A DNA stretch of 64,000 nt from Streptomyces nigrescens (GTDB lineage: Bacteria; Actinomycetota; Actinomycetes; Streptomycetales; Streptomycetaceae): contig AP026074.1 in the NCBI GenBank assembly GCA_024349765.1, positions 434,001 to 498,000 of the forward strand, given 5' to 3'. How positions within the stretch are numbered: position 1 is the first letter of the stretch; every line of letters starts with the position of its first letter. The notes below the pieces were generated by a model, which did no database searches, was not told the DNA's origin, and saw nothing but the letters and a program-made list of their open reading frames with translations. This document shows positions 1-64,000 of the stretch, piece after piece. The translations under genes were made by a program, and so were the position numbers.

Positions 1-95
1 ACCAGCGCCTGACCGGGCGCCGGTTCGGGCAGGTCCATCTCGACCAGGCGTAGCCGGTCGTATCCCCCGTGTTCCCGGTACTGGATCCCGTACAT
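1..95 (-). CDS. Quinone oxidoreductase / MDR alcohol dehydrogenase, N-terminus only
   Basis: The gene runs off the left edge; only the first 31 codons are present. The N-terminus starts MYGIQYREHGGYDRLRLVEM and continues with a PEPAPGQALV segment, which is the usual opening of the GroES-like fold of NADPH:quinone oxidoreductases in the medium-chain dehydrogenase family. ATG at 93-95 is preceded by a purine-rich ribosome site (GGAGAGAGGG). It lies downstream of the Rrf2 regulator on the same strand, and the 120-base gap holds a near-copy of the palindrome found upstream of that regulator, so it is the probable target gene. Catalytic and cofactor-binding parts are outside the window. Confidence 0.7.
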   Translation of the reverse strand, partial: MYGIQYREHGGYDRLRLVEMDLPEPAPGQAL

Positions 96-117
96 GGGAC
101 TTCCCTCTCTCCTCCAA

Positions 118-136
118 CAGAACAACTTCTGTTACA
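118..136. promoter_or_regulatory. Operator-like palindrome before the oxidoreductase gene
   Basis: AACAGAA and TTCTGTT form a perfect 7-bp inverted repeat around CAAC (116-133). The 19 bases 118-136 match 16 of 19 bases of the site at 671-689 upstream of the Rrf2-family gene. This is the probable binding site through which that regulator controls the oxidoreductase. Confidence 0.65.
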
Positions 137-218
137 ACAAAGGTCATGAAAAGCGAGCGGTGAAAGGCAACCGGTGGAAGAAGACTGGCCCCGGTTGAGG
201 CAGATCCATGGGGTAGGT

Positions 219-656
219 CTATGTCGACGGGGCGGCCAGCGTCTCGCGCAACATGTCCTCGATCGTCGTCCGGCCCAGTGCGCTCCGCGCTGCGTCCTCG
301 GCTTCGTCGTAAGCCTGGCGCAGCGCGGGTCGGATGCCCGCGCCGACCGGGCACTTCGGGTTCGGGGCGTTCCGGTGCAGGCCGAACAAGGGCTCGTCCT
401 CGACTGCTTGGAGGACTTCCAGCAAGGTGATCTCGCCCGGATCGCGGGCCAGCCGCCACCCGGCCCCCGCCCCATGACGGACCTCAACCAGCCCGGCGTC
501 GCGCAACCCGCCCAGACAGCGCCGAATGACGACCGGATTCGTGTTCACGCTCTCGGCGGCCTGTTCCGACGTCACCAACTCCCGGCCTCGCCGATGGACC
601 AAGGCCATCCAGACCAAGACATGGACGGCGACGGTAAGTCTGCTGTTCGCGGCCAT
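219..656 (-). CDS. Rrf2-family transcriptional regulator (YwnA-like)
   Basis: A 145-residue Rrf2/BadM-type winged-helix repressor. The N-terminus MAANSRLTVAVHVLVWMAL is the usual first helix; residues 29-60 (VTSEQAAESVNTNPVVIRRC) form the helix-turn-helix, followed by the wing GAGAGWRLARDP and the conserved ITLLEVLQAVE segment. Only one cysteine lies in the C-terminal region (PKCPVG), not the three needed to hold an iron-sulfur cluster, so it is more like the redox- or ligand-sensing YwnA branch than IscR or NsrR. It is followed on the same strand by a quinone oxidoreductase gene, and similar palindromes precede both genes, implying autoregulation plus control of the enzyme. Confidence 0.85.
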   Translation of the reverse strand: MAANSRLTVAVHVLVWMALVHRRGRELVTSEQAAESVNTNPVVIRRCLGGLRDAGLVEVRHGAGAGWRLARDPGEITLLEVLQAVEDEPLFGLHRNAPNPKCPVGAGIRPALRQAYDEAEDAARSALGRTTIEDMLRETLAAPST

Positions 657-670
657 CGGTCCTCCTTTGA

Positions 671-689
671 AAGAACAATTTCAGTTACA
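671..689. promoter_or_regulatory. Operator-like site before the Rrf2 regulator
   Basis: AAGAACAATTTCAGTTACA matches the site at 118-136 at 16 of 19 positions and lies 15-33 bases upstream of the regulator's start codon at 656. Two copies of one motif, one in front of the regulator and one in front of the oxidoreductase, indicate a small regulon with autoregulation. Confidence 0.65.
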
Positions 690-832
690 TAGGGAGATCG
701 TCAAGGGCACTCGTGTCTCCAACTCAGCCCCATGTCGCGATGGTTGCGAAGGAAGGCGGCGGGCTCGCCCCTTGATGTCTGCCGACCGCTCGGCAGTGGT
801 CCTACGTTCAGAGGGGCTGCGCCGGACGGTAC

Positions 833-1381
833 TCAGGCCAAGAGCAGCCTGGTCGCCGCGTCGAGCACGTCGGCGCGGCTGCGTGGGCCGTGGTCGGCCG
901 CCAGGAAGTGTTTGCCGACGGCGAGCGAGAAGGCGAGCATGCTGCGGGCCTCGACTTCGTCCTGGTCCTTGCAGAACGTGCTGAACAACGAACGCGCGTA
1001 TTCCATCCGGCGGTTGTCGACGCGGCGGAGGCGCTGGGCGACGGCCGGGTCGCGCCGCGCCCAGTCCCGGACGGCAAGGTCGATCGGCAGCAAGGTGTCG
1101 GAGAAGGTGAGCGCGCCCGCACGCCGTACCTTGTCCCGGGCGTCGCCGCCTTCGGTCTCGACGCGTTCGATCACCTCATCGGTACTCATCCGCTCCCAAC
1201 TGTCGAGCATCTCCTCCAGCAGTGCACCCCGGTCCTTGAAGTGCCAGTAGAAGCCGCCTCGGGTAACCCCCAATGCCTTGGCCAGCGGCTCGACCCGCAC
1301 GGCGCCGGGACCGCCCGCGGCAAGGGCCCGCAGCCCGGCTTCGATCCACGTACTGCGCGGGGTGCGCGTCGGTGCCGCCAT
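833..1381 (-). CDS. TetR-family transcriptional regulator
   Basis: A 182-residue protein with a TetR DNA-binding domain at residues 8-55: WIEAGLRALAAGGPGAVRVE, then LAKALGVTRGGFYWHFKDRG, the typical helix-turn-helix ending in the FYWHF motif. The C-terminal ligand domain is unassigned but resembles the group with DLAVRDWARRDP and an RRVDNRRMEYARSLF helix. ATG at 1379-1381. A perfect 22-bp palindrome lies upstream at 1451-1472. The divergent side once encoded a DUF2867-like protein, now a remnant, and then the gene at 1594, so the regulator has probably lost part of its regulon. Confidence 0.88.
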   Translation of the reverse strand: MAAPTRTPRSTWIEAGLRALAAGGPGAVRVEPLAKALGVTRGGFYWHFKDRGALLEEMLDSWERMSTDEVIERVETEGGDARDKVRRAGALTFSDTLLPIDLAVRDWARRDPAVAQRLRRVDNRRMEYARSLFSTFCKDQDEVEARSMLAFSLAVGKHFLAADHGPRSRADVLDAATRLLLA

Positions 1382-1450
1382 CGGTTTCTCCTCGGTGTTG
1401 TCGTCTCCGCCACGGAGTCTGCCTCCTCCGGCGTGCGACTGCTACGCTCC

Positions 1451-1472
1451 ATCCATACACCACTGTATGGAT
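1451..1472. promoter_or_regulatory. 22-bp palindromic TetR operator
   Basis: ATCCATACA and TGTATGGAT are perfect 9-bp arms around CCAC. The site lies between the TetR start (1381) and the ATG at 1483 of the divergent remnant, as expected for a TetR operator controlling both directions. Confidence 0.75.
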
Positions 1473-1482
1473 GAGGTGGCTC

Positions 1483-1601
1483 ATGACGCTCCCGCATGCC
1501 CCGCGCACCTCCCGGCCTTGGCCCGTCCATGGCTCACCAGCGGTTTCCGGCTGCGAGACGTCCGGGTCACTCCCATGTCCCTGAGGAGTAGCGATGATTG
1601 A
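1483..1601 (+). pseudogene. Remnant of a DUF2867-like gene, frameshifted and truncated
   Basis: From the ATG at 1483 the first frame reads MTLPHAPRTSRPWPV; shifting frame at about 1530 continues with SGFRLRDVRVTP. Together these resemble the N-terminus typical of actinobacterial DUF2867 proteins (a TSRPW segment followed by FRLEDVW and TP). The match stops after about 38 residues and nothing of the remaining domain follows. A Shine-Dalgarno-like GAGGTGG lies just before the ATG, and the TetR operator lies 11 bases upstream, so this was the regulator's divergent target. The family assignment is from memory of the conserved N-terminus. Confidence 0.5.
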
Positions 1602-2097
1602 TGCCACGTCACCACCGCAGGTCCCGGGTCGGGTGCGTCATGTCCCGGTGCCAACCGACGCGCAGCGGATCAGTACTCTCGACCGGATCGACTACGAGAA
1701 CGCCCTGCTCGCCGACCTCGGCCCGACGGAGGACCGCACCGCCGAGCAATGGGCGCGAACGGTCCTGGAAGAAGCACCTCGTGACATGCGGCGGGCCCTC
1801 ACTCAGGGCTGGACCGCACTCGGTCTGCAGCTCGGCCCGGCCCTGTCCGAAGGATGCGTGCTCGGCTGGCCGGTGCGGCACAGCACTCCGGACTCCGTGC
1901 TCCTCTCCACCAGCTCCACCCTCGGGCTGCACGGCCAGCTTGTCTTCCAACGCCTGCCAGGAGAACTGCTGTTCGCCTCCTTCATCCAACTGGAGGGCGA
2001 CGCCGCACGCGCCCTGTGGGCTTCGGTCGAAGGCCGCCACCCCGATGCCATGCACCGGCTTCTCGACCGAGCCATATCCCGGACCACCCCGGCCTGA
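1594..2097 (+). CDS. Conserved actinobacterial protein of unknown function
   Basis: A 167-residue soluble protein without signal peptide or membrane segment. Recognisable blocks are STLDRIDYENALLADLGP, EQWARTVLEEAPRDMRRAL, VLGWPVRHSTPDSVLLSTSS and LLFASFIQLEGDAARALWAS. The hydrophobic beta-rich centre suggests a lipid- or ligand-binding fold of the SRPBCC type, but this is a guess. Proteins of this look commonly sit beside TetR regulators in actinobacteria. ATG at 1594 has GAGGAG 10 bases upstream. It may have been the second gene of the operon headed by the broken DUF2867-like gene. Confidence 0.7.
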   Translation: MIDATSPPQVPGRVRHVPVPTDAQRISTLDRIDYENALLADLGPTEDRTAEQWARTVLEEAPRDMRRALTQGWTALGLQLGPALSEGCVLGWPVRHSTPDSVLLSTSSTLGLHGQLVFQRLPGELLFASFIQLEGDAARALWASVEGRHPDAMHRLLDRAISRTTPA

Positions 2098-2283
2098 CCA
2101 CATCACCACAACACGCCGATCGGCGGGGCGGCGATGCGGCGGCAGGCGGGCGCCGGAGCGGCCAGCCGGCTGCGATCCCGCCGGTTCGGAACGGTCTCTG
2201 TGCTCCACCCGGTCGGCGCGTTGGTGCTACCGGTGCGCACCCCGACGGCAATTGACCCGACGTCAGACCTGTACCGCGGCCGA

Positions 2284-2306
2284 TTGTCAGTGGGTCCTGT
2301 CATAGT
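2284..2306 (+). promoter_or_regulatory. RecA-NDp / PafBC-type DNA-damage promoter, probably leaderless
   Basis: TTGTCAGTGG at 2284-2293 is an exact match to the -35-side element of the RecA-independent DNA-damage promoter of actinobacteria, the motif recognised with PafBC. Seven bases later CATAGT (2301-2306) keeps the A at position 2 and T at position 6 of a -10 hexamer. Transcription would start about 7 bases on, at or next to the ATG at 2314, giving a leaderless mRNA; no Shine-Dalgarno sequence is visible. The match is by eye. Confidence 0.65.
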
Positions 2307-2313
2307 CGACGGC

Positions 2314-3168
2314 ATGACGACTCCGCTTGTGTGGGTGTCCGCCGCGCGCGGCTATGAACTGGCGCTGGACGGCACGACGTTGAGGTGCCGCAGGACCGAT
2401 GGACGGGACGTGAAGTCCCCGCCGAAGGGCGTGCTCGCCGACCCGGTCGGCGAGCGGTTCGCCGCGCTGCGGGACCGGTTGGTGCGGCATGAGGAGGAGT
2501 GCCGGGACACCGTGGAGTCGTGGTTGCTGAGCGGGGTGCCGGTGCCGGCCGGGCTGCTTGCCCGGATATGGCAGGATCCGGGCTGGCGGTCCTGCCTGGA
2601 GCATCTGGTGGTGCACACCGACGGGCGCACCGGGCTGCTGGTGGACGTCGCCGAGGACGGGCGGGTGTCCGTACGGGACGAGAGCGGCCTCCTGTACGGG
2701 CCGCCGGCCGGCGCCTCCGTCACGCTGCTGCACCCCGCCCTGCTCGGCGATCTCGGGCCGTGGCACCGCCTCCTGGAGGCGCATGGCGTCGCACAGGGCT
2801 GGGCGCAGCTGGACCGGCGGGTGTACCGACGGCCGGAGGGGACGGATCCGCAGGCGACCGGTATCGACGCCTTCGAGGGCGAGCCGTTCACGGCGCAGTG
2901 GCGTGCCAGGATGAACGCCCTGGAGAACGGCTTCGTCGTGCGGGGCGGCTTCGCCGTCGCCAAGTTCGCCGAGCGGTTTCTCCGGATGGAGGCGCGCTGC
3001 TGGGTGGGGGAGGCCGACCCCGGGGCGTCCGAGGAGGCCGGACGGCTCCTATGGGTCGACGAGGCCGAACATCCGGTAGCCGTCGGCACGTTGGGACCGG
3101 TTGCCTGGTCCGAGGGGCTGCGGATGGCGGAACTGATCTACGGGGGAGCGACGAACGATGACGCGTGA
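2314..3168 (+). CDS. Stand-alone DUF4132-type protein
   Basis: A 284-residue protein that begins MTTPLVWVSAARGYELALDG. Residues 33-80 (SPPKGVLADP, then LRDRLVRHEEECRDTVESWL and a PGWRSCLEHLVV segment) resemble the core of the DUF4132/MolR-like domain, normally the C-terminal part of a protein of a thousand residues or more; here it is a separate polypeptide. Function is unknown; in other bacteria DUF4132 genes lie beside MoxR-type AAA ATPases and vWA proteins. The start at 2314 is chosen because it fits the damage-type promoter directly upstream. It overlaps the next gene by 11 bases, implying translational coupling and a complex. Confidence 0.75.
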   Translation: MTTPLVWVSAARGYELALDGTTLRCRRTDGRDVKSPPKGVLADPVGERFAALRDRLVRHEEECRDTVESWLLSGVPVPAGLLARIWQDPGWRSCLEHLVVHTDGRTGLLVDVAEDGRVSVRDESGLLYGPPAGASVTLLHPALLGDLGPWHRLLEAHGVAQGWAQLDRRVYRRPEGTDPQATGIDAFEGEPFTAQWRARMNALENGFVVRGGFAVAKFAERFLRMEARCWVGEADPGASEEAGRLLWVDEAEHPVAVGTLGPVAWSEGLRMAELIYGGATNDDA

Positions 3169-6100
3169 AGCGCACGTGAGGGGCGAAGGGGGCGCCGCGG
3201 CGGCCGCGGACGAGCCGGCAGCGGTGCTGGATGCGGCGCTGGCGGCGGGGTTGGCGCCCGTAGGAGCGCCGGACGGGGAGCCGATCACCGCCCGGCGCTA
3301 CGACCATCCCCATCTCGGTGGGCGGCCGGTGGTCCGGCTGACCGGGCATGCGGTGGCGCCCGTCGAGGACCGGCTGCTGGCCGACCTCGGATTCTCCGCC
3401 CCGGAGGCCGGGGACCCGGTGGCGTCGGGGCAGCGCCCGCAGCCGCGCTACCCGGCGTGGGCGCTGGTGCACGACCTCGCGCACGCCGAGGTCGCGCTGG
3501 CCGCCGGGGTGGAGATGGCACGGGCCGGGCGGCTGGCCGTCCCCAAACCGGGGCCCGCGCTGGAGAGGTTCCAGGCGATCGCCGCGACACTTCCCGATGA
3601 CCACCTGCCCGTGTACTGGGAGGAGGTCGGCCGGATCTTCCTCGCCGCCGGGCGGGACAAACAGGCCACGATGATGTTCGGCCGGGCGCGGACGGCGGAC
3701 CGGCAGGCCACGGGGCCCGTCGCCGACCCGGCCCGGCGCCGCGCGGTGTTCCTGGAGTTCGCGCTGGCCGGGGCGCTGTCGGCCAAGGACATCAAGGCGT
3801 ACGTCACCGAGCTGAGCCGGCGGCCCGACCCCGTCGAGGCGTACCGCGAGCTGTGGGAGCTGGCCGTACGGCGGACGACGGGCGGGCTCGCGCCCTGGCC
3901 CGAGATGCTCAAGCAGATCGCCAAGCTCGCCAAGGCCGCGGGGCGCGAGGTCGTCACCGAGCACCGGCTGCTGCTGGAGGGCCTGGTGGACGCGCCGGCA
4001 CTGTGGCGGGTGGCGGACGGGTTCTGGACGGCGCAGCGCACGCTGCTGCTGCCCGTGGTCGCCGGTTCCGTCGTGCTGAAGCGGCGGTTGCTGTGGCGGC
4101 TGACCGCGGTGCCGCGCTCAAGGATGGACGCCTGGTGGTGCGCCCTGCTGGAGGAGACCGGCGCGCTGGACGAGCTGGCCGGTGATACGGGCAACTGGCT
4201 GTCCGCGATGCTCGGCCGGTACGGCGACCGCGGTGCCGCCGCCCCCGAAGAGCTGCTGCGGCTGGTTCCGGCGCTGGCGGACCGTATCCGGGAAGCGGGG
4301 ACGCCCGTACGGTTCGACGCCGGCGAGCCGGATGAGTACCACAGCATCGATGCCGTCGCCCTGTGCCGCTGCCTGGAGGCGGGCGTCCCCGTGGCGGACC
4401 CCGGCCCGAAGGCCTCGCTGACCAACTGGCAAGGGCCCGCCCGCGTCGATCTGCGGTCCCTCACCGACGACACCCGCTTCGGGCCGGTGCTGGCCCGGTC
4501 CGTTCCCACCGGTGGAGGCGAGTTCCGCTCCCTGTGGGGGACGAAAGCCCTGCGGCCCCTCCTGGGCAAGACCGTCGGCGCGCGACTTGGGCAAGCACGG
4601 TCGGGCGGCCTGGAGGACGCCAGGACGGCCGTGCGCTGGCTGGGCGAAAACATCCGAGCGGACATGCTGACGGGGATACCGGACCTGGCCACCCGGATCG
4701 AGGACCTCGACATGGTGACGCCGCTGACCCGTACGCTGCGCGCGGGCATCCTGGACGAGCTGGGCTGGGCCGCCCTGGACGAGGCCGCCGCCGAGCTCAA
4801 GGGCGACAGCTGGTGCTGGGCGAGCTGGCCCGTGCTGGTGGTGCACGACCGCAGAAAGGCCATGGCGATAGGGCCCGGCGGCCGCATCGCCGAACACCGG
4901 CTGCGGGTCCCGCGCGGAGCCGACAAGTTCGACTACGACGTCAAGGTCTTCTTCTCCGACGGCCAGTTCCTGGTCTGCCACTTCGTCAACGGCCGCCAGA
5001 TGCACTACTGGTCGGACACACCGGAGGAGCTGTTCTCCGTACGGCCCAGGCTGTGGGAGTCGCTCTACTACGAGCGGGAGCAGCTCGGCTACACCTTCAT
5101 GGCGCCGAGCGGACGAAGGTTCATGGGCCACAAGGTCCTCGGCCCCGGCGAGAAGCGGGTCGGTCCGAACGGCCAGATGTTCCACGACGGCCGGGACTTC
5201 TGGTGGCACGCCACCGACGAGCTGGACTCGCAGGTGCACCGCGTCGACCTGGCGACCGGTGAGCTGACCGACGCCGAACTGCCGGAATTCTTCGATCCGT
5301 CGCTGCTCGGCAAGGACGAGCATTGGCGCTTCGATTCCTCATGGCTGGCGCCGCTGCCGTACGGCGTTACGGGGTCACCGCTGGGCAGCGACGGCAGGCA
5401 CGTGGGGCTGCGCGTTGCCGAGGACCGGGCCACCGGACGGGTCCGCTATCACCGCATCGACGGCGTCCAGGGCGTGTTCGACGGGTCCGGCGGCACGGCG
5501 GTGTGGGGGCTGCTGGACATCCCGGGATCCGCGAAGCCACTGGTCCTGAGCGGGGGTCTCAGGCGGTACGACCCGGTGGTGGCCCGCGACGCCGAAACGG
5601 GCGAGCAGTACTGGGCGGCGCAACGGACGAACTACGGCTACACGCGCCACGATCCGTCCCCGGTGGCCGCCGGGACGCGGCTCATGCCGCCGTCCGCCTT
5701 CTGGCACTTCCTCAAGCCCCGCGATCCCGCCGGATCGGCGGCGCTGCGGGAGGTCTCCGAGGACACGGCGCGACGTCTGCTGAAGGCCGCCGCCACCTCC
5801 GAGGAAGCGCTGCGGACCGCCGTCGCGAAGCTGCTGCCCGAGGTCGGTCATCCGCTGCTCATACGGGGCGTCATCGGGTGCGTCCAGGAGGCCGCCGCAA
5901 CGGCCCGTTCCCACAACGCACTCCTGCGCCGCCTGAAACGCGTCGAGTACCCGCGGCTCAAGGTACGGGAACGGGATCTGGGCGGGGCGCTGGAGGGGCT
6001 GCTCAGCCGATACACCACCGGGGACGAGGGCGGGGTGGCGCAGATCGAACTCGCCTCGGCGTTCCTGGCCGGCACGATCGGCGGCGACAGCGGGAGGGAG

Positions 6101-6841
6101 CAATGGCGGGAGTACCCGAGTGCGGTCGACTGGACCGAGCTGCCCGGCCGGATCGGCGGTCTCGCGGTCCGTGCGGTCAGTGCCGTCACCGGCCCCGCAC
6201 ACAGCCGGGCACTCCTGCGGCTGCTCCGCTTCTGGGCCGTCTCGCCCCTCGCCGAACCCGGGCTGCAACGCGGTCTGTTGAAGGGCGAGGAGCCTGGCGC
6301 GGTGTCCGGGGAGAACGGCAGCCTGCTGCCGCTGCACAGCGCCATCCGTAACGGCTCGTGGGCCCGGTCCCTCGCCGTCGCCGACGAGGAGCTCTGCGTG
6401 TTCCTGCAACGGGGGACCGTGCCGCACCCCGACGGTGTCGTCGACATCCGTCCGGTGCCCGACGGCTGGGCCACGCCCGAGCGGCTCCAGCGGCTGGTGG
6501 ACGAAGCGGAGCGCAGCGGCCCGGTCCCCTTCGAGCCCGGCGAGGCCGACCGGCTCGCCGATGCCACCGGTCTTGACCGCGGCGCTGCGGCCCTGCTCCT
6601 GGCCGGTCTGCCGCACATCGAGGGCGAAGGCCGCGACTTCCTCCCCACGGCGGTCCGCAAGGCCCTGGACCTGAAGGTGACCGAAGCCCAGACCGGTCGC
6701 GACCGGCTGCTGCGGATACGCCCGGTCGCCCGGCTGGAGCTCTACGACGCCGCCATGCCCGACGACCCCGCCGACCTGTGGGACCAGGCCGCGACGGCCG
6801 ACCGGCTGGCGCGGGCGTGGAAAGAGGTGGCGCCTGGATGA
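3158..6841 (+). CDS. Large (1227 aa) partner of the DUF4132-type protein, unknown function
   Basis: No signal peptide or membrane segment. Residues about 80-430 are helical and repeat-like (PVYWEEVGRIFLAAGRDKQA resembles a TPR/HEAT unit). Residues about 540-830 are rich in short beta-strands and aromatic turns (DGQFLVCHFVNGRQMHYWSD, FHDGRDFWWHATDELDSQVH, FDGSGGTAVWGLLD), like a beta-propeller. The C-terminal 400 residues are again helical. The start overlaps the DUF4132-type gene by 11 bases. Large propeller proteins next to DUF4132 and MoxR/vWA genes have been described as parts of NTP-dependent conflict or chaperone-like systems, but no AAA or vWA gene is present here, so the role is open. 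Codon use is uniform and no frameshift is seen. Confidence 0.75.
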   Translation: MTREAHVRGEGGAAAAADEPAAVLDAALAAGLAPVGAPDGEPITARRYDHPHLGGRPVVRLTGHAVAPVEDRLLADLGFSAPEAGDPVASGQRPQPRYPAWALVHDLAHAEVALAAGVEMARAGRLAVPKPGPALERFQAIAATLPDDHLPVYWEEVGRIFLAAGRDKQATMMFGRARTADRQATGPVADPARRRAVFLEFALAGALSAKDIKAYVTELSRRPDPVEAYRELWELAVRRTTGGLAPWPEMLKQIAKLAKAAGREVVTEHRLLLEGLVDAPALWRVADGFWTAQRTLLLPVVAGSVVLKRRLLWRLTAVPRSRMDAWWCALLEETGALDELAGDTGNWLSAMLGRYGDRGAAAPEELLRLVPALADRIREAGTPVRFDAGEPDEYHSIDAVALCRCLEAGVPVADPGPKASLTNWQGPARVDLRSLTDDTRFGPVLARSVPTGGGEFRSLWGTKALRPLLGKTVGARLGQARSGGLEDARTAVRWLGENIRADMLTGIPDLATRIEDLDMVTPLTRTLRAGILDELGWAALDEAAAELKGDSWCWASWPVLVVHDRRKAMAIGPGGRIAEHRLRVPRGADKFDYDVKVFFSDGQFLVCHFVNGRQMHYWSDTPEELFSVRPRLWESLYYEREQLGYTFMAPSGRRFMGHKVLGPGEKRVGPNGQMFHDGRDFWWHATDELDSQVHRVDLATGELTDAELPEFFDPSLLGKDEHWRFDSSWLAPLPYGVTGSPLGSDGRHVGLRVAEDRATGRVRYHRIDGVQGVFDGSGGTAVWGLLDIPGSAKPLVLSGGLRRYDPVVARDAETGEQYWAAQRTNYGYTRHDPSPVAAGTRLMPPSAFWHFLKPRDPAGSAALREVSEDTARRLLKAAATSEEALRTAVAKLLPEVGHPLLIRGVIGCVQEAAATARSHNALLRRLKRVEYPRLKVRERDLGGALEGLLSRYTTGDEGGVAQIELASAFLAGTIGGDSGREQWREYPSAVDWTELPGRIGGLAVRAVSAVTGPAHSRALLRLLRFWAVSPLAEPGLQRGLLKGEEPGAVSGENGSLLPLHSAIRNGSWARSLAVADEELCVFLQRGTVPHPDGVVDIRPVPDGWATPERLQRLVDEAERSGPVPFEPGEADRLADATGLDRGAAALLLAGLPHIEGEGRDFLPTAVRKALDLKVTEAQTGRDRLLRIRPVARLELYDAAMPDDPADLWDQAATADRLARAWKEVAPG

Positions 6842-6854
6842 GGATGAGACCGGC

Positions 6855-6870
6855 TCCCCCGTGCGGGGGA
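6855..6870 (+). terminator. Short hairpin after the DUF4132 cassette
   Basis: TCCCCC, loop GTGC, GGGGGA, 14 bases after the stop codon. There is no T tract, which is common for streptomycete terminators. A six-pair stem is weak evidence. Confidence 0.35.
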
Positions 6871-6944
6871 AGGATCGGTGCCCTGGCCACCTCGGAGGAT
6901 GAGCGATCTTCCGTCCCGGGCTCGATGCCTTCGAACGCGGGCCC

Positions 6945-7355
6945 ATGGAACCGTGTCTCTTGATCAGAATCTGGGCGGACAAGGACAAGTTCCGGAAGTG
7001 GTACGCGGTCGGCGGCGGTCCGTACCTGTTCGTACTCAGCGGCCTGGCACTGCTGGTGGGCATCCTGGCGTTGAGCCTGGTCCGGCCGTGGGGTCTGGTG
7101 TTCCCGAGCTGGACCCCGTTCCTCGCCGGGTGCAGAGTTCCGCGCCGGACGCTGGCCGCCACGGCCTTCACCGTCTCGGCCTTTCTCCTCCTCTACACCC
7201 TCTGGGCAGCTGCGCAGACGATCAAAGACTTCGACGACGACGGCATTTTCCGCCCCTGGATCGTCGTCTACGGCATCCCGCAGTTCCTGGTGTGGGGCGT
7301 CGGCTTGGCCATCGCCGCACTCTCCTACCGCCGCCGCACATCAACCGGGCGCTGA
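6945..7355 (+). CDS. Small membrane protein, possibly N-terminally truncated
   Basis: A 136-residue protein with three hydrophobic segments at about residues 25-47 (GPYLFVLSGLALLVGILALS), 70-90 (TAFTVSAFLLLYTLWAAA) and 107-127 (IVVYGIPQFLVWGVGLAIAA), ending in an arginine-rich tail YRRRTSTGR. The VRPWG and RVPRR segments recall the C-terminal part of larger streptomycete membrane proteins of unknown function, so this may be a fragment. The ATG at 6945 has no convincing ribosome site, and in-frame sequence opens only after a stop at about 6900. Function unknown. Confidence 0.5.
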   Translation: MEPCLLIRIWADKDKFRKWYAVGGGPYLFVLSGLALLVGILALSLVRPWGLVFPSWTPFLAGCRVPRRTLAATAFTVSAFLLLYTLWAAAQTIKDFDDDGIFRPWIVVYGIPQFLVWGVGLAIAALSYRRRTSTGR

Positions 7356-7411
7356 GGACTGTCCGGCGGGTCACGAACGAAGCCAGCGCGCCCGGGGCAC
7401 TCCGCACGCGG

Positions 7412-7972
7412 TCACGGGCTTGACTCATCGCCAAGACCCGCGGATCGGTGCGGTTGTCGCCCGCTGCTCCGGCACCATCGGATCTCGCCCTCGTGCCATG
7501 CGTCGGTGGGCATGAGCCCGGCGGCGGTGGCGACGGCAGTCGATGCCTGATGTTCGGGGTGGATGTGGGCGATGACGGTCTGCACGGGCTGCCGACTGAG
7601 CCAGTCGACGAGCCCTCGGGCCGCTTCGGTGGCGATGCCTCGTCCCTGCCACGGGGTCCCCACGACCCAGGCGATCTCGGCGGCGGTGCCCTGGCCGGAG
7701 GGGCTGACCGTCGCCTGGACCGTGCCCGTCAGGCAGCCCTCGTCACGGAGCCAAATCACCCAGTTCAGCCAGGAGACGGCCGGATCGGGTGAGCCCGCGG
7801 TCAGCCGCTGGTAGCGCGAGCGCAGGGCTTGTGGGGTGTCCGGGGTGCCGCCGATGAAGGTGTGCAGAGCCGGATCGGACAGCACCGCGGCCATCTCCTC
7901 GGCGTGCTCGACGCGAAGGGGCAGCAGGTCCAGCCGCGCAGTCCTGAAGGCCCGGGCGTTGAGGGTGCTCAT
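7412..7972 (-). CDS. GNAT-family N-acetyltransferase
   Basis: A 186-residue acetyl-CoA-dependent acetyltransferase of the RimJ/RimL-like group. The N-terminal strand TARLDLLPLRVEHAEEMAAV is typical; the acetyl-CoA pyrophosphate loop is GTPWQGRGIATEAARGLVDW (Q-x-R-G-x-A form) at about residues 115-134, and HIHPEHQASTAVATAAGL gives the final helix that carries the conserved substitution of residues near the CoA. The start at 7972 is chosen over an upstream in-frame ATG (8056) because GAGGGGG precedes it at good spacing and the family alignment begins there. Substrate cannot be predicted. Confidence 0.82.
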   Translation of the reverse strand: MSTLNARAFRTARLDLLPLRVEHAEEMAAVLSDPALHTFIGGTPDTPQALRSRYQRLTAGSPDPAVSWLNWVIWLRDEGCLTGTVQATVSPSGQGTAAEIAWVVGTPWQGRGIATEAARGLVDWLSRQPVQTVIAHIHPEHQASTAVATAAGLMPTDAWHEGEIRWCRSSGRQPHRSAGLGDESSP

Positions 7973-8083
7973 GCCGCGTCCCCCTCGAAACGCTCGACGC
8001 AATGGCCGAGTTCGCAGCGGGCGCCCTCCCGGGCCCGATCCACAGGTCTTGCGCATTTTTCCACGGCCGGGCGGTCCGGCTCC

Positions 8084-9142
8084 TCAGCGGCTGGTAGCAG
8101 GACTGTCATTGCTCTGTGATGCGGCTGCCGTTGCCGTGCGGGGTGTTGGGCGGAGGGTGAGTGCGGCGACGACGGTGACACCCATCGCCGCGGCGCCGAT
8201 CCAGGACGCTGCCGTGTATCCGGTGTCGGTGGGGAAGGTCGAGCCGGCCGGGGTGTGGGCGGCCAGGGTCAGGCCGCCCAGGGCACTGCCGACGGAGAAG
8301 CCGACGCTGCGGACGACTTGATGGAAGCTCATCGCGCTGGAGGTCTCCTCCGCCGGGGTGACGGCGAGGATCGCGTTCGGCATCGCGGCGGAGAAGACAC
8401 CGACGCCCAGGCCGAGCACGCCCATGACCGTGAAGGCCAGCCAGAGCTGGCTGCGGTGGACGGCGAAGAGCGCCAGGGCCGCCAGTACGGCAGTGGCCCC
8501 GGCGGCCAGGACCGTCGCGGGTGCGAGCCGCCGGCGTAGCGGAGGCACCAGCTTGCCGCCGGCGAAGCCCAGTGCGGAGAACGGCACCAGTACCAGGCCC
8601 GCGATGACGACATCGACACCGAAGCCGTACCCCGTCGACTCAGGTGTCTGCACATAGCGGGTCACCAGGGTCAGCAGCAGATACATGCCGATGCCGCCGA
8701 GCAGCATGACGGCGTTGGCGCCGGCGACCGCGGGATGCCGCAGCAGGGCGAGGTCCACCAGCGGGGCGGCGCACCGGCGTTCACGGCGTACCCAGGCGCC
8801 GATGAGTACGACCGCGGCGGCCACGAGCGTGGCGGCGATCGCCGGGCGATCGGTCCACACGGGGTGGTCTGGCTGATCACCAGGAGCAGGGCCAACGGGC
8901 CGCCGCCCAGCAGGGCCGCGCCCGCTACGTCGACGGATGACGCGCGGCCAGGGGGCGGCTGGGGCACCGACCACCAGGCCGCGGCCAGCGCGATCGCGGT
9001 GATCAGCAGGCCCAGCCCGTAGGCGGCAGGTAGCCCGGCGAGGTCGGTCAGCAATCCCGCCAGCGGGTAACCGACACCGATGCCGATGGTGGAGGCCACC
9101 GAGAGGAGTGCAATCGTCGGGCCGGAGCGCTCGGCCGGTCAT
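8084..9142 (-). pseudogene. MFS drug exporter (DHA2-like), frameshifted and missing its N-terminal helices
   Basis: The C-terminal half (8084 to about 8860) reads as six or more transmembrane helices of a 14-TMS multidrug transporter (AGANAVMLLGGIGMYLLLTL, WLAFTVMGVLGLGVGVFSAA, MSFHQVVRSVGFSVGSALGG). Further upstream the matching sequence continues in a different frame (GIGVGYPLAGLLTDLAGLPA, DVAGAALLGGGPLALLLVIS), so a frameshift lies near 8860. Before that only PAERSGPTIALLSVAST is left, directly after the TetR stop codon: the first three or four helices are gone. An ATG overlapping the TetR stop (ATGA) is probably the original start. The pump cannot be functional. Confidence 0.8.
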
Positions 9143-9723
9143 CGGTTCACCTCGGTGGTGAGGTGCGAGAACAGACCGGCGTGGATGCGGGTGGTTGCCT
9201 GGCGCGCCCAGTCGGCGTCGACGTCCGCGGCGGCGAGCGCGGCGTTGGTGTTCAGCAGCATCCCGAACGCCATGAAGGTCTTGATCTGCACCGCGTCGAG
9301 GCCGGTGGTGTCGCTGACGGTCGCCCACAACTGGCCGAAGCTTTCCCGCACCGCCTCGCGCACCTCGTCGTCACCGCACGCGGCGAATGCCTGCAACTGG
9401 AGCAGCAGCAGGGTGCGGTCCTTCAGACTCGCGTCGTAGCGCTGGCCCATGGCTGCCAGTGCCTCCATGCCGGAGGCCGGGCCGGCGGAGGTGGCGAGGC
9501 CGTCCGTCATCGTGGCGAAGGCGCGGCGGACGACTTCGAGGAAGAGCTGCTTCTTGGTGCCGAAGAGGCGGAAGACGTAGGCGTGGGTGATGCCCGCCTT
9601 ACGTGCGATCACCTCGGCCGAGACTCCGTGCAGACCGTGCTCCGCGAACTCCTCCGCGGCGATCTTCAGCACCTGCTCACGACGCTCCGCACCGGCCAGC
9701 CGCTTGCCGCGCTCCGTGGCCAC
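9139..9723 (-). CDS. TetR-family regulator of the adjacent (broken) MFS pump
   Basis: A 194-residue regulator. Residues 13-60 form the TetR DNA-binding domain ([40 protein letters not shown]); the [11 protein letters not shown] variant is common among regulators of MFS pumps. The C-terminal domain includes [20 protein letters not shown], as in the TetR group linked to drug exporters. ATG at 9721-9723. A spaced inverted repeat lies upstream at 9747-9766. Its stop codon overlaps the ATG of the MFS gene, so the two formed one operon; the regulator is intact although the pump is not. Confidence 0.87.
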
Positions 9724-9746
9724 GGCAACCTCCCGAGTAGAAACTA

Positions 9747-9766
9747 GTAAGTCACCTGTAACTTAC
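9747..9766. promoter_or_regulatory. Inverted-repeat operator upstream of TetR
   Basis: GTAAGT and ACTTAC are perfect 6-bp arms separated by 8 bases, 24 bases upstream of the TetR start. This is the likely autoregulatory operator. Confidence 0.6.
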
Positions 9767-9868
9767 CTCGTAGGTACGGCAGATGGGGAATGGTCCGGGC
9801 GCCTGGCAGCATCTCCTCGCAGCCACAACGAGACAACCACAGCCAATACGAGCGACCGCCCGCGCCGG

Positions 9869-10072
9869 TGGGACGGCGCATTCGCCGATCTGGCCCGCGA
9901 ACAGGCGGCAACCGACGCGGCGCTGGCCGCGTACCCGGATCTCGGTGCGCGGGTGGGGCGCGACCGTAACGCCGTCCGGGAGCTGTGGGTTCACCGGATC
10001 GAGGAGTACGCCCGCCACTGCGGGCACGCCGATCTGTTGCGCGAACGCATCGACGGCCGGGTGGGGCAATAG
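9869..10072 (+). other. Protein-like reading frame without a clear start; possible gene fragment
   Basis: One frame reads [40 protein letters not shown] and [20 protein letters not shown] before a stop at 10072. The amphipathic, charged composition looks like coding sequence, but no ATG/GTG with a ribosome site opens this frame downstream of the TetR operator, and I recognise no family. It is either the tail of a deleted gene or chance. Confidence 0.25.
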
Positions 10073-10092
10073 CAAGAGCGCACTCGACCGCC

Positions 10093-10109
10093 GGGAGCCC
10101 GGGGCTCCC
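10093..10109 (-). terminator. Hairpin downstream of the ABC transporter gene
   Basis: GGGAGCC, loop CGG, GGCTCCC: a perfect 7-bp stem about 85 bases past the transporter stop codon. No T tract follows. Confidence 0.4.
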
Positions 10110-10193
10110 TCAGGCGTGGTCGGGTAGGGGGACCCATCACTGTGCCCCACTACCCGGCCAAGTCGACCTGGCGGCCGTCACCGGCCCTGGCCG

Positions 10194-12083
10194 CTACCGG
10201 TCCTTGGCCAGAGCGACGAGCTCGGCGAACAACCCGCCGGCGTCGACCAGTTCGTCGTAGCCGCCCTGCTCGATGACCCGACCCTCGCGCATCACAAGGA
10301 TGCGATCCGCCAGCCGGGTGTTCTCCAGTTGGTGCGTGACGACGATCGTCATGCGCTCGGCGGCAATGCGCTTGACCTCCAGGAAGATCTGGTGTTCGCC
10401 GCGCGGGTCCATCTGCGAGGTCGGCTCATCCAGGATCAACAGCGGCGTGCGCCGGTAGAGCGCACGTCCGCACACCAGGCGCTGCCACTGTCCTCCGGAC
10501 AGCTCCACCCCACCGAAGAGCTCCCGAGCGAGCAGGGTGTCGAGCTGTCGGGGCAGCTTCTCGATCGCCTCGCGCATCCCCACCGCGTCCACGGCCTCCC
10601 ACACCGCCTCGTCGTCCCATGTCTTGGGCTGCCCGAGGGTGATGTTCTCCCGTGTGCGCAGTGGCCAGCAGGCGAAGTTCTGCGGGACCAGGGCGGTGCG
10701 TTTCCATACGGCGTCAGGGTGCGCACGGGCGAGGTCGATGCCGTCCCACACGACACTGCCCTTGTCGGCCAGGAGGATTCCGGTGATGAGTTTGGCCAGC
10801 GTGGACTTGCCCGAGCCGTTCTCGCCGACGATGGCCAGGATCTCGCCGCGGCGCAGAGTGAGGGACACCCCGTTGACCGCCGGCTCGTCCTTGCCGGGGT
10901 ACTGGTACACCACCTCATCGAGGCGGATCTCCGCGACCTGATCGGGGATGGTCAGCTCGCCACGCTTCGGCGCACGCTCGGCGGCCATGTCCAGGAAACC
11001 TCGCATGTCGGCGAGGTACAGGGAGGTGTGGAACAACGCGGCGCCGTAGATCACGAACTGCGAAAGTGCGGCCAGTGTCGTTTGCACGGCGACGACGGCG
11101 GTGGCCGCGATGGGCAGGGCCACCCGGCCGGTGGTGGCCAGCCAGGCCAGGGTGGCCCAGGTGCCCAGGAGAAAGGCTCCACCGACAGCACTGGTCACCA
11201 GGACGATGCGCAGCATGCGGGGCGCGGCGCTCAGGGTCCGTTTGTCGATCCGCTCGGACAGGGCGCGGTACCAGAAGGTGAGGTAGCCGGTCATGCCGTT
11301 GGCCCGGACCTCGTCGCCGTGCCGGGAGTAGGTGGCCCACCAGCGCATCATGCCGCGGACGTTGCGGTCGCCGACGTTGGCGTAGTGGGTCTCGTAGTCG
11401 ACGCGCGCGCAGAGCACCGCGCCGATGCCGGCGGGGATGACGGCGAGCAGGAGCAGTGGGAGCATCATCCAGTGCAGGGCGGTGATGACGCCGCTCGCGG
11501 CGATCATGCGGATCAGTGAGGCCATGAAACGCTGGGCGTCCTGGACCATCATCCGTGTGCGGGTGACGCCGACTTCGGCCGCTTCCTGCCGGTCGGCGAA
11601 CCCGCTCTCCCCGTAGGCGGACGCCTCGACCCGGCACACGGCGGACACGAGCGCGACGTCCGCCTCGGTCATCAGCAGAGGGGTGATGCGTCCGTCGGCG
11701 TAGGACGACAGGGCGCTGCTGATGCGGCCCACGCCCGCGGTGGCTGCCACCACGATCAGGGCGGGCATCGCGGCGTGCAGGCGCAAGGACACCGCGCCCG
11801 ACCCGAGGAGGTGGGTCATGGCCTTCGCGGTGAACCCGAGGACCATGGCCGCCGAGGCGCCCGTGAGGAGCTGGCAGATCAGCAGCAGTGCGACGGCGGG
11901 CTTGTCGACGGACCAGGCCATGCGCGCGGTGTGGCCGAGTACCGCGGGCAGGCGCCGGCACATGGCCGCGAAACTGGCTTCTGCCAGGGGATTCTTACCG
12001 TGTTTGCCCTCGAAGGTGATGGTCGCCGGCGGGGGAGGGGGCGGGTTCTCCGCACGTGCGGTCGAGGCGTCGGTCACAGTCAT
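10194..12083 (-). CDS. ABC exporter half-molecule (fused membrane and ATPase domains)
   Basis: A 629-residue ABC-transporter of exporter type. Residues about 60-350 hold the transmembrane domain (VALLLICQLLTGASAAMVLG, LIRMIAASGVITALHWMMLP, VALPIAATAVVAVQTTLAAL); residues 385-625 are the ATPase with Walker A GENGSGKST, Q-loop ALVPQNF, signature LSGGQ, Walker B LLILDEPTSQ and H-loop VVTHQL. The second ATG (12083) is preferred because AGGGAGG is 7 bases upstream of it and only one base before the first. The N-terminal tail has six consecutive prolines. It presumably works as a homodimer; no partner, peptide precursor or regulator lies beside it, so the substrate is unknown. Confidence 0.85.
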   Translation of the reverse strand: MTVTDASTARAENPPPPPPATITFEGKHGKNPLAEASFAAMCRRLPAVLGHTARMAWSVDKPAVALLLICQLLTGASAAMVLGFTAKAMTHLLGSGAVSLRLHAAMPALIVVAATAGVGRISSALSSYADGRITPLLMTEADVALVSAVCRVEASAYGESGFADRQEAAEVGVTRTRMMVQDAQRFMASLIRMIAASGVITALHWMMLPLLLLAVIPAGIGAVLCARVDYETHYANVGDRNVRGMMRWWATYSRHGDEVRANGMTGYLTFWYRALSERIDKRTLSAAPRMLRIVLVTSAVGGAFLLGTWATLAWLATTGRVALPIAATAVVAVQTTLAALSQFVIYGAALFHTSLYLADMRGFLDMAAERAPKRGELTIPDQVAEIRLDEVVYQYPGKDEPAVNGVSLTLRRGEILAIVGENGSGKSTLAKLITGILLADKGSVVWDGIDLARAHPDAVWKRTALVPQNFACWPLRTRENITLGQPKTWDDEAVWEAVDAVGMREAIEKLPRQLDTLLARELFGGVELSGGQWQRLVCGRALYRRTPLLILDEPTSQMDPRGEHQIFLEVKRIAAERMTIVVTHQLENTRLADRILVMREGRVIEQGGYDELVDAGGLFAELVALAKDR

Positions 12084-12540
12084 CTGCATCCTCCCTGGGG
12101 CGGGCGCCGCGTCTGGATGGCTCGGCGGTGCACGGCATAACGACGGTCCGACGGAATCGAACGCGCTCGATTCCGGACTGGCTGAGACCCTGCAAACGCC
12201 GGGAGTTGACGTTCTGGACGCGGCACTACGGCCGCCGTGGCGAGGACGGGGATGGCCGAAACACCGAGACCCGTGAAGCGAGTGACGGACGGGAATGGGC
12301 ACGCCCCCGCGGCCTCTTCGCGCCGGGGCGCGCCGGTGAAATGGTGAGGTGGTCGGGGTGGTGAGGTGGTGAGCGCGCAGCGCTACCGGTTCCCATGCTC
12401 ACCGGAAGGTGTTGATCGTTCCGGTACAGGGGCAACCGGGGTGGTTGGGTGGGAGATGTGGAGGAGTGCCCGTTCCGGGCTCATCGAGAACAGGTCTCGC
12501 TAGCATCTCGGCGGAACGCGTCGAGGAGAGAGGGGGACTC
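12084..12540. other. Divergent intergenic region, no gene seen
   Basis: 456 bases between the exporter and the lectin gene. Open frames here lack ribosome sites and protein-like composition. A GGTGAGGTGGT element occurs twice near 12340-12370. Promoters for both flanking genes must lie here, but I cannot place them. Confidence 0.3.
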
Positions 12541-12987
12541 ATGCTCTTGAAGAGGCTGGCCGCCGTGGGGGCGGGCGTCGCGCTCGTGGTGAGCCTGAGC
12601 AATACACCGGCAAGCGCGATCCCACGCACCACCGGCTTCCGGAATCAAGCCACGGACAAACCGTGCCTGGACTTCCGGGCCGACTACGGTCCGTACGTCT
12701 TCAACTGCAACCGCACCGACTACCAAAGGTGGCATTGGGACGACGACTTCGAGTACACGGCGTTGCGGCAGGTGGCAACCAAGCTGTGTCTCACGCTGCG
12801 CAACGACCGACTGACCATGAAGCCCTGTTCCGCTGCCGACCAGGCAGCGCTGTGGCAAATCGACGAGACGGAACCCGTGCAGATCAGGAACAGCGTCAGC
12901 CACAAGTGCCTCGCACGGATGGCGAACGACCGTGTCTCCACCGCCCGGTGTACCGGGGGCAAATCCCAGCGCTGGACGCTCAGGTAG
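12541..12987 (+). CDS. Secreted ricin-type beta-trefoil lectin protein
   Basis: A 148-residue protein with a Sec signal peptide (MLLKRLAAVGAGVALVVSLS, cleavage after TPASA, about residue 26). The mature part is a single ricin-B-like trefoil: three homologous segments each with a conserved cysteine and a Q-x-W-like end, DKPCLDFRAD to YQRWHW, KLCLTLRND to AALWQI, and HKCLARMAND to SQRWTLR. Such domains bind galactose- or xylose-containing glycans; no catalytic domain is attached, so it is probably an extracellular carbohydrate-binding protein. ATG at 12541 is preceded by GAGGAGAGAGGGGG. It stands alone. Confidence 0.8.
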   Translation: MLLKRLAAVGAGVALVVSLSNTPASAIPRTTGFRNQATDKPCLDFRADYGPYVFNCNRTDYQRWHWDDDFEYTALRQVATKLCLTLRNDRLTMKPCSAADQAALWQIDETEPVQIRNSVSHKCLARMANDRVSTARCTGGKSQRWTLR

Positions 12988-13054
12988 ACCTCCTGGAGAG
13001 AGAGGACAGCGGAGGCGTTGACGCCCCGTCACCGAATGTCCTGACGGTCCGCCT

Positions 13055-14308
13055 TCAGGAGAGTGTCCCCACCCGGTCACTCTCCTTCTCCGTACGGTCG
13101 ACCTGCTCCGCACAGGCGAGGCCCTTCTTCCCTTCACCCTCCTCGGTGCGGGCGACACCTTGCCGCCCCTGGTGCCATGTCCCGGTTCGCCCCGCCGCCG
13201 GAGCCTGCCGGGATCCGCGACGCATCTCCTGCAACCCCCTGTCGATCCCGTCGCGCAGCCAGGCACCCACCGAGCGCTCCACCCACCGGTTGACGGCGTA
13301 CGAGAGCACGAGCATGAGGGCGATGATCGACGTGAGCAGTACCGGAGCCGGCAGACGGTGCCGCAGCAGGGAGATGAGCGTGAACCCGATGTACATGTGC
13401 AGCAGGTACAGCGGGTACGTCAACGAGCCGGCCCGGCTCAGCCAGCGCCACCGCACTCCGTCGAACAGCCCCAGCGCGATGGCCGCCATGAGGAGGAAGG
13501 CCAGCAGGACGCCGATGCGTGCCGGCCAGTCGTGTGCGGTCGCGGCCTTGTCCCCGAGGTTCATCACCACGCGACCCTTTACGTAGTGCTGGGCCAGCAG
13601 GAATTCGACCGCGACGATCGCCCACAGCAGCATGGTGGGCCGGAAGCGGTACATCAGGTAGAAGGCGATTCCCGCGATGAAATAAGGGGAATACGGCGCG
13701 ATGGCCCATACCGAGAGGAAGCTGGTGTCGGCCTTGTAAGCGACCACGCCGGCGACCGTCCACAGGCCGCAGAACAGTACGCACCTGCGATAGGTCACGC
13801 CCTTGTAGACGACGAGAGCGAAGAGCAAGTAGAACTTCAGCTCGATGAACAACGACCAGTAGACATCGTCGAGATCGGACACCCCCACGCCTTGCTGCAG
13901 CATGGTGAGGTTGGTGAGCACCGTCTCCAGACTGTCCGCACTGCGTACGCGCGGCCACAGGGTCAGGACGGACGCCGTCAGGAGAACGGCAACCCAGTAC
14001 GCGGGATAAAGACGCGAAACCCGGGACTTCACGAAATCGCCGAGGGTGCGTCCCCAGGCGCTCATGCAGATGACGAATCCACTGATCAGGAAGAAGACCT
14101 CGACACCCAGCCAGCCGAACTGTGCGACGTGGTAGAGCTCCGGTGAGAACGCCTGCGGATCGTTGCCCCATCCGTCGCGCAGGGTGAGGTAGTGGTAGCC
14201 GAGGACCATCAGTGCTGCCACGAACCGCAGCCCGTCGAGCACATAGAGTCTGGGGCGCCCGAGTGCCGTCTCCGAAGGTGCCGGACCGTCAGGCGCGACC
14301 AAGCGCAT
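13055..14308 (-). CDS. Membrane acyltransferase (acyltransferase-3 / OafA family)
   Basis: About 417 residues with ten hydrophobic helices. The family signature is at the N-terminus, LYVLDGLRFVAALMVLGYHY, with the conserved arginine and histidine that carry acyl transfer, followed by WLGVEVFFLISGFVICMSAW and WSLFIELKFYLLFALVVYKG. These enzymes O-acylate cell-surface polysaccharides, lipids or secondary metabolites. The last 60 residues are polar and basic. Two ATGs are possible, 14323 and 14308; the second has GAGGAA at better spacing. The only neighbours are a lectin and an intergenic region, so the acceptor is unknown. Confidence 0.82.
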   Translation of the reverse strand: MRLVAPDGPAPSETALGRPRLYVLDGLRFVAALMVLGYHYLTLRDGWGNDPQAFSPELYHVAQFGWLGVEVFFLISGFVICMSAWGRTLGDFVKSRVSRLYPAYWVAVLLTASVLTLWPRVRSADSLETVLTNLTMLQQGVGVSDLDDVYWSLFIELKFYLLFALVVYKGVTYRRCVLFCGLWTVAGVVAYKADTSFLSVWAIAPYSPYFIAGIAFYLMYRFRPTMLLWAIVAVEFLLAQHYVKGRVVMNLGDKAATAHDWPARIGVLLAFLLMAAIALGLFDGVRWRWLSRAGSLTYPLYLLHMYIGFTLISLLRHRLPAPVLLTSIIALMLVLSYAVNRWVERSVGAWLRDGIDRGLQEMRRGSRQAPAAGRTGTWHQGRQGVARTEEGEGKKGLACAEQVDRTEKESDRVGTLS

Positions 14309-14783
14309 ACCGCGATTCCTCATTCTTCCTGGGCTGTCGGGCGTGGGTGTCGGGCGTCGTCCTCGCTCCCCGTGGGCGAGTGAGGAATTGTCTCTTCGAT
14401 CGTGGCAAATATCGATCACGCCGTGCGGCAGGGTGGCGCACGGCGGCGCGTGAGCGGGTGGGGGAACAGTCTGTCGTGCCGAACTCCGGGGCCGCTCGCG
14501 TTCGGCGTGCGGACGCCCGGGAAGCGCCGGCAGGTGGGTTATTGAGGGTGCGGGCACGTGCGTGGGTTCCGCCAGGTGGGGGGACTTTCCGGCTTTCGTG
14601 CACTGGAAGAGGGGAGCCCCCGGCCTTCGGTTCAGTGAGTGCACCGCATTTCTCCCTCCCGACACGCCGACCGCACCTCCGGTCAACCTCAACGTCAACG
14701 TCGTCGGGAACGCGAAGGGAAGGCGAGTCGAGGCGTCCGGTCGGGTCAGCGTGAATGACGGACCGCCCCCTCGGTCGATGTCG
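14309..14783. other. Intergenic region, no gene seen
   Basis: 475 bases between the acyltransferase start and the MarR remnant. Six-frame readings show only low-complexity arginine/proline shadows. No strong palindrome or promoter was recognised. Confidence 0.3.
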
Positions 14784-14965
14784 TCAGCGTGCCGTGGCTG
14801 TGGGTGTCCGCTCGATGAGGGTGGCGGTGGCGCGGTCGAGGAACTCGCAGAACTGGCGGTGTTCGTCGGTGCTGAAGCGATCGGTCAGGGCGCGTTCCCA
14901 CACGATGACCTCCTGGTAGGCACGGTCGAGCAGGTCTTGCCCGGCGTGGGCGCGGGTGCCCACCC
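14784..14965 (-). pseudogene. C-terminal remnant of a MarR-type regulator
   Basis: The last 50-60 codons before the stop at 14784 read DLLDRAYQEVIVWERALTDR, FSTDEHRQFCEFLDRATATL and IERTPTATAR, the dimerisation helix typical of MarR proteins. Upstream in this frame the sequence becomes a shadow of the intact TetR gene, which ends at 14990, so the DNA-binding part of the MarR gene has been deleted. Confidence 0.55.
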
Positions 14966-14989
14966 GCGGCGGACGGACCCCGTCCCGCC

Positions 14990-15595
14990 TCAATGTCCCC
15001 GCGCTTCGAGCGTGGTGAGCCACTGGGTGACTACCGTGTCGATGAACTCGTCGGTGGGCTGTGCGCGGTCCAGGAGGAGCCGGGCGAGCACCGGCCCGTA
15101 GAGCAGGGTGTACTCGCTGTCGCTGATCTGGACGCCCGAGGGTTCCAGCAGTGTGTTCAGGGCCGCGAGGCGGTCCTGGCCGATGCGCGCCAGGGCCTGT
15201 GCGCTGTCGGGGTCGTGGTCGGCCTGGGCGGTGACGGCCAGTACGGCGGTGCGGATGGCCGGTTCGCTGATGCCGGCGCGCAAGCTCTTGAGCCAATCGG
15301 TGGCCACGGTGTGTACGTCGCTGCCCGGCTCGGGGTAGTTGCCGAGGTCGGGGCCTTCCAGGATCAGGTCGAAGAGCAGCGCGGCCCGGTTGGGCCAGTG
15401 GCGGTACAGGGTCTGGCGGGTGACGTCGGCGCGCTCGGCCAGCAGTGCGTACGTCAGCCCGGTCGGTCCGACCTCGGGCAGCAGCTCGCGTGCGACGGCC
15501 ATAACGCGGTTGCGGGTGCGCTGGACGCGAGGGTTGCCAGGGGTCGGCTGGCGGCGATGGGGAGGCTGCTGCTGCATGGCCGCCATCCTACCCAT
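14990..15595 (-). CDS. TetR-family regulator with three upstream operators
   Basis: A 201-residue regulator. The DNA-binding domain is at residues 25-72: RTRNRVMAVARELLPEVGPT, then LLAERADVTRQTLYRHWPNR with the TLYRHW recognition motif. The C-terminal domain resembles TetR_C groups with AVLAVTAQADHDPDSAQALA and LYGPVLARLLLDRAQPTDEF, the latter conserved among streptomycete regulators with LLYGPLxxRLLL. The start at 15595 sits inside the first operator; downstream ATGs at about 15586 and 15577 are alternatives. The divergent gene is a broken MDR oxidoreductase, the expected target. Confidence 0.87.
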   Translation of the reverse strand: MGRMAAMQQQPPHRRQPTPGNPRVQRTRNRVMAVARELLPEVGPTGLTYALLAERADVTRQTLYRHWPNRAALLFDLILEGPDLGNYPEPGSDVHTVATDWLKSLRAGISEPAIRTAVLAVTAQADHDPDSAQALARIGQDRLAALNTLLEPSGVQISDSEYTLLYGPVLARLLLDRAQPTDEFIDTVVTQWLTTLEARGH

Positions 15596-15618
15596 GAATC
15601 ATACGAGACGTGTGATTC
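15596..15618. promoter_or_regulatory. TetR operator copy 1
   Basis: GAATCATAC, five bases, GTGTGATTC: a 23-bp imperfect palindrome overlapping the start of the TetR gene. Same length and centre pattern as copies at 15631 and 15664. Confidence 0.65.
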
Positions 15619-15630
15619 ATGGCATACCTC

Positions 15631-15653
15631 GAATCACACACAGTGTGTGATAC
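15631..15653. promoter_or_regulatory. TetR operator copy 2
   Basis: The core at 15633-15651 has perfect 9-bp arms ATCACACAC and GTGTGTGAT around a single A. The start of this copy is 35 bases after that of copy 1. Confidence 0.7.
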
Positions 15654-15663
15654 ACAGGAAAGG

Positions 15664-15686
15664 AAATCACACGCACTGGATGATTC
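15664..15686. promoter_or_regulatory. TetR operator copy 3 (degenerate)
   Basis: AAATCACAC on the left and GATGATTC on the right follow the same 23-bp pattern with a weaker right half. It starts 33 bases after copy 2 and ends 37 bases before the ATG of the oxidoreductase remnant. Confidence 0.5.
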
Positions 15687-15723
15687 ATGGCGTGTGCGGT
15701 TCCCTTTCCCCAGGAAGTGCCCG

Positions 15724-16253
15724 ATGCCTACAGCGATCACCTTCTCCGAGTACGGCGGGCCCGAGGTTCTCACCCTGTCCGAGGTCGCCACCCCCGAACC
15801 GGGCCCGGGCCAGGTCCGCATCCGCGTACGGGCGACCGCCGTCAACCCGATCGACGTGCGGATCCGTGCCGGGCGGATGCAGGGCCTTTTCCCGGTCGCC
15901 TTCCCGATGGTCCCGGGCTGGGACGTGGCCGGTGTCGTCGACAAGGTTGGCGCGGGCGCCACCGCCTCGGTCGGCGACCAGGTCTTCGGGCCGGCGACGT
16001 GCGGTGGCTACAGCCAGTACGCGCTGCTCGACCAGCCCCTGGCCAAGCCCAAGGAGTTGTCGTTCGAGACCGCGGCCGCGATGGTCACGGTCGGCGAGGC
16101 CGCCTACCGGGCGATCAAGCACCTCGGCGTGCGGTCGCCGCCGGCAAGCTCGACGTCCCCGTCCGGCATGCCTATCCGCTCGCCGAAGCAGCCCGGGCCC
16201 ACGCGGACATCGAAACCCGCCGCAACAAGGGCAAGACCGTCCTCCTTCCCTGA
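15724..16253 (+). pseudogene. MDR quinone oxidoreductase with the central NAD(P)-binding part deleted
   Basis: From ATG 15724 the frame reads a normal GroES-like N-terminal domain (MPTAITFSEYGGPEVLTLSE, VNPIDVRIRAGRMQGLFPVA, GWDVAGVVDKVGAG) up to AYRAIKHLGV. The next sequence in another frame, GKLDVPVRHAYPLAEAARAH then ADIETRRNKGKTVLLP and a stop, is the C-terminal end of the same enzyme. About 130 residues, including the Rossmann glycine motif, have been deleted at about 16135 with a frame change. The protein cannot bind its nicotinamide cofactor. It faces the TetR gene across three operators. Confidence 0.8.
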
Positions 16254-16423
16254 CCCGAGCCGCAGTCTCGGGCGAGGCGTTCGCAGCGCACGCGGCCCAC
16301 CAACGCACAGCCACGCGCAGACTGCCGCGGCGCCCTGACACGGCCCCGCCCCACCACCCCACAACCCCTGCCACCCCACAACCCCCATCACCCCTGACGG
16401 AAATTCACCGAGAGGAACGTGAC

Positions 16424-17377
16424 ATGAAGGCCGCGCAGTTCACTGGCTTCGGCGCACCGGACGTCCTGCAGATCAACGACGTCGACCGCCCCGCCCCCGG
16501 CGCGGGTGAGGTCCTGGTGTCGGTCGAGGCGTCCAGCGTGAACGGACTCGACACGATCGTCCGCTCAGGCGGATTGCGGATCGTGACCGGACGCCGGTTC
16601 CCGATGGGGCTGGGGTTGGACTTCGCCGGGGTTGTTGCCGCAGTCGGCGATGGCGTCCATCGGTACCGGGTGGGAGAACGGGTGTGGGGCACGGTGCACC
16701 CGCTCAAGCGGCACACCGTCGGTGGCGCCGCCGAATACGTCGTGGTCCCCGCCGGTCGTATCGGGCCCGCGCCGGCCGGCGTCTCGTCGGTGGAGGCGGC
16801 CTCCCTGGTCGTCGCAGGGGCGACAGCGTTGCTCGCACTGCGGAAAACGGTGCACCTCAAGAGCGGTGAACGGCTCCTGGTACGCGGCGCCGCCGGGGGA
16901 GTCGGCACGGCCGCCGTACAACTCGCGCACGCGATGGGTGGGCACGTCACCGCGCTGTCCCGCAGCCGCCATGCCGATGCGCTGCGTGAGTTGGGTGCCG
17001 ACGAGGTCTTCGACTACGGCGCCACCACCGCGGACCAGATCGGGCCCTTCGATGCCATCCTGGACACGGTCGGCTCGGAACTCCGTTGCTACCGACGCCG
17101 ATTGGCCCGTGGCGGCAGGATGGCCACCATCGCCCTGTCGGCTTCCTCGGTGGCCGCCATCGCCGCCTCGAGTGTGCACGGCACCCGCCGCATCCGCACA
17201 CTGAGCACGAACCCCGATACCGCCGTGCTGCGCGACCTGGCCGCCTACGTGACCTCCGGTGCACTGCGCCCCGTCATCGACAGGGTGTATCCCTTGGCGG
17301 ACATCGCTGCGGCGCACCAGGCATTCGAGCGCGGTGGTGTGGTGGGCAAGCAAGTGGTGGCGGTGTCCGGGGAGTAG
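16424..17377 (+). CDS. NAD(P)-dependent MDR oxidoreductase (quinone reductase-like)
   Basis: A complete 317-residue zinc-free medium-chain reductase. Residues 1-120 form the GroES-like domain (MKAAQFTGFGAPDVLQINDV, SSVNGLDTIVRSGG, GLDFAGVVAAVGDGV); the Rossmann motif is RGAAGGVGTAAVQLA at about residues 147-161, followed by FDAILDTVGSE and the C-terminal VYPLADIAAAHQAFERGGVV. It would catalyse NADPH-dependent reduction of a quinone or enone. ATG at 16424 has AGAGGAA upstream. It lies 170 bases behind the deleted MDR gene, so it was probably in the same TetR regulon and now is the surviving copy. Confidence 0.87.
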   Translation: MKAAQFTGFGAPDVLQINDVDRPAPGAGEVLVSVEASSVNGLDTIVRSGGLRIVTGRRFPMGLGLDFAGVVAAVGDGVHRYRVGERVWGTVHPLKRHTVGGAAEYVVVPAGRIGPAPAGVSSVEAASLVVAGATALLALRKTVHLKSGERLLVRGAAGGVGTAAVQLAHAMGGHVTALSRSRHADALRELGADEVFDYGATTADQIGPFDAILDTVGSELRCYRRRLARGGRMATIALSASSVAAIAASSVHGTRRIRTLSTNPDTAVLRDLAAYVTSGALRPVIDRVYPLADIAAAHQAFERGGVVGKQVVAVSGE

Positions 17378-17493
17378 GCAAAACGGTGCGTGGACTCACG
17401 AGTCGCCGTCTGCCGCAGCCGCGACAACAGCAACGGCGAACACCGAGGCGGCTGCTCGACCGGCCGGGCAGCCGCCCCAAGCCGCTGCCGCTC

Positions 17494-18060
17494 CTAGTAC
17501 GGATGCTTCTCCAGCCGGTTCGTCCATGCCGCGTAGGCCTTGGAGCCCAGCTCGGGGTAGATCTGCTTGATCTTGATCCGGCGCTCGTCGAGCGGTTTGG
17601 TGAAGTCCTCGTACTGGAACGAGTCATCGAAGCCGATCTTCCGGGTTTCGTCGAGATCGCAGCCGAAGTAGACCGCGTCGATCCGCGACCAGTAGATGGC
17701 GCTCATGCACATGGGGCAGGGGGCGCCGCTGATGTAGATCGAGCAGCCCTGGAGCATACGGGCGCGTTCGGGGACGGGGTCGGGCGAGCCCTCGGGGCGC
17801 GGGACGTACTCCAGCGTGCTCTCGTTCTGGTGATCCGGGGAGATTGACGGCGCCTCAGGGTTGAGCATCTGCACGGCCTTCCGGATGGTCTCCACCTCGG
17901 CATGGGCGGTGGGATCGCCGGTCAGCAGTACGCGGTTCTGCCCGCGGGCGAGGATCTCGCCATCGCGGGTGAGGACTGCCCCGAAGGGGCCGCCCCAGCC
18001 CTTTTCGACGGACTCCGTAGCGAGTCGTACCGCCTCGGCCATGAGCTCTTTCTGTTCCAT
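17494..18060 (-). CDS. Nucleoside/guanine deaminase of the cytidine deaminase-like family
   Basis: A 188-residue zinc-dependent hydrolase. Catalytic motifs are intact: TAHAEV (zinc ligand histidine and proton-shuttling glutamate) at about residues 51-56, and APCPMCMSAIYW (two zinc cysteines) at about 112-123. The overall look, GWGGPFGAVLTRDGEILARG, DETRKIGFDDSF and the C-terminal AYAAWTNRLEKHPY, fits bacterial guanine deaminases (GuaD), which convert guanine to xanthine with domain swapping through the C-terminal tail. The start at 18060 is supported by GGGGAGA. The neighbouring ABM gene is divergent, with promoters for both in 18061-18161. Confidence 0.85.
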   Translation of the reverse strand: MEQKELMAEAVRLATESVEKGWGGPFGAVLTRDGEILARGQNRVLLTGDPTAHAEVETIRKAVQMLNPEAPSISPDHQNESTLEYVPRPEGSPDPVPERARMLQGCSIYISGAPCPMCMSAIYWSRIDAVYFGCDLDETRKIGFDDSFQYEDFTKPLDERRIKIKQIYPELGSKAYAAWTNRLEKHPY

Positions 18061-18124
18061 AGCGGGGTCTCCCCTCGACGCGGCCAATCGGCCTCTTTCC
18101 GGAACCGAGAATTAAATGCCCCAT

Positions 18125-18154
18125 TTGCCGTTTAAATGGTTTATGCACTAGGCT
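18125..18154 (+). promoter_or_regulatory. Promoter of the ABM membrane protein, probably leaderless
   Basis: TTGCCG (18125-18130), an 18-bp AT-rich spacer, TAGGCT (18149-18154). A start point 7-8 bases downstream coincides with the GTG at 18162, and no Shine-Dalgarno sequence is present. Confidence 0.55.
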
Positions 18155-18161
18155 ACTCCAG

Positions 18162-19148
18162 GTGAGTGCCCGTGCAAGCCGTGACTCCACGGCCGACATT
18201 GCCACCGTGGTGACCTCGCAGAAGGTCCGCGAAGGCCGGGCTGATGAGTACCGGCGCTGGCAGGACAGAACCAACCACGCGGCCCGTGAATTCGAGGGTT
18301 TCGTGGGCGCCGAGGTATATCCACCCGGTGCCGGCGGTGCAAACGAATGGGTCACTGTATTCCGCTTTTCCGGAGTGGACCACCTGACGGCCTGGCTGGA
18401 TTCGGAGCGGCGGGCGGACCTGCTCGAGGAAGCGCGCGGACTCTTCGAGGGGCCTCCGTCCCAGGAGGTACTGCGCGGCGGCAGTCCGGCTCAGGTGACG
18501 CCGAAGGTCGTCACGGCCGTCATCGCACACGATGTGAAACCAGGATGCGAACAGGGCTTCCTCAGATGGCAGGAGAAGACACTCAAGGTCCAGGAGAAGG
18601 CGCCGGGCTTCATGGGCTCCGAACTGTTCAAGCCGGTCGAGGGCGTTCAGCAGCACTGGGTGGTCGTCTTCCGGTTCGACTCCCGCGAACACCTCGACGA
18701 CTGGCTCGAATCGGAGGTGCGTGCCGCGCTCGTGGAGGAGGGAAGCAAATACTTCACCGCCTATGACGTGCGCAAGGTCAGCTCGGCGTTCAGCGGCTGG
18801 TTCCGGTTCGGCCACGGCGAGGGTGAGGGCGCGCCGCCCAACTGGAAACAGGCGATGACCGTGCTCCTGGCGCTCTATCCGACCGTCATGGTGCTCACGC
18901 TGACCCTCGGCGACGCACTGAACCGCGTCAAAGTCCCTCTCTACTTCGCCATGTTCGTCTCGAACATCCTCAGCGTCAGTGCGCTGACATGGCTTCTGAT
19001 GCCCTTGGTGAACAAGGCCCTCGCGTTCTGGCTGGAGCCCGGCAGGACACTCGGCCGCCGGACACAGATGGCGGGCATCGCCGCCGTGGCGCTCTGCTAT
19101 CTCGTGTCCCTCGCCGTCTTCGCCCTGATCACCCACATGATCCACTGA
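18162..19148 (+). CDS. Membrane-anchored protein with two antibiotic-biosynthesis-monooxygenase (ABM) domains
   Basis: A 328-residue protein. Two tandem ABM-type ferredoxin-like domains occupy residues about 10-105 (VVTSQKVREGRADEYRRWQD, FEGFVGAEVYPPG, WVTVFRFSGVDHLTAWLDSE) and 110-205 (VIAHDVKPGCEQGFLRWQEK, PGFMGSELFKPVEG, WVVVFRFDSREHLDDWLESE). They are followed by three membrane helices (MTVLLALYPTVMVLTLTLGD, FAMFVSNILSVSALTWLLMP, MAGIAAVALCYLVSLAVFAL). ABM domains bind or oxidise quinone-like substrates or sense them; membrane-fused double forms are known but uncharacterised. The GTG start at 18162 coincides with the predicted transcription start. The FAD oxidoreductase follows 36 bases downstream, so the two probably form an operon. 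Confidence 0.83.
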   Translation: MSARASRDSTADIATVVTSQKVREGRADEYRRWQDRTNHAAREFEGFVGAEVYPPGAGGANEWVTVFRFSGVDHLTAWLDSERRADLLEEARGLFEGPPSQEVLRGGSPAQVTPKVVTAVIAHDVKPGCEQGFLRWQEKTLKVQEKAPGFMGSELFKPVEGVQQHWVVVFRFDSREHLDDWLESEVRAALVEEGSKYFTAYDVRKVSSAFSGWFRFGHGEGEGAPPNWKQAMTVLLALYPTVMVLTLTLGDALNRVKVPLYFAMFVSNILSVSALTWLLMPLVNKALAFWLEPGRTLGRRTQMAGIAAVALCYLVSLAVFALITHMIH

Positions 19149-19184
19149 CGTCCCTGACGGTCCGCTGCGCATCGAGGAGGCGAC

Positions 19185-20582
19185 ATGGGCCGACGGACAC
19201 CGGTGTCCGCGCCGAACCTCGTGGGGCCCCTGATCCGCCGGGGTGATGCCGGATACGAGGACGCCCGAGCCGAGGCGGTCTGGAACCGTGTCACACCGGC
19301 GCGGTTCCCCGACGTCATCGTGCGGGCCGCCTCGGAGGGGGACGTCGTACGGGCCGTCACCTACGCCCGCGACCACGGGCTGCGCCTCTCCACCCGCTCC
19401 GGCGGGCACAACTGGTCCGGCGCCCCGCTCCGCGACGGCGGGCTGCTGCTCGACCTCTCCGGACTGCGCGAGTGCACCCTGACCACGGCCGATGGGCCGG
19501 GCCCTCCGACGGCCACCGTCGGGCCTGCCGTCACCGGCCAGGAACTGGTCGCCGTCCTCACACCGCGCCAACTGGCCTTCCCCGTCGGCCACTGCCCCAC
19601 CGTGGCGATGGGCGGATTCCTGCTCAGCGGCGGCCTCGGCTGGAACTCCCGGGCCTGGGGCGCCTCCTGCGCCGACGTCCAGGAGGTCCGGGTGGTCACC
19701 GCCGACGGACGGGCCGTCGACTGCAGCGAGACCCAACACCCCGACCTCTTCTGGGCCGCGCGCGGCGCCGGACCGGGCTTCTGCGGCATCGTCACCCGCT
19801 TCCGGCTCGCCCTGCACCCCCACCCCGTGTCGATCATGACGACCAGCTGCACCTTCCCGCTGGCCGACACCGCCCGGGTCACGGAGTGGGCGGAGCCGAT
19901 CGCGCGCGGGTTGCCGCCGTACGTGGAGACCGCCTTCGTCCTCACGGCGTCCGGCCCGGCGACGGCGTCGGTGCCCCCGGGGCCCCGGATCACGGTTGCC
20001 GCCACAGCCTTCGCGCCCTCGGCCGAGAGTGCCCGGGAGGCCCTGAAGCCTTTCACCGAGTGCCCCTTCGGTGAGCTCGAAGTCGCTGCGGGGCCGCCCG
20101 CGCCGACCTCGTACGCCGCCCTGCACGAGGGCGCGAGTGCGGTCTGGCCGCCGGACCACCGTTACGGGGCGGACACCCTGTGGGCCCCGGAGAGCTATCA
20201 CACCCAGATGACCCGCCTGGTGGAGCCGGTGGCCGCCGCGCCCTCCGGCAAGTCGCTGGTGCTCGCGCCCGTGCAGCCGGTCTCCGAGGACCCGGCGCTG
20301 CTGAGCACCATGGCCTTCGCCCCGCTCGGCGCCTCCTACCTGGTCTGTTACGCGATCTGGGACGACCCGGCCGACGACCCGGCGAACGGTCGCTGGCTAC
20401 GGGAGGCGATGGCCGCGGTGGACCCGCGCGGAGACGGCCGGCACTACATCGCGGAGGCCGATCTGGAGGCCGGCGGTCCGCGGGCCGGGGCCTCGTACGC
20501 ACCGGCCGCCTGGGACCGCCTCGCCGAGATCAAAGCCCGCTGGGACCCGGAAAACCTCTTCCACTCCTACCTCGGCACCTGA
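19185..20582 (+). CDS. FAD-linked oxidoreductase, berberine-bridge-enzyme-like (probably bicovalent FAD)
   Basis: A 465-residue VAO/PCMH-fold flavoenzyme. The N-terminal FAD domain shows TRSGGHNWSGAPL, whose histidine normally bonds the 8-alpha position of FAD, and VGHCPTVAMGGFLLSGGLGW, whose cysteine gives the second bond at C6. The BBE C-terminus is WDPENLFHSYLG (usual form W-D-P-x-N-x-F). Such enzymes oxidise alcohols, sugars or polyketide intermediates with oxygen. ATG at 19185 has GAGGAGG upstream, 36 bases after the ABM membrane protein, suggesting a shared transcript and possibly a shared quinone-type substrate. Confidence 0.88.
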   Translation: MGRRTPVSAPNLVGPLIRRGDAGYEDARAEAVWNRVTPARFPDVIVRAASEGDVVRAVTYARDHGLRLSTRSGGHNWSGAPLRDGGLLLDLSGLRECTLTTADGPGPPTATVGPAVTGQELVAVLTPRQLAFPVGHCPTVAMGGFLLSGGLGWNSRAWGASCADVQEVRVVTADGRAVDCSETQHPDLFWAARGAGPGFCGIVTRFRLALHPHPVSIMTTSCTFPLADTARVTEWAEPIARGLPPYVETAFVLTASGPATASVPPGPRITVAATAFAPSAESAREALKPFTECPFGELEVAAGPPAPTSYAALHEGASAVWPPDHRYGADTLWAPESYHTQMTRLVEPVAAAPSGKSLVLAPVQPVSEDPALLSTMAFAPLGASYLVCYAIWDDPADDPANGRWLREAMAAVDPRGDGRHYIAEADLEAGGPRAGASYAPAAWDRLAEIKARWDPENLFHSYLGT

Positions 20583-20928
20583 GCGGCCCGGAGTGCGGGC
20601 GCCCCCGGGGTGCCGCGCATCATCAGCAGGCCCGGCCCCAGCCGTGGTGGAAGTCGGCCGTGCGATGCGTGACCGGTGGCAGGTGCTGCCGCGGGTAACC
20701 CCTTGGGGCGTCTGGATGGGTGTAGGGGGCGTCGCGTTGGTGTGGGCGAATGCGGGGGAGTGTGCGCCTGGCGTGGAGAGGTTGTGTAAATGTCTGTGTT
20801 TTGTAACACCAAATAGGAATTCTTCCGGCAAGGCATGACGTGGGGTCACTGTGTGGGGGCCCGGTCAAACCGGCCGGGCTTCCGGTTTCTTTCCGGCACC
20901 TGCTTCGGGTGCCTCAGGAGGGGATTTC
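20583..20928. other. Intergenic region with AT-rich promoter stretch
   Basis: 346 bases. Bases 20780-20830 are unusually AT-rich for this genome (TGTAAATGTCTGTGTTTTGT) and probably contain the promoter of the LTD gene. No gene is seen. Confidence 0.4.
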
Positions 20929-21426
20929 GTGTTCCGTCACGCTTCGCGCATCGCCGTAGCCGTAGCGGGGGCTGCGGCTCTGGCCGCCACCGCCGTGCTG
21001 CCGGCCGCCGCCGCCGACCACCACCGCGGCCACCACGTCCCGGGCCGGCACCACCAGGTGCGCTCCGCGGTGGTGCTCGGGCCGATCCAGTACGACAGCC
21101 CCGGCCGCGATGACCGCTCCAACCGGAGCCTGAACGCCGAGTGGGTCACGGTGAAGAACACCGGCCGCTGGCCCGTGACCATCAAGGGCTGGACCCTCTC
21201 CGACAAGACCGGGCACGGCTACCGCTTCGGCAACGTCCGTCTGGCCGGCCACAGTCAGGTCCGCGTCCACACCGGCATCGGCCGCGACGACCGCACCGAC
21301 CTGTTCCAGGACCGCCGCACCTATGTCTGGGACAACTACTCCGACACCGCGACCCTGCGCAACGACCACCGCCGCGTCGTCGACTTCAAGTCCTGGGGTC
21401 ACCGCGGCCACTGGGGGCACCACTAG
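20929..21426 (+). CDS. Secreted lamin-tail-domain (LTD) protein
   Basis: A 165-residue exported protein. GTG at 20929 is chosen for the AGGAGGGG site just upstream; it gives a signal peptide (RIAVAVAGAAALAATAVLPA, cleavage after AAAA). The mature N-terminus is histidine-rich (DHHRGHHVPGRHH). Residues about 60-150 form a lamin-tail domain: LNAEWVTVKNTGRWPVTIKG, WTLSDKTGHGYRFGNVRLAG, VRVHTGIGRDD, TYVWDNYSDTATLRN. In bacteria this fold is found in surface proteins and nucleases; here it is alone and its partner is unknown. A strong hairpin follows the stop codon. Confidence 0.83.
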   Translation: MFRHASRIAVAVAGAAALAATAVLPAAAADHHRGHHVPGRHHQVRSAVVLGPIQYDSPGRDDRSNRSLNAEWVTVKNTGRWPVTIKGWTLSDKTGHGYRFGNVRLAGHSQVRVHTGIGRDDRTDLFQDRRTYVWDNYSDTATLRNDHRRVVDFKSWGHRGHWGHH

Positions 21427-21436
21427 CACACTCGGC

Positions 21437-21467
21437 CGCCGGTGAGAGGTGACGTCACTCACCGGCG
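21437..21467 (+). terminator. Terminator hairpin after the LTD gene
   Basis: A 10-bp stem (21437-21446 with 21458-21467, CGCCGGTGAG-type arms) around an 11-base loop, 11 bases past the stop codon. No T tract. Confidence 0.6.
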
Positions 21468-21693
21468 CCGTCCACGATGCGCCGCACGGGTCCGGTCCTG
21501 CGGCGCATCTTCATGTCCGGCCGGACACGGCATGTTTCCTCATGCGGTGAAGGGGCACACGGGATGTCAGTCCCCGGCTGGCCTCCCCCGTCCAGCCGGG
21601 GACTTCGCCCCCGGGCCCGCCCGCGTGCCGTCCCGGCTCGGTCCCGCTGCGAGCAGCACCGCTCGGCGCGTCGAGGGGGACGCATGGCACGGG

Positions 21694-22095
21694 TCAGCTG
21701 AGGTTGGTGATGGGGAGCAGGCCACGTTCGGCGAAGACCTTCTTGGCGACGAGTGTGGCGTTGATCGACCGCGGCATGCCGCAGTAGACGGCCGAGTGCA
21801 GCAGCGCCTCGGAGACCTCGGTGGCGGTCAGGCCGACATTGAGCGCCGCGTTGATGTGCACCTCCAGCTCGATCTCGCAGCCACCGAGCGCGGTGAGCAC
21901 GCCCAGGGTGACCAACTGCCGCTCCTTCGCGGCCAGTTCGGGGCGGGAGTACATGTCGCCGAACGCCCATGCCACCACCTGGTGACCCAACTCCGGCGAG
22001 GTGTCCGCGAGAGAGTCGACGATGCGCTGGCCCGCTTCGCCGTCGACCTGCTCCAGCACCTTCATGCCATATCCGTAGCGGTCTTCGCGGTTCAT
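21694..22095 (-). CDS. Carboxymuconolactone decarboxylase (CMD) family protein
   Basis: A 133-residue protein of the CMD/AhpD-like superfamily. The core is FGDMYSRPELAAKERQLVTL, LGGCEIELEVHINAALNVGL and ATEVSEALLHSAVYCGMPRS. The CxxC pair of AhpD peroxidases is absent, so it is closer to gamma-carboxymuconolactone decarboxylases, which act in protocatechuate breakdown, although many members have unknown substrates. No other aromatic-pathway gene is nearby. It is transcribed divergently from a LysR gene with a palindrome in between, the classical arrangement of a LysR regulator and its target. Confidence 0.85.
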   Translation of the reverse strand: MNREDRYGYGMKVLEQVDGEAGQRIVDSLADTSPELGHQVVAWAFGDMYSRPELAAKERQLVTLGVLTALGGCEIELEVHINAALNVGLTATEVSEALLHSAVYCGMPRSINATLVAKKVFAERGLLPITNLS

Positions 22096-22182
22096 GGATG
22101 CTCCTCAGGGTTCTGGTGTGCGTTCCGGTTCCGTCCGGTGCGCTGTGTCCAGCCTGGCCTGAGCGGCGCCCATATCTGCTCC

Positions 22183-22200
22183 ATAGGCATTACTGCCTAT
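22183..22200. promoter_or_regulatory. LysR-type binding site between the CMD and LysR genes
   Basis: ATAGGCA, TTAC, TGCCTAT: perfect 7-bp arms with 4-base spacer, holding the T-N11-A core of LysR operators. It lies 25 bases before the LysR ATG and about 90 bases from the CMD start. Confidence 0.65.
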
Positions 22201-22224
22201 ACTTCCCATGCCTGGGAGGTATGG

Positions 22225-23109
22225 ATGGAGCTAAGGCTGCTCGGCTACGCAGTGGCGATCGCGGAAGAGGGAAGCATCAGCGGTGCGGCGCGCCGGCTGC
22301 ATCTGACGCAGCCCACACTCAGCCGTCAACTGCACGAGATGGAACGGCAGTTGGGGACCACGCTCTTCGTCAGGCAGGGGCGTGGGCTGACGCCGACGCA
22401 GGCCGGCCAGGTTCTGGTGCGGCGTGCGGTCACCGTGCTCGCCGAGGCGGAGGCCGCCCTGAAGGACGTACGGCTGGCGGCACAGGGCATGACCGGGCGA
22501 CTGGTCGTGACCTTCGCCGGTTCAGGCATCAACGGACCCCTCGGTGCGGCACTGGGCCGCGTGCGGCGCGAACTCCCCCGAGTACAACTGCAGTTGGAGG
22601 AAAGCTTCAACGATGCCGAGATGTCGACCGGGGTGCTGGAGGGGCGCTACGACCTCGCGGTCCAGCGCCTTCCGGCGCGCGATGCCCGGCTGGCCACCCA
22701 GGAGTGGTGGCGCGAACCACTGACGCTGTTCCTGCCCGCCGGTCATCCGCTGGCCTACCCCTCCGAGCCCGCCCCGCTCACGGCACTGGGCCAGATCCCC
22801 TTGGTCATCTGGCCACGGGACGTCTCACCGCGGTCCTACGACGAGATCATCGCTCTCTGCCACGGCGCCGGCGTCGTGCCGCGGATCGGGGCGGAAGGCC
22901 GCAGTGTGCAGACACTGCTGGCCCTGGTCGCGGCCAAGTTCGGCGCGGCGGTGCTCGCCGATTCGCACCGTGCGCTGCGCCGCATCGGAGTGACCCCGCG
23001 GCCCTTGGCCGAGACCTCGACCACCTTGCACCTGGTCTGGCGGGCCGAGGACACCAACCCGCTCATCGATCGGTTCCGCACCGTCCTCACCGACGCAATC
23101 GGTGGATGA
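22225..23109 (+). CDS. LysR-family transcriptional regulator
   Basis: A 294-residue LysR regulator. The N-terminal winged helix is canonical: LLGYAVAIAEEGSISGAARR, LHLTQPTLSRQLHEMERQLG, TTLFVRQGRGLTPTQAGQVL. The effector domain starts about residue 90 (GRLVVTFAGSGINGPLGAAL). Of two overlapping ATGs (22221, 22225) the second is in frame, with GGGAGG upstream. It is divergent from the CMD gene and probably activates it in response to a small aromatic ligand through the palindrome at 22183. Confidence 0.9.
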   Translation: MELRLLGYAVAIAEEGSISGAARRLHLTQPTLSRQLHEMERQLGTTLFVRQGRGLTPTQAGQVLVRRAVTVLAEAEAALKDVRLAAQGMTGRLVVTFAGSGINGPLGAALGRVRRELPRVQLQLEESFNDAEMSTGVLEGRYDLAVQRLPARDARLATQEWWREPLTLFLPAGHPLAYPSEPAPLTALGQIPLVIWPRDVSPRSYDEIIALCHGAGVVPRIGAEGRSVQTLLALVAAKFGAAVLADSHRALRRIGVTPRPLAETSTTLHLVWRAEDTNPLIDRFRTVLTDAIGG

Positions 23110-23213
23110 GGTTCGAGCTCGGGGTGGTCGCACCGACCGGGCCGCGACGCACGACGTTCCCCATGGCGTCCTTCATCGCGTAAGGAACCCCACGGCGTCG
23201 ACGGCGCCCGCGT

Positions 23214-23945
23214 TCAGGGCGCCGGCCGGGGATCGATCCACAGCGCCTCGGAGACGGCGCACAGTTCGCCCTCCGCCGTGGCGAGCGCCACACCCGTCAT
23301 GTGCTTGCGGCCGGACTCCGACAGCAGCCACGCGTACGCCAGGTACGGCTCACCCGCGGTGACCGGCCGCACAATCGTGCCCGTGAGGGCTGCGGTGACC
23401 GCGCCCGGACGCTGGGTGCCGAGAAGGCGGCCCGCCCAGTTTCCCGGGCAGTCCAGGGCACCCCAGACCAGTCGGGTCGGGAGGAGGCCGTCGGGACCGG
23501 CGAAAACGGGGGACGGGACCCAGGCAGTGGCCACAAGGCCGCGATCCGGCACCGGCGTGCAGTGCATACGCAGGCCGCGGTCAGCAGGACGCAGACCGCA
23601 GCCGAAGCAGTCGACCACACCCGACGGCGGTGCCGCCCGGAACCTCTCGGCCGCGGCCGCCGCCTCGTCCCAGGAGGGCGCGGCCGGGGTGTCAAGCAGC
23701 AGCTCGGCGGGGCGCGCAGCGGCCAGGGGCTGCTCGGTCTCGCCCAGCTCCACGCCTCCTCCCGCGGTCTCGGCGATCCGCACGGGCACGTCCGTCGGCA
23801 CCGGCCCGCGGAAGTCCACCCGTACCGTCTTCGCCTCGGATCGCTCCGCCAGCACGCCGGCGACGTAGCCGCCGAAGGCCACTCCGGGATAGCCAACGTA
23901 CAGACCCGGCACCACGATTGCGTCAGTCCCCATCATGATCCCCAT
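23214..23945 (-). CDS. Thioesterase/hotdog-like protein
   Basis: About 243 residues. The central motif VDCFGCGLRPADRGLRMHCT resembles the C-F-x-C-G block of a group of hotdog-fold thioesterases, and the surrounding strands (VATAWVPSPVFAGPDGLLPT, LVWGALDCPGNWAGRLLGTQ, VTAALTGTIVRPVTAGEPYL) fit a double-hotdog protein with GALDCPG as the helix entry. The substrate is probably an acyl-CoA, but the catalytic residue cannot be assigned by eye. The start is uncertain among three close ATGs (23945, 23936, 23933). It lies beside a TetR fragment on the opposite strand. Confidence 0.65.
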   Translation of the reverse strand: MGIMMGTDAIVVPGLYVGYPGVAFGGYVAGVLAERSEAKTVRVDFRGPVPTDVPVRIAETAGGGVELGETEQPLAAARPAELLLDTPAAPSWDEAAAAAERFRAAPPSGVVDCFGCGLRPADRGLRMHCTPVPDRGLVATAWVPSPVFAGPDGLLPTRLVWGALDCPGNWAGRLLGTQRPGAVTAALTGTIVRPVTAGEPYLAYAWLLSESGRKHMTGVALATAEGELCAVSEALWIDPRPAP

Positions 23946-23983
23946 CTCACCGCATCTCCGGGCCAGCCGCACCGCCTCGCCGC

Positions 23984-24160
23984 CGAGGCGCGACCGCCGT
24001 CGCGGCGGGCGCTCTGCCGACGGACACCGACCCGGATCAGGTCGTGTACGAGCTGGTGGGCTGCTACCTGGCCCTGAATCAGGAAATCCAGCTCCTGGCC
24101 GGTCCGATGGCCGCCGCCCGCACCCGCAGGGCCGTGGGCCGGCTCCTCGACCAGCCGTAG
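23984..24160 (+). pseudogene. C-terminal remnant of a TetR-type regulator
   Basis: The frame ending at 24160 reads GALPTDTDPDQVVYELVGCY, then LALNQEIQLLAGPMAAARTR and RAVGRLLDQP. The D-P-D-Q-V-x-x-E-L-x-G pattern followed by the final arginine-rich helix is typical of TetR C-terminal domains. No DNA-binding part or start exists upstream; the frame meets the start region of the divergent thioesterase gene, which may have been its target. Confidence 0.6.
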
Positions 24161-24316
24161 GGATCCGGGTACGGCGAGCGAGAGTTCTGCGAGAGAGTCT
24201 TGTCCCCCGGCCCGCGCGAGAACCGTGCCGTGACGGAGCACAGACCTGTTGCGCGACTGATGGGTTACGGTTTTCCGGACTTGTCGGATCGTCGCAGAGC
24301 CACGCGGAGAGAACGT

Positions 24317-25090
24317 TTGACTCCTCACCACTCAGCCCCTGCGCCTTCCGATCCCTCTCGGACCAGCGCCGTGTCGCATGTCCGTGGTCTGCGCCGGCCC
24401 CGTGCCCTCGTACGGGCGGTGGCGTTGGCGAGCGTGGTGGCGGGAACTGCGGTGCTGCTGGGCGGCTGTGGGCAGGCCAGCGCGCCCAAGAGCGCGGGGC
24501 ATGCGGCTCCCGTAACCGGTCCGGCAGAACTGTGGCCCGGCAGCAAGCCCGCGCCGGCGGCTTCACCGGCCACGGGAGGGCAGGAGAAACCGCAGCCGCT
24601 GACCGCGGTGCCACGGGTGCCGTCCGGGGACATCCGGAAGGTGTCCGCGGGTTCCGTGCTCCTGGCGCAGATCGACGCGGACAAGCGCCGCGACCAGCCG
24701 GTCTTCGAGGAGAACGAGGAGCGCACGATCCGCTCCTGTGCCGACAAGCCGGGCTCGGGCTCCTGCCCGGTGCGGGCCCCCGAGTACCACGATCTGACCG
24801 GCGACGGGAAGGACGAGCTGATCGTCGGCGTTCGAAGCGGAAGCAACCTCCTGATCATCTACGCCTACACGCTCAAGCACGGGGTGGTGACCTCGATCCT
24901 GGGTTCCACCAGTTCGCCGCAGTCGGTGGAGGTCGCCGACCACAAGCTGGTCATCCACGAGCCCGGTGACGCCCCCGGATACGAGAGCCGCACGGTCTAT
25001 GCATGGGATGCGCGGCACCAGGTCATGACGATCCAGGATGTCGGCTACGGCCGGCGGGCCCCGGCCTCCGCAACCCCTTCGGGCAGGTGA
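24317..25090 (+). CDS. CseA-like lipoprotein
   Basis: About 257 residues. A TTG start at 24317 has GGAGAG at good spacing; the N-terminus is arginine-rich followed by VRAVALASVVAGTAVLLGGC, a lipoprotein signal with lipobox LGGC. Residues about 110-240 carry RVPSGDIRKV, EYHDLTGDGKDELIVGVRSG and PGYESRTVYAWDARHQVMTI, which resemble CseA, the lipoprotein that dampens the SigE cell-envelope stress response in Streptomyces coelicolor. DLTGDGKDEL also looks like a calcium-binding FG-GAP-type loop. The sensor kinase begins 3 bases after the stop, so the lipoprotein probably modulates that kinase. No sigE- or cseB-like gene is adjacent. Confidence 0.75.
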   Translation: MTPHHSAPAPSDPSRTSAVSHVRGLRRPRALVRAVALASVVAGTAVLLGGCGQASAPKSAGHAAPVTGPAELWPGSKPAPAASPATGGQEKPQPLTAVPRVPSGDIRKVSAGSVLLAQIDADKRRDQPVFEENEERTIRSCADKPGSGSCPVRAPEYHDLTGDGKDELIVGVRSGSNLLIIYAYTLKHGVVTSILGSTSSPQSVEVADHKLVIHEPGDAPGYESRTVYAWDARHQVMTIQDVGYGRRAPASATPSGR

Positions 25091-25093
25091 GCC

Positions 25094-26395
25094 GTGCGCA
25101 CTCCCCGACCGCGACCACCGCGGTGGCTGCATGCCTGGACGGCGACGCTCTACTGGAAGGCCGCCGTCTTCATCACCGTCATGTGCTGCCTGCTCGCCGC
25201 CGTGCTCGGCATCCTGGTGCACGTCCTGGTCGACCGGCAGACCCAGGACCGTGCGCGCCACACGGCGCTGGCAGAACTGGACCGCAGCAAGTCCGTGTAC
25301 GTCGCGGGGGACCCCCTGGACCGCAACGTTTCGGTGGATCCGGCCGACCTTCCCGCTCCGCTGCGCGAGATGGCCGTGCGACGGCACGAGCGCGGGACCC
25401 AGCTCGCCACGCACCGGGGCCGCCCCGTGATGTGGGCCGCCACCCCCGTCGCCGGGGGGAAGGTGCTCGCGCTACGGCTGGACTACAGCGAACAGGCAGC
25501 CTCCCTCCGCGGCCTGGACGGGGCCATCATCGGCTCCTCCGCCGCCGCGATCGCCCTGACCCTGGCGGCCGGACTCATCTCCGTCTCCCGCATCACCCGC
25601 AGACTGCACCACACCGCCCGCGTCGCCCGACGTATCAGCACCGGCGACCTCGACGCCCGCGTGAACGACCCCCGCGCCCGGCGGCCCGCCCGGGCCCAGG
25701 ACGAGGCCGCCGCCGTGGCGACCGCGCTCGACGCGATGGCCGCCAGCCTCCAGACCCGACTGCACAGCGAACAGCGCTTCACCGCCGACGTCTCCCACGA
25801 GCTGCGCACCCCGCTCGCCGGGCTCCACTCAGCGGCGGAGCTGCTGCCGCCCGGCCGCCCGACCGAGATGGTGCGGGACCGGGTCCGGGCCCTGCGCGGG
25901 CTGACCGAGGACCTGCTGGAGATCTCCCGGCTCGACGCCCAGGTCGAGAGCGCCGACCTCGACATCCACCAACTGGGCCCCCTGGCCGAACGCGCGGTAC
26001 GGGCCACCGGAACGACGACCGAGGTCCGCATCGTGGGGGACGGCCAGGTCGAGACCGACCGGCGCAGGCTTGAACGCGTGCTGGGAAACCTGGTCGCCAA
26101 CGCCCACAAACACGGCCGCCTGCCCGTCGTGGTCATCATCGACGCGCCCGTCATCACCGTGCGGGACCACGGCGACGGCTATCCCGCGTACCTCCTCGAC
26201 CAGGGCCCGCAGCGCTTCCGGAGCCAGTCGGGCGGGTCTGACGCCGGCAGGCGAACCGGCCACGGCCTGGGCCTGACCATCGCCGCCGGCCAGGCCCACG
26301 TGCTCGGTGCCACCCTCCGCTTCTCCAACGCCCCCGACGGCGGCGCCGTCGCCGAACTCCACCTTCCGCCGTCCCCCGACCAGGTCGATAACTGA
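25094..26395 (+). CDS. Sensor histidine kinase, CseC-like, without adjacent response regulator
   Basis: A 433-residue membrane kinase. Membrane helix 1 at about residues 22-45 (AAVFITVMCCLLAAVLGILV), an extracellular loop of about 110 residues, helix 2 at about 148-170, then HAMP, the dimerisation box FTADVSHELRTPLAGLHSAA with the phospho-acceptor histidine, and an ATPase domain with N-box LGNLVANAHKHG, G1 DHGDGYP and G2 GHGLGLTIA. GTG at 25094, three bases after the CseA-like stop, implies tight co-transcription. In the sigE-cseABC operon a response regulator lies between the two; here it is missing, so the partner must be elsewhere. Confidence 0.88.
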   Translation: MRTPRPRPPRWLHAWTATLYWKAAVFITVMCCLLAAVLGILVHVLVDRQTQDRARHTALAELDRSKSVYVAGDPLDRNVSVDPADLPAPLREMAVRRHERGTQLATHRGRPVMWAATPVAGGKVLALRLDYSEQAASLRGLDGAIIGSSAAAIALTLAAGLISVSRITRRLHHTARVARRISTGDLDARVNDPRARRPARAQDEAAAVATALDAMAASLQTRLHSEQRFTADVSHELRTPLAGLHSAAELLPPGRPTEMVRDRVRALRGLTEDLLEISRLDAQVESADLDIHQLGPLAERAVRATGTTTEVRIVGDGQVETDRRRLERVLGNLVANAHKHGRLPVVVIIDAPVITVRDHGDGYPAYLLDQGPQRFRSQSGGSDAGRRTGHGLGLTIAAGQAHVLGATLRFSNAPDGGAVAELHLPPSPDQVDN

Positions 26396-26658
26396 CCTGC
26401 TCATTCCTCCACGTTGGACGGCAACACCGGTACCGCCACCGTCAAGGACCCTGAGCACGGTGTCACCAGGGTGCGAACCACGAGACGCCTGGCCCGGTGG
26501 CGAGCCGGATGGATCCCAACGGAACCTTCACGTTCTCCGAGCCGAAGCCCGCGGCGCAGGCCGATGCCACCGCCAAGATCATCTACCGGCACGACGCGCA
26601 TGGCCGGGTGGCGACGCGTGACGAACGGCCCAACGCCCCAACTCCCGGCGGACACGGC

Positions 26659-27852
26659 CTAGCGGAGCTCGACGGTGACCCCCATCCGCTCCAGGAAGGG
26701 CACCACCGCTTCGAAGTAGCTCAGCTCGCCGTCCGCGTCCACGCTGACATCCACCAGTGCCTGCCGGGACACGTCCGCGTCGTGCCAGACGAGCGTGAAA
26801 GGCACGCGGGGCGCCTCGCCGCCGCATTGGCAGCCGCGCAGCACGTTCCAGCACTGGTGCCATCGGGATCCCGGGCCGCCGACCGCCTCGCCGATCGCGC
26901 AGTGCAGGCCCGGGATGTCCGTGGCGTACCGCCCGTCCATCTCGCACACCGCGCCGGGCTCCTCGGGGCCCAGGCACACCTCCGTGAACCGTAGCCACTC
27001 ACTGCGCCCCACGGTCGGGAACCGCGCCCACGCGTTGCGTTCGCGGGGCGGGCCCGCGCGCCAGGCGTCCCACACGGGCCGGGCCGCGGGCGGAAAGGGC
27101 ACGCGACGGAAGAGCCCGCCCTTGAGCGTGACGTCGATGAGGGCGCCGCCCAGCGTGGAGGGACGGCACTCGTCGACGTCCACCGCGATGTACTCGTCGA
27201 CCGCGGTGGGCCGGCCCTCACCGTCGAGGAGCCAGAGCTTCAGGTTGTCGCCGCCGTGACGGGGGTGGACCAGGCGGCGCACCAGGTTCGGCGCGGGCTC
27301 GCAGCCGATGAGCCGTACGGGCGGCCGGGCGGGTTCCGGCCCGTCGCCGTAGAGGCCGTCCACCCGGAGGCAGCGTCCGAGCGGGCCGCCGCTGGGGCCG
27401 TTCAGGAGGAGCACGTCCGCCCTCTCCGGTTCCTTGCGGTGCAAGCGCGGCCCCTCGCTGACCACGCACTCGACGACGAGGTCGAGGCGCGTGGGGTCCT
27501 GCGTACTGGGCGCGCTGTCGAGGACGAGGACGTCTTCGAGCGCGAAGTAGTCGCAGGTGTACGGATCCTCGGTGTCCAAGTCCTCCACGATGAGGTCCAA
27601 CGCGCCGAAGGGGACGGTCGCGTGGCCCGTACACCGCTCGGCGGCCTTGAGGAGCCGGCCGGTGGGCGCGCAGCCGAGGAAGGTCAGTTGCTCCCGGAAG
27701 ACGGCCCGGTCCATGAACAACCCGTCGGCGTCGACGCACCGCGCCCACACCGTCTGCTCCCCGTCCCACTCCTCGCTGACGAGCGCGAAGCGCAGAGGTA
27801 GATCCCGCCCCCAGCCGACCTCACGGAGCGAACCGTCCTCGTCGTCGTCCAT
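26659..27852 (-). CDS. Protein with C-terminal barstar-like domain
   Basis: A 397-residue soluble acidic protein. The C-terminal about 95 residues match barstar (ribonuclease inhibitor) features: GLHCAIGEAVGGPGSRWHQC, WNVLRGCQCGGEAPRVPFTL, VWHDADVSRQAL and the final strand FLERMGVTVELR. The first 290 residues hold other beta-rich units of unknown function (VWARCVDADGLFMDRAVFRE, YTCDYFALEDVLVLDS). Barstar domains block barnase-like toxins, and streptomycete genomes carry many such immunity-like proteins; no barnase-type toxin is visible beside it. ATG 27850-27852. Between the kinase and this gene, 26396-26658 holds no convincing gene. Confidence 0.72.
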   Translation of the reverse strand: MDDDEDGSLREVGWGRDLPLRFALVSEEWDGEQTVWARCVDADGLFMDRAVFREQLTFLGCAPTGRLLKAAERCTGHATVPFGALDLIVEDLDTEDPYTCDYFALEDVLVLDSAPSTQDPTRLDLVVECVVSEGPRLHRKEPERADVLLLNGPSGGPLGRCLRVDGLYGDGPEPARPPVRLIGCEPAPNLVRRLVHPRHGGDNLKLWLLDGEGRPTAVDEYIAVDVDECRPSTLGGALIDVTLKGGLFRRVPFPPAARPVWDAWRAGPPRERNAWARFPTVGRSEWLRFTEVCLGPEEPGAVCEMDGRYATDIPGLHCAIGEAVGGPGSRWHQCWNVLRGCQCGGEAPRVPFTLVWHDADVSRQALVDVSVDADGELSYFEAVVPFLERMGVTVELR

Positions 27853-28409
27853 GGCACCTTGCTCCCCTTCGGCCTCCGAGAGCCGAGCCGATCATAGGTC
27901 CTGCGCCTGTCGGACGGTCGGTCCAAGGTGTTGGGGCTCCAGTAGCTGCGACGGGTAGGTGAGCATGCCTCCAAGCGGCGCGACATCGTTCGAGTACGCG
28001 ATGACGAATGTCAGCCACCACTGTCTCGTCCACGGAGGCACGGGGCACCTTCTCAGGGCCAAGTGGGGTGAGAATGCTGGTTGTTGACCGCACAGGCTCC
28101 TGAGAATCGATGCGCGGCCACCATCACCGACGGCCCGTGGCGTGCGTCCTTCGAGTCCGTCTACCTCGATGCGTCACCCACGCACGGCTCAAGCTCCCGC
28201 CCCGGCCGCGTCGGCCTGGGGATATAAACCCGTGGGTTGATGGGGGCGATGGATGGCAACCGGTGGGTTGATGCGGGTCGGTGGCGGCGGGTGACAGCGT
28301 TGTGTCCGCACGGAACTTCGGTATGGCGCACCGATGCGCGACCGCGGGCAAAGCTGACTGTCAGTCAGTTGCGCCCGGTTCCGTCAGAAGACCGACTCAG
28401 GGAGGGGCC
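27853..28409. other. Divergent intergenic region with a short direct repeat and a palindrome
   Basis: 557 bases between the barstar-domain gene and the hydrolase. GTGGGTTGATG is repeated exactly at 28232-28242 and 28263-28273. A 15-bp palindrome lies at 28354-28368. Frames here do not look coding. Confidence 0.35.
28354..28368. promoter_or_regulatory. Palindromic operator upstream of the Tat-exported hydrolase
   Basis: CTGACTG, T, CAGTCAG: perfect 7-bp arms, 42 bases before the GTG at 28410. The pattern is like TetR-type operators; no TetR gene is adjacent, so the regulator is in trans. Confidence 0.55.
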
Positions 28410-29618
28410 GTGGCCACCACACCGTTCACCAGTCCAGACACCTTGACGCGCCGTCGCCTGCTGGGAGCCGCGCTGGCGGTCGGCGCGGCCGTGCCGCTTG
28501 GCCTGGCCGGCCCGGCCCGGGCGGACGCAGGGGCGTCGCCGGTCCCGGTGCAGCTCACCCTGCCCGCGCCGACCGGGCCGTACCCGGTGGGTACGGTGGC
28601 GCTGCACCTCGTCGACGCCGCCCGCCCGGATCCCGTGGCGGGCCCGGGGCACCATCGGGAGCTGATGGCGAGTGTCTGGTACCCCGCCCGGGACGTCGAG
28701 CGGTATCCACTGGCGCCGTGGATGTCCGCGGGCACTCTGCGGGGGCTGCTCACGTCCGCGGAGTTCCCCGCCGATGTCGCACAGGCGCCGCTCACCGCCG
28801 GCCACCAGAGTGCCCCGGTGCGGCGGAGCGGCCGAGAGCTGCCCGTCGTCGTGTTCTCGCACGGTGCGCACAGCCACCGTGCCGACCACACCGTCATGGT
28901 GCAGGAACTCGCCAGCCACGGCTACGTGGTGGTGACGGTGGACCACACCTACGACGCGTTCACCGAGTTCCCCGACGGGCGGATCCTCGCCCCGCTCGCG
29001 GACCCGCAGCACGCGATGGGGCCGGCGGACTTCGCCGCGGACATCCGGTTCGTCCTCGACTGCGTCGAGGATCTCGCCGCCGGCCGCAATCCCGACGCCG
29101 ACGGCCGGTCGCTGCCGGAGGGCCTGACCGGCGCGATCGACCCGCGGCGCATCGGCATGTTCGGCTGGTCGAAGGGTGGGACGGCGACCGCCCGCGTCAT
29201 GCTCGACGACCCGCGCGTCCGGGCCGGTCTGAGTCTCGACGGCCCGATGCAGCCCACCATGACCGGCGACCTCGACCGGCCGTTCATGATGATGACCGCC
29301 CAGTTCACCCGGGCCCAGGACCCCGGCGTCGCCGAGTTCTGGACGCACCTGCGCGGGTGGCGGCTCAACATCCAGGCCCAGGGCGCCGTCCACTCGTCCT
29401 ACGGCGACAACCAGGTGCTGATTCCACAGCTGGCGAAGGCGGTGGGGATGAGCGACGAGCGGCTACGCGCCTGGATCGGCACCCTGGCCCCGGCCCGGGC
29501 AGTGCGCATACAGCAGGCGTACCCGCTCGCGTTCTTCGACCGGCACCTGCGCCACCGGCGCGGACACGTGCTGGACGGCCCGTCCCGCGCCTTCCCGGAG
29601 GTGACCTTCCTGCCGTGA
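28410..29618 (+). CDS. Tat-exported alpha/beta hydrolase, PAF-acetylhydrolase/lipase-like
   Basis: A 402-residue secreted hydrolase. GTG at 28410 follows GGAGGGG. The signal TRRRLLGAALAVGAAVPLGL with twin arginines, ending PARADA, points to the Tat pathway. The body fits platelet-activating-factor acetylhydrolase-like lipases: LMASVWYPARDVERYPLAPW, VVVFSHGAHSHRADHTVMVQ (oxyanion region), the nucleophile elbow GMFGWSKGG with the catalytic serine, and SLDGPMQPTM following it. The catalytic histidine is probably in GAVHSSYGD. It would cleave acyl esters outside the cell. It stands alone, with a palindromic operator just upstream. Confidence 0.85.
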   Translation: MATTPFTSPDTLTRRRLLGAALAVGAAVPLGLAGPARADAGASPVPVQLTLPAPTGPYPVGTVALHLVDAARPDPVAGPGHHRELMASVWYPARDVERYPLAPWMSAGTLRGLLTSAEFPADVAQAPLTAGHQSAPVRRSGRELPVVVFSHGAHSHRADHTVMVQELASHGYVVVTVDHTYDAFTEFPDGRILAPLADPQHAMGPADFAADIRFVLDCVEDLAAGRNPDADGRSLPEGLTGAIDPRRIGMFGWSKGGTATARVMLDDPRVRAGLSLDGPMQPTMTGDLDRPFMMMTAQFTRAQDPGVAEFWTHLRGWRLNIQAQGAVHSSYGDNQVLIPQLAKAVGMSDERLRAWIGTLAPARAVRIQQAYPLAFFDRHLRHRRGHVLDGPSRAFPEVTFLP

Positions 29619-29734
29619 GACGTGGATCGCCTCCGCCGTATCGCGCGCTGCCCACGCCGCGCGCGCCGCCCGCGCCGATCCGACCGGTTGACCGGGCCTT
29701 TCGCCCCGACGCAGCGGTGCCAGCGAGCGAGCGC

Positions 29735-30634
29735 CTAGTGGGGTATTGGGGCGTCAGACGAGACGCCGATGCTGCTGGTGATCATGGCTGTGTGGTACAT
29801 CATGAAGCCGATGCAGGCGTGTGCGTGCGTGCCGGAGTCGGAGTCGGGGAAGCTCGGCACCTGCGAGAAGCTGTTCGTCGGCAGGAACCGGTAGCCCGCG
29901 GGCGGGTTTTGCCGGAACCGCTGGGTGTAGCAGCTGGACACGGCGCCGGGCGACGGGGTCAGCTCCGCGGGTTCGGTGAGGATGAAGGGGCTGTCGAAGT
30001 CGATGACTTCGCGTAGGAGCCCCGAGGGTTTCATCGCGGTGATGAACTTCCGCATGGCCTGGATGCCGGAGCTGAACGAGGTGACGCCGACGTCCGTGAG
30101 AGTCGGCGGCGGGAGGAACGGGACGAACGCGGCCTGGATGGCCGCTGTGATGTTGCTCAGGGTCGCGACCGGGTCGATGGAGAACATGTTCTGCTGAGGG
30201 TCGACGCCGAGCGCGGCCATGGTGGTGAACGGCACCAGCAGCGGAACACGCCGGACGGATGCCAACTGGCTGCCCTGGAGCGCGATGTACCGCTGCAGGC
30301 TGCCGGACCAGCCGCCGGCGAAAGTGGGGTAGTCGGTTTCCTTGGCATGGATGAGGGGAGGCTGCGGCGGGGGCCGGAGCTGGAGGACTGTCGGGTGGAA
30401 GAAGACCTGTATCCGGGAGAAGTCGGTGGTGCCGAACGGTACCGCGACACCCACCCAGAACACGTTGCTGTCCTTGGTGACCTTGAACAGGAATTCGTGG
30501 ATCGTCGCGGTCAGCTGTATCTCTTCCAGGAACTCCCCCTGCACCACGGGTTTGATCACCGGGTTGGTCACGGCGTGCGGAAGCGTCAGGGGAAGCGGGT
30601 TGGTTTGTGTCACCGTGATGTTCATGGTCGTCAT
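29735..30634 (-). CDS. Unknown protein behind a double-MerR regulator
   Basis: A 299-residue protein I do not recognise. It lacks a signal peptide and membrane helix; the sequence is proline-rich with many beta-strand-like hydrophobic runs (QVFFHPTVLQLRPPPQPPLI, TFAGGWSGSLQRYIALQGSQ, VRRVPLLVPFTTMAALGVDP) and ends with ACIGFMMYHTAMITSSIGVS. The QRYIALQGSQ stretch recalls lipase-like proteins but no G-x-S-x-G elbow is present. ATG at 30634, with a second at 30625 that has GGTGAG at better spacing. Two exact 14-base repeats with 21-base period lie immediately upstream. It is downstream of the MerR gene on the same strand. Confidence 0.65.
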   Translation of the reverse strand: MTTMNITVTQTNPLPLTLPHAVTNPVIKPVVQGEFLEEIQLTATIHEFLFKVTKDSNVFWVGVAVPFGTTDFSRIQVFFHPTVLQLRPPPQPPLIHAKETDYPTFAGGWSGSLQRYIALQGSQLASVRRVPLLVPFTTMAALGVDPQQNMFSIDPVATLSNITAAIQAAFVPFLPPPTLTDVGVTSFSSGIQAMRKFITAMKPSGLLREVIDFDSPFILTEPAELTPSPGAVSSCYTQRFRQNPPAGYRFLPTNSFSQVPSFPDSDSGTHAHACIGFMMYHTAMITSSIGVSSDAPIPH

Positions 30635-30640
30635 CTCACC

Positions 30641-30675
30641 TACTCGGTGACCTCGTTCCGGTACTCGGTGACCTC
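30641..30675. repeat. 14-bp direct repeat pair, 21-bp period
   Basis: TACTCGGTGACCTC occurs at 30641-30654 and 30662-30675. The 21-bp step equals two helical turns, so both copies face the same side, as for an activator or repressor binding in tandem just before the unknown gene's start. Confidence 0.6.
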
Positions 30676-30844
30676 TTGTCCTGGCAGTAGCACAAGGCCG
30701 TACGCAGGGGCCACGCGAACGGCCCCTCCACAACCTCAGGAGACACCCGCCGCTCGGCACCCGCAACTGGGGCTTCCACGAGCGGCAGCCGTTGTCAAGT
30801 CAACGACTCGGCGGAGGGCCGCTCGTGAGCTGCCTTGCCGGTCG

Positions 30845-30886
30845 CCCCTCGCATGTGGACGACAACCCCTCGCATGTGGCCGTCAA
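30845..30886. repeat. Second direct repeat pair, 21-bp period
   Basis: CCCCTCGCATGTGG occurs at 30845-30858 and 30866-30879, each followed by a CG-C-CAA element, giving two tandem 21-bp units. It lies between the MerR stop codon and the pair at 30641, with a different sequence but the same period. Confidence 0.6.
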
Positions 30887-30913
30887 AGCGAGTGGCTAGC
30901 TGACCCAAGACAC

Positions 30914-31642
30914 CTAAGGAGCTGAGGCGGTCAGCGAGAGCACGGCACTGAGTGCGGCGGCACCATCGAGGAGTGCTTTGGAGCGAGCCGCGATGCCGGC
31001 GTCCCTGGCGGCCAGCGCGGCGGCGACCTCTTCCGACCGGTGGGCGCATCGCAGCTCCGGCATGAGCGTCCGAAGAGGTGCGATGCGGTAACCGGCCTTC
31101 CGCAGCTGGTGAACGATCCGGGCATCCCGCACCTGAGTTGGCGTGTATCGCCGTGTTTCCCGCACGGAGTCGCGGTCGGGGACGACAAGTTCCTCCGTGT
31201 CCCAGTGCCGCAGCGTCGAGGGCCGTACGCCCAAGGCGGCGGCGAGTTCGGAGATGCTCATCGAGTCCGATGCGTGTACGTCTTCGATGGGCTCACCGGT
31301 GATCGCCCGGGCCGCCTCCTCGGCCTGCCTCAGTTGCCTGCGCTCCGCGTCGAGCCGGGCGTGTGCAGCGTCGAGCAGGGCAAGCGCGTCCTGCGAGGTG
31401 GGTGACTGGTGGACGGCCCGAATGATCTTCTTGGCCTCGGTCGGACCCGCTCCAGCTGCCAGGGCCCGGTAGGCCAGCGCGGACTGCAGATGTGTCTCCG
31501 TATAGATCCGGTAGCCGGCGGCGGTGCGCGTCGCCGGCGGAAGCACACCGTCGCGCTCGAGATTGCGTACCTGTTGAACGGAGCACCCGGCGCGCCGTGC
31601 GACGTCGACGGTGCGCATGCCACCCGATTTGAGACCTGACAT
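30914..31642 (-). CDS. Double-MerR transcriptional regulator (two HTH domains)
   Basis: A 242-residue regulator with two MerR-type winged helices in one chain. The first, residues 9-50, is MRTVDVARRAGCSVQQVRNL then RTAAGYRIYTETHL; the second, residues 127-170, is MSISELAAALGVRPSTLRHW then TRRYTPTQVRDARIVHQLRK. A helical linker with SPTSQDALALLDAAHARLDA separates them. Normal MerR proteins have one such domain and dimerise; this arrangement suggests binding as an internal pseudo-dimer or contact with two sites. The 21-bp-period repeats downstream may be its targets. It is divergent from the DUF6194 gene (MerR ATG at 31642, DUF6194 ATG at 31706). Confidence 0.82.
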   Translation of the reverse strand: MSGLKSGGMRTVDVARRAGCSVQQVRNLERDGVLPPATRTAAGYRIYTETHLQSALAYRALAAGAGPTEAKKIIRAVHQSPTSQDALALLDAAHARLDAERRQLRQAEEAARAITGEPIEDVHASDSMSISELAAALGVRPSTLRHWDTEELVVPDRDSVRETRRYTPTQVRDARIVHQLRKAGYRIAPLRTLMPELRCAHRSEEVAAALAARDAGIAARSKALLDGAAALSAVLSLTASAP

Positions 31643-31705
31643 CGCTCAGCCCCTCCATCGCAGCCTCAAAGTCTCCACAAGCACTTCAATGCAACGCTAG
31701 AGCAC

Positions 31706-32180
31706 ATGACCATGGACGAGATCATCAGTTTCGTGGACGGGCTCGACGGCGTCCTGACCCTCCGGCCGGCGCCCGGCGACGGCTCGCCGGAAATCGGCTG
31801 GGGCGACACGTTCTTCTACTACGCACCTGACGGCGTCACCCCGACCGCGACCCAACCGTTCGCGACAGTCGTGATCAAGAACTACCCGGGCGACGAGGCA
31901 TCACGTCTGGAGCGCCCGGACACCTTCCGCGTGAACATCTCTGCCGGGAAGGAAGCGTTCATCCGGTGGACCGGTCACGCGCCCCGCGAACCAGCCCCCA
32001 CCGAAGTCGACCCCCAGCACCACCGACACCGTGATCGCGCACCCCGTCTACGGCACCGTCGGCTGGCTGGCAGTGGTGAATCCGGGCCCGCGTACGGAAG
32101 CGGCAGCCCGTGAACTGCTGTCCACGGCCTATCACCTCGCACGCTCCCGCTATGAGCGACGCACTGAATCTGCGGAGTGA
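31706..32180 (+). pseudogene. DUF6194-family gene with a one-base frameshift
   Basis: The first frame gives MTMDEIISFVDGLDGVLTLR, GWGDTFFYYAPDGVTP, FRVNISAGKEAFIRWTGHAP and then loses similarity after about residue 98. The following frame continues STTDTVIAHPVYGTVGWLAV, VNPGPRTEAAARELLSTAYH and LARSRYERRTE to a stop at 32180. Removing one C from the run of five at about 32010 restores a single 157-residue protein. The family has unknown function. Either a true frameshift or a base-calling error in the C run. Confidence 0.75.
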
Positions 32181-32477
32181 CAGCGCGACCGTGCCGTGCA
32201 CCCTGACTGCAGGGGACATGGCGCCAGCCGGTGTGGTCAAGGGAAATGACGGCCTGTCATCGAGCTCGGTGCCCGCCATGAACCAGCAGCGTCGCGGTCG
32301 TTCCGGTCCCCTTCACGTCACGTCATTGGGCGCGTTGTGCAACCTGTGCCCCGCCCACCCCTGGTCCTGCACCCAGTCCGCCGGAGCCGGCGAGTTCCCT
32401 CGAACCGCAAGGGTGCCGGACGTCTCGCCCGGGCCGCCGGTGTGCCACCCCTCTCCCACACGTTCACCGCGTGAGCC
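32181..32477. other. Intergenic region, nothing recognised
   Basis: About 300 bases between the DUF6194 gene and the lipase terminator. An open plus-strand frame here is low-complexity serine/proline and has no ribosome site. Confidence 0.3.
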
Positions 32478-32507
32478 GGCTCCGGGCGGTCCGTCCCGCC
32501 CGGAGCC
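32478..32507 (-). terminator. Strong terminator hairpin after the lipase gene
   Basis: GGCTCCGGGCGG, loop TCCGTC, CCGCCCGGAGCC: a perfect 12-bp GC-rich stem 17 bases past the lipase stop codon. Confidence 0.75.
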
Positions 32508-32524
32508 GTAGGTGCGCAATCGGG

Positions 32525-33328
32525 TCAGCTGCAGTGGGGCGTGAAGGCGGGGTCGGCGGGGCCGCTGCGGCCGAGGGCGTTGAGTACCCACTGGGCGACG
32601 ACCGGATCGTTGGGGCTCTGGTCGTGTTCGAAGGCGTCCAGGGGGCAGCGGTCCTGGAGCGTGATGTTGGTGACCTGCTTCGCCGGTCCGCTGAGGAAGG
32701 CGCTGGTGTACGGGGTCACGACCTCGTCGTGCTTGGTGGTGATCACGGTGTAGTCGGGGCCCGGCACCGTGTCGCCCTTCGCGTTGAGGTGGGTCAGGAA
32801 CGGTGAGCCGACCATCTGGTCGGTGCAGGCGTCGCAGCCGGCAAACCCGGTCGGGATGGTCAGGGGGTTGGTCGTGCCGTGGTTCGAGGGGACGATTCCC
32901 ACCAGCTCGTCGACCTTGGCGGCGCCGCCGAGGAAGTCGAGGTAGTAGCGGGGCATCATCCCGCCCTGACTGTGACCGACCAGGTCGACCTTCTTGGCGC
33001 CGGTCGCGCCGAGCACCGAGTCGACGAAGGTGTCGAGCTCCTGGGCCGAATCGGCGATGTGGGCGGTGGCGTTATTGCCGTAGTTGAGTGCGAAGACGCA
33101 GTATCCGGCGTCCTTGATCTGCGGCGACAGGATCGACCAGTTCTTGGCCATGTCCTCGAAGGTGCCGTGCACCAGCACGACGGGGTAGGGGTGCGCGGCG
33201 GACGGCTTGCACGTCCAGTCGTTCGCGCCGGGCGGTGAGACGCCGTCGGCCTGGGCGGGGCCGGCCGTGAAACCGAAGAAGGCGCAGGTGGCCACCATCA
33301 GGGCAAGGGGGAGGGTCCTCAGACGCAT
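32525..33328 (-). CDS. Secreted lipase/esterase (alpha/beta hydrolase, lipase class 2-like)
   Basis: A 267-residue exported enzyme. Signal peptide LPLALMVATCAFFGFTAGPA with cleavage after AQA. The mature enzyme shows the oxyanion loop VVLVHGTFEDMAKNWS, nucleophile elbow GHSQGG (catalytic serine, about residue 134), the aspartate region around TVITTKHDEVVTPY and a final histidine near AFEHDQSPNDPVV. Six cysteines suggest disulfides, as in streptomycete extracellular lipases. The start at 33328 has AAAGGAA upstream; longer in-frame extension lacks one. It would hydrolyse triacylglycerols or short-chain esters outside the cell. Confidence 0.87.
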   Translation of the reverse strand: MRLRTLPLALMVATCAFFGFTAGPAQADGVSPPGANDWTCKPSAAHPYPVVLVHGTFEDMAKNWSILSPQIKDAGYCVFALNYGNNATAHIADSAQELDTFVDSVLGATGAKKVDLVGHSQGGMMPRYYLDFLGGAAKVDELVGIVPSNHGTTNPLTIPTGFAGCDACTDQMVGSPFLTHLNAKGDTVPGPDYTVITTKHDEVVTPYTSAFLSGPAKQVTNITLQDRCPLDAFEHDQSPNDPVVAQWVLNALGRSGPADPAFTPHCS

Positions 33329-33754
33329 GCCGTTCCTTTCGCGGACCGCGCGGGCGGAGCCCACGTGGCCACCGGGTGCCGACTGCGCACGGGAGCCTGA
33401 AGGCGGCGGCTCGCCCCCTGTGCGCTGACGACAGCTGTGTCCCCTGTTCGGCAATGTCGAACAGTAAGCGGGATTCTGGATTCCGGTTACTGGCGCGTCA
33501 ACCCTTCGGGCGCCCATTGAGGCGCTGAACACACGGGCCGGCTCGGACGGCGACGATATGCCCCGATTCACTCAATTCTGGCCGTTCTGACCAGCTCCGT
33601 CAGGCGCTGCCCATCGGCGGGCCCGGACCCCGCCGCCGTGCCGTCAGGTGTTCCCGGGGCGACTCGGGGGTCGGCGGAGCGCCCTCGGCTCCGTCCCCGT
33701 GAGCCATGGGGCGGCTGTGGAGAGGCGCGGTGTCCGCGCGCGTGCGAGTCTGAA

Positions 33755-33780
33755 TGGGCCGGATGCCGGCATCCGGCCCA
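33755..33780. repeat. 26-bp perfect palindrome upstream of katG
   Basis: The left arm TGGGCCGGATGCC meets its exact complement GGCATCCGGCCCA with no spacer. It is about 265 bases before the katG start and 425 bases before the lipase start; it could be a protein-binding site, a cruciform or a bidirectional terminator. Confidence 0.7.
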
Positions 33781-33806
33781 GAAGGAGCATGTCCGAATTG
33801 CCATGA

Positions 33807-36227
<2,421 letters not shown>

Positions 36228-36234
36228 GCCCGAG

Positions 36235-36267
36235 GTCCCGGTCGGCCAGTCATCGGCCGACCGGGAC
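36235..36267 (+). terminator. katG terminator
   Basis: GTCCCGGTCGGCC, 7-base loop, GGCCGACCGGGAC: a perfect 13-bp stem 7 bases after the katG stop codon. Confidence 0.8.
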
Positions 36268-36310
36268 TTGCTGGGACCGGGACGTGCTCGGACCCCAGGG
36301 TGGTGACGAG

Positions 36311-36430
36311 CTACCCGAGCCCGCCGTTGCTCTGGAGAAGCTGGGCGTTGATCCATCCGCCCTCTGCTGAGCAGAGAAAGGTCACCAGATGCGCGCAGTC
36401 CTGCGGGCGCCCCGCCCCTCCCACGTCCGG
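36311..36430 (-). pseudogene. C-terminal remnant of a short-chain dehydrogenase
   Basis: The frame ending in TAG at 36311 reads GRPQDCAHLVTFLCSAEGGW then INAQLLQSNGGLG, the classical end of an SDR (P-E-D-x-A-x-x-V-x-F-L-x-S and I-N-G-Q-x-L-x-x-N-G-G). Upstream the frame is not protein-like and no Rossmann motif or YxxxK is found, so only the last about 40 residues survive. Confidence 0.65.
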
Positions 36431-36660
36431 CCGCCTCTCCTGGCGCCTCTCGCTGCTCACGATCCGCATCCTGGCGGGCTGCCCTGCACACAGCCACCCG
36501 ATTTTTCCCGGCCACGGATGTCGAGGGCACCGCCGGGTACGTCCACGCCCAGGCCCCCACACACGCCCACGCACACGCGCACATGGGGCACAGCAGGTGA
36601 CTGGACACCGGTCAGGAATCAAGAAGCACCGGTCACCGCGCCGCACCTAGCGTGAGGGCC

Positions 36661-37293
36661 ATGGCAACCATCGAATCCGTCACCCTCGAGGTGGCCGACC
36701 CCACGGCCGCCCACCGCTTCCACACCGCCGCCTTCGGGTTGGACGCGCAGGTACGTGTGCGGTCATCCCAGGCACCCACGACCGGCTTCCGCGGGTTCAC
36801 GCTGGCGCTCACGGTCTCCCAGCCGGCCACCGTCGACAGCCTCATCAACGCCGCGCTTGACGCCGGCGCCACGTCGCTGAAGCCGGCCGCGAAGTCGCTC
36901 TGGGGCTACGGCGGTGTCGTACAGGCCCCGGACGGCACCATCTGGAAGGTCGCGACCTCGGCGAAGAAGGACACCGGCCCGGCCACCCGCGAGATCGACG
37001 AGATCGTGCTCCTGCTGGGAGTCGAGGACGTGAAGGCGAGCAAGCAGTTCTACGTGGGCCGGGGTCTGGCCGTGGCGAAGAGCTTCGGCGGCAAGTACGT
37101 CGAATTCGCCGCCGACGCGTCCAGTCCCCTCAAGCTGGCCCTGTACAAGCGTCGCGCCCTGGCCAAGGAGGTAGGCGTTCCCGCCGACGGCACCGGATCG
37201 CACCGGATCGTGCTCGCAGGCACCGCCGAACCCTTCACCGACCCGGACGGCTTCGCCTGGGAGTCCACGACGCTCGCACCCGCATCGTCCTGA
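36661..37293 (+). CDS. VOC-family protein with two glyoxalase-like modules
   Basis: A 210-residue protein of the vicinal oxygen chelate superfamily. The N-terminal module starts MATIESVTLEVADPTAAHRF, the second about residue 105 (EIDEIVLLLGVEDVKASKQF, YVGRGLAVAKSFGGKYVEFA) and ends with the usual DPDGFAWE. The metal-binding residues are not complete by eye, so it may be a binding rather than catalytic member. ATG at 36661 is used; a TAGCGT element ending 9 bases before it and the lack of a ribosome site suggest a leaderless transcript. It follows an SDR remnant and has no operon partner. Confidence 0.8.
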   Translation: MATIESVTLEVADPTAAHRFHTAAFGLDAQVRVRSSQAPTTGFRGFTLALTVSQPATVDSLINAALDAGATSLKPAAKSLWGYGGVVQAPDGTIWKVATSAKKDTGPATREIDEIVLLLGVEDVKASKQFYVGRGLAVAKSFGGKYVEFAADASSPLKLALYKRRALAKEVGVPADGTGSHRIVLAGTAEPFTDPDGFAWESTTLAPASS

Positions 37294-37410
37294 CTCCCGG
37301 CCCCGGCCCGGCGACCAGGCACGCGGGAGTCCGGGGGCGGGGGAGGGCCGGGCTCCCGTCGCGGCTACCGTGGCCCAGCACCCCACCGAACCGATCCCTG
37401 GAGAGCCCCC

Positions 37411-37812
37411 GTGCCCGTACCTCTCGGCGAGGACCTGGTGACCCTGCTGCGCCGCCCCAGCACCTGCTACCTCGCCACCACGATGCCCGACGGCTCGCCC
37501 CAGCTCACCCAGACCTGGGTCGACACCGACGGTGAGCACGTCCTGATCAACAGCGTCGAGTCGCATCAGAAGACCCGGAACATCGCGCGCGACCCGCGGG
37601 TGGCCGTCGCGGTCGCCGACCCCTCGGACCCCTTCTCCTACGTACAGATCCGCGGCCGGGTGGTGCGGGTGACCACCGAGGGAGCGGTCGACCACATCGA
37701 GGCGCTCGCGCAGAAGTACCTGGGCGGGCCCTACCCCTGGTTCGGCGGCCGCGACCAAGTGCGGGTGATCTACGTGATCCAGCCCGAACGAATCAGCAGC
37801 CCGCGGGGCTAG
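37411..37812 (+). CDS. PPOX-class flavin/F420-dependent protein
   Basis: A 133-residue split-barrel protein. LRRPSTCYLATTMPDGSPQL, TQTWVDTDGEHVLINSVESH and QKTRNIARDPRVAVAVADPS are the hallmark strands of the pyridoxamine-phosphate-oxidase-like family, specifically the small actinobacterial F420-dependent enzymes (TIGR-type with N-x-x-x-x-x-x-K-x-x-N-x-x-x-D-P). They reduce enones or biliverdin-like molecules with F420H2 or FMN. GTG at 37411 has GGAGAG upstream. It is transcribed alone. Confidence 0.87.
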   Translation: MPVPLGEDLVTLLRRPSTCYLATTMPDGSPQLTQTWVDTDGEHVLINSVESHQKTRNIARDPRVAVAVADPSDPFSYVQIRGRVVRVTTEGAVDHIEALAQKYLGGPYPWFGGRDQVRVIYVIQPERISSPRG

Positions 37813-37949
37813 GGCTGTCGTCTGGACCATCAGGGACTGCCTGCCCCGAACAGCGATGACCAGCCCGATCGCGGCGCGGCGCCTACGCGTACGGCGGGAG
37901 GCCGGCCGTCGGCCCGTCGGGCCGACGGCTCGGTCGCGGCCGCGCACGT

Positions 37950-38987
37950 TCAGCGTCGCGCTCGAATACTTCCTGGTTCGACGAGGCGGTCGCCGGACAG
38001 GAGCGTGCCGGCCTGCTTGATCTGCTGAAGCAGTGGAGAGACCTCCATGCTCTGGAGGCCGGACAGGGACCCGATGCGGTCCGAAGTGAATTCAAACAGT
38101 TCGTCGAGGTCCCGGCAGTGTGCGACGGCATGGATGTTGTAGGGACCGGACACGGCCGCGGCGAACGCGATCTCGGCTTCCTGCGCAAGGGTGCGTCCGA
38201 CCCTCTTGATCGCCGACGGATGCACGGCGAGCCAAAGGTGCGCCCGGGCGTGATAGCCCAGTGCTGCTGCGGCGATCTCGACATCGATGTGGACGGCGCG
38301 GCGCAGGAGCAAGGCTTCGAGGCGGCGTGAGGCGCGCCCAGGCGTGAGGTCCGCCGCTGCGGCGAGATCGACAAGGCTGGCGCGACCGTCCGCGGCGAGA
38401 ACTTCGAGCATTCTCTCGTCCTCGGGGGTGAGGTGCACGGGATCACGAGTGACGACGGGAGATTCCGTGAAAGGGCCGCCGTCGTTCCCGAGGATCGATT
38501 CCTGCTGTGGAGTCAGCGTGCCGCGTAGCGCCGCCCAGTAGTGGCCGCGGCCTCCAACGAACTGACGGAGCATCGCGGACGCATTGATGTCGATCACGGC
38601 TGCGGTGCGCGGAAGTCGCTTACCGAGCAAGTCCTCGCGCTGTTCCTGGGTGCGCGACCGGACCGCGCAGGTGATTTCGGAGCCCGCGGCGGTGAGGGCG
38701 ATCCAGTTGACATCGTCGCGCTTCGCGAGGGCGTCGGCGATCGCTCCCACGCTGCCGGGGCGGCAGCGCAGTCGCACCAGCCACTTGCTCTGTCCCAGCG
38801 CCCCGGGATCGACGACGCCGGCGACGCGGATGACGCCATCGGCGCGCAGCCGACGATAGCGGCGGCTGACAGCGCCTTCGGTGAGGCCGAGTGCGACCGC
38901 GATCGAGGCGAACGAGGCCCGCGGAGCGACCTGGAGTGCACGAATGAGACGCACATCGTCGGGCTGCACAGCGGCGGATTCAGTCAT
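37950..38987 (-). CDS. Two-module Lrp/AsnC-family regulator
   Basis: A 345-residue regulator with two Lrp-type units in tandem. Unit 1: VRLIRALQVAPRASFASIAV and ALGLTEGAVSRRYRRLRADG, followed by a RAM-like domain. Unit 2: LTPEDERMLEVLAADGRASL and AAAADLTPGRASRRLEALLL, then LGYHARAHLWLAVHPSAIKR. Fused double-Lrp regulators are found in actinobacteria and fold as a built-in dimer. The start at 38987 is chosen from the family alignment; only a weak AAGAG precedes it. It is divergent from an SDR gene 122 bases away, its likely target. Confidence 0.85.
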   Translation of the reverse strand: MTESAAVQPDDVRLIRALQVAPRASFASIAVALGLTEGAVSRRYRRLRADGVIRVAGVVDPGALGQSKWLVRLRCRPGSVGAIADALAKRDDVNWIALTAAGSEITCAVRSRTQEQREDLLGKRLPRTAAVIDINASAMLRQFVGGRGHYWAALRGTLTPQQESILGNDGGPFTESPVVTRDPVHLTPEDERMLEVLAADGRASLVDLAAAADLTPGRASRRLEALLLRRAVHIDVEIAAAALGYHARAHLWLAVHPSAIKRVGRTLAQEAEIAFAAAVSGPYNIHAVAHCRDLDELFEFTSDRIGSLSGLQSMEVSPLLQQIKQAGTLLSGDRLVEPGSIRARR

Positions 38988-39109
38988 GAACGCTCTTGTC
39001 ACGTGGGCGATCGTACAAATCGGCACCTCGGACGTGCCCTGAAGACGGCGTAGCGGAAAGACTCGAAGCGCAGACGTTGCAGAATTTCGAAGAAGGGAGA
39101 TGGCACGAA

Positions 39110-39826
39110 GTGTCATCAACTGGCGCGGACCGGCACACGCCGACCGCTCTCATCGTTGGGGCGTCGCGCGGCCTCGGACACGCGATGGCGGCCGAATTCC
39201 TGGGCAGAGGATGGAACGTCATCGGGACGGTCCGAGACCCCACTGCTCGGACGCTCCTGCACGATCTCGCGGACCGCTCCAACGGGCGCGTTTCCGTCGA
39301 GCATCTCGACATCAACAAGCCTGCTCAGTTGGCACCCCTGCACGACCGTCTCGCGCAACGAGAACTCGATGTGCTCTTCGTCAATGCAGGGACCACCAAC
39401 AATGAGCAGACGCCGATCGGTGCGGTCCCGACAGCCGATTTCGTCGAGGTGATGATCACTAACGCGCTCAGCCCCATGCGTGTCATCGAAACACTGGAAG
39501 ATCTCGTCTCGCCTACGGGACTCATCGGCGCGATGTCCTCCGGGCAAGGCAGCATCACGAACAACACGACCGGATTGCGCGAGGTCTACCGGGGCAGCAA
39601 AGCAGCCTTGAACATGTTCGTGCGCAGCTTCGCGGCCCGACAGTCCGAGACGCAGCGCGCGTTCGTACTCATGGCGCCCGGCTGGATCCGCACGGCCCTA
39701 GGGGGGCCGGACGCGCCATTCACCCTCGACGAGACCGTCCCGCGGGTGGTGGACGTCCTGCTGTCCAGGCTGGGGAAGCCTGGCCTCGCGTACCTGGACC
39801 GTGCGGGCCGGACCGTGCCGTGGTGA
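39110..39826 (+). CDS. Short-chain dehydrogenase/reductase
   Basis: A 238-residue SDR. The cofactor motif is IVGASRGLGHAMAAEFLGRG at residues 14-33, with NAGTTNNEQTP, the catalytic serine in GAMSSGQGS and the catalytic YRGSK (Y-x-x-x-K) at about residues 161-165. GTG at 39110 has GAAGGGAGA upstream. The charged residues after the second strand (GTVRDPT) suggest NADP. It is divergent from the double Lrp regulator, which probably controls it. Substrate unknown. Confidence 0.87.
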   Translation: MSSTGADRHTPTALIVGASRGLGHAMAAEFLGRGWNVIGTVRDPTARTLLHDLADRSNGRVSVEHLDINKPAQLAPLHDRLAQRELDVLFVNAGTTNNEQTPIGAVPTADFVEVMITNALSPMRVIETLEDLVSPTGLIGAMSSGQGSITNNTTGLREVYRGSKAALNMFVRSFAARQSETQRAFVLMAPGWIRTALGGPDAPFTLDETVPRVVDVLLSRLGKPGLAYLDRAGRTVPW

Positions 39827-39889
39827 ACCCTGCCGGCGACGCCGGTCACCCGCGGTAGGTCGTTGCGGCGTTGCTGCTCATGGGCCTCG

Positions 39890-40324
39890 TCAGGACGGGA
39901 GGGCGCCGAGCTGACGTAGCTGCGTGAGGACGTCGACGATGCCCCGGATCTCGACGATCCGCCCGTCGGTGAAGCGCATGATGAAGATCTCGCCGTAGGT
40001 GACGGTCTTTCCGGTGGGCGGCAGGCCCTGGTACTCACCCCGGTGGGTTCCGGTCACCGTGTTCCTGGAGACGACCTTGTCGCCCTCCGCGATCGTCTCC
40101 TCGACGGTGACGTGGATGTCGGGGAACGCGCGCACGAGCACCTCCCACACCCGCTTCAGGGCCTCCGCTCCCGTCCCGCCCATCGGTACCGGCGCGTGGA
40201 AGACCACGTCCGGTGCGACGAACTCGTCGATGGCCTTCGAGATGACTTCCGGGTCGCCGCTGTTCACGGCGGAGTGGAAGCGGTGGAGCGTCGCTGTGTT
40301 GTCTGTTGCCCCGGCTGCCGACAT
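39890..40324 (-). CDS. SnoaL-like polyketide cyclase / ester cyclase family protein
   Basis: A 144-residue protein with the SnoaL/NTF2 cone fold: LHRFHSAVNSGDPEVISKAI, VVFHAPVPMGGTGAEALKRV, FPDIHVTVEETIAEGDKVVS and NTVTGTHRGEYQGLPPTGKT. True SnoaL enzymes close anthracycline rings, but most single copies like this one outside a polyketide cluster have unknown roles. ATG at 40324 has GAGGAGAAGG upstream. It converges with the SDR gene. Confidence 0.85.
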   Translation of the reverse strand: MSAAGATDNTATLHRFHSAVNSGDPEVISKAIDEFVAPDVVFHAPVPMGGTGAEALKRVWEVLVRAFPDIHVTVEETIAEGDKVVSRNTVTGTHRGEYQGLPPTGKTVTYGEIFIMRFTDGRIVEIRGIVDVLTQLRQLGALPS

Positions 40325-40769
40325 GCACCTTCTCCTCTGCTCTGGGCCTTCGCCGCGTGCTGGACGGCGTCTGAGCAGTAAGACGGCACGGCCTCCGGAA
40401 ATGTGACACGACGCGCGGACGACAGGCCAGGGAGTCGCTGCCATGGCCGGCGGACCGGGGATGACGAGTGGGCCTGAGATGACTGGCGGACCGGATGACC
40501 GGCAGGTCGATGTGCACGGCAGGCCGCCGAGCCAGGCGACCGGACCGAGGTCGAGGAGCGGCGTCGAAGAACGCACCGAGGTCGTCCATCACCCGCTCGG
40601 ATCCGTACGCCCGCCCGTGCACGAGACCGGGACGGCGTCCGGATCTTTGTGGCTTCTGCCAGTACGACGGGCCGCCGGGGTGCGGGGAGACTGCCCGGCA
40701 GAGGCCGCGGCGTGCCCAGGGAGGGAGGCCGAGGCCGAGGACACGACGAATTACGGGGAGGGCGGCACG
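40325..40769. other. Intergenic region, no confident gene
   Basis: 445 bases between the SnoaL-like and methyltransferase genes. A minus-strand frame near 40500-40660 reads GSERVMDDLGAFFDAAPRPR and VHIDLPVIRS, which looks partly protein-like, but has no start or family match; possibly another gene scrap. Confidence 0.3.
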
Positions 40770-41510
40770 GTGAGCGTGCAGCAGTACGACGAGATCGGTG
40801 AGGCATTCGAGGGCTTCAAGGGCCTGCCGTTGGCGCAGTACGGGGAGGTGCCCAGTTTCCTGGACATGGTCGGGGACGTGCGTGGCAAGACGGTCCTCGA
40901 CCTGGCCTCCGGCACCGGCTTCTACAGCAGGGAGTTCAAGCGGCGCGGCGCCGCGGAGGTGCTCGGCATCGACATCTCCGGTGAAATGGTCGCCGCGGCA
41001 AGGACGTTCGAGGAGCGCGATCCGCTGGGCGTGCGCTACGAGGTCGGCGATGTCTCCCAACTACGGCCCCTCGACGCGCACTTCGACATCGCCACGGGTG
41101 TTCAGCTGCTCAACTACGCGAAGGACATCGCGGCCATGGAGGGGATGTGCCGCAACGTGCGCCGGAGCCTGAAGACCGGTGGTGAGTTCTTCGTGCTCGC
41201 CCAGACCCCCGACTACCGCTTCGACGGGCCGTCCTTGGCCAAGTACGGCTTTCTCTGCGAGGCGACCGGCGAGGAGATCGAGACCGGACCGCGGGTACGG
41301 ATCACGGCGCTGCTCGACCCGCCGATCTCGTTCGTCGGCGCCTGTCCGCGCCGTGAGGTCTACGAACAGTGTCTGCGGGCGGCCGGATTCAGCGAGTTGA
41401 CCTGGGTCCCGCTGGAGGTGTCCGAGGCCGGCGTGCGCAAGTTCGGTCCGGACTTCTGGGCAGACCTCCTCGCCAACCCTCCGCTGGAAATGCTGCGCTG
41501 CCGCGCCTGA
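40770..41510 (+). CDS. SAM-dependent methyltransferase
   Basis: A 246-residue class I methyltransferase. Motif I is TVLDLASGTGFYSREFKRRG (residues about 40-59), motif post-I LGIDISGEMVAAARTFEERD, motif II region FDIATGVQLLNYAKDIAAME. The C-terminal part (PPISFVGACPRREVYEQCLR, AAGFSELTWVPLEVSEAG) is like small-molecule O- or N-methyltransferases. GTG at 40770 has GGGGAGGG upstream. The adenylating enzyme begins 72 bases downstream on the same strand, suggesting a small biosynthetic unit acting on an aromatic acid. Confidence 0.85.
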   Translation: MSVQQYDEIGEAFEGFKGLPLAQYGEVPSFLDMVGDVRGKTVLDLASGTGFYSREFKRRGAAEVLGIDISGEMVAAARTFEERDPLGVRYEVGDVSQLRPLDAHFDIATGVQLLNYAKDIAAMEGMCRNVRRSLKTGGEFFVLAQTPDYRFDGPSLAKYGFLCEATGEEIETGPRVRITALLDPPISFVGACPRREVYEQCLRAAGFSELTWVPLEVSEAGVRKFGPDFWADLLANPPLEMLRCRA

Positions 41511-41582
41511 CGACCGGCCGAACGTCCCGCGGAACACGGCCCGCACCGCTCCCGATGCAGAATCCGGCACAGAAGAAAGCGA

Positions 41583-42968
41583 ATGGCATCCATGCTCGAC
41601 GGCTGCACGCCGTGGCCCGAGGAGTTCGTCGACCGCTACTGGGCGGCCGGGCACTGGCGTGGCAACACCCTGGACAACCTGCTGCGGGGCTGGGCCCTGC
41701 AGTACGGACCGCGGACCGCGCTCGTGTACGGCGGCACCCGCATCACGTACGCGAACCTGAACCGGCGCGTGGGTCGCATGGCCGCCGGCTTCCGGCTGCG
41801 TGGCCTCCGGCCCGGGCAGCGGGTCGTCGTCCAGCTACCGAACGTTCCCGAGTTCGTCATCACTGCCTTCGCGCTCCTGCGCGTCGGCGCTATCCCCGTG
41901 TTCTGCCCGGTCGCGCACCGCGCTCCCGAGGTGTCCCACCTCGTGCGGGTCGCCGAGGCCGTCGGCTATGTCGGCCCCTCGACGTACCAGGGCTTCGACC
42001 ACACCGCGATGGCCGCGGACATCGCGGCCCAAGGGCCTTTCCTGCGGCGGGTGTTCACCCTCGATCCGCCGGGCGGCTCGTCCCCGTACGGCGGCCTCGC
42101 CACCGACCCCTCGGGCTGCCACTACTTCCCACTGAGCTCCATCGACGCCCCGCCCGACCCGGCGCATGCGCAAAGCGCCGACCAGGTGGCGTTCTTCCTG
42201 CTCTCCGGAACCACCGCCCCGCCCCAGCTCATTCCGCGGACCCACAACGACTACGCCTATCAGGCGCGTGCCGCTGCCGAGCTGGTGTCGCTCACCGAGA
42301 ACGACGTGTATCTCGCCGCGCTGCCCGCCGAGTTCAACCTCACCTTCGGCTGCCCAGGCATCGTCGGCACCCTCTCCGTCGGCGGCACCGTCGTGCTGCT
42401 CGACAACCCGGAACCCACCGCATGCCTTGCGGCCATCGAACGGGAGCGGGTCACCATCACCTCGGTGGTGCCCGCCGTCGTTCAGACCTGGCTCGATGAA
42501 CGTCCCACGGCACAGGTCGAGTTGAGCAGCCTGCGTCTTGTGCAGATCGGTGGCGGGCCCTTGCACCAGGCGACCGCCGAACGGATCGGCCCCGAATGGG
42601 GCTGTCGCCCGCAGCAGGTCTTCGGCATGGCCGAGGGCCCGCTCACCCTCACCCGGCCCGCCGATCCGGACGAGACCGTGCTGACCACCCAGGGCCGCCC
42701 GCTCTCGCCCGACGACGAGATCCGCATCGTCGACATCGACGGCAAGGACGTGCCCGACGGGGAGACCGGCGAACTCCTCGCCCGCGGTCCGTACACCCTC
42801 AGGGGCTACTACCGGGCACCCGACCACAACGCACGCTCCTTCACCGCCGACGGTTACTTCCGCACCGGCGACCTCGCCATGCGCACCCCGGACGGCAACC
42901 TGGTGGTGACCGGCCGCCTCAAGGACGTCCCGCAGCGGGCTGACCACAAACATCCACCGGGCTGGTGA
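41583..42968 (+). pseudogene. Aryl-acid adenylating enzyme (DhbE/EntE-like), C-terminal domain missing
   Basis: 461 codons. The large N-terminal domain matches 2,3-dihydroxybenzoate/salicylate-AMP ligases: GCTPWPEEFVDRYWAAGHWR, PAEFNLTFGCPG, QVFGMAEGPLTLTRPADPDE, TGDLAMRTPDGNLVVTGRLK. The chain then ends with DVPQRADHKHPPGW; the whole small domain of about 100 residues that carries the catalytic lysine is absent. The phosphate loop reads SGTTAPPQLIPRTHNDY, with Q in place of the usual K. It may still be translated but should not complete adenylation. Its 3' end is overlapped by the convergent gene at 42919, probably the site of the deletion. With the methyltransferase upstream it looks like a leftover of an aryl-capped siderophore or antibiotic pathway. 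Confidence 0.75.
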
Positions 42969-43824
42969 CGGGCGGGGACGGCCGCCGACCGATCCTGGAA
43001 CGGATCGAGCAGATCAGCGGCCGCATCCGCGCGGCGATGGCCGGGTGGTCACTTCCGGCGGGCACGGTGAAGTAATTGTCCGTGGAGGAGGCCGAGGAGC
43101 CACTGAGGGTGAAGCTCAGGAGGGTTCCGTAGTGGGCCCGCGCGGCAGCCAGGCTCTTCGGGGTCTCCGAAATGGTCGAACAGTGCTGGTAGAGGCCGAA
43201 TTCGGGCGGAGGGCAGGGGGTCGGATCCGCAACCCGGTGGGGGACCGGCGTGGTTGTCCGGTCCCAGTCGATCCGCAGGCCCGTGGCCTCCAGTGTGGGG
43301 GCCGGCATGGGGCTGCCGTCCGGGGCCCGGCCGCGAGCACGGTGGTAGCTGAGCGCGTAGGTCACCGTGCCGGCCGCTTGTGGCAGGTCCCGGCCTTCGC
43401 CGTCCTGAGGCCCCCAGGTCGCGATGTGTGCCTCACGGATCCGGCGTAGCACGTTGGCCATGTCGTCGTGGACGCCGAAGTAGGCAACGGCCCGCATGCT
43501 GCAGGTCATGAGGTACGGGGAACTCCTGTTTTCAAAGACCGAGCGTTTGTAGGGCCTGACGCAGGAGTCGACGAACCGTGTGAGAACGTGCTCCAGACCA
43601 TCGACGGCGGCCAGGCGCTGAATGAGTGCCGTCTGCCGCTGCTCTTCCGCCGCCCTGCGGGACTGTGCTTCGGACGACGTGGCCTGCGCCCGCAGTTTCT
43701 TGTCCGAAGGCTCGCGTGAGCACGCCGCTTTCAGTCCTACCAGTGCGAATGCCAACAGCAATCCGCCGGCTTGAGAGCACCGCCCGCTGATGCGGTGCCA
43801 CCGGGCCGCCACAGTCCCCTTCAT
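42919..43824 (-). CDS. Unknown exported or membrane-anchored protein
   Basis: About 301 residues. One hydrophobic segment near the N-terminus (AGGLLLAFALVGLKAACS) could be a signal anchor or an atypical lipoprotein signal. Then a charged helix (LRAQATSSEAQSRRAAEEQR) and a mixed domain (VDSCVRPYKRSVFENRSSPY, MRAVAYFGVHDDMANVLRRI, GTLLSFTLSGSSASSTDNYF). No family recognised. The last about 40 residues (SIRSRIGRRPSPPV and on) overlap the truncated AMP-ligase gene and are probably not original: the C-terminus seems to be replaced at the same junction. Start uncertain (43824 or 43851); neither has a good ribosome site. Confidence 0.5.
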   Translation of the reverse strand: MKGTVAARWHRISGRCSQAGGLLLAFALVGLKAACSREPSDKKLRAQATSSEAQSRRAAEEQRQTALIQRLAAVDGLEHVLTRFVDSCVRPYKRSVFENRSSPYLMTCSMRAVAYFGVHDDMANVLRRIREAHIATWGPQDGEGRDLPQAAGTVTYALSYHRARGRAPDGSPMPAPTLEATGLRIDWDRTTTPVPHRVADPTPCPPPEFGLYQHCSTISETPKSLAAARAHYGTLLSFTLSGSSASSTDNYFTVPAGSDHPAIAARMRPLICSIRSRIGRRPSPPVTSPVDVCGQPAAGRP

Positions 43825-43958
43825 CTGCGCAACGGCGCGGCGGCAGGCCATGGAGTCGCTGCCGCCGCGCCGGATCTCGCCCCCGGATGCGGACTGCCTC
43901 TGCAGGGAACTCGCCCGCGATGCAACGGACGTGAGGGGCTGTCGCTGTCAGGTACCTG

Positions 43959-44777
43959 TCATGCGTAAGTGTAGAACTTGGTGTGGTCCAGCATGTCCGC
44001 CGGTGTCACGTCGTTCCACGGCTTCATCGTGTCGTGGAGGTCGACGACGTCGGGGGTGTCGCCGGTCGGCAGATAACCCGAGGCGGGGTGCAGCTTCTGC
44101 CAGTCGGCCCAGAGCTTGTCGATGAAGCAGTGGTGCAGCCAGAAGACCGGGTCGTTGGGGGAGGCGCCGGTGGTCATCTGGCCACCGACCCAGACGTGCA
44201 CGCGGTTGTGCAGGTTGGGGCCGCGCCAGCCCTCGATGTTGTTGCGGAAGCCGTCGGAGGCGCTGTTCCACGGGGGCGCGTCGTAGACGTCCATGGCGAG
44301 CACCCGGTCGACCTCGGCCCGGGTCGGCAGGTCGCGGACGCCGGTGCCCAGGGAGCGGCGCAGGAACGTCCGGCCGTCCACCCTGAGGTTCATCGGCCAC
44401 CTGCCGCCGCTGAAGGCGAACGGGCCAGAGGTCACCCGGCCGTCGCCGCTCCGCCCGTCACCTCCGAGGAAGTCATCGCCCCACAGGGAGCTGCGGGGGC
44501 TGCGGTCGACGGTCCAGTCCCAGTAGGGCAGGGTGACCGAGGGGGTGATGCTCTGCAGGGCCTGCTCGAACTGCAGCAGGAACCTGCGGTGCCAGGGGAG
44601 GAAGGACGGCGACCGGTGGCCGGTCCGTTCCCCCTCGTCGGTGTCGCCGATGATGAAGGCGTTGTGGGTGCTGATGAACTCGTCGTAACGGCCGGCGCGC
44701 TTGAGCTCCAGCACCGCGTCGACGAAGTTCCGCTTCTCGGTGGCGGTGAGGTTCGCCTGGTTCTTCCTAACTGCCAT
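43959..44777 (-). CDS. melC2: Tyrosinase
   Basis: A 272-residue type 3 copper monophenol oxidase, the melanin-forming enzyme of Streptomyces. The N-terminus MAVRKNQANLTATEKRNFVD is typical. CuA ligands lie in FISTHNAF and SPSFLPWHRRFLLQFEQAL; CuB ligands in GPNLHNRVHVWVGGQ and PVFWLHHCFIDKLWADWQ. The residue after the last HH pair is cysteine where many homologues have alanine. It oxidises tyrosine and catechols to quinones and is exported with MelC1, which also loads copper. MelC1 lies 40 bases upstream in the same operon. Confidence 0.95.
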   Translation of the reverse strand: MAVRKNQANLTATEKRNFVDAVLELKRAGRYDEFISTHNAFIIGDTDEGERTGHRSPSFLPWHRRFLLQFEQALQSITPSVTLPYWDWTVDRSPRSSLWGDDFLGGDGRSGDGRVTSGPFAFSGGRWPMNLRVDGRTFLRRSLGTGVRDLPTRAEVDRVLAMDVYDAPPWNSASDGFRNNIEGWRGPNLHNRVHVWVGGQMTTGASPNDPVFWLHHCFIDKLWADWQKLHPASGYLPTGDTPDVVDLHDTMKPWNDVTPADMLDHTKFYTYA

Positions 44778-44817
44778 GTCGAGGACTCCTCGGTGGGGGG
44801 CGGGCAGGGGCGCGGCC

Positions 44818-45282
44818 TCAGCCGGTGATGACGGGGACCAGGTCGGCGCCCTGGAGTTCCCGTACGGCGGCGCGCGCCAGGGTGTGCGGGGTGCTGAACT
44901 TCTCGTAGTGGTTCACCAGGCTGATCCAGGTGCCGTCGACGTTCTGCATCACATGCAGGTCGTCGTTGTCGATGCGGACGACGAAGTCCATGCCGTCGTG
45001 CGGGCCGGCGAGGCGCTGCGCCCGCCGTCCGTGGTCTCCTCGGCTGCCGTGCGCATCGCCCTGGTCTGCCGGCCAGCCCTGTATGTGGCGGCCCTGGTAG
45101 ATCTCGTCGAACGGCTCGGGCATGGCGTGGCCGTCGCTGTGGTGCCCGCCTGCCCCGGGGTGTCCGTGGCCGGCGGATCGTGCGACGGCGCGGTCGGCGT
45201 GGGCGACCGGTGCGGCCAGCACCACTCCTGCGAGCGATGCGGCACTGCCGTGCAGCAGCTGGCGCCGGGTGGGACGCGACAT
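44818..45282 (-). CDS. melC1: Tyrosinase copper chaperone / cofactor
   Basis: A 154-residue Tat-targeted helper of tyrosinase. MSRPTRRQLLHGSAASLAGV with twin arginines and LAAPVAHA as cleavage region; the Tat signal carries the MelC1-MelC2 complex out of the cell. The mature part has a histidine-rich stretch (AGHGHPGAGGHHSDGHA) that may bind copper, then FDEIYQGRHIQGWPADQ and VVRIDNDDLHVMQNVDGTWI, SLVNHYEKFSTPHTLARAAV, conserved in MelC1, including the tyrosine that blocks the tyrosinase active site. First gene of the melC operon. A perfect 18-bp palindrome lies 160 bases upstream. Confidence 0.93.
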   Translation of the reverse strand: MSRPTRRQLLHGSAASLAGVVLAAPVAHADRAVARSAGHGHPGAGGHHSDGHAMPEPFDEIYQGRHIQGWPADQGDAHGSRGDHGRRAQRLAGPHDGMDFVVRIDNDDLHVMQNVDGTWISLVNHYEKFSTPHTLARAAVRELQGADLVPVITG

Positions 45283-45875
45283 CTTCCACTCCTCTGGTCG
45301 GGCCTCGGCTCGCCTCCGGGGCGCTGCCGCGCCGGAGGGCGGGAGCCGGCGTGCCGATCGTCGGTACGCGCCGACCCATGCTGACAGGGACGATCAGGGC
45401 ATCAAGTCGGCCCGCGTGATCGGGCCAGAGTGGAACAACACCCGTACCGAGGTACGGGATTCAACGGCGTTGATCGTCCTTGCGCGGCGGTCGGGAAGCT
45501 CTCCGGAAGCGGATATTCTGCGGTTTCGGCTGCCATCCGCCGCAGATATTTTTCTCCGCGCAGCAATCCGTGATGCCGTACGCGGCCCGAACTCGGCGCA
45601 AACGGAGGGGGTTTGGGTGCTCGGGGGTTTGCGGGCGGCACCCGTTCGTCTTCCGCGGTCCGGCGCCGGACCGGTGCGGACGTGGCCGCAAGGGGGCGCC
45701 CTGTGCGCGAGCGGGCGGACGGTGACCGGAGGGGTCCGGCTGGCGGTCGAGAGTCATGCGGAGACCGGCAGGTACCACCTTTGGGTCGTCGGCGATGAGG
45801 CCGGTCAGCCGGCCGCGCGGTGCCGCCGCTGGGAGGAAGCGGCGGGCACCACGTCGGTCCGGGTGCGGGTCGCGG
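45283..45875. other. melC promoter region / intergenic
   Basis: 593 bases between melC1 and the stop of the solute-binding protein gene. Contains the palindrome at 45441-45458 and a short AT-rich stretch near 45540. No gene recognised. Confidence 0.35.
45441..45458. promoter_or_regulatory. Perfect 18-bp palindrome upstream of melC1
   Basis: CCCGTACC, GA, GGTACGGG: perfect 8-bp arms. It lies about 160 bases before the melC1 start, so it could be an upstream operator of the melanin operon. Confidence 0.5.
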
Positions 45876-47021
45876 TCAGTTGGTGGCGGCCGAGCCCCAG
45901 CTCTGGCTGATGACGACCTTGGCGTCGCTCTGCTGGGTCTCGGTCGGGAAGCTCGGGGTGCCGGAGACCTTCGGGAGCTTCGCCGCCGCGGCCTTGTCGA
46001 GCGTGCCGGCCTTCTTCATGGCGTTCATCAGAGCCGGGCGGGCGTATCCCTTGAGTCTGAGGTTCTGACCCTCGGTGCTGTAGAGGTACTCCATCCACAG
46101 GCGCGCGGCCGCGGGGTGCGGCGCATCCTTGTTGATGGCCTGCGAGTAGTACTGGGAGAACTTGCCGTCCGAGGGAACCGCGACCGTCCAGTCAAGGCCC
46201 TTGGACTTGAATTCGTCGGTGTACCCGGCGTTGAGGTAGTCCCAGTCGATGCTGATCGGCGTCCGGCCCCTCTCGATGGTGGCCGGGGTGGACGCGATGG
46301 GCAGGTAGTTGCCGCTCTTCTTCAGCTTGGCGAAGAAGTCCATACCGGGCTGGATGTCGTCGAAGGAGCCGCCGTTGGCCAGAGCGGCCGCGTACACGGC
46401 GCCGAAGGCCGAACCGGACTTGGTGGGGTCGCCGTTAAGGGCGATCTGCCCCTTGTACTGCGGTTTGAGGAGGTCCTTGAAGCTGGTCGGGCAGGTCTGC
46501 ACACGCTTGGCGTCGCAGCCGAAGGAGATGTAGCCGCCGTAGTCGTTCGCCCAGCGGCCGATCGAGTCCCGCTGGACGTCGGGAATGTCGGCGAAACCGG
46601 TGACCATGTACGGCGCGAGCAGCCCCTCCTGGGCGGCGCTCTGTGCGAAGGAGCTGCCGAGGTCGAGGACGTCGGGCGCATTGTCCTTGCCCTTGCGCGA
46701 GGTGACCGCGCTGATCTCGTCCTGGCTGGCGCCGGTCGGGTTCTCCACCTCGACCTTGATGCCGTACTTCTTCTTGAAGCCGTCGATCAGGGCGCCGTAG
46801 TTGGCCCAGTCGCGGGGCAGTGCGATCGCATGCAGCGTGCCCTCCTTCTTGGCCGCGTCGGCCAGGGCGCCGATGCCGCCGAAAGCCTGGGCCGTGGTCG
46901 CGGTGGCCGCGCTTTTTCCGCCCCCGGTCGACTCGTCGGAAGCCGAGCTACAGGAGGTGAGGGCGGGTACGGCGGCGAGGGCGAGGACGCCGGTGAAAAC
47001 GGCAGTCCTTGACAGGGACAC
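45876..47021 (-). CDS. Extracellular solute-binding lipoprotein (ABC importer type), orphan
   Basis: A 381-residue lipoprotein of solute-binding family 1. The signal AVFTGVLALAAVPALTSCSS ends in the lipobox LTSC. The periplasmic-binding fold shows DWANYGALIDGFKKKYGIKV, ISAVTSRKGKDNAPDVLDLG, NGDPTKSGSAFGAVYAAALA and AARLWMEYLYSTEGQNLRLK, the last typical of iron or polyamine-type binding proteins. GTG at 47021 is preferred (GGAGAG 9 bases upstream) over 47027. No ABC permease or ATPase gene lies on either side, so it must serve a transporter elsewhere or is a leftover. A 24-bp palindrome lies 110 bases upstream. Confidence 0.83.
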   Translation of the reverse strand: MSLSRTAVFTGVLALAAVPALTSCSSASDESTGGGKSAATATTAQAFGGIGALADAAKKEGTLHAIALPRDWANYGALIDGFKKKYGIKVEVENPTGASQDEISAVTSRKGKDNAPDVLDLGSSFAQSAAQEGLLAPYMVTGFADIPDVQRDSIGRWANDYGGYISFGCDAKRVQTCPTSFKDLLKPQYKGQIALNGDPTKSGSAFGAVYAAALANGGSFDDIQPGMDFFAKLKKSGNYLPIASTPATIERGRTPISIDWDYLNAGYTDEFKSKGLDWTVAVPSDGKFSQYYSQAINKDAPHPAAARLWMEYLYSTEGQNLRLKGYARPALMNAMKKAGTLDKAAAAKLPKVSGTPSFPTETQQSDAKVVISQSWGSAATN

Positions 47022-47131
47022 GGTCACGGTCTCTCCAGAGGGGTACGCACAGAGCATTGAGGGGATACATGCGGGGCCACACAGGGGATGCACGTGGGGG
47101 GTGGCACCTGTCCGACGACCTTGTCTGAACA

Positions 47132-47155
47132 AGTTGGGCCTCAGTAGGCCTAACT
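47132..47155. promoter_or_regulatory. 24-bp near-perfect palindrome upstream of the solute-binding protein
   Basis: AGTTGGGCCT, CAGT, AGGCCTAACT: 10-bp arms with one mismatch, next to an AT-rich stretch (47155-47200) that probably holds the promoter. Probable repressor site for the orphan lipoprotein gene. Confidence 0.6.
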
Positions 47156-47519
47156 ATGGTGTCCTACGGGTAAACATTGGTAAAACTAATGACTCCGATT
47201 CCCTCACAATCGCAGCTCGGAGGGGTCACTGCGGCAGCTCGCCCAGACTGGCCGCTCTACACACTTTGCGCACAATTGCGGGCGAGAGGGAGCGCGGCGG
47301 CACGGCCTGCGCAAGGTCGCCGCGTAGTCCTTGCCCGCCACTGGACCGACCTGGCCGCGATCGACGACGTCGATGACTGGTTGCCCTCGTCGGTGCGGCT
47401 CGGGTGGTGATCCCGAGATCCTGGACCAGCCGTACTGAGCCACCTGTCGTCACATATGGGGCGCGGCCTGATCGCGATCCGGGGCGATTGCGGCCATAAC
47501 GGCCTGCCATTGTGAGCGG

Positions 47520-47658
47520 CGGCGGCCGCGACGTCTCCGCGGAACCGGGCGTCGTGATAGGCCCTGACGGTACGCCGGGTCGGTGAATCGGTGGCCGGTG
47601 AATCGGTGGCCGGTGAATCGGTGGCCGGTGAATCGGTGGTCGCGGAATCGGCGGTCAT
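47520..47658 (-). pseudogene. N-terminal remnant of a SnoaL-like protein with TDSPA repeats
   Basis: ATG at 47658 has GAGGA upstream and starts MTADSATTDSPATDSPATDS, a run of five-residue repeats, followed by RRTVRAYHDARFRGDVAAAA, the first helix of a SnoaL/NTF2-type domain. The similarity then stops and the frame degenerates. So only about 45 residues of the gene remain. Confidence 0.5.
47582..47641. repeat. Four tandem 15-bp repeats
   Basis: GGTGAATCGGTGGCC occurs four times without spacer; the last copy has one substitution. On the minus strand it encodes the repeated residues T-D-S-P-A. Such runs grow and shrink by slippage. Confidence 0.85.
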
Positions 47659-47705
47659 GGCGTCCTCGGGAGCCGTCGGTGCGGGAAAGGGATCGATCGG
47701 CCGGT

Positions 47706-48080
47706 TCAAGCAGAGGCCGGCTGGTCGGGCCGCCCCGTGCGGAGGTAGTGCTCGATCCGTTGCTGGTTCTCGACCAGGCGCAGGCACATATGCCGGAATT
47801 GGGCCAGTTCGGCCGGGGTGAATCCCCGGAAGACCGCAGACATGGCGCGTTGTGTCGGCTGGCGGAAGGACTCCATCCAGTCGCGTCCGGCCGGTGTGAT
47901 CCGCACTCGGACCGACCGGCGGTCGTGCCGGTCCTGGACCCGCTGAACGAATGGTCGCGCTCCAGGGTGTCGACCAGGCCGGTGACGTTGCGGGAGCTCA
48001 CCCCGCCGGCGCGCGCCAGTTCGCCGATGCTCAAGCCGACAGGAGCACTCCTGTTGGCTGCCCCGGGCGGCAGGCGCTTC
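47706..48080 (-). pseudogene. MarR-family regulator, frameshifted and lacking its N-terminus
   Basis: One frame reads SIGELARAGGVSSRNVTGLV DTLERD (upper part of the winged helix); the next frame continues VQDRHDRRSVRVRITPAGRD and WMESFRQPTQRAMSAVFRGF to the stop at 47706. One base is missing near 47950; inserting it joins the two halves. Upstream the first helix of a MarR domain is absent, because the sequence runs into the promoter of the divergent membrane protein gene. It is followed 47 bases later by the SnoaL-like fragment, so the two were one operon and both have decayed. Confidence 0.75.
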
Positions 48081-48109
48081 TGTAGGCTCCCTTGTACCGG
48101 GGGGAGCTC

Positions 48110-48697
48110 ATGCGCTTTGTCATGACCGACAACTATGCCGCGATCGTCATGTCCGTCGACGCGGGACTGCTGGTGGTGGGTGCGGTGCAGTCCCACGGCA
48201 CCATCAACACCATCAGAGAACGCATCAGAGCGGTGAATCAGCGCCATGCGGCAGCGATGAGAGTGATCGCCGATCGGCTTCGTGCGGGTGAAGAGCCGAC
48301 GGACGCCGAACTGCAACGGGCCCATGGTTTGGCCCGAAAGGCCACCGGAGACCTGCGGCGGCGGTTCGAGAGGCCGGCAACCGTGGGCCTGATGTGGGTC
48401 ATCATGTCGTTCTGGCTCGTGGTCTCCGTGATGGCGACACTCTGGTGGTCGGCAACGGAAGGACATGGCCAAGCCTCATGGCTGGCCGAGGGCACGTTGG
48501 CGGCTACGGCCCTCGCCACCCTCGTCCTGCTGGCAGAGACTGTCCTCCGGTTCTGGTGGGCGGGCGAAGCGGCGACGGACGAATGGGAACAGGAACAACT
48601 CCAACGCCAGGTCGCCGCAGTCGAGATGAACGACGACGCGGTGTCCCAGCGGGTGAGGCAACGGCTCGAGGAGTTCGCCCGGGGCGGCCAAGGCTGA
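48110..48697 (+). CDS. Membrane protein of unknown function
   Basis: A 195-residue protein. A weak N-terminal hydrophobic stretch (YAAIVMSVDAGLLVVGAV), a helical cytoplasmic loop (INTIRERIRAVNQRHAAAMR) and two membrane helices, VGLMWVIMSFWLVVSVMATL and GTLAATALATLVLLAETVLR, followed by an acidic C-terminal coiled coil (TDEWEQEQLQRQVAAVEMND). ATG 48110 has GGGGGGAG upstream, and TAGGCT at 48083-48088 is a likely -10 box. I recognise no family. The neighbours are a broken MarR gene and an NmrA-like gene on the opposite strand. Confidence 0.65.
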   Translation: MRFVMTDNYAAIVMSVDAGLLVVGAVQSHGTINTIRERIRAVNQRHAAAMRVIADRLRAGEEPTDAELQRAHGLARKATGDLRRRFERPATVGLMWVIMSFWLVVSVMATLWWSATEGHGQASWLAEGTLAATALATLVLLAETVLRFWWAGEAATDEWEQEQLQRQVAAVEMNDDAVSQRVRQRLEEFARGGQG

Positions 48698-48727
48698 GGC
48701 TGCCGAGGCCGCTCAGTCACAGGCTGT

Positions 48728-48874
48728 TCAGCCGCAGAGGCCGGCCTCGGTCACGTACTGGTCCGCGATCTGCCCACGCCAGGTGACGCATGCGCAGCGC
48801 GCGGGGATGTACACCGGCCCGGCATAGGACGTGTAGGCGCCCGGCGGAACGAGGGCGGAACGGGAAGGGCCCTT
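48728..48874 (-). pseudogene. C-terminal remnant of a small secreted protein
   Basis: The frame between the stop of the NmrA-like gene and the stop at 48728 reads LVPPGAYTSYAGPVYIPARC then ACVTWRGQIADQYVTEAGLC. The paired cysteines and aromatic pattern look like the end of a small exported streptomycete protein. No start or signal peptide remains because the frame begins directly at the preceding gene's stop codon. Confidence 0.4.
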
Positions 48875-49606
48875 TCAGGACAGCCAATCGGTGTAGTGGG
48901 TGGGGGCGATGCGGGCGTCGTTCGGGGCGGTGAGGACGTCGCCGTGGGCGGCGGCGAACATGCCGGCGCTGTTGTCGGTGACGACGGAGCGCCCGTCGCC
49001 CTTGGCGGTCAGGGTGAGTCGGCCGAGTTCGTCGAGGGGGTAGACGTCGGGACCTGCGATGTTGAGCACGCCGTTCAGCGGGCTGCCTGCGGCGACTTCG
49101 GCGACGATGGCGGACACGTCCGCAGCGGCGATCGGCTGGACGGGTGTGCGTGGGAGGCGGACGGTGTCGCCATCGGTGGTCATGGCCAGGGTCGCGTCCA
49201 TGAACTCCATGAACTGCGTGGCGCGGACGATGGAGTACGGGATCGGTCCGGCCTTGAGGATGTTTTCCTGAAGCGTCTTCGCCCGGTAGTAGTCCAGATC
49301 GGGGACTTGGTCCACGCCGACGATCGAGAGGATGACGAAGTGTCTGACCCGGCCCTTCTCGCTCGCGGCGAGAAGGTTGTCCATCGATGTCTGGAAGAAG
49401 GCGAGCGAGGCGTCGTCGAAGGTCGGGGAATTCGTCAGGTTGATGACGACGTCGGCGCCCTCCACGGCCGCATCCAGCCCCTGACCAGTGATGATGTCCA
49501 CGCCTGTGGTCAGGGCGTGCGGTACGGCCTGATGCCCGGCCGCGTTGAGGTTCTCCACCACCCGTGACCCGATCAGCCCGGTTCCGCCGACGACTGCGCA
49601 CTTCAT
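48875..49606 (-). CDS. NmrA-like / atypical SDR NAD(P)-binding protein
   Basis: A 243-residue atypical short-chain dehydrogenase. The Rossmann motif is CAVVGGTGLIGSRVVENLNA (G-G-x-G-x-I-G) at residues 3-22. The middle VRHFVILSIVGVDQVPDLDY YRAKTLQE holds the S-I-V-G and Y-x-x-K-x-x-x-E pattern of NmrA/HSCARG-type proteins. Such proteins act as NAD(P)-sensing regulators or NAD(P)H:quinone reductases. ATG at 49606 has GAAGG upstream. It is divergent from the LysE gene; a TGCCCGATAT half-site (49631-49640) lies before it. Confidence 0.85.
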   Translation of the reverse strand: MKCAVVGGTGLIGSRVVENLNAAGHQAVPHALTTGVDIITGQGLDAAVEGADVVINLTNSPTFDDASLAFFQTSMDNLLAASEKGRVRHFVILSIVGVDQVPDLDYYRAKTLQENILKAGPIPYSIVRATQFMEFMDATLAMTTDGDTVRLPRTPVQPIAAADVSAIVAEVAAGSPLNGVLNIAGPDVYPLDELGRLTLTAKGDGRSVVTDNSAGMFAAAHGDVLTAPNDARIAPTHYTDWLS

Positions 49607-49775
49607 GGCCCAACCTTCTTTCCGTGGAATTGCCCGATATGCGTTGCATGCGGCCTTAGCTGCATTTCGTCCATACTCGCACTGGGGCGCCGTTGCCGCG
49701 GTGATCACGGCACGCTCGCCCTCGCTCGCGTCGTCTACTCCTGGTGGGCCGAGCCGAAGTCGAATTCTGCGATTC

Positions 49776-49793
49776 CTGCCCGATATCGGGCAG
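49776..49793. promoter_or_regulatory. Perfect 18-bp palindrome in the NmrA-LysE divergent region
   Basis: CTGCCCGAT meets ATCGGGCAG with no spacer, 43 bases before the LysE ATG. Ten bases of the same sequence (TGCCCGATAT) recur at 49631-49640, 25 bases before the NmrA-like start. This is a probable shared operator, one full and one half site. Confidence 0.65.
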
Positions 49794-49835
49794 AAATATG
49801 GACGTTGCGTGGTTCCCGGCCTAGGGTGATCGCTC

Positions 49836-50513
49836 ATGATCACCCTGGAAGCAATGGGGACTTTCGCCGTGATAGTGGGAGTTCTGACCCTCACTCCTGG
49901 ACTGGACACCGCACTCATCCTGCGCACCGCGGCATTCGGGCACCGTCGTCGTGCCTGGGGCGTGGTCCTCGGCATCCAAAGCGGCACGTTGGTCTGGGGC
50001 GTGCTCACCTCGCTCGGTGTGACCGCGCTGCTGACGGCGTCTCACCTCGCGTACACCACTCTTCGTTGGATGGGAGCCGCGTACCTGGTGTGGATGGGCG
50101 CCAAGATGCTGTGGGCCACCTGGCGCCGCTCGGCGAGGGAGAGTCCACAGACAGCGGAGAGCGGGAGCGAGGGCGGGACCGGGGGTGGGCCCAGGGCCAG
50201 GACCGGCGCCGGCGACACCCTGCTCGGTGGCTGGCGGCAAGGGATGCTGACCAATCTCCTCAACCCGAAGATGGGCGCCTTCTACGTTGCGGTGCTCCCG
50301 CAGTTCATCCCCGCCGGCGCCTCGTACCTCGCTGCAGGCGTGCTGCTGGCCGGGATCCACATCGTCCTGGCCGTTGGGTGGGCCTGCGCGCTGATCGCCC
50401 TCGCGCACGTGCTCCGCGACCGCCTGCAACGGCCTTCGGTCCGCCGCTCCCTCGACCGTCTCACCGGCACGGTGATCGCCGCCTTCGGCATCCGGCTCGC
50501 GCTCGGGCAGTGA
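49836..50513 (+). CDS. LysE/RhtB-family amino-acid exporter
   Basis: A 225-residue inner-membrane exporter with six helices. The family signature TLTPGLDTALILRTAAFGHR (usual form G-P-x-x-x-x-x-x-x-x-x-x-G) is at residues 18-37, and GGWRQGMLTNLLNPKMGAFY with the conserved NPK motif at about 131-150. A glycine- and serine-rich insertion of about 30 residues (GSEGGTGGGPRARTG) lies in the central cytoplasmic loop. TAGGGT at 49822-49827 and absence of a ribosome site suggest a near-leaderless transcript. LysE-type pumps export basic amino acids, homoserine lactones or similar solutes. Confidence 0.88.
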   Translation: MITLEAMGTFAVIVGVLTLTPGLDTALILRTAAFGHRRRAWGVVLGIQSGTLVWGVLTSLGVTALLTASHLAYTTLRWMGAAYLVWMGAKMLWATWRRSARESPQTAESGSEGGTGGGPRARTGAGDTLLGGWRQGMLTNLLNPKMGAFYVAVLPQFIPAGASYLAAGVLLAGIHIVLAVGWACALIALAHVLRDRLQRPSVRRSLDRLTGTVIAAFGIRLALGQ

Positions 50514-50593
50514 GGCGCAGGGCGATGTAACGGCAAGGCACCGACGGCCGCGGAGCGGCAACCCGCGTATCACCCGAGTGAAAGGACCCCCGC

Positions 50594-51271
50594 ATGTGCT
50601 CGCTCCCCAACAGTGTCGAGGCCGTGGTCTTTGACTGCGACGGCTTGCTGGTCGACACCGAAGCCTGCTGGACCGTTGCGGAAACGGCCATCTTCGCGGC
50701 GCACGGTCATCCCTTCGGTCCCGAGCAGAAGGCCCTGGTCATCGGCCGCACCGTAGAGGCCGCCGGAGAGGCCATGGCCCACTACTTCGGGCACCCCGGG
50801 GCCGGCGCCGAACTCGCCGCCGACCTCCTCGAACGAGTCCGCAAGGAGCTTTCCGGTGGTGCCGAGGCCCTCCCGGGGGCGGCAGAACTGGTACGCGCCT
50901 GCCGGGCGGCGGTCCCCATTGCCGTGGCCAGCAACAGCCCCCGGGAACTGCTGGACGCGGCACTGCGGTCGGCCGGCCTCGCCGACCACTTCGCCCACTC
51001 GTTCGCTGCCGACGAGGTACGTTCCCCCAAGCCCGCACCCGAGCTCTACCTCACGGCGTGCCAGGCACTCGGGGTGTCCCCGAGGTGTTCCGTCGCCTTC
51101 GAGGACTCGGCCACCGGCATCGCCGCGGCCCGGGCCGCGGGGCTCCACGTCGGGGTCGTACCGTCCCTTCCAGGAACCGCCCTCGACCACGACTGGCTGG
51201 GCACCAGCCTGGCCGAGCCCGCATTGCAGGAGTGGGCCAGGAACCTGGGGCACGGTCACACGGTCTGCTGA
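50594..51271 (+). CDS. HAD-superfamily phosphatase / beta-phosphoglucomutase-like
   Basis: A 225-residue HAD hydrolase. Motif I VVFDCDGLLVDTE (nucleophile and acid aspartates), motif II VAVASNSPRELLDAALRSAG (serine/asparagine loop), motif III lysine in DEVRSPKPAPELYL and motif IV FEDSATGIAAARAAG. The small helical cap after motif I (WTVAETAIFAAHGHPFGPEQ) is that of the beta-phosphoglucomutase/phosphoglycolate group; it probably dephosphorylates a sugar phosphate. ATG at 50594 has GAAAGGA upstream. It precedes the PhoA gene by 150 bases, but the PHO box between them argues for separate transcription. Confidence 0.9.
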   Translation: MCSLPNSVEAVVFDCDGLLVDTEACWTVAETAIFAAHGHPFGPEQKALVIGRTVEAAGEAMAHYFGHPGAGAELAADLLERVRKELSGGAEALPGAAELVRACRAAVPIAVASNSPRELLDAALRSAGLADHFAHSFAADEVRSPKPAPELYLTACQALGVSPRCSVAFEDSATGIAAARAAGLHVGVVPSLPGTALDHDWLGTSLAEPALQEWARNLGHGHTVC

Positions 51272-51337
51272 CCCACCCCTTTGCGGTCTGCGGCCTCCGG
51301 CTCCGTCATGCTCCGGCAACCGCACCAGCCGAGGAAC

Positions 51338-51359
51338 GTCACCTTCGATTCACCCTCGA
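51338..51359 (+). promoter_or_regulatory. PHO box upstream of the alkaline phosphatase
   Basis: Two adjacent 11-bp units, GTCACCTTCGA and TTCACCCTCGA, match the streptomycete PhoP direct-repeat pattern (G-T/T-C-A-C-C). It lies 65 bases before the phosphatase ATG. It predicts induction under phosphate starvation by PhoR-PhoP. Confidence 0.75.
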
Positions 51360-51424
51360 CTGGTGGTCTGGCCCGGCCCGTTGACACCGCATCCGCTTGT
51401 CGGACGCCTCAAGGAGTCGTTTTC

Positions 51425-52789
51425 ATGCGCAGACCCAGTCGCCGTCACCTCACCATAGCCACCGCCCTGGCCGCCGCCGGCGCCACCGCCGTGGTCGTGA
51501 CCACCACGGCCGGTGCCTCCGATTCCAAGGAGCAGGCCGAAAGGGCCATCAAGGGCGGGAAGGCGAAGAACGTCATCCTGCTGATCGGTGACGGCATGGG
51601 CGACTCCGAAATCACCCTCGCCCGCGACTACACGGTGGGCGCCAACGGCCGCCTGAACATGGACAAGTTCCCGCTGACCGGCGCCTACACCACGTACGCC
51701 GTGCACGAGGACGGCACCCCGGACTACGTCACCGATTCCGCCGCCAGTGGCACCGGCTGGGCGACCGGCGTGAAGACGGTCAACGGCCGCATCTCCAAGA
51801 CACCCGGCACCGACAAGGCCGTCCCCACCCTGTTGGAACTGGCCCAGAAGAACGGCTACGCCACCGGCAGCGTCACCACTGCCGAACTCACCGACGCCAC
51901 CCCGGCCGTGCTCGCCGCGCACGTCACCGACCGCTCCTGCCAGGGGCCGGCCGATATGGCCAAGTGCCAGGCCGACACGATCGCCCGGGGCGGCCCGGGC
52001 TCGATCGCCGAGCAGTCGGTCAACCACAAGGCCGATGTGCTCCTCGGCGGCGGCAAGCAGCGCTTCGACCAGAAGGTCACCGACGGGGCCTACAAGGGCC
52101 TCACCGTCACCGAGCAGGCCGAGAAGCTCGGCTACCAGGTCGTCACCGACAACGCCGGCCTGAAGAAGGTGAAGGCGGGCAAGCCGGTGCTGGGCCTGTT
52201 CGCCGCCGGCAACGTTCCCACCGAGTGGACCGGCAAGCCCGCAGCGGTCGGCGGTACCGCCCCGCAGCGGTGCGTGAACTCCAATCCCAACCGGCCGGCC
52301 GCCACTCCGAGCCTTGCCGACTCCGCGGTCAAGGCCATCCAGCTCCTGGAGGCCAAGCAGCAGCAGAAGCACTCCAAGCAGGGCTTCTTCCTGCAGATCG
52401 AGGGCGCCTCGATCGACAAGCAGGACCACGCCGCCGACCCGTGCGGCCAGATCGGCGAGACCGCCGCGTTCGACCGCGCGGTGAAGGCGGCCCGCGCCTA
52501 CGCGGCCACGCACCCCGACACTCTCGTCGTGACCACCGCCGACCACGGTCACACCAGCCAGATCGTGCCGCTGGAGGCCAATCCGCCCGGCCTGTCGTCG
52601 ACCCTGCTCACCAACGAGGGCCAGCAGCTGAAGGTCAACTACTCGACGAACACCCCGGGCCAGTCCCAGGAGCACACCGGCACGCAGGTCCGCATCGCCG
52701 CCCAGGGCCCGCAGGCATACCGCGTCCTCGGTGTCACCAACCAGACCGACCTGTTCACCACCATCCGCGAGGCACTGCGCCTGCGCTGA
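51425..52789 (+). CDS. phoA: Alkaline phosphatase, PhoA type, secreted
   Basis: A 454-residue metal-dependent phosphomonoesterase. The N-terminus MRRPSRRHLTIATALAAAGA with SRRHLT indicates a Tat signal, cleaved about residue 31. Metal site and nucleophile: NVILLIGDGMGDSEITLARD (aspartate), YVTDSAASGTGWATGVKT (serine nucleophile), GFFLQIEGASIDKQDHAADP (glutamate, aspartate, histidine ligands), VVTTADHGHTSQIVP and SQEHTGTQVRIAAQGPQA (histidine). It releases phosphate from organic esters outside the cell. ATG at 51425 has AAGGAG 8 bases upstream. Regulated by the PHO box at 51338. A textbook terminator follows. Confidence 0.93.
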   Translation: MRRPSRRHLTIATALAAAGATAVVVTTTAGASDSKEQAERAIKGGKAKNVILLIGDGMGDSEITLARDYTVGANGRLNMDKFPLTGAYTTYAVHEDGTPDYVTDSAASGTGWATGVKTVNGRISKTPGTDKAVPTLLELAQKNGYATGSVTTAELTDATPAVLAAHVTDRSCQGPADMAKCQADTIARGGPGSIAEQSVNHKADVLLGGGKQRFDQKVTDGAYKGLTVTEQAEKLGYQVVTDNAGLKKVKAGKPVLGLFAAGNVPTEWTGKPAAVGGTAPQRCVNSNPNRPAATPSLADSAVKAIQLLEAKQQQKHSKQGFFLQIEGASIDKQDHAADPCGQIGETAAFDRAVKAARAYAATHPDTLVVTTADHGHTSQIVPLEANPPGLSSTLLTNEGQQLKVNYSTNTPGQSQEHTGTQVRIAAQGPQAYRVLGVTNQTDLFTTIREALRLR

Positions 52790-52804
52790 CCGCAGCCACC
52801 GAAG

Positions 52805-52835
52805 GGGGGAGACCGGCAGCCGGTCTCCCCCTTTT
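52805..52835 (+). terminator. Intrinsic terminator after phoA
   Basis: GGGGGAGACCGG, loop CAG, CCGGTCTCCCCC, then TTTT: a 12-bp stem with T tract, 15 bases past the stop codon. Confidence 0.88.
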
Positions 52836-52844
52836 CGTACCCCC

Positions 52845-52990
52845 GGGTGCGCGGACGGTCCGGCGGATGGCGTTGCGGAGCCAGTCGTGGGCTCCGTCGG
52901 GGGCGTGGCGGGGGTGCCAGGCCATGCCGATGGCCCGTGGCGGCAACGGCCGGGGAATGTCGAGCAGGTGCAGGTCAAGGGTGGTGGCGG
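52845..52990 (-). pseudogene. C-terminal remnant of a LysR-type regulator
   Basis: One minus-strand frame reads LDLHLLDIPRPLPPRAIGMA then WHPRHAPDGAHDWLRNAIRR, which is the last strand and helix of a LysR effector domain (x-W-H-P-R-x-x-x-D-x-A-H-x-W-L-R). The DNA-binding domain is missing: upstream lies the intact MarR gene. The original stop codon also seems lost, since the frame runs into the phoA terminator. Confidence 0.6.
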
Positions 52991-53041
52991 CGTCCGATCG
53001 CTCCGCGCACTCGCTCCGGCATGCCCTCGCCGCCGGTGTTC

Positions 53042-53506
53042 TCATTGCGCGTCTTTGTTGGCCTTGAGCTTGTGCCACACGGTGCTGAGGGCGGCGAGAT
53101 CGGTGTCGTCGAGGAGGTCGGTGAACACGGGAGCCAGACAGGCGCGGCGGGTGGCGTCGGCCTCCTCGAAGAGTTGGTGGCCTTCCGGGGTGAGCGCCAC
53201 CTCGATCGAGCGGGCGTCGCGTGGGGAGGGGGTCCGGGTGACCAGTCCGCGGCCCTGCAGGGCGTCGACGACCCGGGACACCTGGCTGCGACTGAGCATG
53301 GTGCTGTTGCCGAGGACGGAGGCGGGGACCGGATCCGGGCTGGAGGCGAGCCAGAGCATCACCTCGAACCATGAGACCGGAAGGTCGTGCGCCTTGGTGA
53401 GGGCGCGGTCGACGCGCTCGGTCAGCACGGTTCCGGCCCAGACCAGGCCGTAGAAGGCGTGGTCGGCCACGGGCATCTCGGCCTGGGTGAGCTTCTTCTT
53501 CGCCAT
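53042..53506 (-). CDS. MarR-family transcriptional regulator
   Basis: A 154-residue MarR regulator. Winged helix at residues 42-100: LPVSWFEVMLWLASSPDPVP, LGNSTMLSRSQVSRVVDALQ, GRGLVTRTPSPRDARSIEVA, with the D-x-R wing. Flanking helices provide dimerisation. ATG 53504-53506. It faces an SDR gene 99 bases away; two TG/CA palindromes lie between, the expected double operator. MarR proteins of this kind respond to phenolic compounds or oxidants. Confidence 0.9.
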   Translation of the reverse strand: MAKKKLTQAEMPVADHAFYGLVWAGTVLTERVDRALTKAHDLPVSWFEVMLWLASSPDPVPASVLGNSTMLSRSQVSRVVDALQGRGLVTRTPSPRDARSIEVALTPEGHQLFEEADATRRACLAPVFTDLLDDTDLAALSTVWHKLKANKDAQ

Positions 53507-53528
53507 GCGCCCAGCCTACTGGTTTGCG

Positions 53529-53567
53529 TGTGTGCACACATAATGGTTATGGTGTGTGTACACGCAC
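53529..53567. promoter_or_regulatory. Two MarR operators between MarR and SDR
   Basis: TGTGTGCACACA (53529-53540, perfect) and GTGTGTGTACACGCAC (53552-53567, one mismatch), with centres 25 bases apart. The site sits between both start codons, so binding would repress both genes. Confidence 0.7.
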
Positions 53568-53604
53568 GTAAATTGCTCCGGCCTCCGGAGCCGAAAGGTT
53601 TGCC

Positions 53605-54477
53605 ATGTCTTCCCGAATTGCTGCCCAGGCTTCCCCGACCCCCAAGGTCGTCCTGATCACCGGTACCTCCTCCGGCATCGGCCTCGCGGCCGCCGTCGCC
53701 GCCGGCCGGGCCGGATGGCGCGTCGTGGCGACGCTGCGTGACCCGGCCCGTGCCGGCGCACTGCGCGCGGCCGCCGCGGAGGCCGGGGTGGAGCTCGACG
53801 TCCGGCGGCTCGACGTCGTCGACGAGGCCTCCGTCGCCGCGGCGATCGACGGCGTGATCGCCGACTACGGCAGGCTCGACGCCGTGATCAACAATGCCGG
53901 CGCCGGCCACCTCGGCACCCTGGAGAACGAGAGCGTCGCCGACGTGCGCAAGGTGATGGAGGTCAACTTCTTCGGCGTGCTCCACGTCTCCAAGGCGGCC
54001 CTGCCCCACCTGCGTGCCGCCGGGGGCCGCCTGATCACCGTCACCAGCGTCGGGGGAGTGGCCGGTCAGCCCTTCAACGAGGCCTACTGTGCGGCCAAGT
54101 TCGCGGTGGAGGGCTTCATGGAGAGCCTGGCGCCCGTGGCGGCCCGGCTCGGAGTGCAGGTGTCCGTCGTCGAGCCCGGCGCCGTGGCGACCGAGTTCGT
54201 GAACAACCTCGGGGTCGACCTGGAGGCCGAGGTGGCCGCCGCCGGTCCCTACGCGGACACCCTGCAGGCCTACCTGGACCGCACCGTCGCCCAGTTCCTC
54301 AGCGGCAACGCGCAGACCCCGGCCGAGGCCGCCGAGGCCGTGATGGAAGCCCTGGAGGCCGACCGGCCCGCGTTCCGCATCCAGACATCCGACTGGGCGC
54401 GCGGTTTCACCGGCACCAAGCTCGCCGACCTCGACGGTTCCGCGGTCCTCGGCCTCACCGGTGCATGGGTGGGCTGA
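53605..54477 (+). CDS. Short-chain dehydrogenase/reductase under MarR control
   Basis: A 290-residue classical SDR. Cofactor motif LITGTSSGIGLAAAVAAGRA at residues 17-36, INNAGAGHLGTLENES, catalytic serine in ITVTSVGG and YCAAK (Y-x-x-x-K). The arginine after the second strand (ATLRDPARA) favours NADP. The closing VEPGAVATEFVNNLGV and the long C-terminus resemble oxidoreductases acting on ketone or hydroxysteroid-like substrates. ATG at 53605 is preceded by GAAAGG. A shared hairpin follows at 54551. Confidence 0.9.
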   Translation: MSSRIAAQASPTPKVVLITGTSSGIGLAAAVAAGRAGWRVVATLRDPARAGALRAAAAEAGVELDVRRLDVVDEASVAAAIDGVIADYGRLDAVINNAGAGHLGTLENESVADVRKVMEVNFFGVLHVSKAALPHLRAAGGRLITVTSVGGVAGQPFNEAYCAAKFAVEGFMESLAPVAARLGVQVSVVEPGAVATEFVNNLGVDLEAEVAAAGPYADTLQAYLDRTVAQFLSGNAQTPAEAAEAVMEALEADRPAFRIQTSDWARGFTGTKLADLDGSAVLGLTGAWVG

Positions 54478-54550
54478 GGCACGGAGGTATGCGGCTGCCA
54501 TGCGCGCGGATCGCTTCACCGGCGCCGAAAACCGGCTCTGCGGGAGGAGG

Positions 54551-54575
54551 GGTGGGCGGCGGGCAGCCGCCCACC
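54551..54575. terminator. Bidirectional terminator hairpin
   Basis: GGTGGGCGGC, loop GGGCA, GCCGCCCACC: a perfect 10-bp stem between the converging SDR and glycosidase-like genes, useful in both directions. Confidence 0.7.
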
Positions 54576-54591
54576 GGGCCGTAGTTCCTTC

Positions 54592-55581
54592 TCAGGCGCT
54601 GAACTGCTCGATGAGCGTTCTCATCGTCTCGAACGCGGGCTTGGGGGTGTAGTCGTCGGTGGTCAGTCCGAACTGGTGGAACAGGCCGGGATGCGCGCTG
54701 TCGGCGTCACGCAGCGAGAAGTGCGTGTAGCCGCTCAGGTTCAGTCGCTTCGCCTGCGCGGCGATGATGCGGACGACGGTCTCCACGACGTCGGCCTGAC
54801 GGTGCGCAGGCCGGTCCGGGCCGGTGGGCCATCCGTGCTCGGTGATGTGCAGCGGAAGATGTCCCAGGCCGGCGGGTGTCAGGACGGAGTCACGGTGATG
54901 GCGTAGCAGGCCCTCGACGGCAGGCGGGAGGTCGGAGGGGGCAACGGGCTGGAAGACGTCGGGGAAGAAGTCCAGGCCCACGTAGTCCAGGTCGGCGATG
55001 AAGCGTTCCCCGCCGCGGCCGGTCAGGTCGGCGATGAAAGAGGCTGCCGGCCCGAACAGCGGGGTGGTGTTGAACCCGATCCGCAGATGCGTATGGCCCA
55101 GTTCGCGGGCCCGTGCCTTGGCGGCGGACACCCCGCGGATGATCGCCTCGTGGACCGCCGGGTAATACCCGTCGAGGACGGGGTTCGTTGTGACGTTGGG
55201 TTCTTCCGTCACCTGCAGCGTGCTCGTGACCGCGCCGTACTGCTCGACCAACTCGGCCAGGAAATCGCAGTAGCCGTCGACGTCTGCGGCGGCGGACTGA
55301 TACTGCGCCACCAGGTCCAGGAGGCGCCCTCGAACGGCGTACCGGGCTGCGGCAGTTGGTGTCGCGGTCGCGTGCGCCGTGCCGAGTCGGGTGGCGTCGT
55401 TGAAGCCCACGTAGGCGCGCACGAGGAACGGGCGGTCCGGGGGACCCTGGAGGCGGTCGAGTGCGCTCGTCACACGGGCCGGATCATCGGGCGGTCCGCT
55501 GGCCAGGCCCCCGGCGTCATCGCCGGAGATTCCGCCCGGGTAGATCCCGAAGAGTATGCCGTCAGGCGTTCTCTGGGTCAC
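54592..55581 (-). CDS. TIM-barrel glycoside-hydrolase-like protein
   Basis: A 329-residue cytoplasmic protein (no signal peptide). FLVRAYVGFNDATRL, STLQVTEEPNVTTNP, HTHLRIGFNTTPLFGPAASF, YVGLDFFPDVFQ, LPLHITEHGWPTGPDRPAHR and LSGYTHFSLRDADS follow the strand order of a clan GH-A barrel: the glutamate in TEEPN would be the acid/base and that in ITEHG the nucleophile. I cannot name the GH family. The GTG start overlaps the PadR stop codon (GTGA), so both are translated from one message: a hydrolase coupled to its own regulator is unusual. Confidence 0.65.
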   Translation of the reverse strand: MTQRTPDGILFGIYPGGISGDDAGGLASGPPDDPARVTSALDRLQGPPDRPFLVRAYVGFNDATRLGTAHATATPTAAARYAVRGRLLDLVAQYQSAAADVDGYCDFLAELVEQYGAVTSTLQVTEEPNVTTNPVLDGYYPAVHEAIIRGVSAAKARARELGHTHLRIGFNTTPLFGPAASFIADLTGRGGERFIADLDYVGLDFFPDVFQPVAPSDLPPAVEGLLRHHRDSVLTPAGLGHLPLHITEHGWPTGPDRPAHRQADVVETVVRIIAAQAKRLNLSGYTHFSLRDADSAHPGLFHQFGLTTDDYTPKPAFETMRTLIEQFSA

Positions 55582-56204
55582 GCGTGGGGTTCCTTTCGGT
55601 CCGTGGGGTCAGAGGGTGGGGGAGGGGTCGCTGCCGCGGCCGGCCACGTCAGGCAGCCGGTGCGGATGTCGTCGATGACGGAGTCGATCCAGGCCATCTC
55701 CGCGCGAGCGAGTCGCAGCGCGTATTCCGCCTCGATGACGTACAGGCGGGGTACGTCGGCCGCCAGGGCGTCTGCCAGGCGCCTTTCGTCGTCGGCGGTG
55801 CGCTCTTGCAGGCGCCGGTTCCGTTCTACGAGAGCCTCTTCCGCACCGGCGGGCCCGAGAGCGCCGAGATAGGCGACAGCGCCCAGGAACTGCGAGAACT
55901 CCCGCTGGGGATTGCGGATGTGTGAGTCCAGTCGGCGTACCAGTTCGTCGCGCCCTGCCTGTGTGAGGGCGTACACGGTCCGCTCGGGACGGTTTCCCGA
56001 GCGTTGCTGGCCTTGCGAGGTGATCCATCCCGCTTCGGCCAGGGCGGCAACGATGTTGTAGAGCGTGCCGCGTGTGATCACGGCGGCGTGGTTGTCACTG
56101 CGTTTCCGCAGCTCGGACAGCATCTGGTGCGGGTGCGAGCTCTGTTCCAGCAGAAGTCCCAGCACTGCGAGCACGGTGGGGTTGTCAAGAGCACGGCGTG
56201 GCAT
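55578..56204 (-). CDS. PadR-family transcriptional regulator
   Basis: A 208-residue PadR regulator. N-terminal winged helix: TVLAVLGLLLEQSSHPHQML, SELRKRSDNHAAVITRGTLY, NIVAALAEAGWITSQGQQRS, with the wing RPERTVYALTQAG. The long C-terminal coiled coil (LVERNRRLQERTADDERRLA) is for dimerisation, and the tail is proline-rich. ATG at 56204. An exact TAGTCT-type palindrome lies just upstream. It overlaps the glycosidase-like gene by 4 bases, so PadR probably represses this two-gene operon. Confidence 0.9.
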   Translation of the reverse strand: MPRRALDNPTVLAVLGLLLEQSSHPHQMLSELRKRSDNHAAVITRGTLYNIVAALAEAGWITSQGQQRSGNRPERTVYALTQAGRDELVRRLDSHIRNPQREFSQFLGAVAYLGALGPAGAEEALVERNRRLQERTADDERRLADALAADVPRLYVIEAEYALRLARAEMAWIDSVIDDIRTGCLTWPAAAATPPPPSDPTDRKEPHA

Positions 56205-56218
56205 AGTCGAACTGTACC

Positions 56219-56232
56219 AGTCTAAATAGACT
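56219..56232. promoter_or_regulatory. PadR operator
   Basis: AGTCTA, AA, TAGACT: a perfect 14-bp palindrome 15 bases upstream of the PadR start, overlapping its promoter region. Confidence 0.65.
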
Positions 56233-56375
56233 AATAGCGTCGTTCGCTCTCGTCGTGCGCCGACGGCCTTGGCTTCGGTTACGCGGTCTCAACTACGTGT
56301 CCCCGCAAGGGCGTTACGGGGCCGCCTCGACGTCGGGGAAGCGCGCCGTCCACAGCACCAGAGCTGAGCGCGCCA

Positions 56376-56912
56376 GTGGGGTACACCGCCGTGCTCGGTA
56401 TCCCGTACGCGGCCGCGCCTTTCGGCGACCGGCGGTTCCGGGAGCCGCAACCGGCTGAGGCCTGGAGTGGGGTCCGGCACTGCGCGGCCTTCGGTCCCAT
56501 CGCCCCGCAGTCGGCGGAGTTGCCCGGAGCGCCGGTGTGGCGCCCTGGGGACGAAGACATCCTCACCGTCAATGTGTGGGTGCCGGAGCGGGCGGAGGGC
56601 GGCGTGTTGCCGGTGCTGTTCTGGATACACGGCGGTGCCTACACCTTCGGCTCCTCCGCCCAGCCCGACTTCGACGGGACAGCACTGGCCCGCGCCGGGT
56701 TGGTCGTGGTCAGCTGCAACTTCCGGGCGGGCTTCGAGGGCTTCGGGCACTATCGGGGAATCGGCTCGCAGGACGTCCTGATCGCCGCGGCCCGGCCGTA
56801 CTACCTCCTGTCCAGGTACAACCCGGACCTCATGGACCTGCGGATCACCCACGCGAACGCGAGCCCGCGGACACCTGCGGAGCCACAGGTGTCCGCACCC
56901 CACATCACGTAA
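56376..56912 (+). pseudogene. Type-B carboxylesterase, truncated at both ends
   Basis: The frame starts with AVLGIPYAAAPFGDRRFREP then WSGVRHCAAFGPIAPQS and VLFWIHGGAYTFGSSAQPDF, the typical first part of a type-B carboxylesterase including the oxyanion HGG. After FRAGFEGFGH the similarity stops, and the remaining about 45 residues do not contain the G-x-S-x-G nucleophile or the later catalytic residues of a protein normally about 500 residues. The first about 20 residues are also missing. Inactive fragment. Confidence 0.8.
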
Positions 56913-57114
56913 CACCTGTCACAGCAGGAACCGACCTCCCCCTCGCTGCGTCTCTGGGGGCGGGGATCGCCACGTCCTCCGCCGTGCGGGCGACGGTGAG
57001 CCCTCGGGTGAGCTCTCGGTGGTGAGTGGTGGCAGATCCGCCCACCTGGGTGTCGAACCGGACAGCTGGGGTGACGCGGCGAATGGAACGGGCCGAAGCT
57101 GGCGGAGGCAGGCT

Positions 57115-58644
57115 GTGACGGACGAGAGCCGGCTCGTTGCTGGGCGCTACCGGCTCACCGAGGAAATCGGCCGCGGCGGCATGGGGACGGTATGGCGCGT
57201 ACAGGACGAGGTCCTGGGCCGTCAGGTCGCGCTCAAGCGGTTGCACGAGCGGCCGCGGCTGTCCGACGGGGAACTCGCCACGCTCTATGAGCGCATGCGT
57301 CGTGAGGCGCGCAGCGCCGCCCGCATCGTGCATCCCAATGTGGTCGTGATCCACGATGTGGTGGATGACGGCGGTCAGCCCTGCATCGTCATGGAGTACG
57401 TTCCGGCGGTCACGCTCGGTGATCTCCTGAAGAAGGGTCCTGCCGTCCCGCCGCAGGAGGCGGCCCGTATCGGTCTGGGCATGGTCGCCGCGCTGCGGGC
57501 CGCGCACGCCGCCGGGGTGCTGCACCGCGACGTCAAACCAGGCAACGTCATGCTCGGCGCCGATGGGCGGGTGGTGCTCACCGACTTCGGCATCGCGATG
57601 ACTGCCGACGCCTCGCCCCTGACCAAGACCGGTGAGTTGGTCGGCTCCATCCACTACATGGCACCGGAGCGCATCCGCGGCCGGAAGCCCGGCCCCGCGT
57701 CGGACCTGTGGGCGCTGGGCGCGACGCTGTACCAGGCGCTGGAGGGCCGGCCGCCCTTTGACCGGCCCACCGCCATGGAGGTCGCGTACGCCATCGCCGT
57801 CGATCCGCTGGAGCCCATGCAACGGGCCGGGGCCCTGCAACCGCTCATCGAAGCACTCCTGGCCAAGGATCCGGACGAGCGTCCCTCGGCGGAGGAGACC
57901 GAACGGCTACTCAGGACTGCTCGGACCGGGGGTTCGACCGGGGCGACCGGGGTGACCGGGGCGACCGGGGCGACCGGGGCGACGGTACCGGCCGCGTCCC
58001 CCACCATGGGCAACGGAACGCGGCAACGCCGCCGCCAGGGCCGCAAGCGCCGGGTTCTCCTCTCCACCACCGTTGCCGCAGCGGCAGCCGCCACGACTGC
58101 CTTGGGCGTGGTGTACGTGATGTCGGACCGCGGCACCGGGACACCCGACCCCGACGCTCACCAGAAGCCCAGTGCCCCTGGACAGCCGTATACGCCACCG
58201 CCCTTGCCCGCGGGTTTCCATCGGGTCAATGAGTTGGGCGCTTCCTTCCCCGTGCCGGACGGCTGGAAGGCCGTCAACCGGTCAGGCGAGCTGGTCACGT
58301 ACGGCGACGCGTCCGGCCGGGTCGGCATCACGGTCAAGATGTTCGAACCCGCGGGCGCGAACCCCATGGAGCACTTCACGAGCATGGAGGCGAGAACGAA
58401 GTCCAACTACGCCGTCTACTGGAGGGTGCGCATGGACCAGACCGCCTTCCGCAAGCAGCCGGCCGTGGTGTGGGAGTACACCTTCAAGGGGCGCAAACGC
58501 GGGTACCGCGCCATCGAGGAGGGCTTCGGCCGCGAGGGCGGCAGGGAGTACGACATCAGCCTCTCGGCGCCGGAAGCGCAGTGGGACACCTATCGCCACC
58601 TGTTCGACGCGTGCCGGGACGGGCTCACGACGACCGGGCAGTGA
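57115..58644 (+). CDS. Membrane Ser/Thr protein kinase (PknB-like) with collagen-like linker
   Basis: A 509-residue Hanks-type kinase. Catalytic domain residues 10-270: glycine loop EEIGRGGMGTVWRVQDEVLG, lysine in VALKRLHE, HRD loop GVLHRDVKPGNVMLGADGRV, DFGIAMTAD (D-F-G), GSIHYMAPERIRG. Then a short linker with G-A-T-G-x-T repeats, a basic stretch, one membrane helix (LLSTTVAAAAAATTALGVVY) and an extracellular domain of about 130 residues (FPVPDGWKAVNRSGELVTYG, YDISLSAPEAQWDTYRHLFD). GTG at 57115 has GGAGG 7 bases upstream. It probably senses an extracellular signal and phosphorylates cell-wall or regulatory proteins. Confidence 0.9.
   Translation: MTDESRLVAGRYRLTEEIGRGGMGTVWRVQDEVLGRQVALKRLHERPRLSDGELATLYERMRREARSAARIVHPNVVVIHDVVDDGGQPCIVMEYVPAVTLGDLLKKGPAVPPQEAARIGLGMVAALRAAHAAGVLHRDVKPGNVMLGADGRVVLTDFGIAMTADASPLTKTGELVGSIHYMAPERIRGRKPGPASDLWALGATLYQALEGRPPFDRPTAMEVAYAIAVDPLEPMQRAGALQPLIEALLAKDPDERPSAEETERLLRTARTGGSTGATGVTGATGATGATVPAASPTMGNGTRQRRRQGRKRRVLLSTTVAAAAAATTALGVVYVMSDRGTGTPDPDAHQKPSAPGQPYTPPPLPAGFHRVNELGASFPVPDGWKAVNRSGELVTYGDASGRVGITVKMFEPAGANPMEHFTSMEARTKSNYAVYWRVRMDQTAFRKQPAVVWEYTFKGRKRGYRAIEEGFGREGGREYDISLSAPEAQWDTYRHLFDACRDGLTTTGQ
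57936..57980 (+). repeat. Five tandem 9-bp repeats in the kinase gene
   Basis: GACCGGGGC occurs five times in a row (one copy ends GGGGT), encoding the collagen-like G-A-T-G-V-T-G-A-T-G linker between the kinase domain and the membrane helix. Confidence 0.85.
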
Positions 58645-58999
58645 CGGCACGGACATCGGCACGGCCATCGAGGCGGACATCCAGGCCGAGTTGTCCGTGC
58701 TGACGGGCGGTGGCCCCCCTTCCGGCAGTCTCCAGTTGGCCCGGGAGCCGCGTTCGGGCGGCAAACCCGGGCAACGGCCGCGCCTGGACTGTGCGGACGA
58801 GGGAGCGTGAACTCAACAACTCCTTCGGCCAGTTCGGCGCAAACCTTTCGGTGAGCGCCGTCATGTGTGCCGATGGGCAAGGGCTTTAGCGTCTACTCGC
58901 GGTCGGACGCCGCGCCCAGTGGTGGAGCGTGGGAACCGTCATATGCCCGTCCAATGGCGCGCGTACGGCCCGTAGTAGACCAAGGCGCCATCAGGAGAA
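58645..58999. other. Intergenic region before the type VII secretion genes
   Basis: 355 bases. A TAGCGT element near 58888 may be a -10 box. No gene or strong palindrome recognised; likely the promoter region of the luxR-eccC operon. Confidence 0.35.
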
Positions 59000-59635
59000 G
59001 TGTTGGAGAGCGTTTCTTTGACCATCCTGGCTGCCGACCCCATCAGCGGCGCCGGGGCCGCGGCCCTCTTGCGTCCGTACCCCACCGTCAGCCTGCTTGC
59101 CGCGGAGCGCAGTGCCGAGGCCGACGTCCTGCTGGTGCTCGCCGGTGAGATCACCGCGGAGACCCTGGACTCCATCGAGCAGGCAGTCCGGGACGCGGCC
59201 AACCCGCGGATGCGCGTGGTGCTGGTCGGGGACGTGGTGCGCAAGCAGCATCTCCTACGCGCCGTCAACTGCGGTCTGATCAGCCTGATCCCGCGCCGCG
59301 AGGCCAGCACCGAGCGGCTGCTGCGAGCCGTCATCGGGGCCAGGGACGGGCGCGCCGAACTGCCCACACACGGGGCGGCCTGGCTGCTCGACTGGGCCAG
59401 GACGGTCCAGTCGGACGTGCTGACGCCGATCGGGCTGACGACCACCGGCCTGGTGACCCGGGAGGTGGAGGTCATCAAGCTGCTTGCCGACGGCCTGGAG
59501 ACCGCCGCCATCGCGCAGCGGCTGAACTACTCGGAGCGGACCATCAAGAACATCATCCACGGGGCCATGAGCAGGTTGCAGCTGCGCAACCGGGCCCACG
59601 CCGTCGCGTACGCCTTCCGAACGGGCGTGATGTGA
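59000..59635 (+). CDS. LuxR-type regulator with degenerate receiver, coupled to eccC
   Basis: A 211-residue protein. The N-terminal half is receiver-like (LTILAADPISGAGAAALLRP, MRVVLVGDVVRKQHLLRAVN, GLISLIPRREASTERLLRAV) but the phosphorylated aspartate is absent: the position reads ADVLLVLAGEI. The C-terminal LuxR helix-turn-helix is TREVEVIKLLADGLETAAIA then QRLNYSERTIKNIIHGAMSR. GTG at 59000 has AGGAGA very close; TTG at 59018 with GGAGAG six bases upstream is an alternative start. Its stop codon overlaps the GTG at 59632, so it is translated with eccC and probably controls the secretion cluster without phosphorylation. Confidence 0.82.
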   Translation: MLESVSLTILAADPISGAGAAALLRPYPTVSLLAAERSAEADVLLVLAGEITAETLDSIEQAVRDAANPRMRVVLVGDVVRKQHLLRAVNCGLISLIPRREASTERLLRAVIGARDGRAELPTHGAAWLLDWARTVQSDVLTPIGLTTTGLVTREVEVIKLLADGLETAAIAQRLNYSERTIKNIIHGAMSRLQLRNRAHAVAYAFRTGVM

Positions 59636-59637
59636 GC

Positions 59638-62600
59638 ATGAGTACCGTGATCGTCAAGCGCTCGCCGCGCGCCGACGGCCCCCCGATGCCCTCCGGGCGG
59701 GTGGAGCTGGCCGAACCGCCGGTGCTCGGCGAGCCCGCAACCGCCGACCTCGGCTCGGTGCTGCTGTACCTGCCGATGGGCCTGGGGACCACGGCGATGG
59801 TGCTGATGTTCTCCACGGGCGGCAGTTCCCCCACGAGCTTTTTGATGTCGGGGGTGATGGGCATCGCCATGGTCAGCATGACCTTCAGTCAGCTCGGCAG
59901 GGCAGGCGGGGAGCGCAAGCGTCGGATCCGGGCCGAGCGGCGGGACTACCTGCGGTACCTCGGACAGCTGCGGGCGCAGGCCAGAGCGGCGGCCGAGGAG
60001 CAGCGGGCGGCGGTGTGCTGGGACAACCCGCGACCGCAGCAGCTCGCCGCGCTCGCCGCCGGGCCCCGACTGTGGGAACGGCGGCCGGGCCACGAGGACT
60101 TCGCCCACGTCCGGACCGGAGTGGGTATGCGGCGGGCCGCGCTGGAGTTCGCCCCGCCGCACACCAGGCCGGTGGAGGATCTGGAGCCGCTCTCGGCCGT
60201 GTCGCTGCGGCGGTTCGCCCGCGCCAGCCGGGCCGTACCCGGTGTCCCGGTGACGGTGGCGCTGCGCCGGTTCACCAGCGTGGAGCTGGTGGGGGACCGG
60301 GCGGGCGTCCTCGGCCTGGCGCGGGCGGTCGTCGGGCAGCTCGCCACCTTCCACTCGCCCGACGAGCTGCGGATCGCGCTGCTCACCGACGACGCCGGGC
60401 GGGCGGAGTGGGACTGGGTGAAGTGGTTGCCCCACAACGCCCACCCGGAGCGGGAGGACGCCACGGGCCCGCTGCGGCTGACGGCCGGGGACCACGACGC
60501 GCTGACGGAACTGCTGGGCGCCGAGTTCGCCGACCGGCCCGAGCACGACCAGTCGGCCGTTCCCGGGACGACGGAACCGTTCGTGGTGATCGTCGCCGAT
60601 GGAGTGGACGACCTTCCTGAACGATGCCGGCTGTTCGACGGCGGGGTGCGCTGTGCGGTGGTGCTCGACGTCACCGGTTCCCTGCGCGGCGGCCCCAAGG
60701 TGCTGCGGCTCACCGTGGAGAACGGCAAGGTCACCTTCCCCACCGGCGAGACCACCGCCGACGCGGAGGCGGACCTGCTCACCGGGGCGGCAGCGGAGCG
60801 CCTGGCCCGGACACTCGCCCCGCGCCGCACCGGCGGCACCGTTGATCTGCTCGACAAGCCGCTGGAGACCGACTTCGACCTCACCACCCTGCTCGGTATC
60901 CGTGACGCGCGCGGCTTTGACGTCGCCTCCCTGTGGCGACCGCGCACCGAGCAGCAGGCCCGTCTCGTCGTTCCCATCGGGGTCACCGAGGACGGCGAGG
61001 TCGTCGAGGTGGACCTCAAGGAGTCGGCACAGGGCGGGATGGGCCCGCACGGGCTGCTGATCGGGGCCACCGGGTCGGGCAAGAGCGAGTTGCTGCGGAC
61101 CTTGGTCGTCGGCCTGGCCGCCACGCACTCCTCCGAGGTGCTCAACCTGGTGCTGGTCGACTTCAAGGGCGGAGCGACCTTCCTGAACATGGACCGGCTG
61201 CCGCACACCTCGGCGGTGATCACCAACCTGTCCGACGAACTGCCTCTGGTGGACCGGATGCAGGACTCGCTGACCGGCGAGGTGATCCGGCGTCAGGAAC
61301 TGTTGCGGGAGAGCGGCTACTCCTCACTGTTCGACTACGAGAAGGCACGCCTCGCCGGTGCCCGGCTCGCGCCGCTTCCGTCGCTGGTGATCGTGGTCGA
61401 CGAGTTCTCCGAACTGCTCGCGTCCAAGCCGGACTTCGCCGAGCTGTTCGTGATGATCGGGCGAGTGGGCCGCAGCCTCGGCATCCACCTGCTGCTCGCC
61501 TCCCAGCGACTGGACGAGGGCCGGATCAACCGGGTGGAAGGACATCTGTCGTACCGGATCGCGCTGCGCACCTTCTCCTCGATGGAGTCCCGGAGCGTGA
61601 TCGGGTCGTCCAGCGCCTACGAACTGCCCTCGGAGCCCGGACACGGCTATCTGAAGATCGACACCACCAATCTGGTCCGGTTCAAGGCCGCCTATGTCTC
61701 CGGGCCGTGCCCGGAGCCGCCGGTGGCATCGACACCGAGCGCGCGGGCGGCCAGGGTCGCCGGCGAGGTCGTGCCGTTCCGGCTGGAGCCGGCGCCCGCC
61801 GCCGCTCCGGAACCCGAACCGACGCACCACGCCCCGTCGTTGCCCACGACGCCCGGAGCCGACGCGGAGCAGGAGAGCGGGCCCACCGGGCGCGGCGAGG
61901 ACGGCGAGAGCCTGCTGGAAGTGATGGTCGACCGGCTCGTCGACGCCGGCCCGCCGGCCCGGCAGGTCTGGCTGCCCCCGCTCGACGATTCGCCGAGCCT
62001 GGACCACCTGCTGCCCGGGATCGTGCCCGAGCCGGCCCGTGGCATGGCCGCGGGGGAGTCCGCGCGGCATGGCGCCCTTCGTGTTCCCCTCGGCGTGGTG
62101 GACCGGCCGTACGAGCAGTTGCGTGAGCTGCTGGAGGCCGACCTGTCCGGGGCCGACGGTCACGTGGCCGTGGCGGGGGCTCCGCAGATGGGGAAGTCCA
62201 CGCTGCTGCGCTCACTCATGCTCTCTCTCGCGCTCACGCACACACCCGCCGAGGTGCAGTTCTACTGTCTCGACTTCGGCGGCGGGCTGGCGTCCGTCAG
62301 CGGTCTGCCGCACGTCGGTTCGGTCGCCGGCCGGCTGGACCGCGACCGGGTGCTGCGCACCGTGGAGGAGATCTCCCAGTTGCTGGAGGTACGCGAGCGG
62401 CAGTTCGCCGACCTCAGTCTGGAGAACATGGCCGGCTACCGGGGGGCGCGCGCCCGGGGAGAGATCGACTCCCCGTACGGCGACGTCTTCCTCGTCGTCG
62501 ACGGCTGGGCCACGCTACGGCAGGACTTCGAGGACCTGGAGGCGAGGATCGCCGAACTCGCCGCCCGCGGCCTGGCCTTCGGCGTGCACGTGGTGATCTC

Positions 62601-63630
62601 CGCGGTGCGCTGGTCGGAGATCCGCCCGCGGCTGCGGGACCTGATCGGAACCCGGCTGGAACTGCGGCTCGGCGACCCGATGGAGTCGGAGGTGGGTACC
62701 CGGGCCGCCGGCGATGTGCCGCAGCAGCCCGGCCGTGGTCTGACCAGCTCCGGATACCACTTCAGGGCCGCGCTGCCCCGGCTGGACGGCAGTTCGGAGA
62801 CGGCCGAGCTGGCCACCGCCACCAGGGCGGCCGGCGCGGAGGTCGCGGCCTTCTGGACCGGTGCTGCCGTGCCGGGCGTCCGGCTGCTCCCCACCCACCT
62901 CGGGGTGGAACGACTCCCCGCGCCGGAGGACGGCCCGAGGGTCTGCGTGGGCTGGGACGAGCAACGGCTGCTGCCGGTGTGGCACGACTTCTCCCACACC
63001 CCGCACCTGATGGTCTTCGGGGACGGCGAGACGGGCAAGTCCAACGCGCTGCGTCTGATGGCCCGGGCCATCACCTCGCACTTCAGCCCGGAACGCGCCC
63101 GCATCCTGCTCGCCGACCCCGGTAGGGAGCTCCTGAAGGACGTACCGGAGGCGTACCGCGTGGGGTACGTGGTGGACACCGAAGCGCTGGCCGACGTGGC
63201 CGGCAGCGCCGCGGTCTCGATGCAGAAGCGTCTGCCCGGCCCGGAGATCACCCCGGAGCGCCTGCACCAACGCGACTGGTGGGAGGGGCCGGAACTCTTC
63301 CTCCTCATCGACGACTACGACCTGCTCGCCACCGGTGGCGCGGTGGGCGGCCCGCTGGCCCCGCTCGTGCCCTACCTGGCTCAGGGCGTCCACATCGGCC
63401 TGCACCTGGTGGTCTCCCGCAGTACCTCCGGGGCGATGCGGGCCATGATGGACCCGCTGCTGCGCCGGATGTGGGAGCTGGGAAGCCCCGCGCTGCTGCT
63501 GTCCTACCCCAACGAGGAGGGGAAGTTCCTCGGCGAGGCCAAGCCCCGCACCCTGCCCCCGGGACGCGCCCAGTTGGTGACCCGACGGGGCGTCAAGCTC
63601 GTCCAGACCGGGCTGGTCCGTCCGCGGTGA
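59638..63630 (+). CDS. eccC: Type VII secretion ATPase EccC
   Basis: A 1330-residue FtsK/SpoIIIE-like translocation ATPase, the motor of ESX-type secretion. Two membrane helices near the N-terminus (VLLYLPMGLGTTAMVLMF, FLMSGVMGIAMVSMTF), a DUF/linker domain, then three ATPase domains: first Walker A GATGSGKSE and B LVIVVDEFSELL, second AGAPQMGKST and FLVVDGWA, third FGDGETGKSN and FLLIDDYDLL. Only the first has a full Walker B glutamate, as in other EccC proteins where the later domains are regulatory and bind substrate. Start is ATG 59638 or GTG 59632; the latter overlaps the LuxR stop. EccD follows 68 bases downstream. Confidence 0.93.
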   Translation: MSTVIVKRSPRADGPPMPSGRVELAEPPVLGEPATADLGSVLLYLPMGLGTTAMVLMFSTGGSSPTSFLMSGVMGIAMVSMTFSQLGRAGGERKRRIRAERRDYLRYLGQLRAQARAAAEEQRAAVCWDNPRPQQLAALAAGPRLWERRPGHEDFAHVRTGVGMRRAALEFAPPHTRPVEDLEPLSAVSLRRFARASRAVPGVPVTVALRRFTSVELVGDRAGVLGLARAVVGQLATFHSPDELRIALLTDDAGRAEWDWVKWLPHNAHPEREDATGPLRLTAGDHDALTELLGAEFADRPEHDQSAVPGTTEPFVVIVADGVDDLPERCRLFDGGVRCAVVLDVTGSLRGGPKVLRLTVENGKVTFPTGETTADAEADLLTGAAAERLARTLAPRRTGGTVDLLDKPLETDFDLTTLLGIRDARGFDVASLWRPRTEQQARLVVPIGVTEDGEVVEVDLKESAQGGMGPHGLLIGATGSGKSELLRTLVVGLAATHSSEVLNLVLVDFKGGATFLNMDRLPHTSAVITNLSDELPLVDRMQDSLTGEVIRRQELLRESGYSSLFDYEKARLAGARLAPLPSLVIVVDEFSELLASKPDFAELFVMIGRVGRSLGIHLLLASQRLDEGRINRVEGHLSYRIALRTFSSMESRSVIGSSSAYELPSEPGHGYLKIDTTNLVRFKAAYVSGPCPEPPVASTPSARAARVAGEVVPFRLEPAPAAAPEPEPTHHAPSLPTTPGADAEQESGPTGRGEDGESLLEVMVDRLVDAGPPARQVWLPPLDDSPSLDHLLPGIVPEPARGMAAGESARHGALRVPLGVVDRPYEQLRELLEADLSGADGHVAVAGAPQMGKSTLLRSLMLSLALTHTPAEVQFYCLDFGGGLASVSGLPHVGSVAGRLDRDRVLRTVEEISQLLEVRERQFADLSLENMAGYRGARARGEIDSPYGDVFLVVDGWATLRQDFEDLEARIAELAARGLAFGVHVVISAVRWSEIRPRLRDLIGTRLELRLGDPMESEVGTRAAGDVPQQPGRGLTSSGYHFRAALPRLDGSSETAELATATRAAGAEVAAFWTGAAVPGVRLLPTHLGVERLPAPEDGPRVCVGWDEQRLLPVWHDFSHTPHLMVFGDGETGKSNALRLMARAITSHFSPERARILLADPGRELLKDVPEAYRVGYVVDTEALADVAGSAAVSMQKRLPGPEITPERLHQRDWWEGPELFLLIDDYDLLATGGAVGGPLAPLVPYLAQGVHIGLHLVVSRSTSGAMRAMMDPLLRRMWELGSPALLLSYPNEEGKFLGEAKPRTLPPGRAQLVTRRGVKLVQTGLVRPR

Positions 63631-63698
63631 CCGGCGCCGCACCATCAGGCCGTACCGCCCCTCCCGCCCCCTTCCCGTTCCCGCATCCGAGGAGCTTC

Positions 63699-64000
63699 AT
63701 GACCACCGCGAGTACCACCACCGTCGCGGGCCGATCCGACGTCTGCCGGCTGACCGTCGTGGGGCCCGAGCGACGGGCGGACCTCGCCGTTCCGGCCACG
63801 GTGACCGTCGGCGACCTGCTCGGGGTGGTGCGCGGCCATGTGTGCGGCGACCCCGGGCGCAACGACGGCGACTGGGTGCTCCAACGGCTGGGCGAACCGC
63901 CCCTCGACCCGGACGGCACCCCGGCCACGCTCGACCTGCGGGACGGCGAGGTGCTGTACCTGCGTCCGGTGGACGACTCCCTGGCGGTGCTGCACTTCGA
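63699..64000 (+). CDS. eccD: Type VII secretion membrane protein EccD, N-terminus only
   Basis: The gene runs off the right edge after about 100 codons. The visible part is the ubiquitin-like (YukD) N-terminal domain: DVCRLTVVGPERRADLAVPA, TVTVGDLLGVVRGHVCGD, LDLRDGEVLYLRPVDD. In full-length EccD this cytoplasmic domain precedes eleven membrane helices that form the channel rim. ATG at 63699 has GAGGAG upstream. Its position directly after eccC is standard in streptomycete ESX clusters. Confidence 0.82.
   Translation, partial: MTTASTTTVAGRSDVCRLTVVGPERRADLAVPATVTVGDLLGVVRGHVCGDPGRNDGDWVLQRLGEPPLDPDGTPATLDLRDGEVLYLRPVDDSLAVLHF

Follow-up and report, generated by a model that had tools for sequence, protein, structure and literature searches.

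Why should the gene for a DUF4132 protein in Streptomyces nigrescens start directly behind a sequence that resembles a DNA-damage promoter, and what might its product do together with the large protein encoded next to it? The locus was analysed within a 64-kb stretch of DNA (64,000 nucleotides, here called the window). At a probability of roughly 65%, our reading is that the two genes form a damage-induced bicistronic operon encoding the recognition half of a MoxR-type remodelling machine.

Promoter site and gene layout

The features of the locus are as follows:

2284..2292, + strand: RecA-NDp / PafBC-class element TTGTCAGTG (sequence match); its centre is at -26 if the transcription start is 2314
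2293-2300, + strand: spacer GGTCCTGT, 8 nt between TTGTCAGTG and the -10 (direct read)
2301..2306, + strand: -10 hexamer CATAGT, 8 nt past TTGTCAGTG (columns compared in homologues)
2313..2314, + strand: predicted leaderless transcription start, at or adjoining the A of the start codon (placed from the -10 position)
2314..3168, + strand: gene 1, DUF4132 protein, 284 aa (PF13569 match)
3158..6841, + strand: gene 2, 1227-aa partner, short form, overlapping gene 1 by 11 nt
3455..4747, + strand: predicted helical-repeat region of gene 2, ~residues 100-530 (secondary structure of the model)
4808..5620, + strand: predicted all-beta, propeller-like region of gene 2, ~residues 551-821 (model and weak Foldseek matches)

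Read directly, TTGTCAGTG-N8-CATAGT spans 2284-2306, and the ATG lies 30 nt from the first base of the site. We take a TTGTCRGTG-N8-TANNNT-like sequence to be the consensus for the RecA-NDp / PafBC promoter class; the site agrees with it at 11 of 12 fixed positions and deviates where the -10 begins, with a C. The sequence-only reading had reported an exact TTGTCAGTG with a fitting -10 and a DUF4132-type gene at the predicted start. Both descriptions hold: CATAGT begins seven bases past TTGTCAGTGG, and gene 1, with its ATG at 2314, matches PF13569 at E 3e-17. The PafBC-specific motif is termed the -26 motif in a passage of PMC11804915. A CGAAC-GTTCG palindrome is not found within positions 1901-2400 of the window.

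The DUF4132 match passes the curated Pfam cut-off (63.6 bits against 27), and the domain is confined to the first gene of the pair. Gene 1 has no NCBIfam or PADLOC match; gene 2 has no Pfam, NCBIfam or PADLOC match up to E 1. The AlphaFold2 model of gene 1 has a mean pLDDT of 92.5; it gives no Foldseek match to solved folds below E 0.001, and a sequence search of solved structures gives no match. The gene 2 model (model residue + 20 = protein residue) gives weak Foldseek matches, many of them to beta-propellers and none below E 0.001, while the sequence of gene 2 has a single, chance-level match (E 0.85) among those of solved structures. Since neither model matches a solved fold below a Foldseek E of 0.001, no activity can be named for either gene.

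YehI-type (MolR) proteins are ~1100-1220 aa long with a C-terminal DUF4132 domain; gene 1 is of another type, with 284 aa and DUF4132 only. In hhalign it aligns with the DUF4132 part of YehI-type proteins (E 4.7e-5, probability 68); gene 2 shows no relationship to the four YehI-type proteins compared.

A short form of a MoxR-linked cluster

A search for related loci seeded with gene 1 alone finds no relatives. An alignment search with gene 2 finds 494 related loci, the best 80 of which are used here as named loci. Gene 2 adjoins gene 1 in 109/109 loci, some of the gene 2 matches being partial. A MoxR gene comes next in 63 of the 70 named loci that fall outside the window's clade (among the best 80 of 494), usually accompanied by DUF5682/VWA and SWIM-like genes, whose Pfam identities come from example loci. 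No MoxR gene is nearby in any of the 10 named loci of the window's clade, and the examined part of the window's ORF list past gene 2 shows no MoxR, DUF5682, VWA or SWIM gene. The two-gene system first described for this DNA is thus related to a larger MoxR-linked cluster, of which it is a shortened form. Linkage to the MoxR/DUF5682/SWIM system is very probably a trait of the family.

Gene 2 is itself short. It is without the ~400-aa C-terminal region that is present in more distant relatives; this region is missing in the window and in three compared clade members, and the seven named clade ORFs encode 1223-1238 aa.

Elsewhere, the same genome has a MoxR-DUF5682 / SWIM-DUF5691 locus with two exact motifs; no VWA gene was identified at this locus. 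The motif lies upstream of 24 of the 30 genus DUF5682 matches examined (the best 30 of 65); those without a motif in the 1.5-kb flank are L323, which is cut by a contig end, L326 and L335-L338. For this set, MoxR was verified in the window's own genome only.

The proposed operon would work as follows. Single-stranded DNA arising from damage would activate PafBC, by extension from published mycobacterial work. With PafBC active, the polymerase carrying the housekeeping sigma factor could transcribe from the TTGTCAGTG / CATAGT promoter, giving a leaderless mRNA that starts at the ATG at 2314. The products, a DUF4132 protein and a large scaffold of predicted helical repeats and beta-propeller, may form one half, the one for recognition, of an AAA+ remodelling machine of the MoxR type. 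The motor half (the MoxR ATPase and the DUF5682 protein, with the SWIM and DUF5691 proteins) would be supplied by the other locus, whose two promoters belong to this class as well. The presumed recognition and motor halves share one cluster in most of the relatives examined. We give about even odds to the assumption that genes 1 and 2 cooperate with this distant module of their own genome. The assembled machine might remodel or extract proteins at damaged DNA; protein remodelling at lesions is a tentative suggestion, made by analogy with the MoxR family, with WGR-DUF4132 fusions and with damage regulation in other phyla.

The short two-gene form may instead have been repurposed and work independently of MoxR, for instance as two partners that bind DNA or protein in damage tolerance. 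This would fit the loss of the gene 2 C-terminal region in members of the window's clade and the lack of neighbouring MoxR genes there (0/10 named loci). We consider it rather unlikely, as the genome retains the MoxR-DUF5682 / SWIM-DUF5691 locus, itself preceded by promoters of this class, and the loss of MoxR from the neighbourhood may merely reflect separated halves.

Another explanation is a damage-triggered conflict system (anti-phage or altruistic) of the MoxR-VWA ternary type, of which the window's two genes would be a reduced or regulatory version. MoxR, VWA and a large third component resemble the ternary systems described in the available part of PMC8195603; two MoxR proteins give sub-threshold matches to Pfam bpMoxR, and homologues of gene 1 have a patchy distribution, with matches at E up to 0.001, some of them partial, in 124 of 295 genus genomes. 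However, Pfam scans of genes 1 and 2 and of cluster genes from a few loci turn up neither an effector nor an effector-associated domain, the PADLOC search (run on genes 1 and 2 only) is empty, and DUF5682 is present in 39/41 genus genomes, unlike a typical defence island. A conflict system is unlikely on this balance, and we continue with the remodelling machine as the preferred reading.

The promoter class in the genome and upstream of homologues

A one-mismatch scan of the 64-kb window alone finds 1 site against 0.33 expected; 28 of 100 shuffles reach 1, so this is not significant. The evidence for the site is genome-wide and comparative.

The exact pattern TTGTCAGTG-N9-A-N3-T occurs at 70 sites in the 9.33-Mb genome, 35 per strand, against 0 sites for a reversed, not complemented, control pattern. 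At 17 of the 30 sites inspected, an ORF of at least 80 codons starts 29-31 nt from the start of the motif, compared with 1.7 per 3-nt bin elsewhere; together with the 30 nt seen in the window, this agrees with the leaderless start at the ATG that had been predicted. Genes behind exact sites include uvrB, polA, dinB and ung. Pfam scans at 10 of the 30 inspected sites identify eight DNA repair or replication families (UvrB, PolA, IMS polymerase, UDG, AlkZ-like, MGMT, pol III delta and RecD2-type HHH), one WGR protein and one protein without a match; the ten genes were chosen partly for recognisable proteins and are a non-random sample of the 70 sites. The genome also contains an adjacent pafB/pafC-like pair, one member with WYL and WCX and the other with HTH_PafC, WYL and WCX domains. 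The exact sites with their empty control, this gene pair and the repair genes bear out the RecA-NDp/PafBC assignment made from the site itself. It is highly probable that the site at 2284-2306 belongs to this promoter class, and damage induction of genes 1 and 2 is a strong prediction from the promoter.

The motif search upstream of orthologous DUF4132 genes that had been suggested for this locus was run and is positive in the genus. At least 11 of the 12 positions are matched upstream of 88/106 genus homologues, against 0/2019 random windows and 0/106 reversed controls; the homologues are related, so the loci are not independent events. The genus set comprises 100 regions out of 146 matches, the window, and six loci from a second DUF4132 match set; 106 of these 107 loci were scored, L155 (without an N-terminal match) being left out. 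Among the named loci, 33 of the 75 scored reach 11 and 51 reach 10; the other five of the 80 (L249, L251, L257, L258 and L289) have no usable match or lie at an edge. In the homologue alignment most spacer columns vary and the motif columns are constant, a contrast which is inflated by pre-selection of sites at a score of at least 10. For DUF4132 genes of other architectures, 29 of the 30 genus matches were examined (G173 was left out); in 28 of them the gene or its presumed operon is preceded by a site scoring 10/12 or more, the miss being L226.

The motif is less well conserved in the subclade to which the window belongs, where 9 of 14 rows reach at least 10/12 and five rows only 8 or 9. Scores of 7-9 are found in Nocardiopsis, Streptomonospora, Micromonospora, Dactylosporangium, Embleya, Marinitenerispora, Actinospica and Paractinoplanes. 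In other genera of the class, scored with the TTGTCA consensus, a site of at least 10 is present at only 3 of 18 fetched DUF4132 loci (L207, L213 and L234). Outside the genus, the exact TTGTCAGTG motif is rare in most genomes of the class, 16 of 18 having 0-3 sites; TTGTCGGTG forms of the motif occur there.

Degenerate versions in several close relatives, like the unremarkable count within the window alone, could point to a chance or decayed motif, with the operon driven from another promoter. This is very improbable in view of the 70 sites against 0 genome-wide, the exact 30-nt geometry, and the conservation of the motif ahead of homologues that share 30-40% protein identity. The results bear on the PafBC-type response in Streptomyces, a point left unresolved in the relevant section of PMC9380542 after an initial motif search; there, the M. 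smegmatis PafBC motif is described as seemingly not conserved in S. venezuelae.

Comparison with known systems

The promoter resembles those of S. coelicolor SCO6735, S. rimosus recA and the mycobacterial PafBC regulon in TTGTCAGTG, in the 8-nt spacer to the -10, in a geometry that fits a leaderless start, and in the repair genes found behind other sites. A UV-inducible example in S. coelicolor is reported in the part of PMC5087735 available, and the S. rimosus recA form of the motif is quoted in that of PMC2375139. Unlike the window's site and its relatives, the Streptomyces targets named in these portions of text (supplement aside) do not include DUF4132, DUF5682 or MoxR. MoxR1, MoxR2 and a von Willebrand protein are 1.6-1.7-fold lower in the proteome of an M. 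smegmatis pafBC mutant, according to an extract of PMC5656591; these data are left out of the argument, the sameness of the MoxR type not being established.

The MoxR-VWA ternary conflict systems VMAP, iSTAND and TERNS3 likewise pair a MoxR AAA+ ATPase with a VWA protein and add a third, large component. They differ in their effector or EAD domain, which is not found in the scanned proteins of the damage-promoter family; the part of PMC8195603 available does not mention DUF5682, SWIM or DUF4132 among the components.

In E. coli, yehF-yehH-yehI-yehK-yehL-yehM-yehP-yehQ place WGR, DUF4132, AAA_5 (MoxR), DUF5682, VWA_CoxE and SWIM genes side by side. Unlike in the window, DUF4132 belongs to a 1210-aa protein, where it makes up the C-terminal part, and the regulator is a different one. 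The region yehF-yehH-yehI is presumably the same as molR. Passages in PMC11039860 and PMC4576408 list molR as LexA-regulated, and one in PMC3978071 lists it as an SOS gene. The 300 nt before yehI contain no good LexA box (the best has 6/8 core positions), and a 7/8 match lies just before yehF; because the best four matches in the 20-kb locus are all 7/8, the LexA link of the cluster rests on the literature. A regulator of molybdate metabolism, as the name MolR and a molybdopterin role quoted in PMC8533742 would suggest, is rejected for the DUF4132 family as hardly credible, since in the portion of that report consulted moeA and moeB are not differentially expressed and related genes in other phyla are reported as damage-regulated.

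In Deinococcus, the DUF4132 gene DRA0166 of D. radiodurans is strongly upregulated upon DdrO depletion (PMC8533742, same portion). The SWIM-MoxR-VWA operon Deide_18730 of D. deserti is described, in the published passages available, as radiation-induced and without homologues in other Deinococci. Compared by published description rather than by sequence, Deide_18730 and DRA0165-DRA0166 are like the actinobacterial loci in that a regulator of the DNA-damage response controls a SWIM/MoxR/VWA operon and a DUF4132 gene, and unlike them in their DdrO/IrrE control.

On balance we slightly favour the view that DUF4132, the helical-repeat/propeller partner, MoxR, DUF5682, VWA and SWIM make up one ancient DNA-damage machine that came separately under the control of unrelated damage regulators, at least three in number: LexA in E. 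coli, DdrO in Deinococcus and PafBC in actinobacteria. The separate reports on LexA-listed molR, the D. deserti operon and DRA0166 would then join the actinobacterial promoters in describing a common damage-response machine, with a general repair or lesion-clearing function that is not yet assigned, and a widespread uncharacterised gene set would gain a concrete, testable role.

The probable promoter and the two genes behind it

The sequence-only reading placed a RecA-NDp/PafBC-class motif with a fitting -10 element before the ATG of a DUF4132 gene; this is borne out, and the features lie as follows.

2284-2306, + strand: promoter sequence TTGTCAGTG-GGTCCTGT-CATAGT, read from the sequence
2314, + strand: ATG start codon of gene 1, read from the sequence
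2314-3168, + strand: gene 1, DUF4132 (Pfam)
3158-6841, + strand: gene 2, overlapping gene 1 by 11 nt

The genome (9.33 Mb) consists of two contigs, and the window lies on C2 (1.07 Mb). Gene 2 has no family match in Pfam, NCBIfam or PADLOC; among the best 80 of its 494 relatives, the closest named ones are from Streptomyces, and the genome presumably belongs there too. The structural model of gene 1 (mean pLDDT 92.5; 77 sequences) matches no solved fold below an E of 0.001 (best 0.013, TM about 0.2). The model of gene 2 residues 21-1220 (mean pLDDT 88.7; 58 sequences) runs from helical repeats through an all-beta region to helices; Foldseek finds weak matches for it, many of them to beta-propellers.

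The site very probably belongs to the PafBC class of damage promoters. The exact pattern occurs at 70 sites in the genome and its reversed control at none, which supports the proposed class assignment. Thirty of the 70 sites were inspected, and ten downstream proteins, partly picked for their recognisable look, were scanned with Pfam. The repair and replication families among these ten are an AlkZ-like glycosylase, DNA polymerase III delta, DNA polymerase I, O6-methylguanine methyltransferase, UvrB, a RecD2-type HHH protein, a Y-family (IMS) polymerase and a uracil-DNA glycosylase family protein. The remaining two are a WGR and beta-propeller protein and a protein without a match. An ATG or GTG reading frame of at least 80 codons begins 29-31 nt past the motif start at 17 of the 30 inspected sites, against a mean of 1.7 per 3-nt bin elsewhere; for gene 1 this distance is 30. 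Given a transcription start at 2314, the element is centred at -26. In mycobacteria, a PafBC-specific -26 motif and activation by single-stranded DNA are described in PMC11804915. The genome also encodes a pafB-pafC-like pair.

In passages of the Streptomyces literature, S. coelicolor has a UV-inducible gene bearing this promoter (PMC5087735) and 67 genes with related motifs (PMC2375139); for S. venezuelae, the M. smegmatis motif is seemingly not conserved, a question left open there (PMC9380542). Against that doubt, the count of 70 to 0 speaks for the presence of the motif in the genome studied here.

Three exact motifs fall within 3.4 kb of this genome (L014, L015 and L016; G000:C1:1746461-1749777), before genes for a WGR/beta-propeller protein, O6-methylguanine methyltransferase and uvrB. 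A WYL-domain gene has an exact motif beginning 29 nt before its start codon, on the minus strand at L009 (G000:C1:1484271-1484293); the WYL regulator may therefore itself belong to the damage regulon.

Conservation of the site

Homologues of gene 1 (E up to 0.001, some partial) were found in 124 of the 295 genus genomes sampled. The consensus TTGTCRGTG-N8-TANNNT (12 fixed positions) was scored over about 250 nt upstream. Among 106 genus loci, 99 score at least 10, 88 at least 11 and 52 the full 12; the orthologue check proposed with the sequence-only reading is positive in the genus. Random windows from these loci reach 10 in 10 of 2019 cases and 11 in none (0/2019), and the reversed consensus reaches 10 in 0/106. 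Named relatives of gene 2 (75 loci scored) give 51 scores of at least 10 and 33 of at least 11; their random windows give 9/1478 and 0/1478 and, in a separate run on the non-Streptomyces loci, 5/889 and 1/889. Scores of 11-12 extend to Saccharothrix, Umezawaea, Kitasatospora, Actinocorallia, Actinacidiphila, Actinokineospora, Streptosporangium and others, and TTGTCGGTG is a frequent form among high-scoring sites outside Streptomyces. Scores of 7-9 are seen in Nocardiopsis, Streptomonospora, Micromonospora, Dactylosporangium, Embleya, Marinitenerispora, Actinospica and Paractinoplanes.

Columns were compared over 83 distinct sites of the genus, all chosen beforehand for scores of 10 or more: positions 2-5, the A of the -10 element and its last T never change, and most spacer columns vary. 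Within the subclade that includes the window's locus, the scores of the 14 rows (one species seems to be present twice) are 11, 8, 10, 10, 11, 11, 9, 11, 9, 10, 10, 8, 10 and 8, with 9/14 rows reaching 10; the site lies 27-30 nt from the estimated start in 13 rows and 39 nt in one.

Across the genus genomes DUF4132 is matched 30 times, and one of these matches is a second copy in the window's genome. With G173 left out, a site of at least 10/12 lies upstream of the gene or presumed operon in 28 of 29; L226 is the one without. The forms with a site are:

L205: WGR-DUF4132
L206, L208: two other long DUF4132 forms
L223: DUF4132-DUF7737
L209, L210, L220-L222: DUF4132 behind a small reading frame of about 130 aa
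among the same 28: gene 1 orthologues

In the second copy of the window's genome (L216), DUF7737 is only sub-threshold. This gene (757 aa; L216:3126-5399, G000:C1 about 3304625-3306898) has TTGTCAGACC..TACGGT upstream, the first base 30 nt from the ATG. Small reading frames of 121-130 aa beginning like MGIVTFVDETTSG occur before or near DUF4132 genes in L209, L210, L220, L221, L222 and on the minus strand of L223, with the motif 29-31 nt ahead of the start.

Other genera of the class provide counter-evidence: scored with the TTGTCA consensus, 3 of the 18 DUF4132 loci fetched there have a site reaching 10 (L207, L213, L234), and 16 of these 18 genomes have only 0-3 exact sites. A single near-identical site, TTGTCAGTGAATTT[GC]GTGATT[TC]T, occurs in five genomes of one family (G310, G377, G445, G537, G553).

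Gene 2 and the MoxR-DUF5682-VWA-SWIM neighbourhood

Gene 2 is matched in 109 of 109 loci fetched for gene 1, with the best segment only partial in L064, L075, L152, L154 and L230. In L152 and L154, both matches lie in one long reading frame, an apparent fusion. L064 (G180) appears to be a remnant matching gene 1 residues 1-118 and gene 2 residues 1024-1223, the middle seemingly gone; its motif still scores 11. L279, L281 and L292 have two tandem gene 2-like stretches behind a single DUF4132 gene. Gene 2 relatives are mostly about 1500-1770 aa; seven named window-clade frames have 1223-1238 aa, and the window's gene 2 and three close relatives are without a conserved C-terminal region of ~400 aa.

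Neighbourhoods were compared for the best 80 of the 494 gene 2 relatives. Outside the window's clade (L250-L319), a MoxR match lies downstream in 63 of 70 loci; DUF5682 is matched in 62 of these 63 and a SWIM-like protein in 50, several loci without the latter being cut by the locus end. In the window-clade loci (L240-L249, L249 being a short contig), MoxR, DUF5682 and SWIM-like matches are all absent (0/10). The AAA_5, DUF5682 and VWA_CoxE identities come from Pfam in example loci; for the SWIM-like query (L289) Pfam gives no match, and a CxC-CxH motif can be made out by eye.

The window's genome has a divergent module: DUF5682 (C1:6867465-6870023) and MoxR leftward, SWIM and DUF5691 rightward, with two exact motifs at the divide, the right-hand one 30 nt from the SWIM ATG. 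Among the best 30 of 65 genus DUF5682 matches, a site of at least 11/12 holds the same place in 24 and the divergent second site is also present in 18. DUF5682 is present in 39 of 41 genus genomes, and is matched in the named control genome, Deinobacterium chartae. The two window genes are a reduced relative of the DUF4132/MoxR-DUF5682-VWA-SWIM family.

Reported damage regulation in other phyla

In the open-licence literature, DUF4132 is mentioned in 3 papers, no mention of DUF5682 or DUF5691 was found, and no title among the matches listed joined YehL, MoxR and YehP; WGR, MoxR, VWA and DNA damage; or SWIM, MoxR and DNA damage. The E. coli yehI region resembles the family, with WGR, DUF4132, AAA_5, DUF5682, VWA_CoxE and SWIM genes as neighbours; we take molR to be its yehF-yehH-yehI part. 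Passages in the literature list molR among LexA-regulated genes (PMC11039860, PMC4576408) and as an SOS gene (PMC3978071). DRA0166 of D. radiodurans contains DUF4132, and its operon, drA0165-drA0166, is described as rising strongly upon DdrO depletion (PMC8533742). D. deserti Deide_18730, a SWIM protein, is described as having an RDRM motif and more than tenfold radiation induction (PMC5552922), and as the first gene of a putative operon of five genes, MoxR and VWA genes among them (PMC2669436). The original finding stands and widens from a two-gene unit to a larger DUF4132/MoxR family; for parts of this family, regulation by damage is reported from two further phyla.
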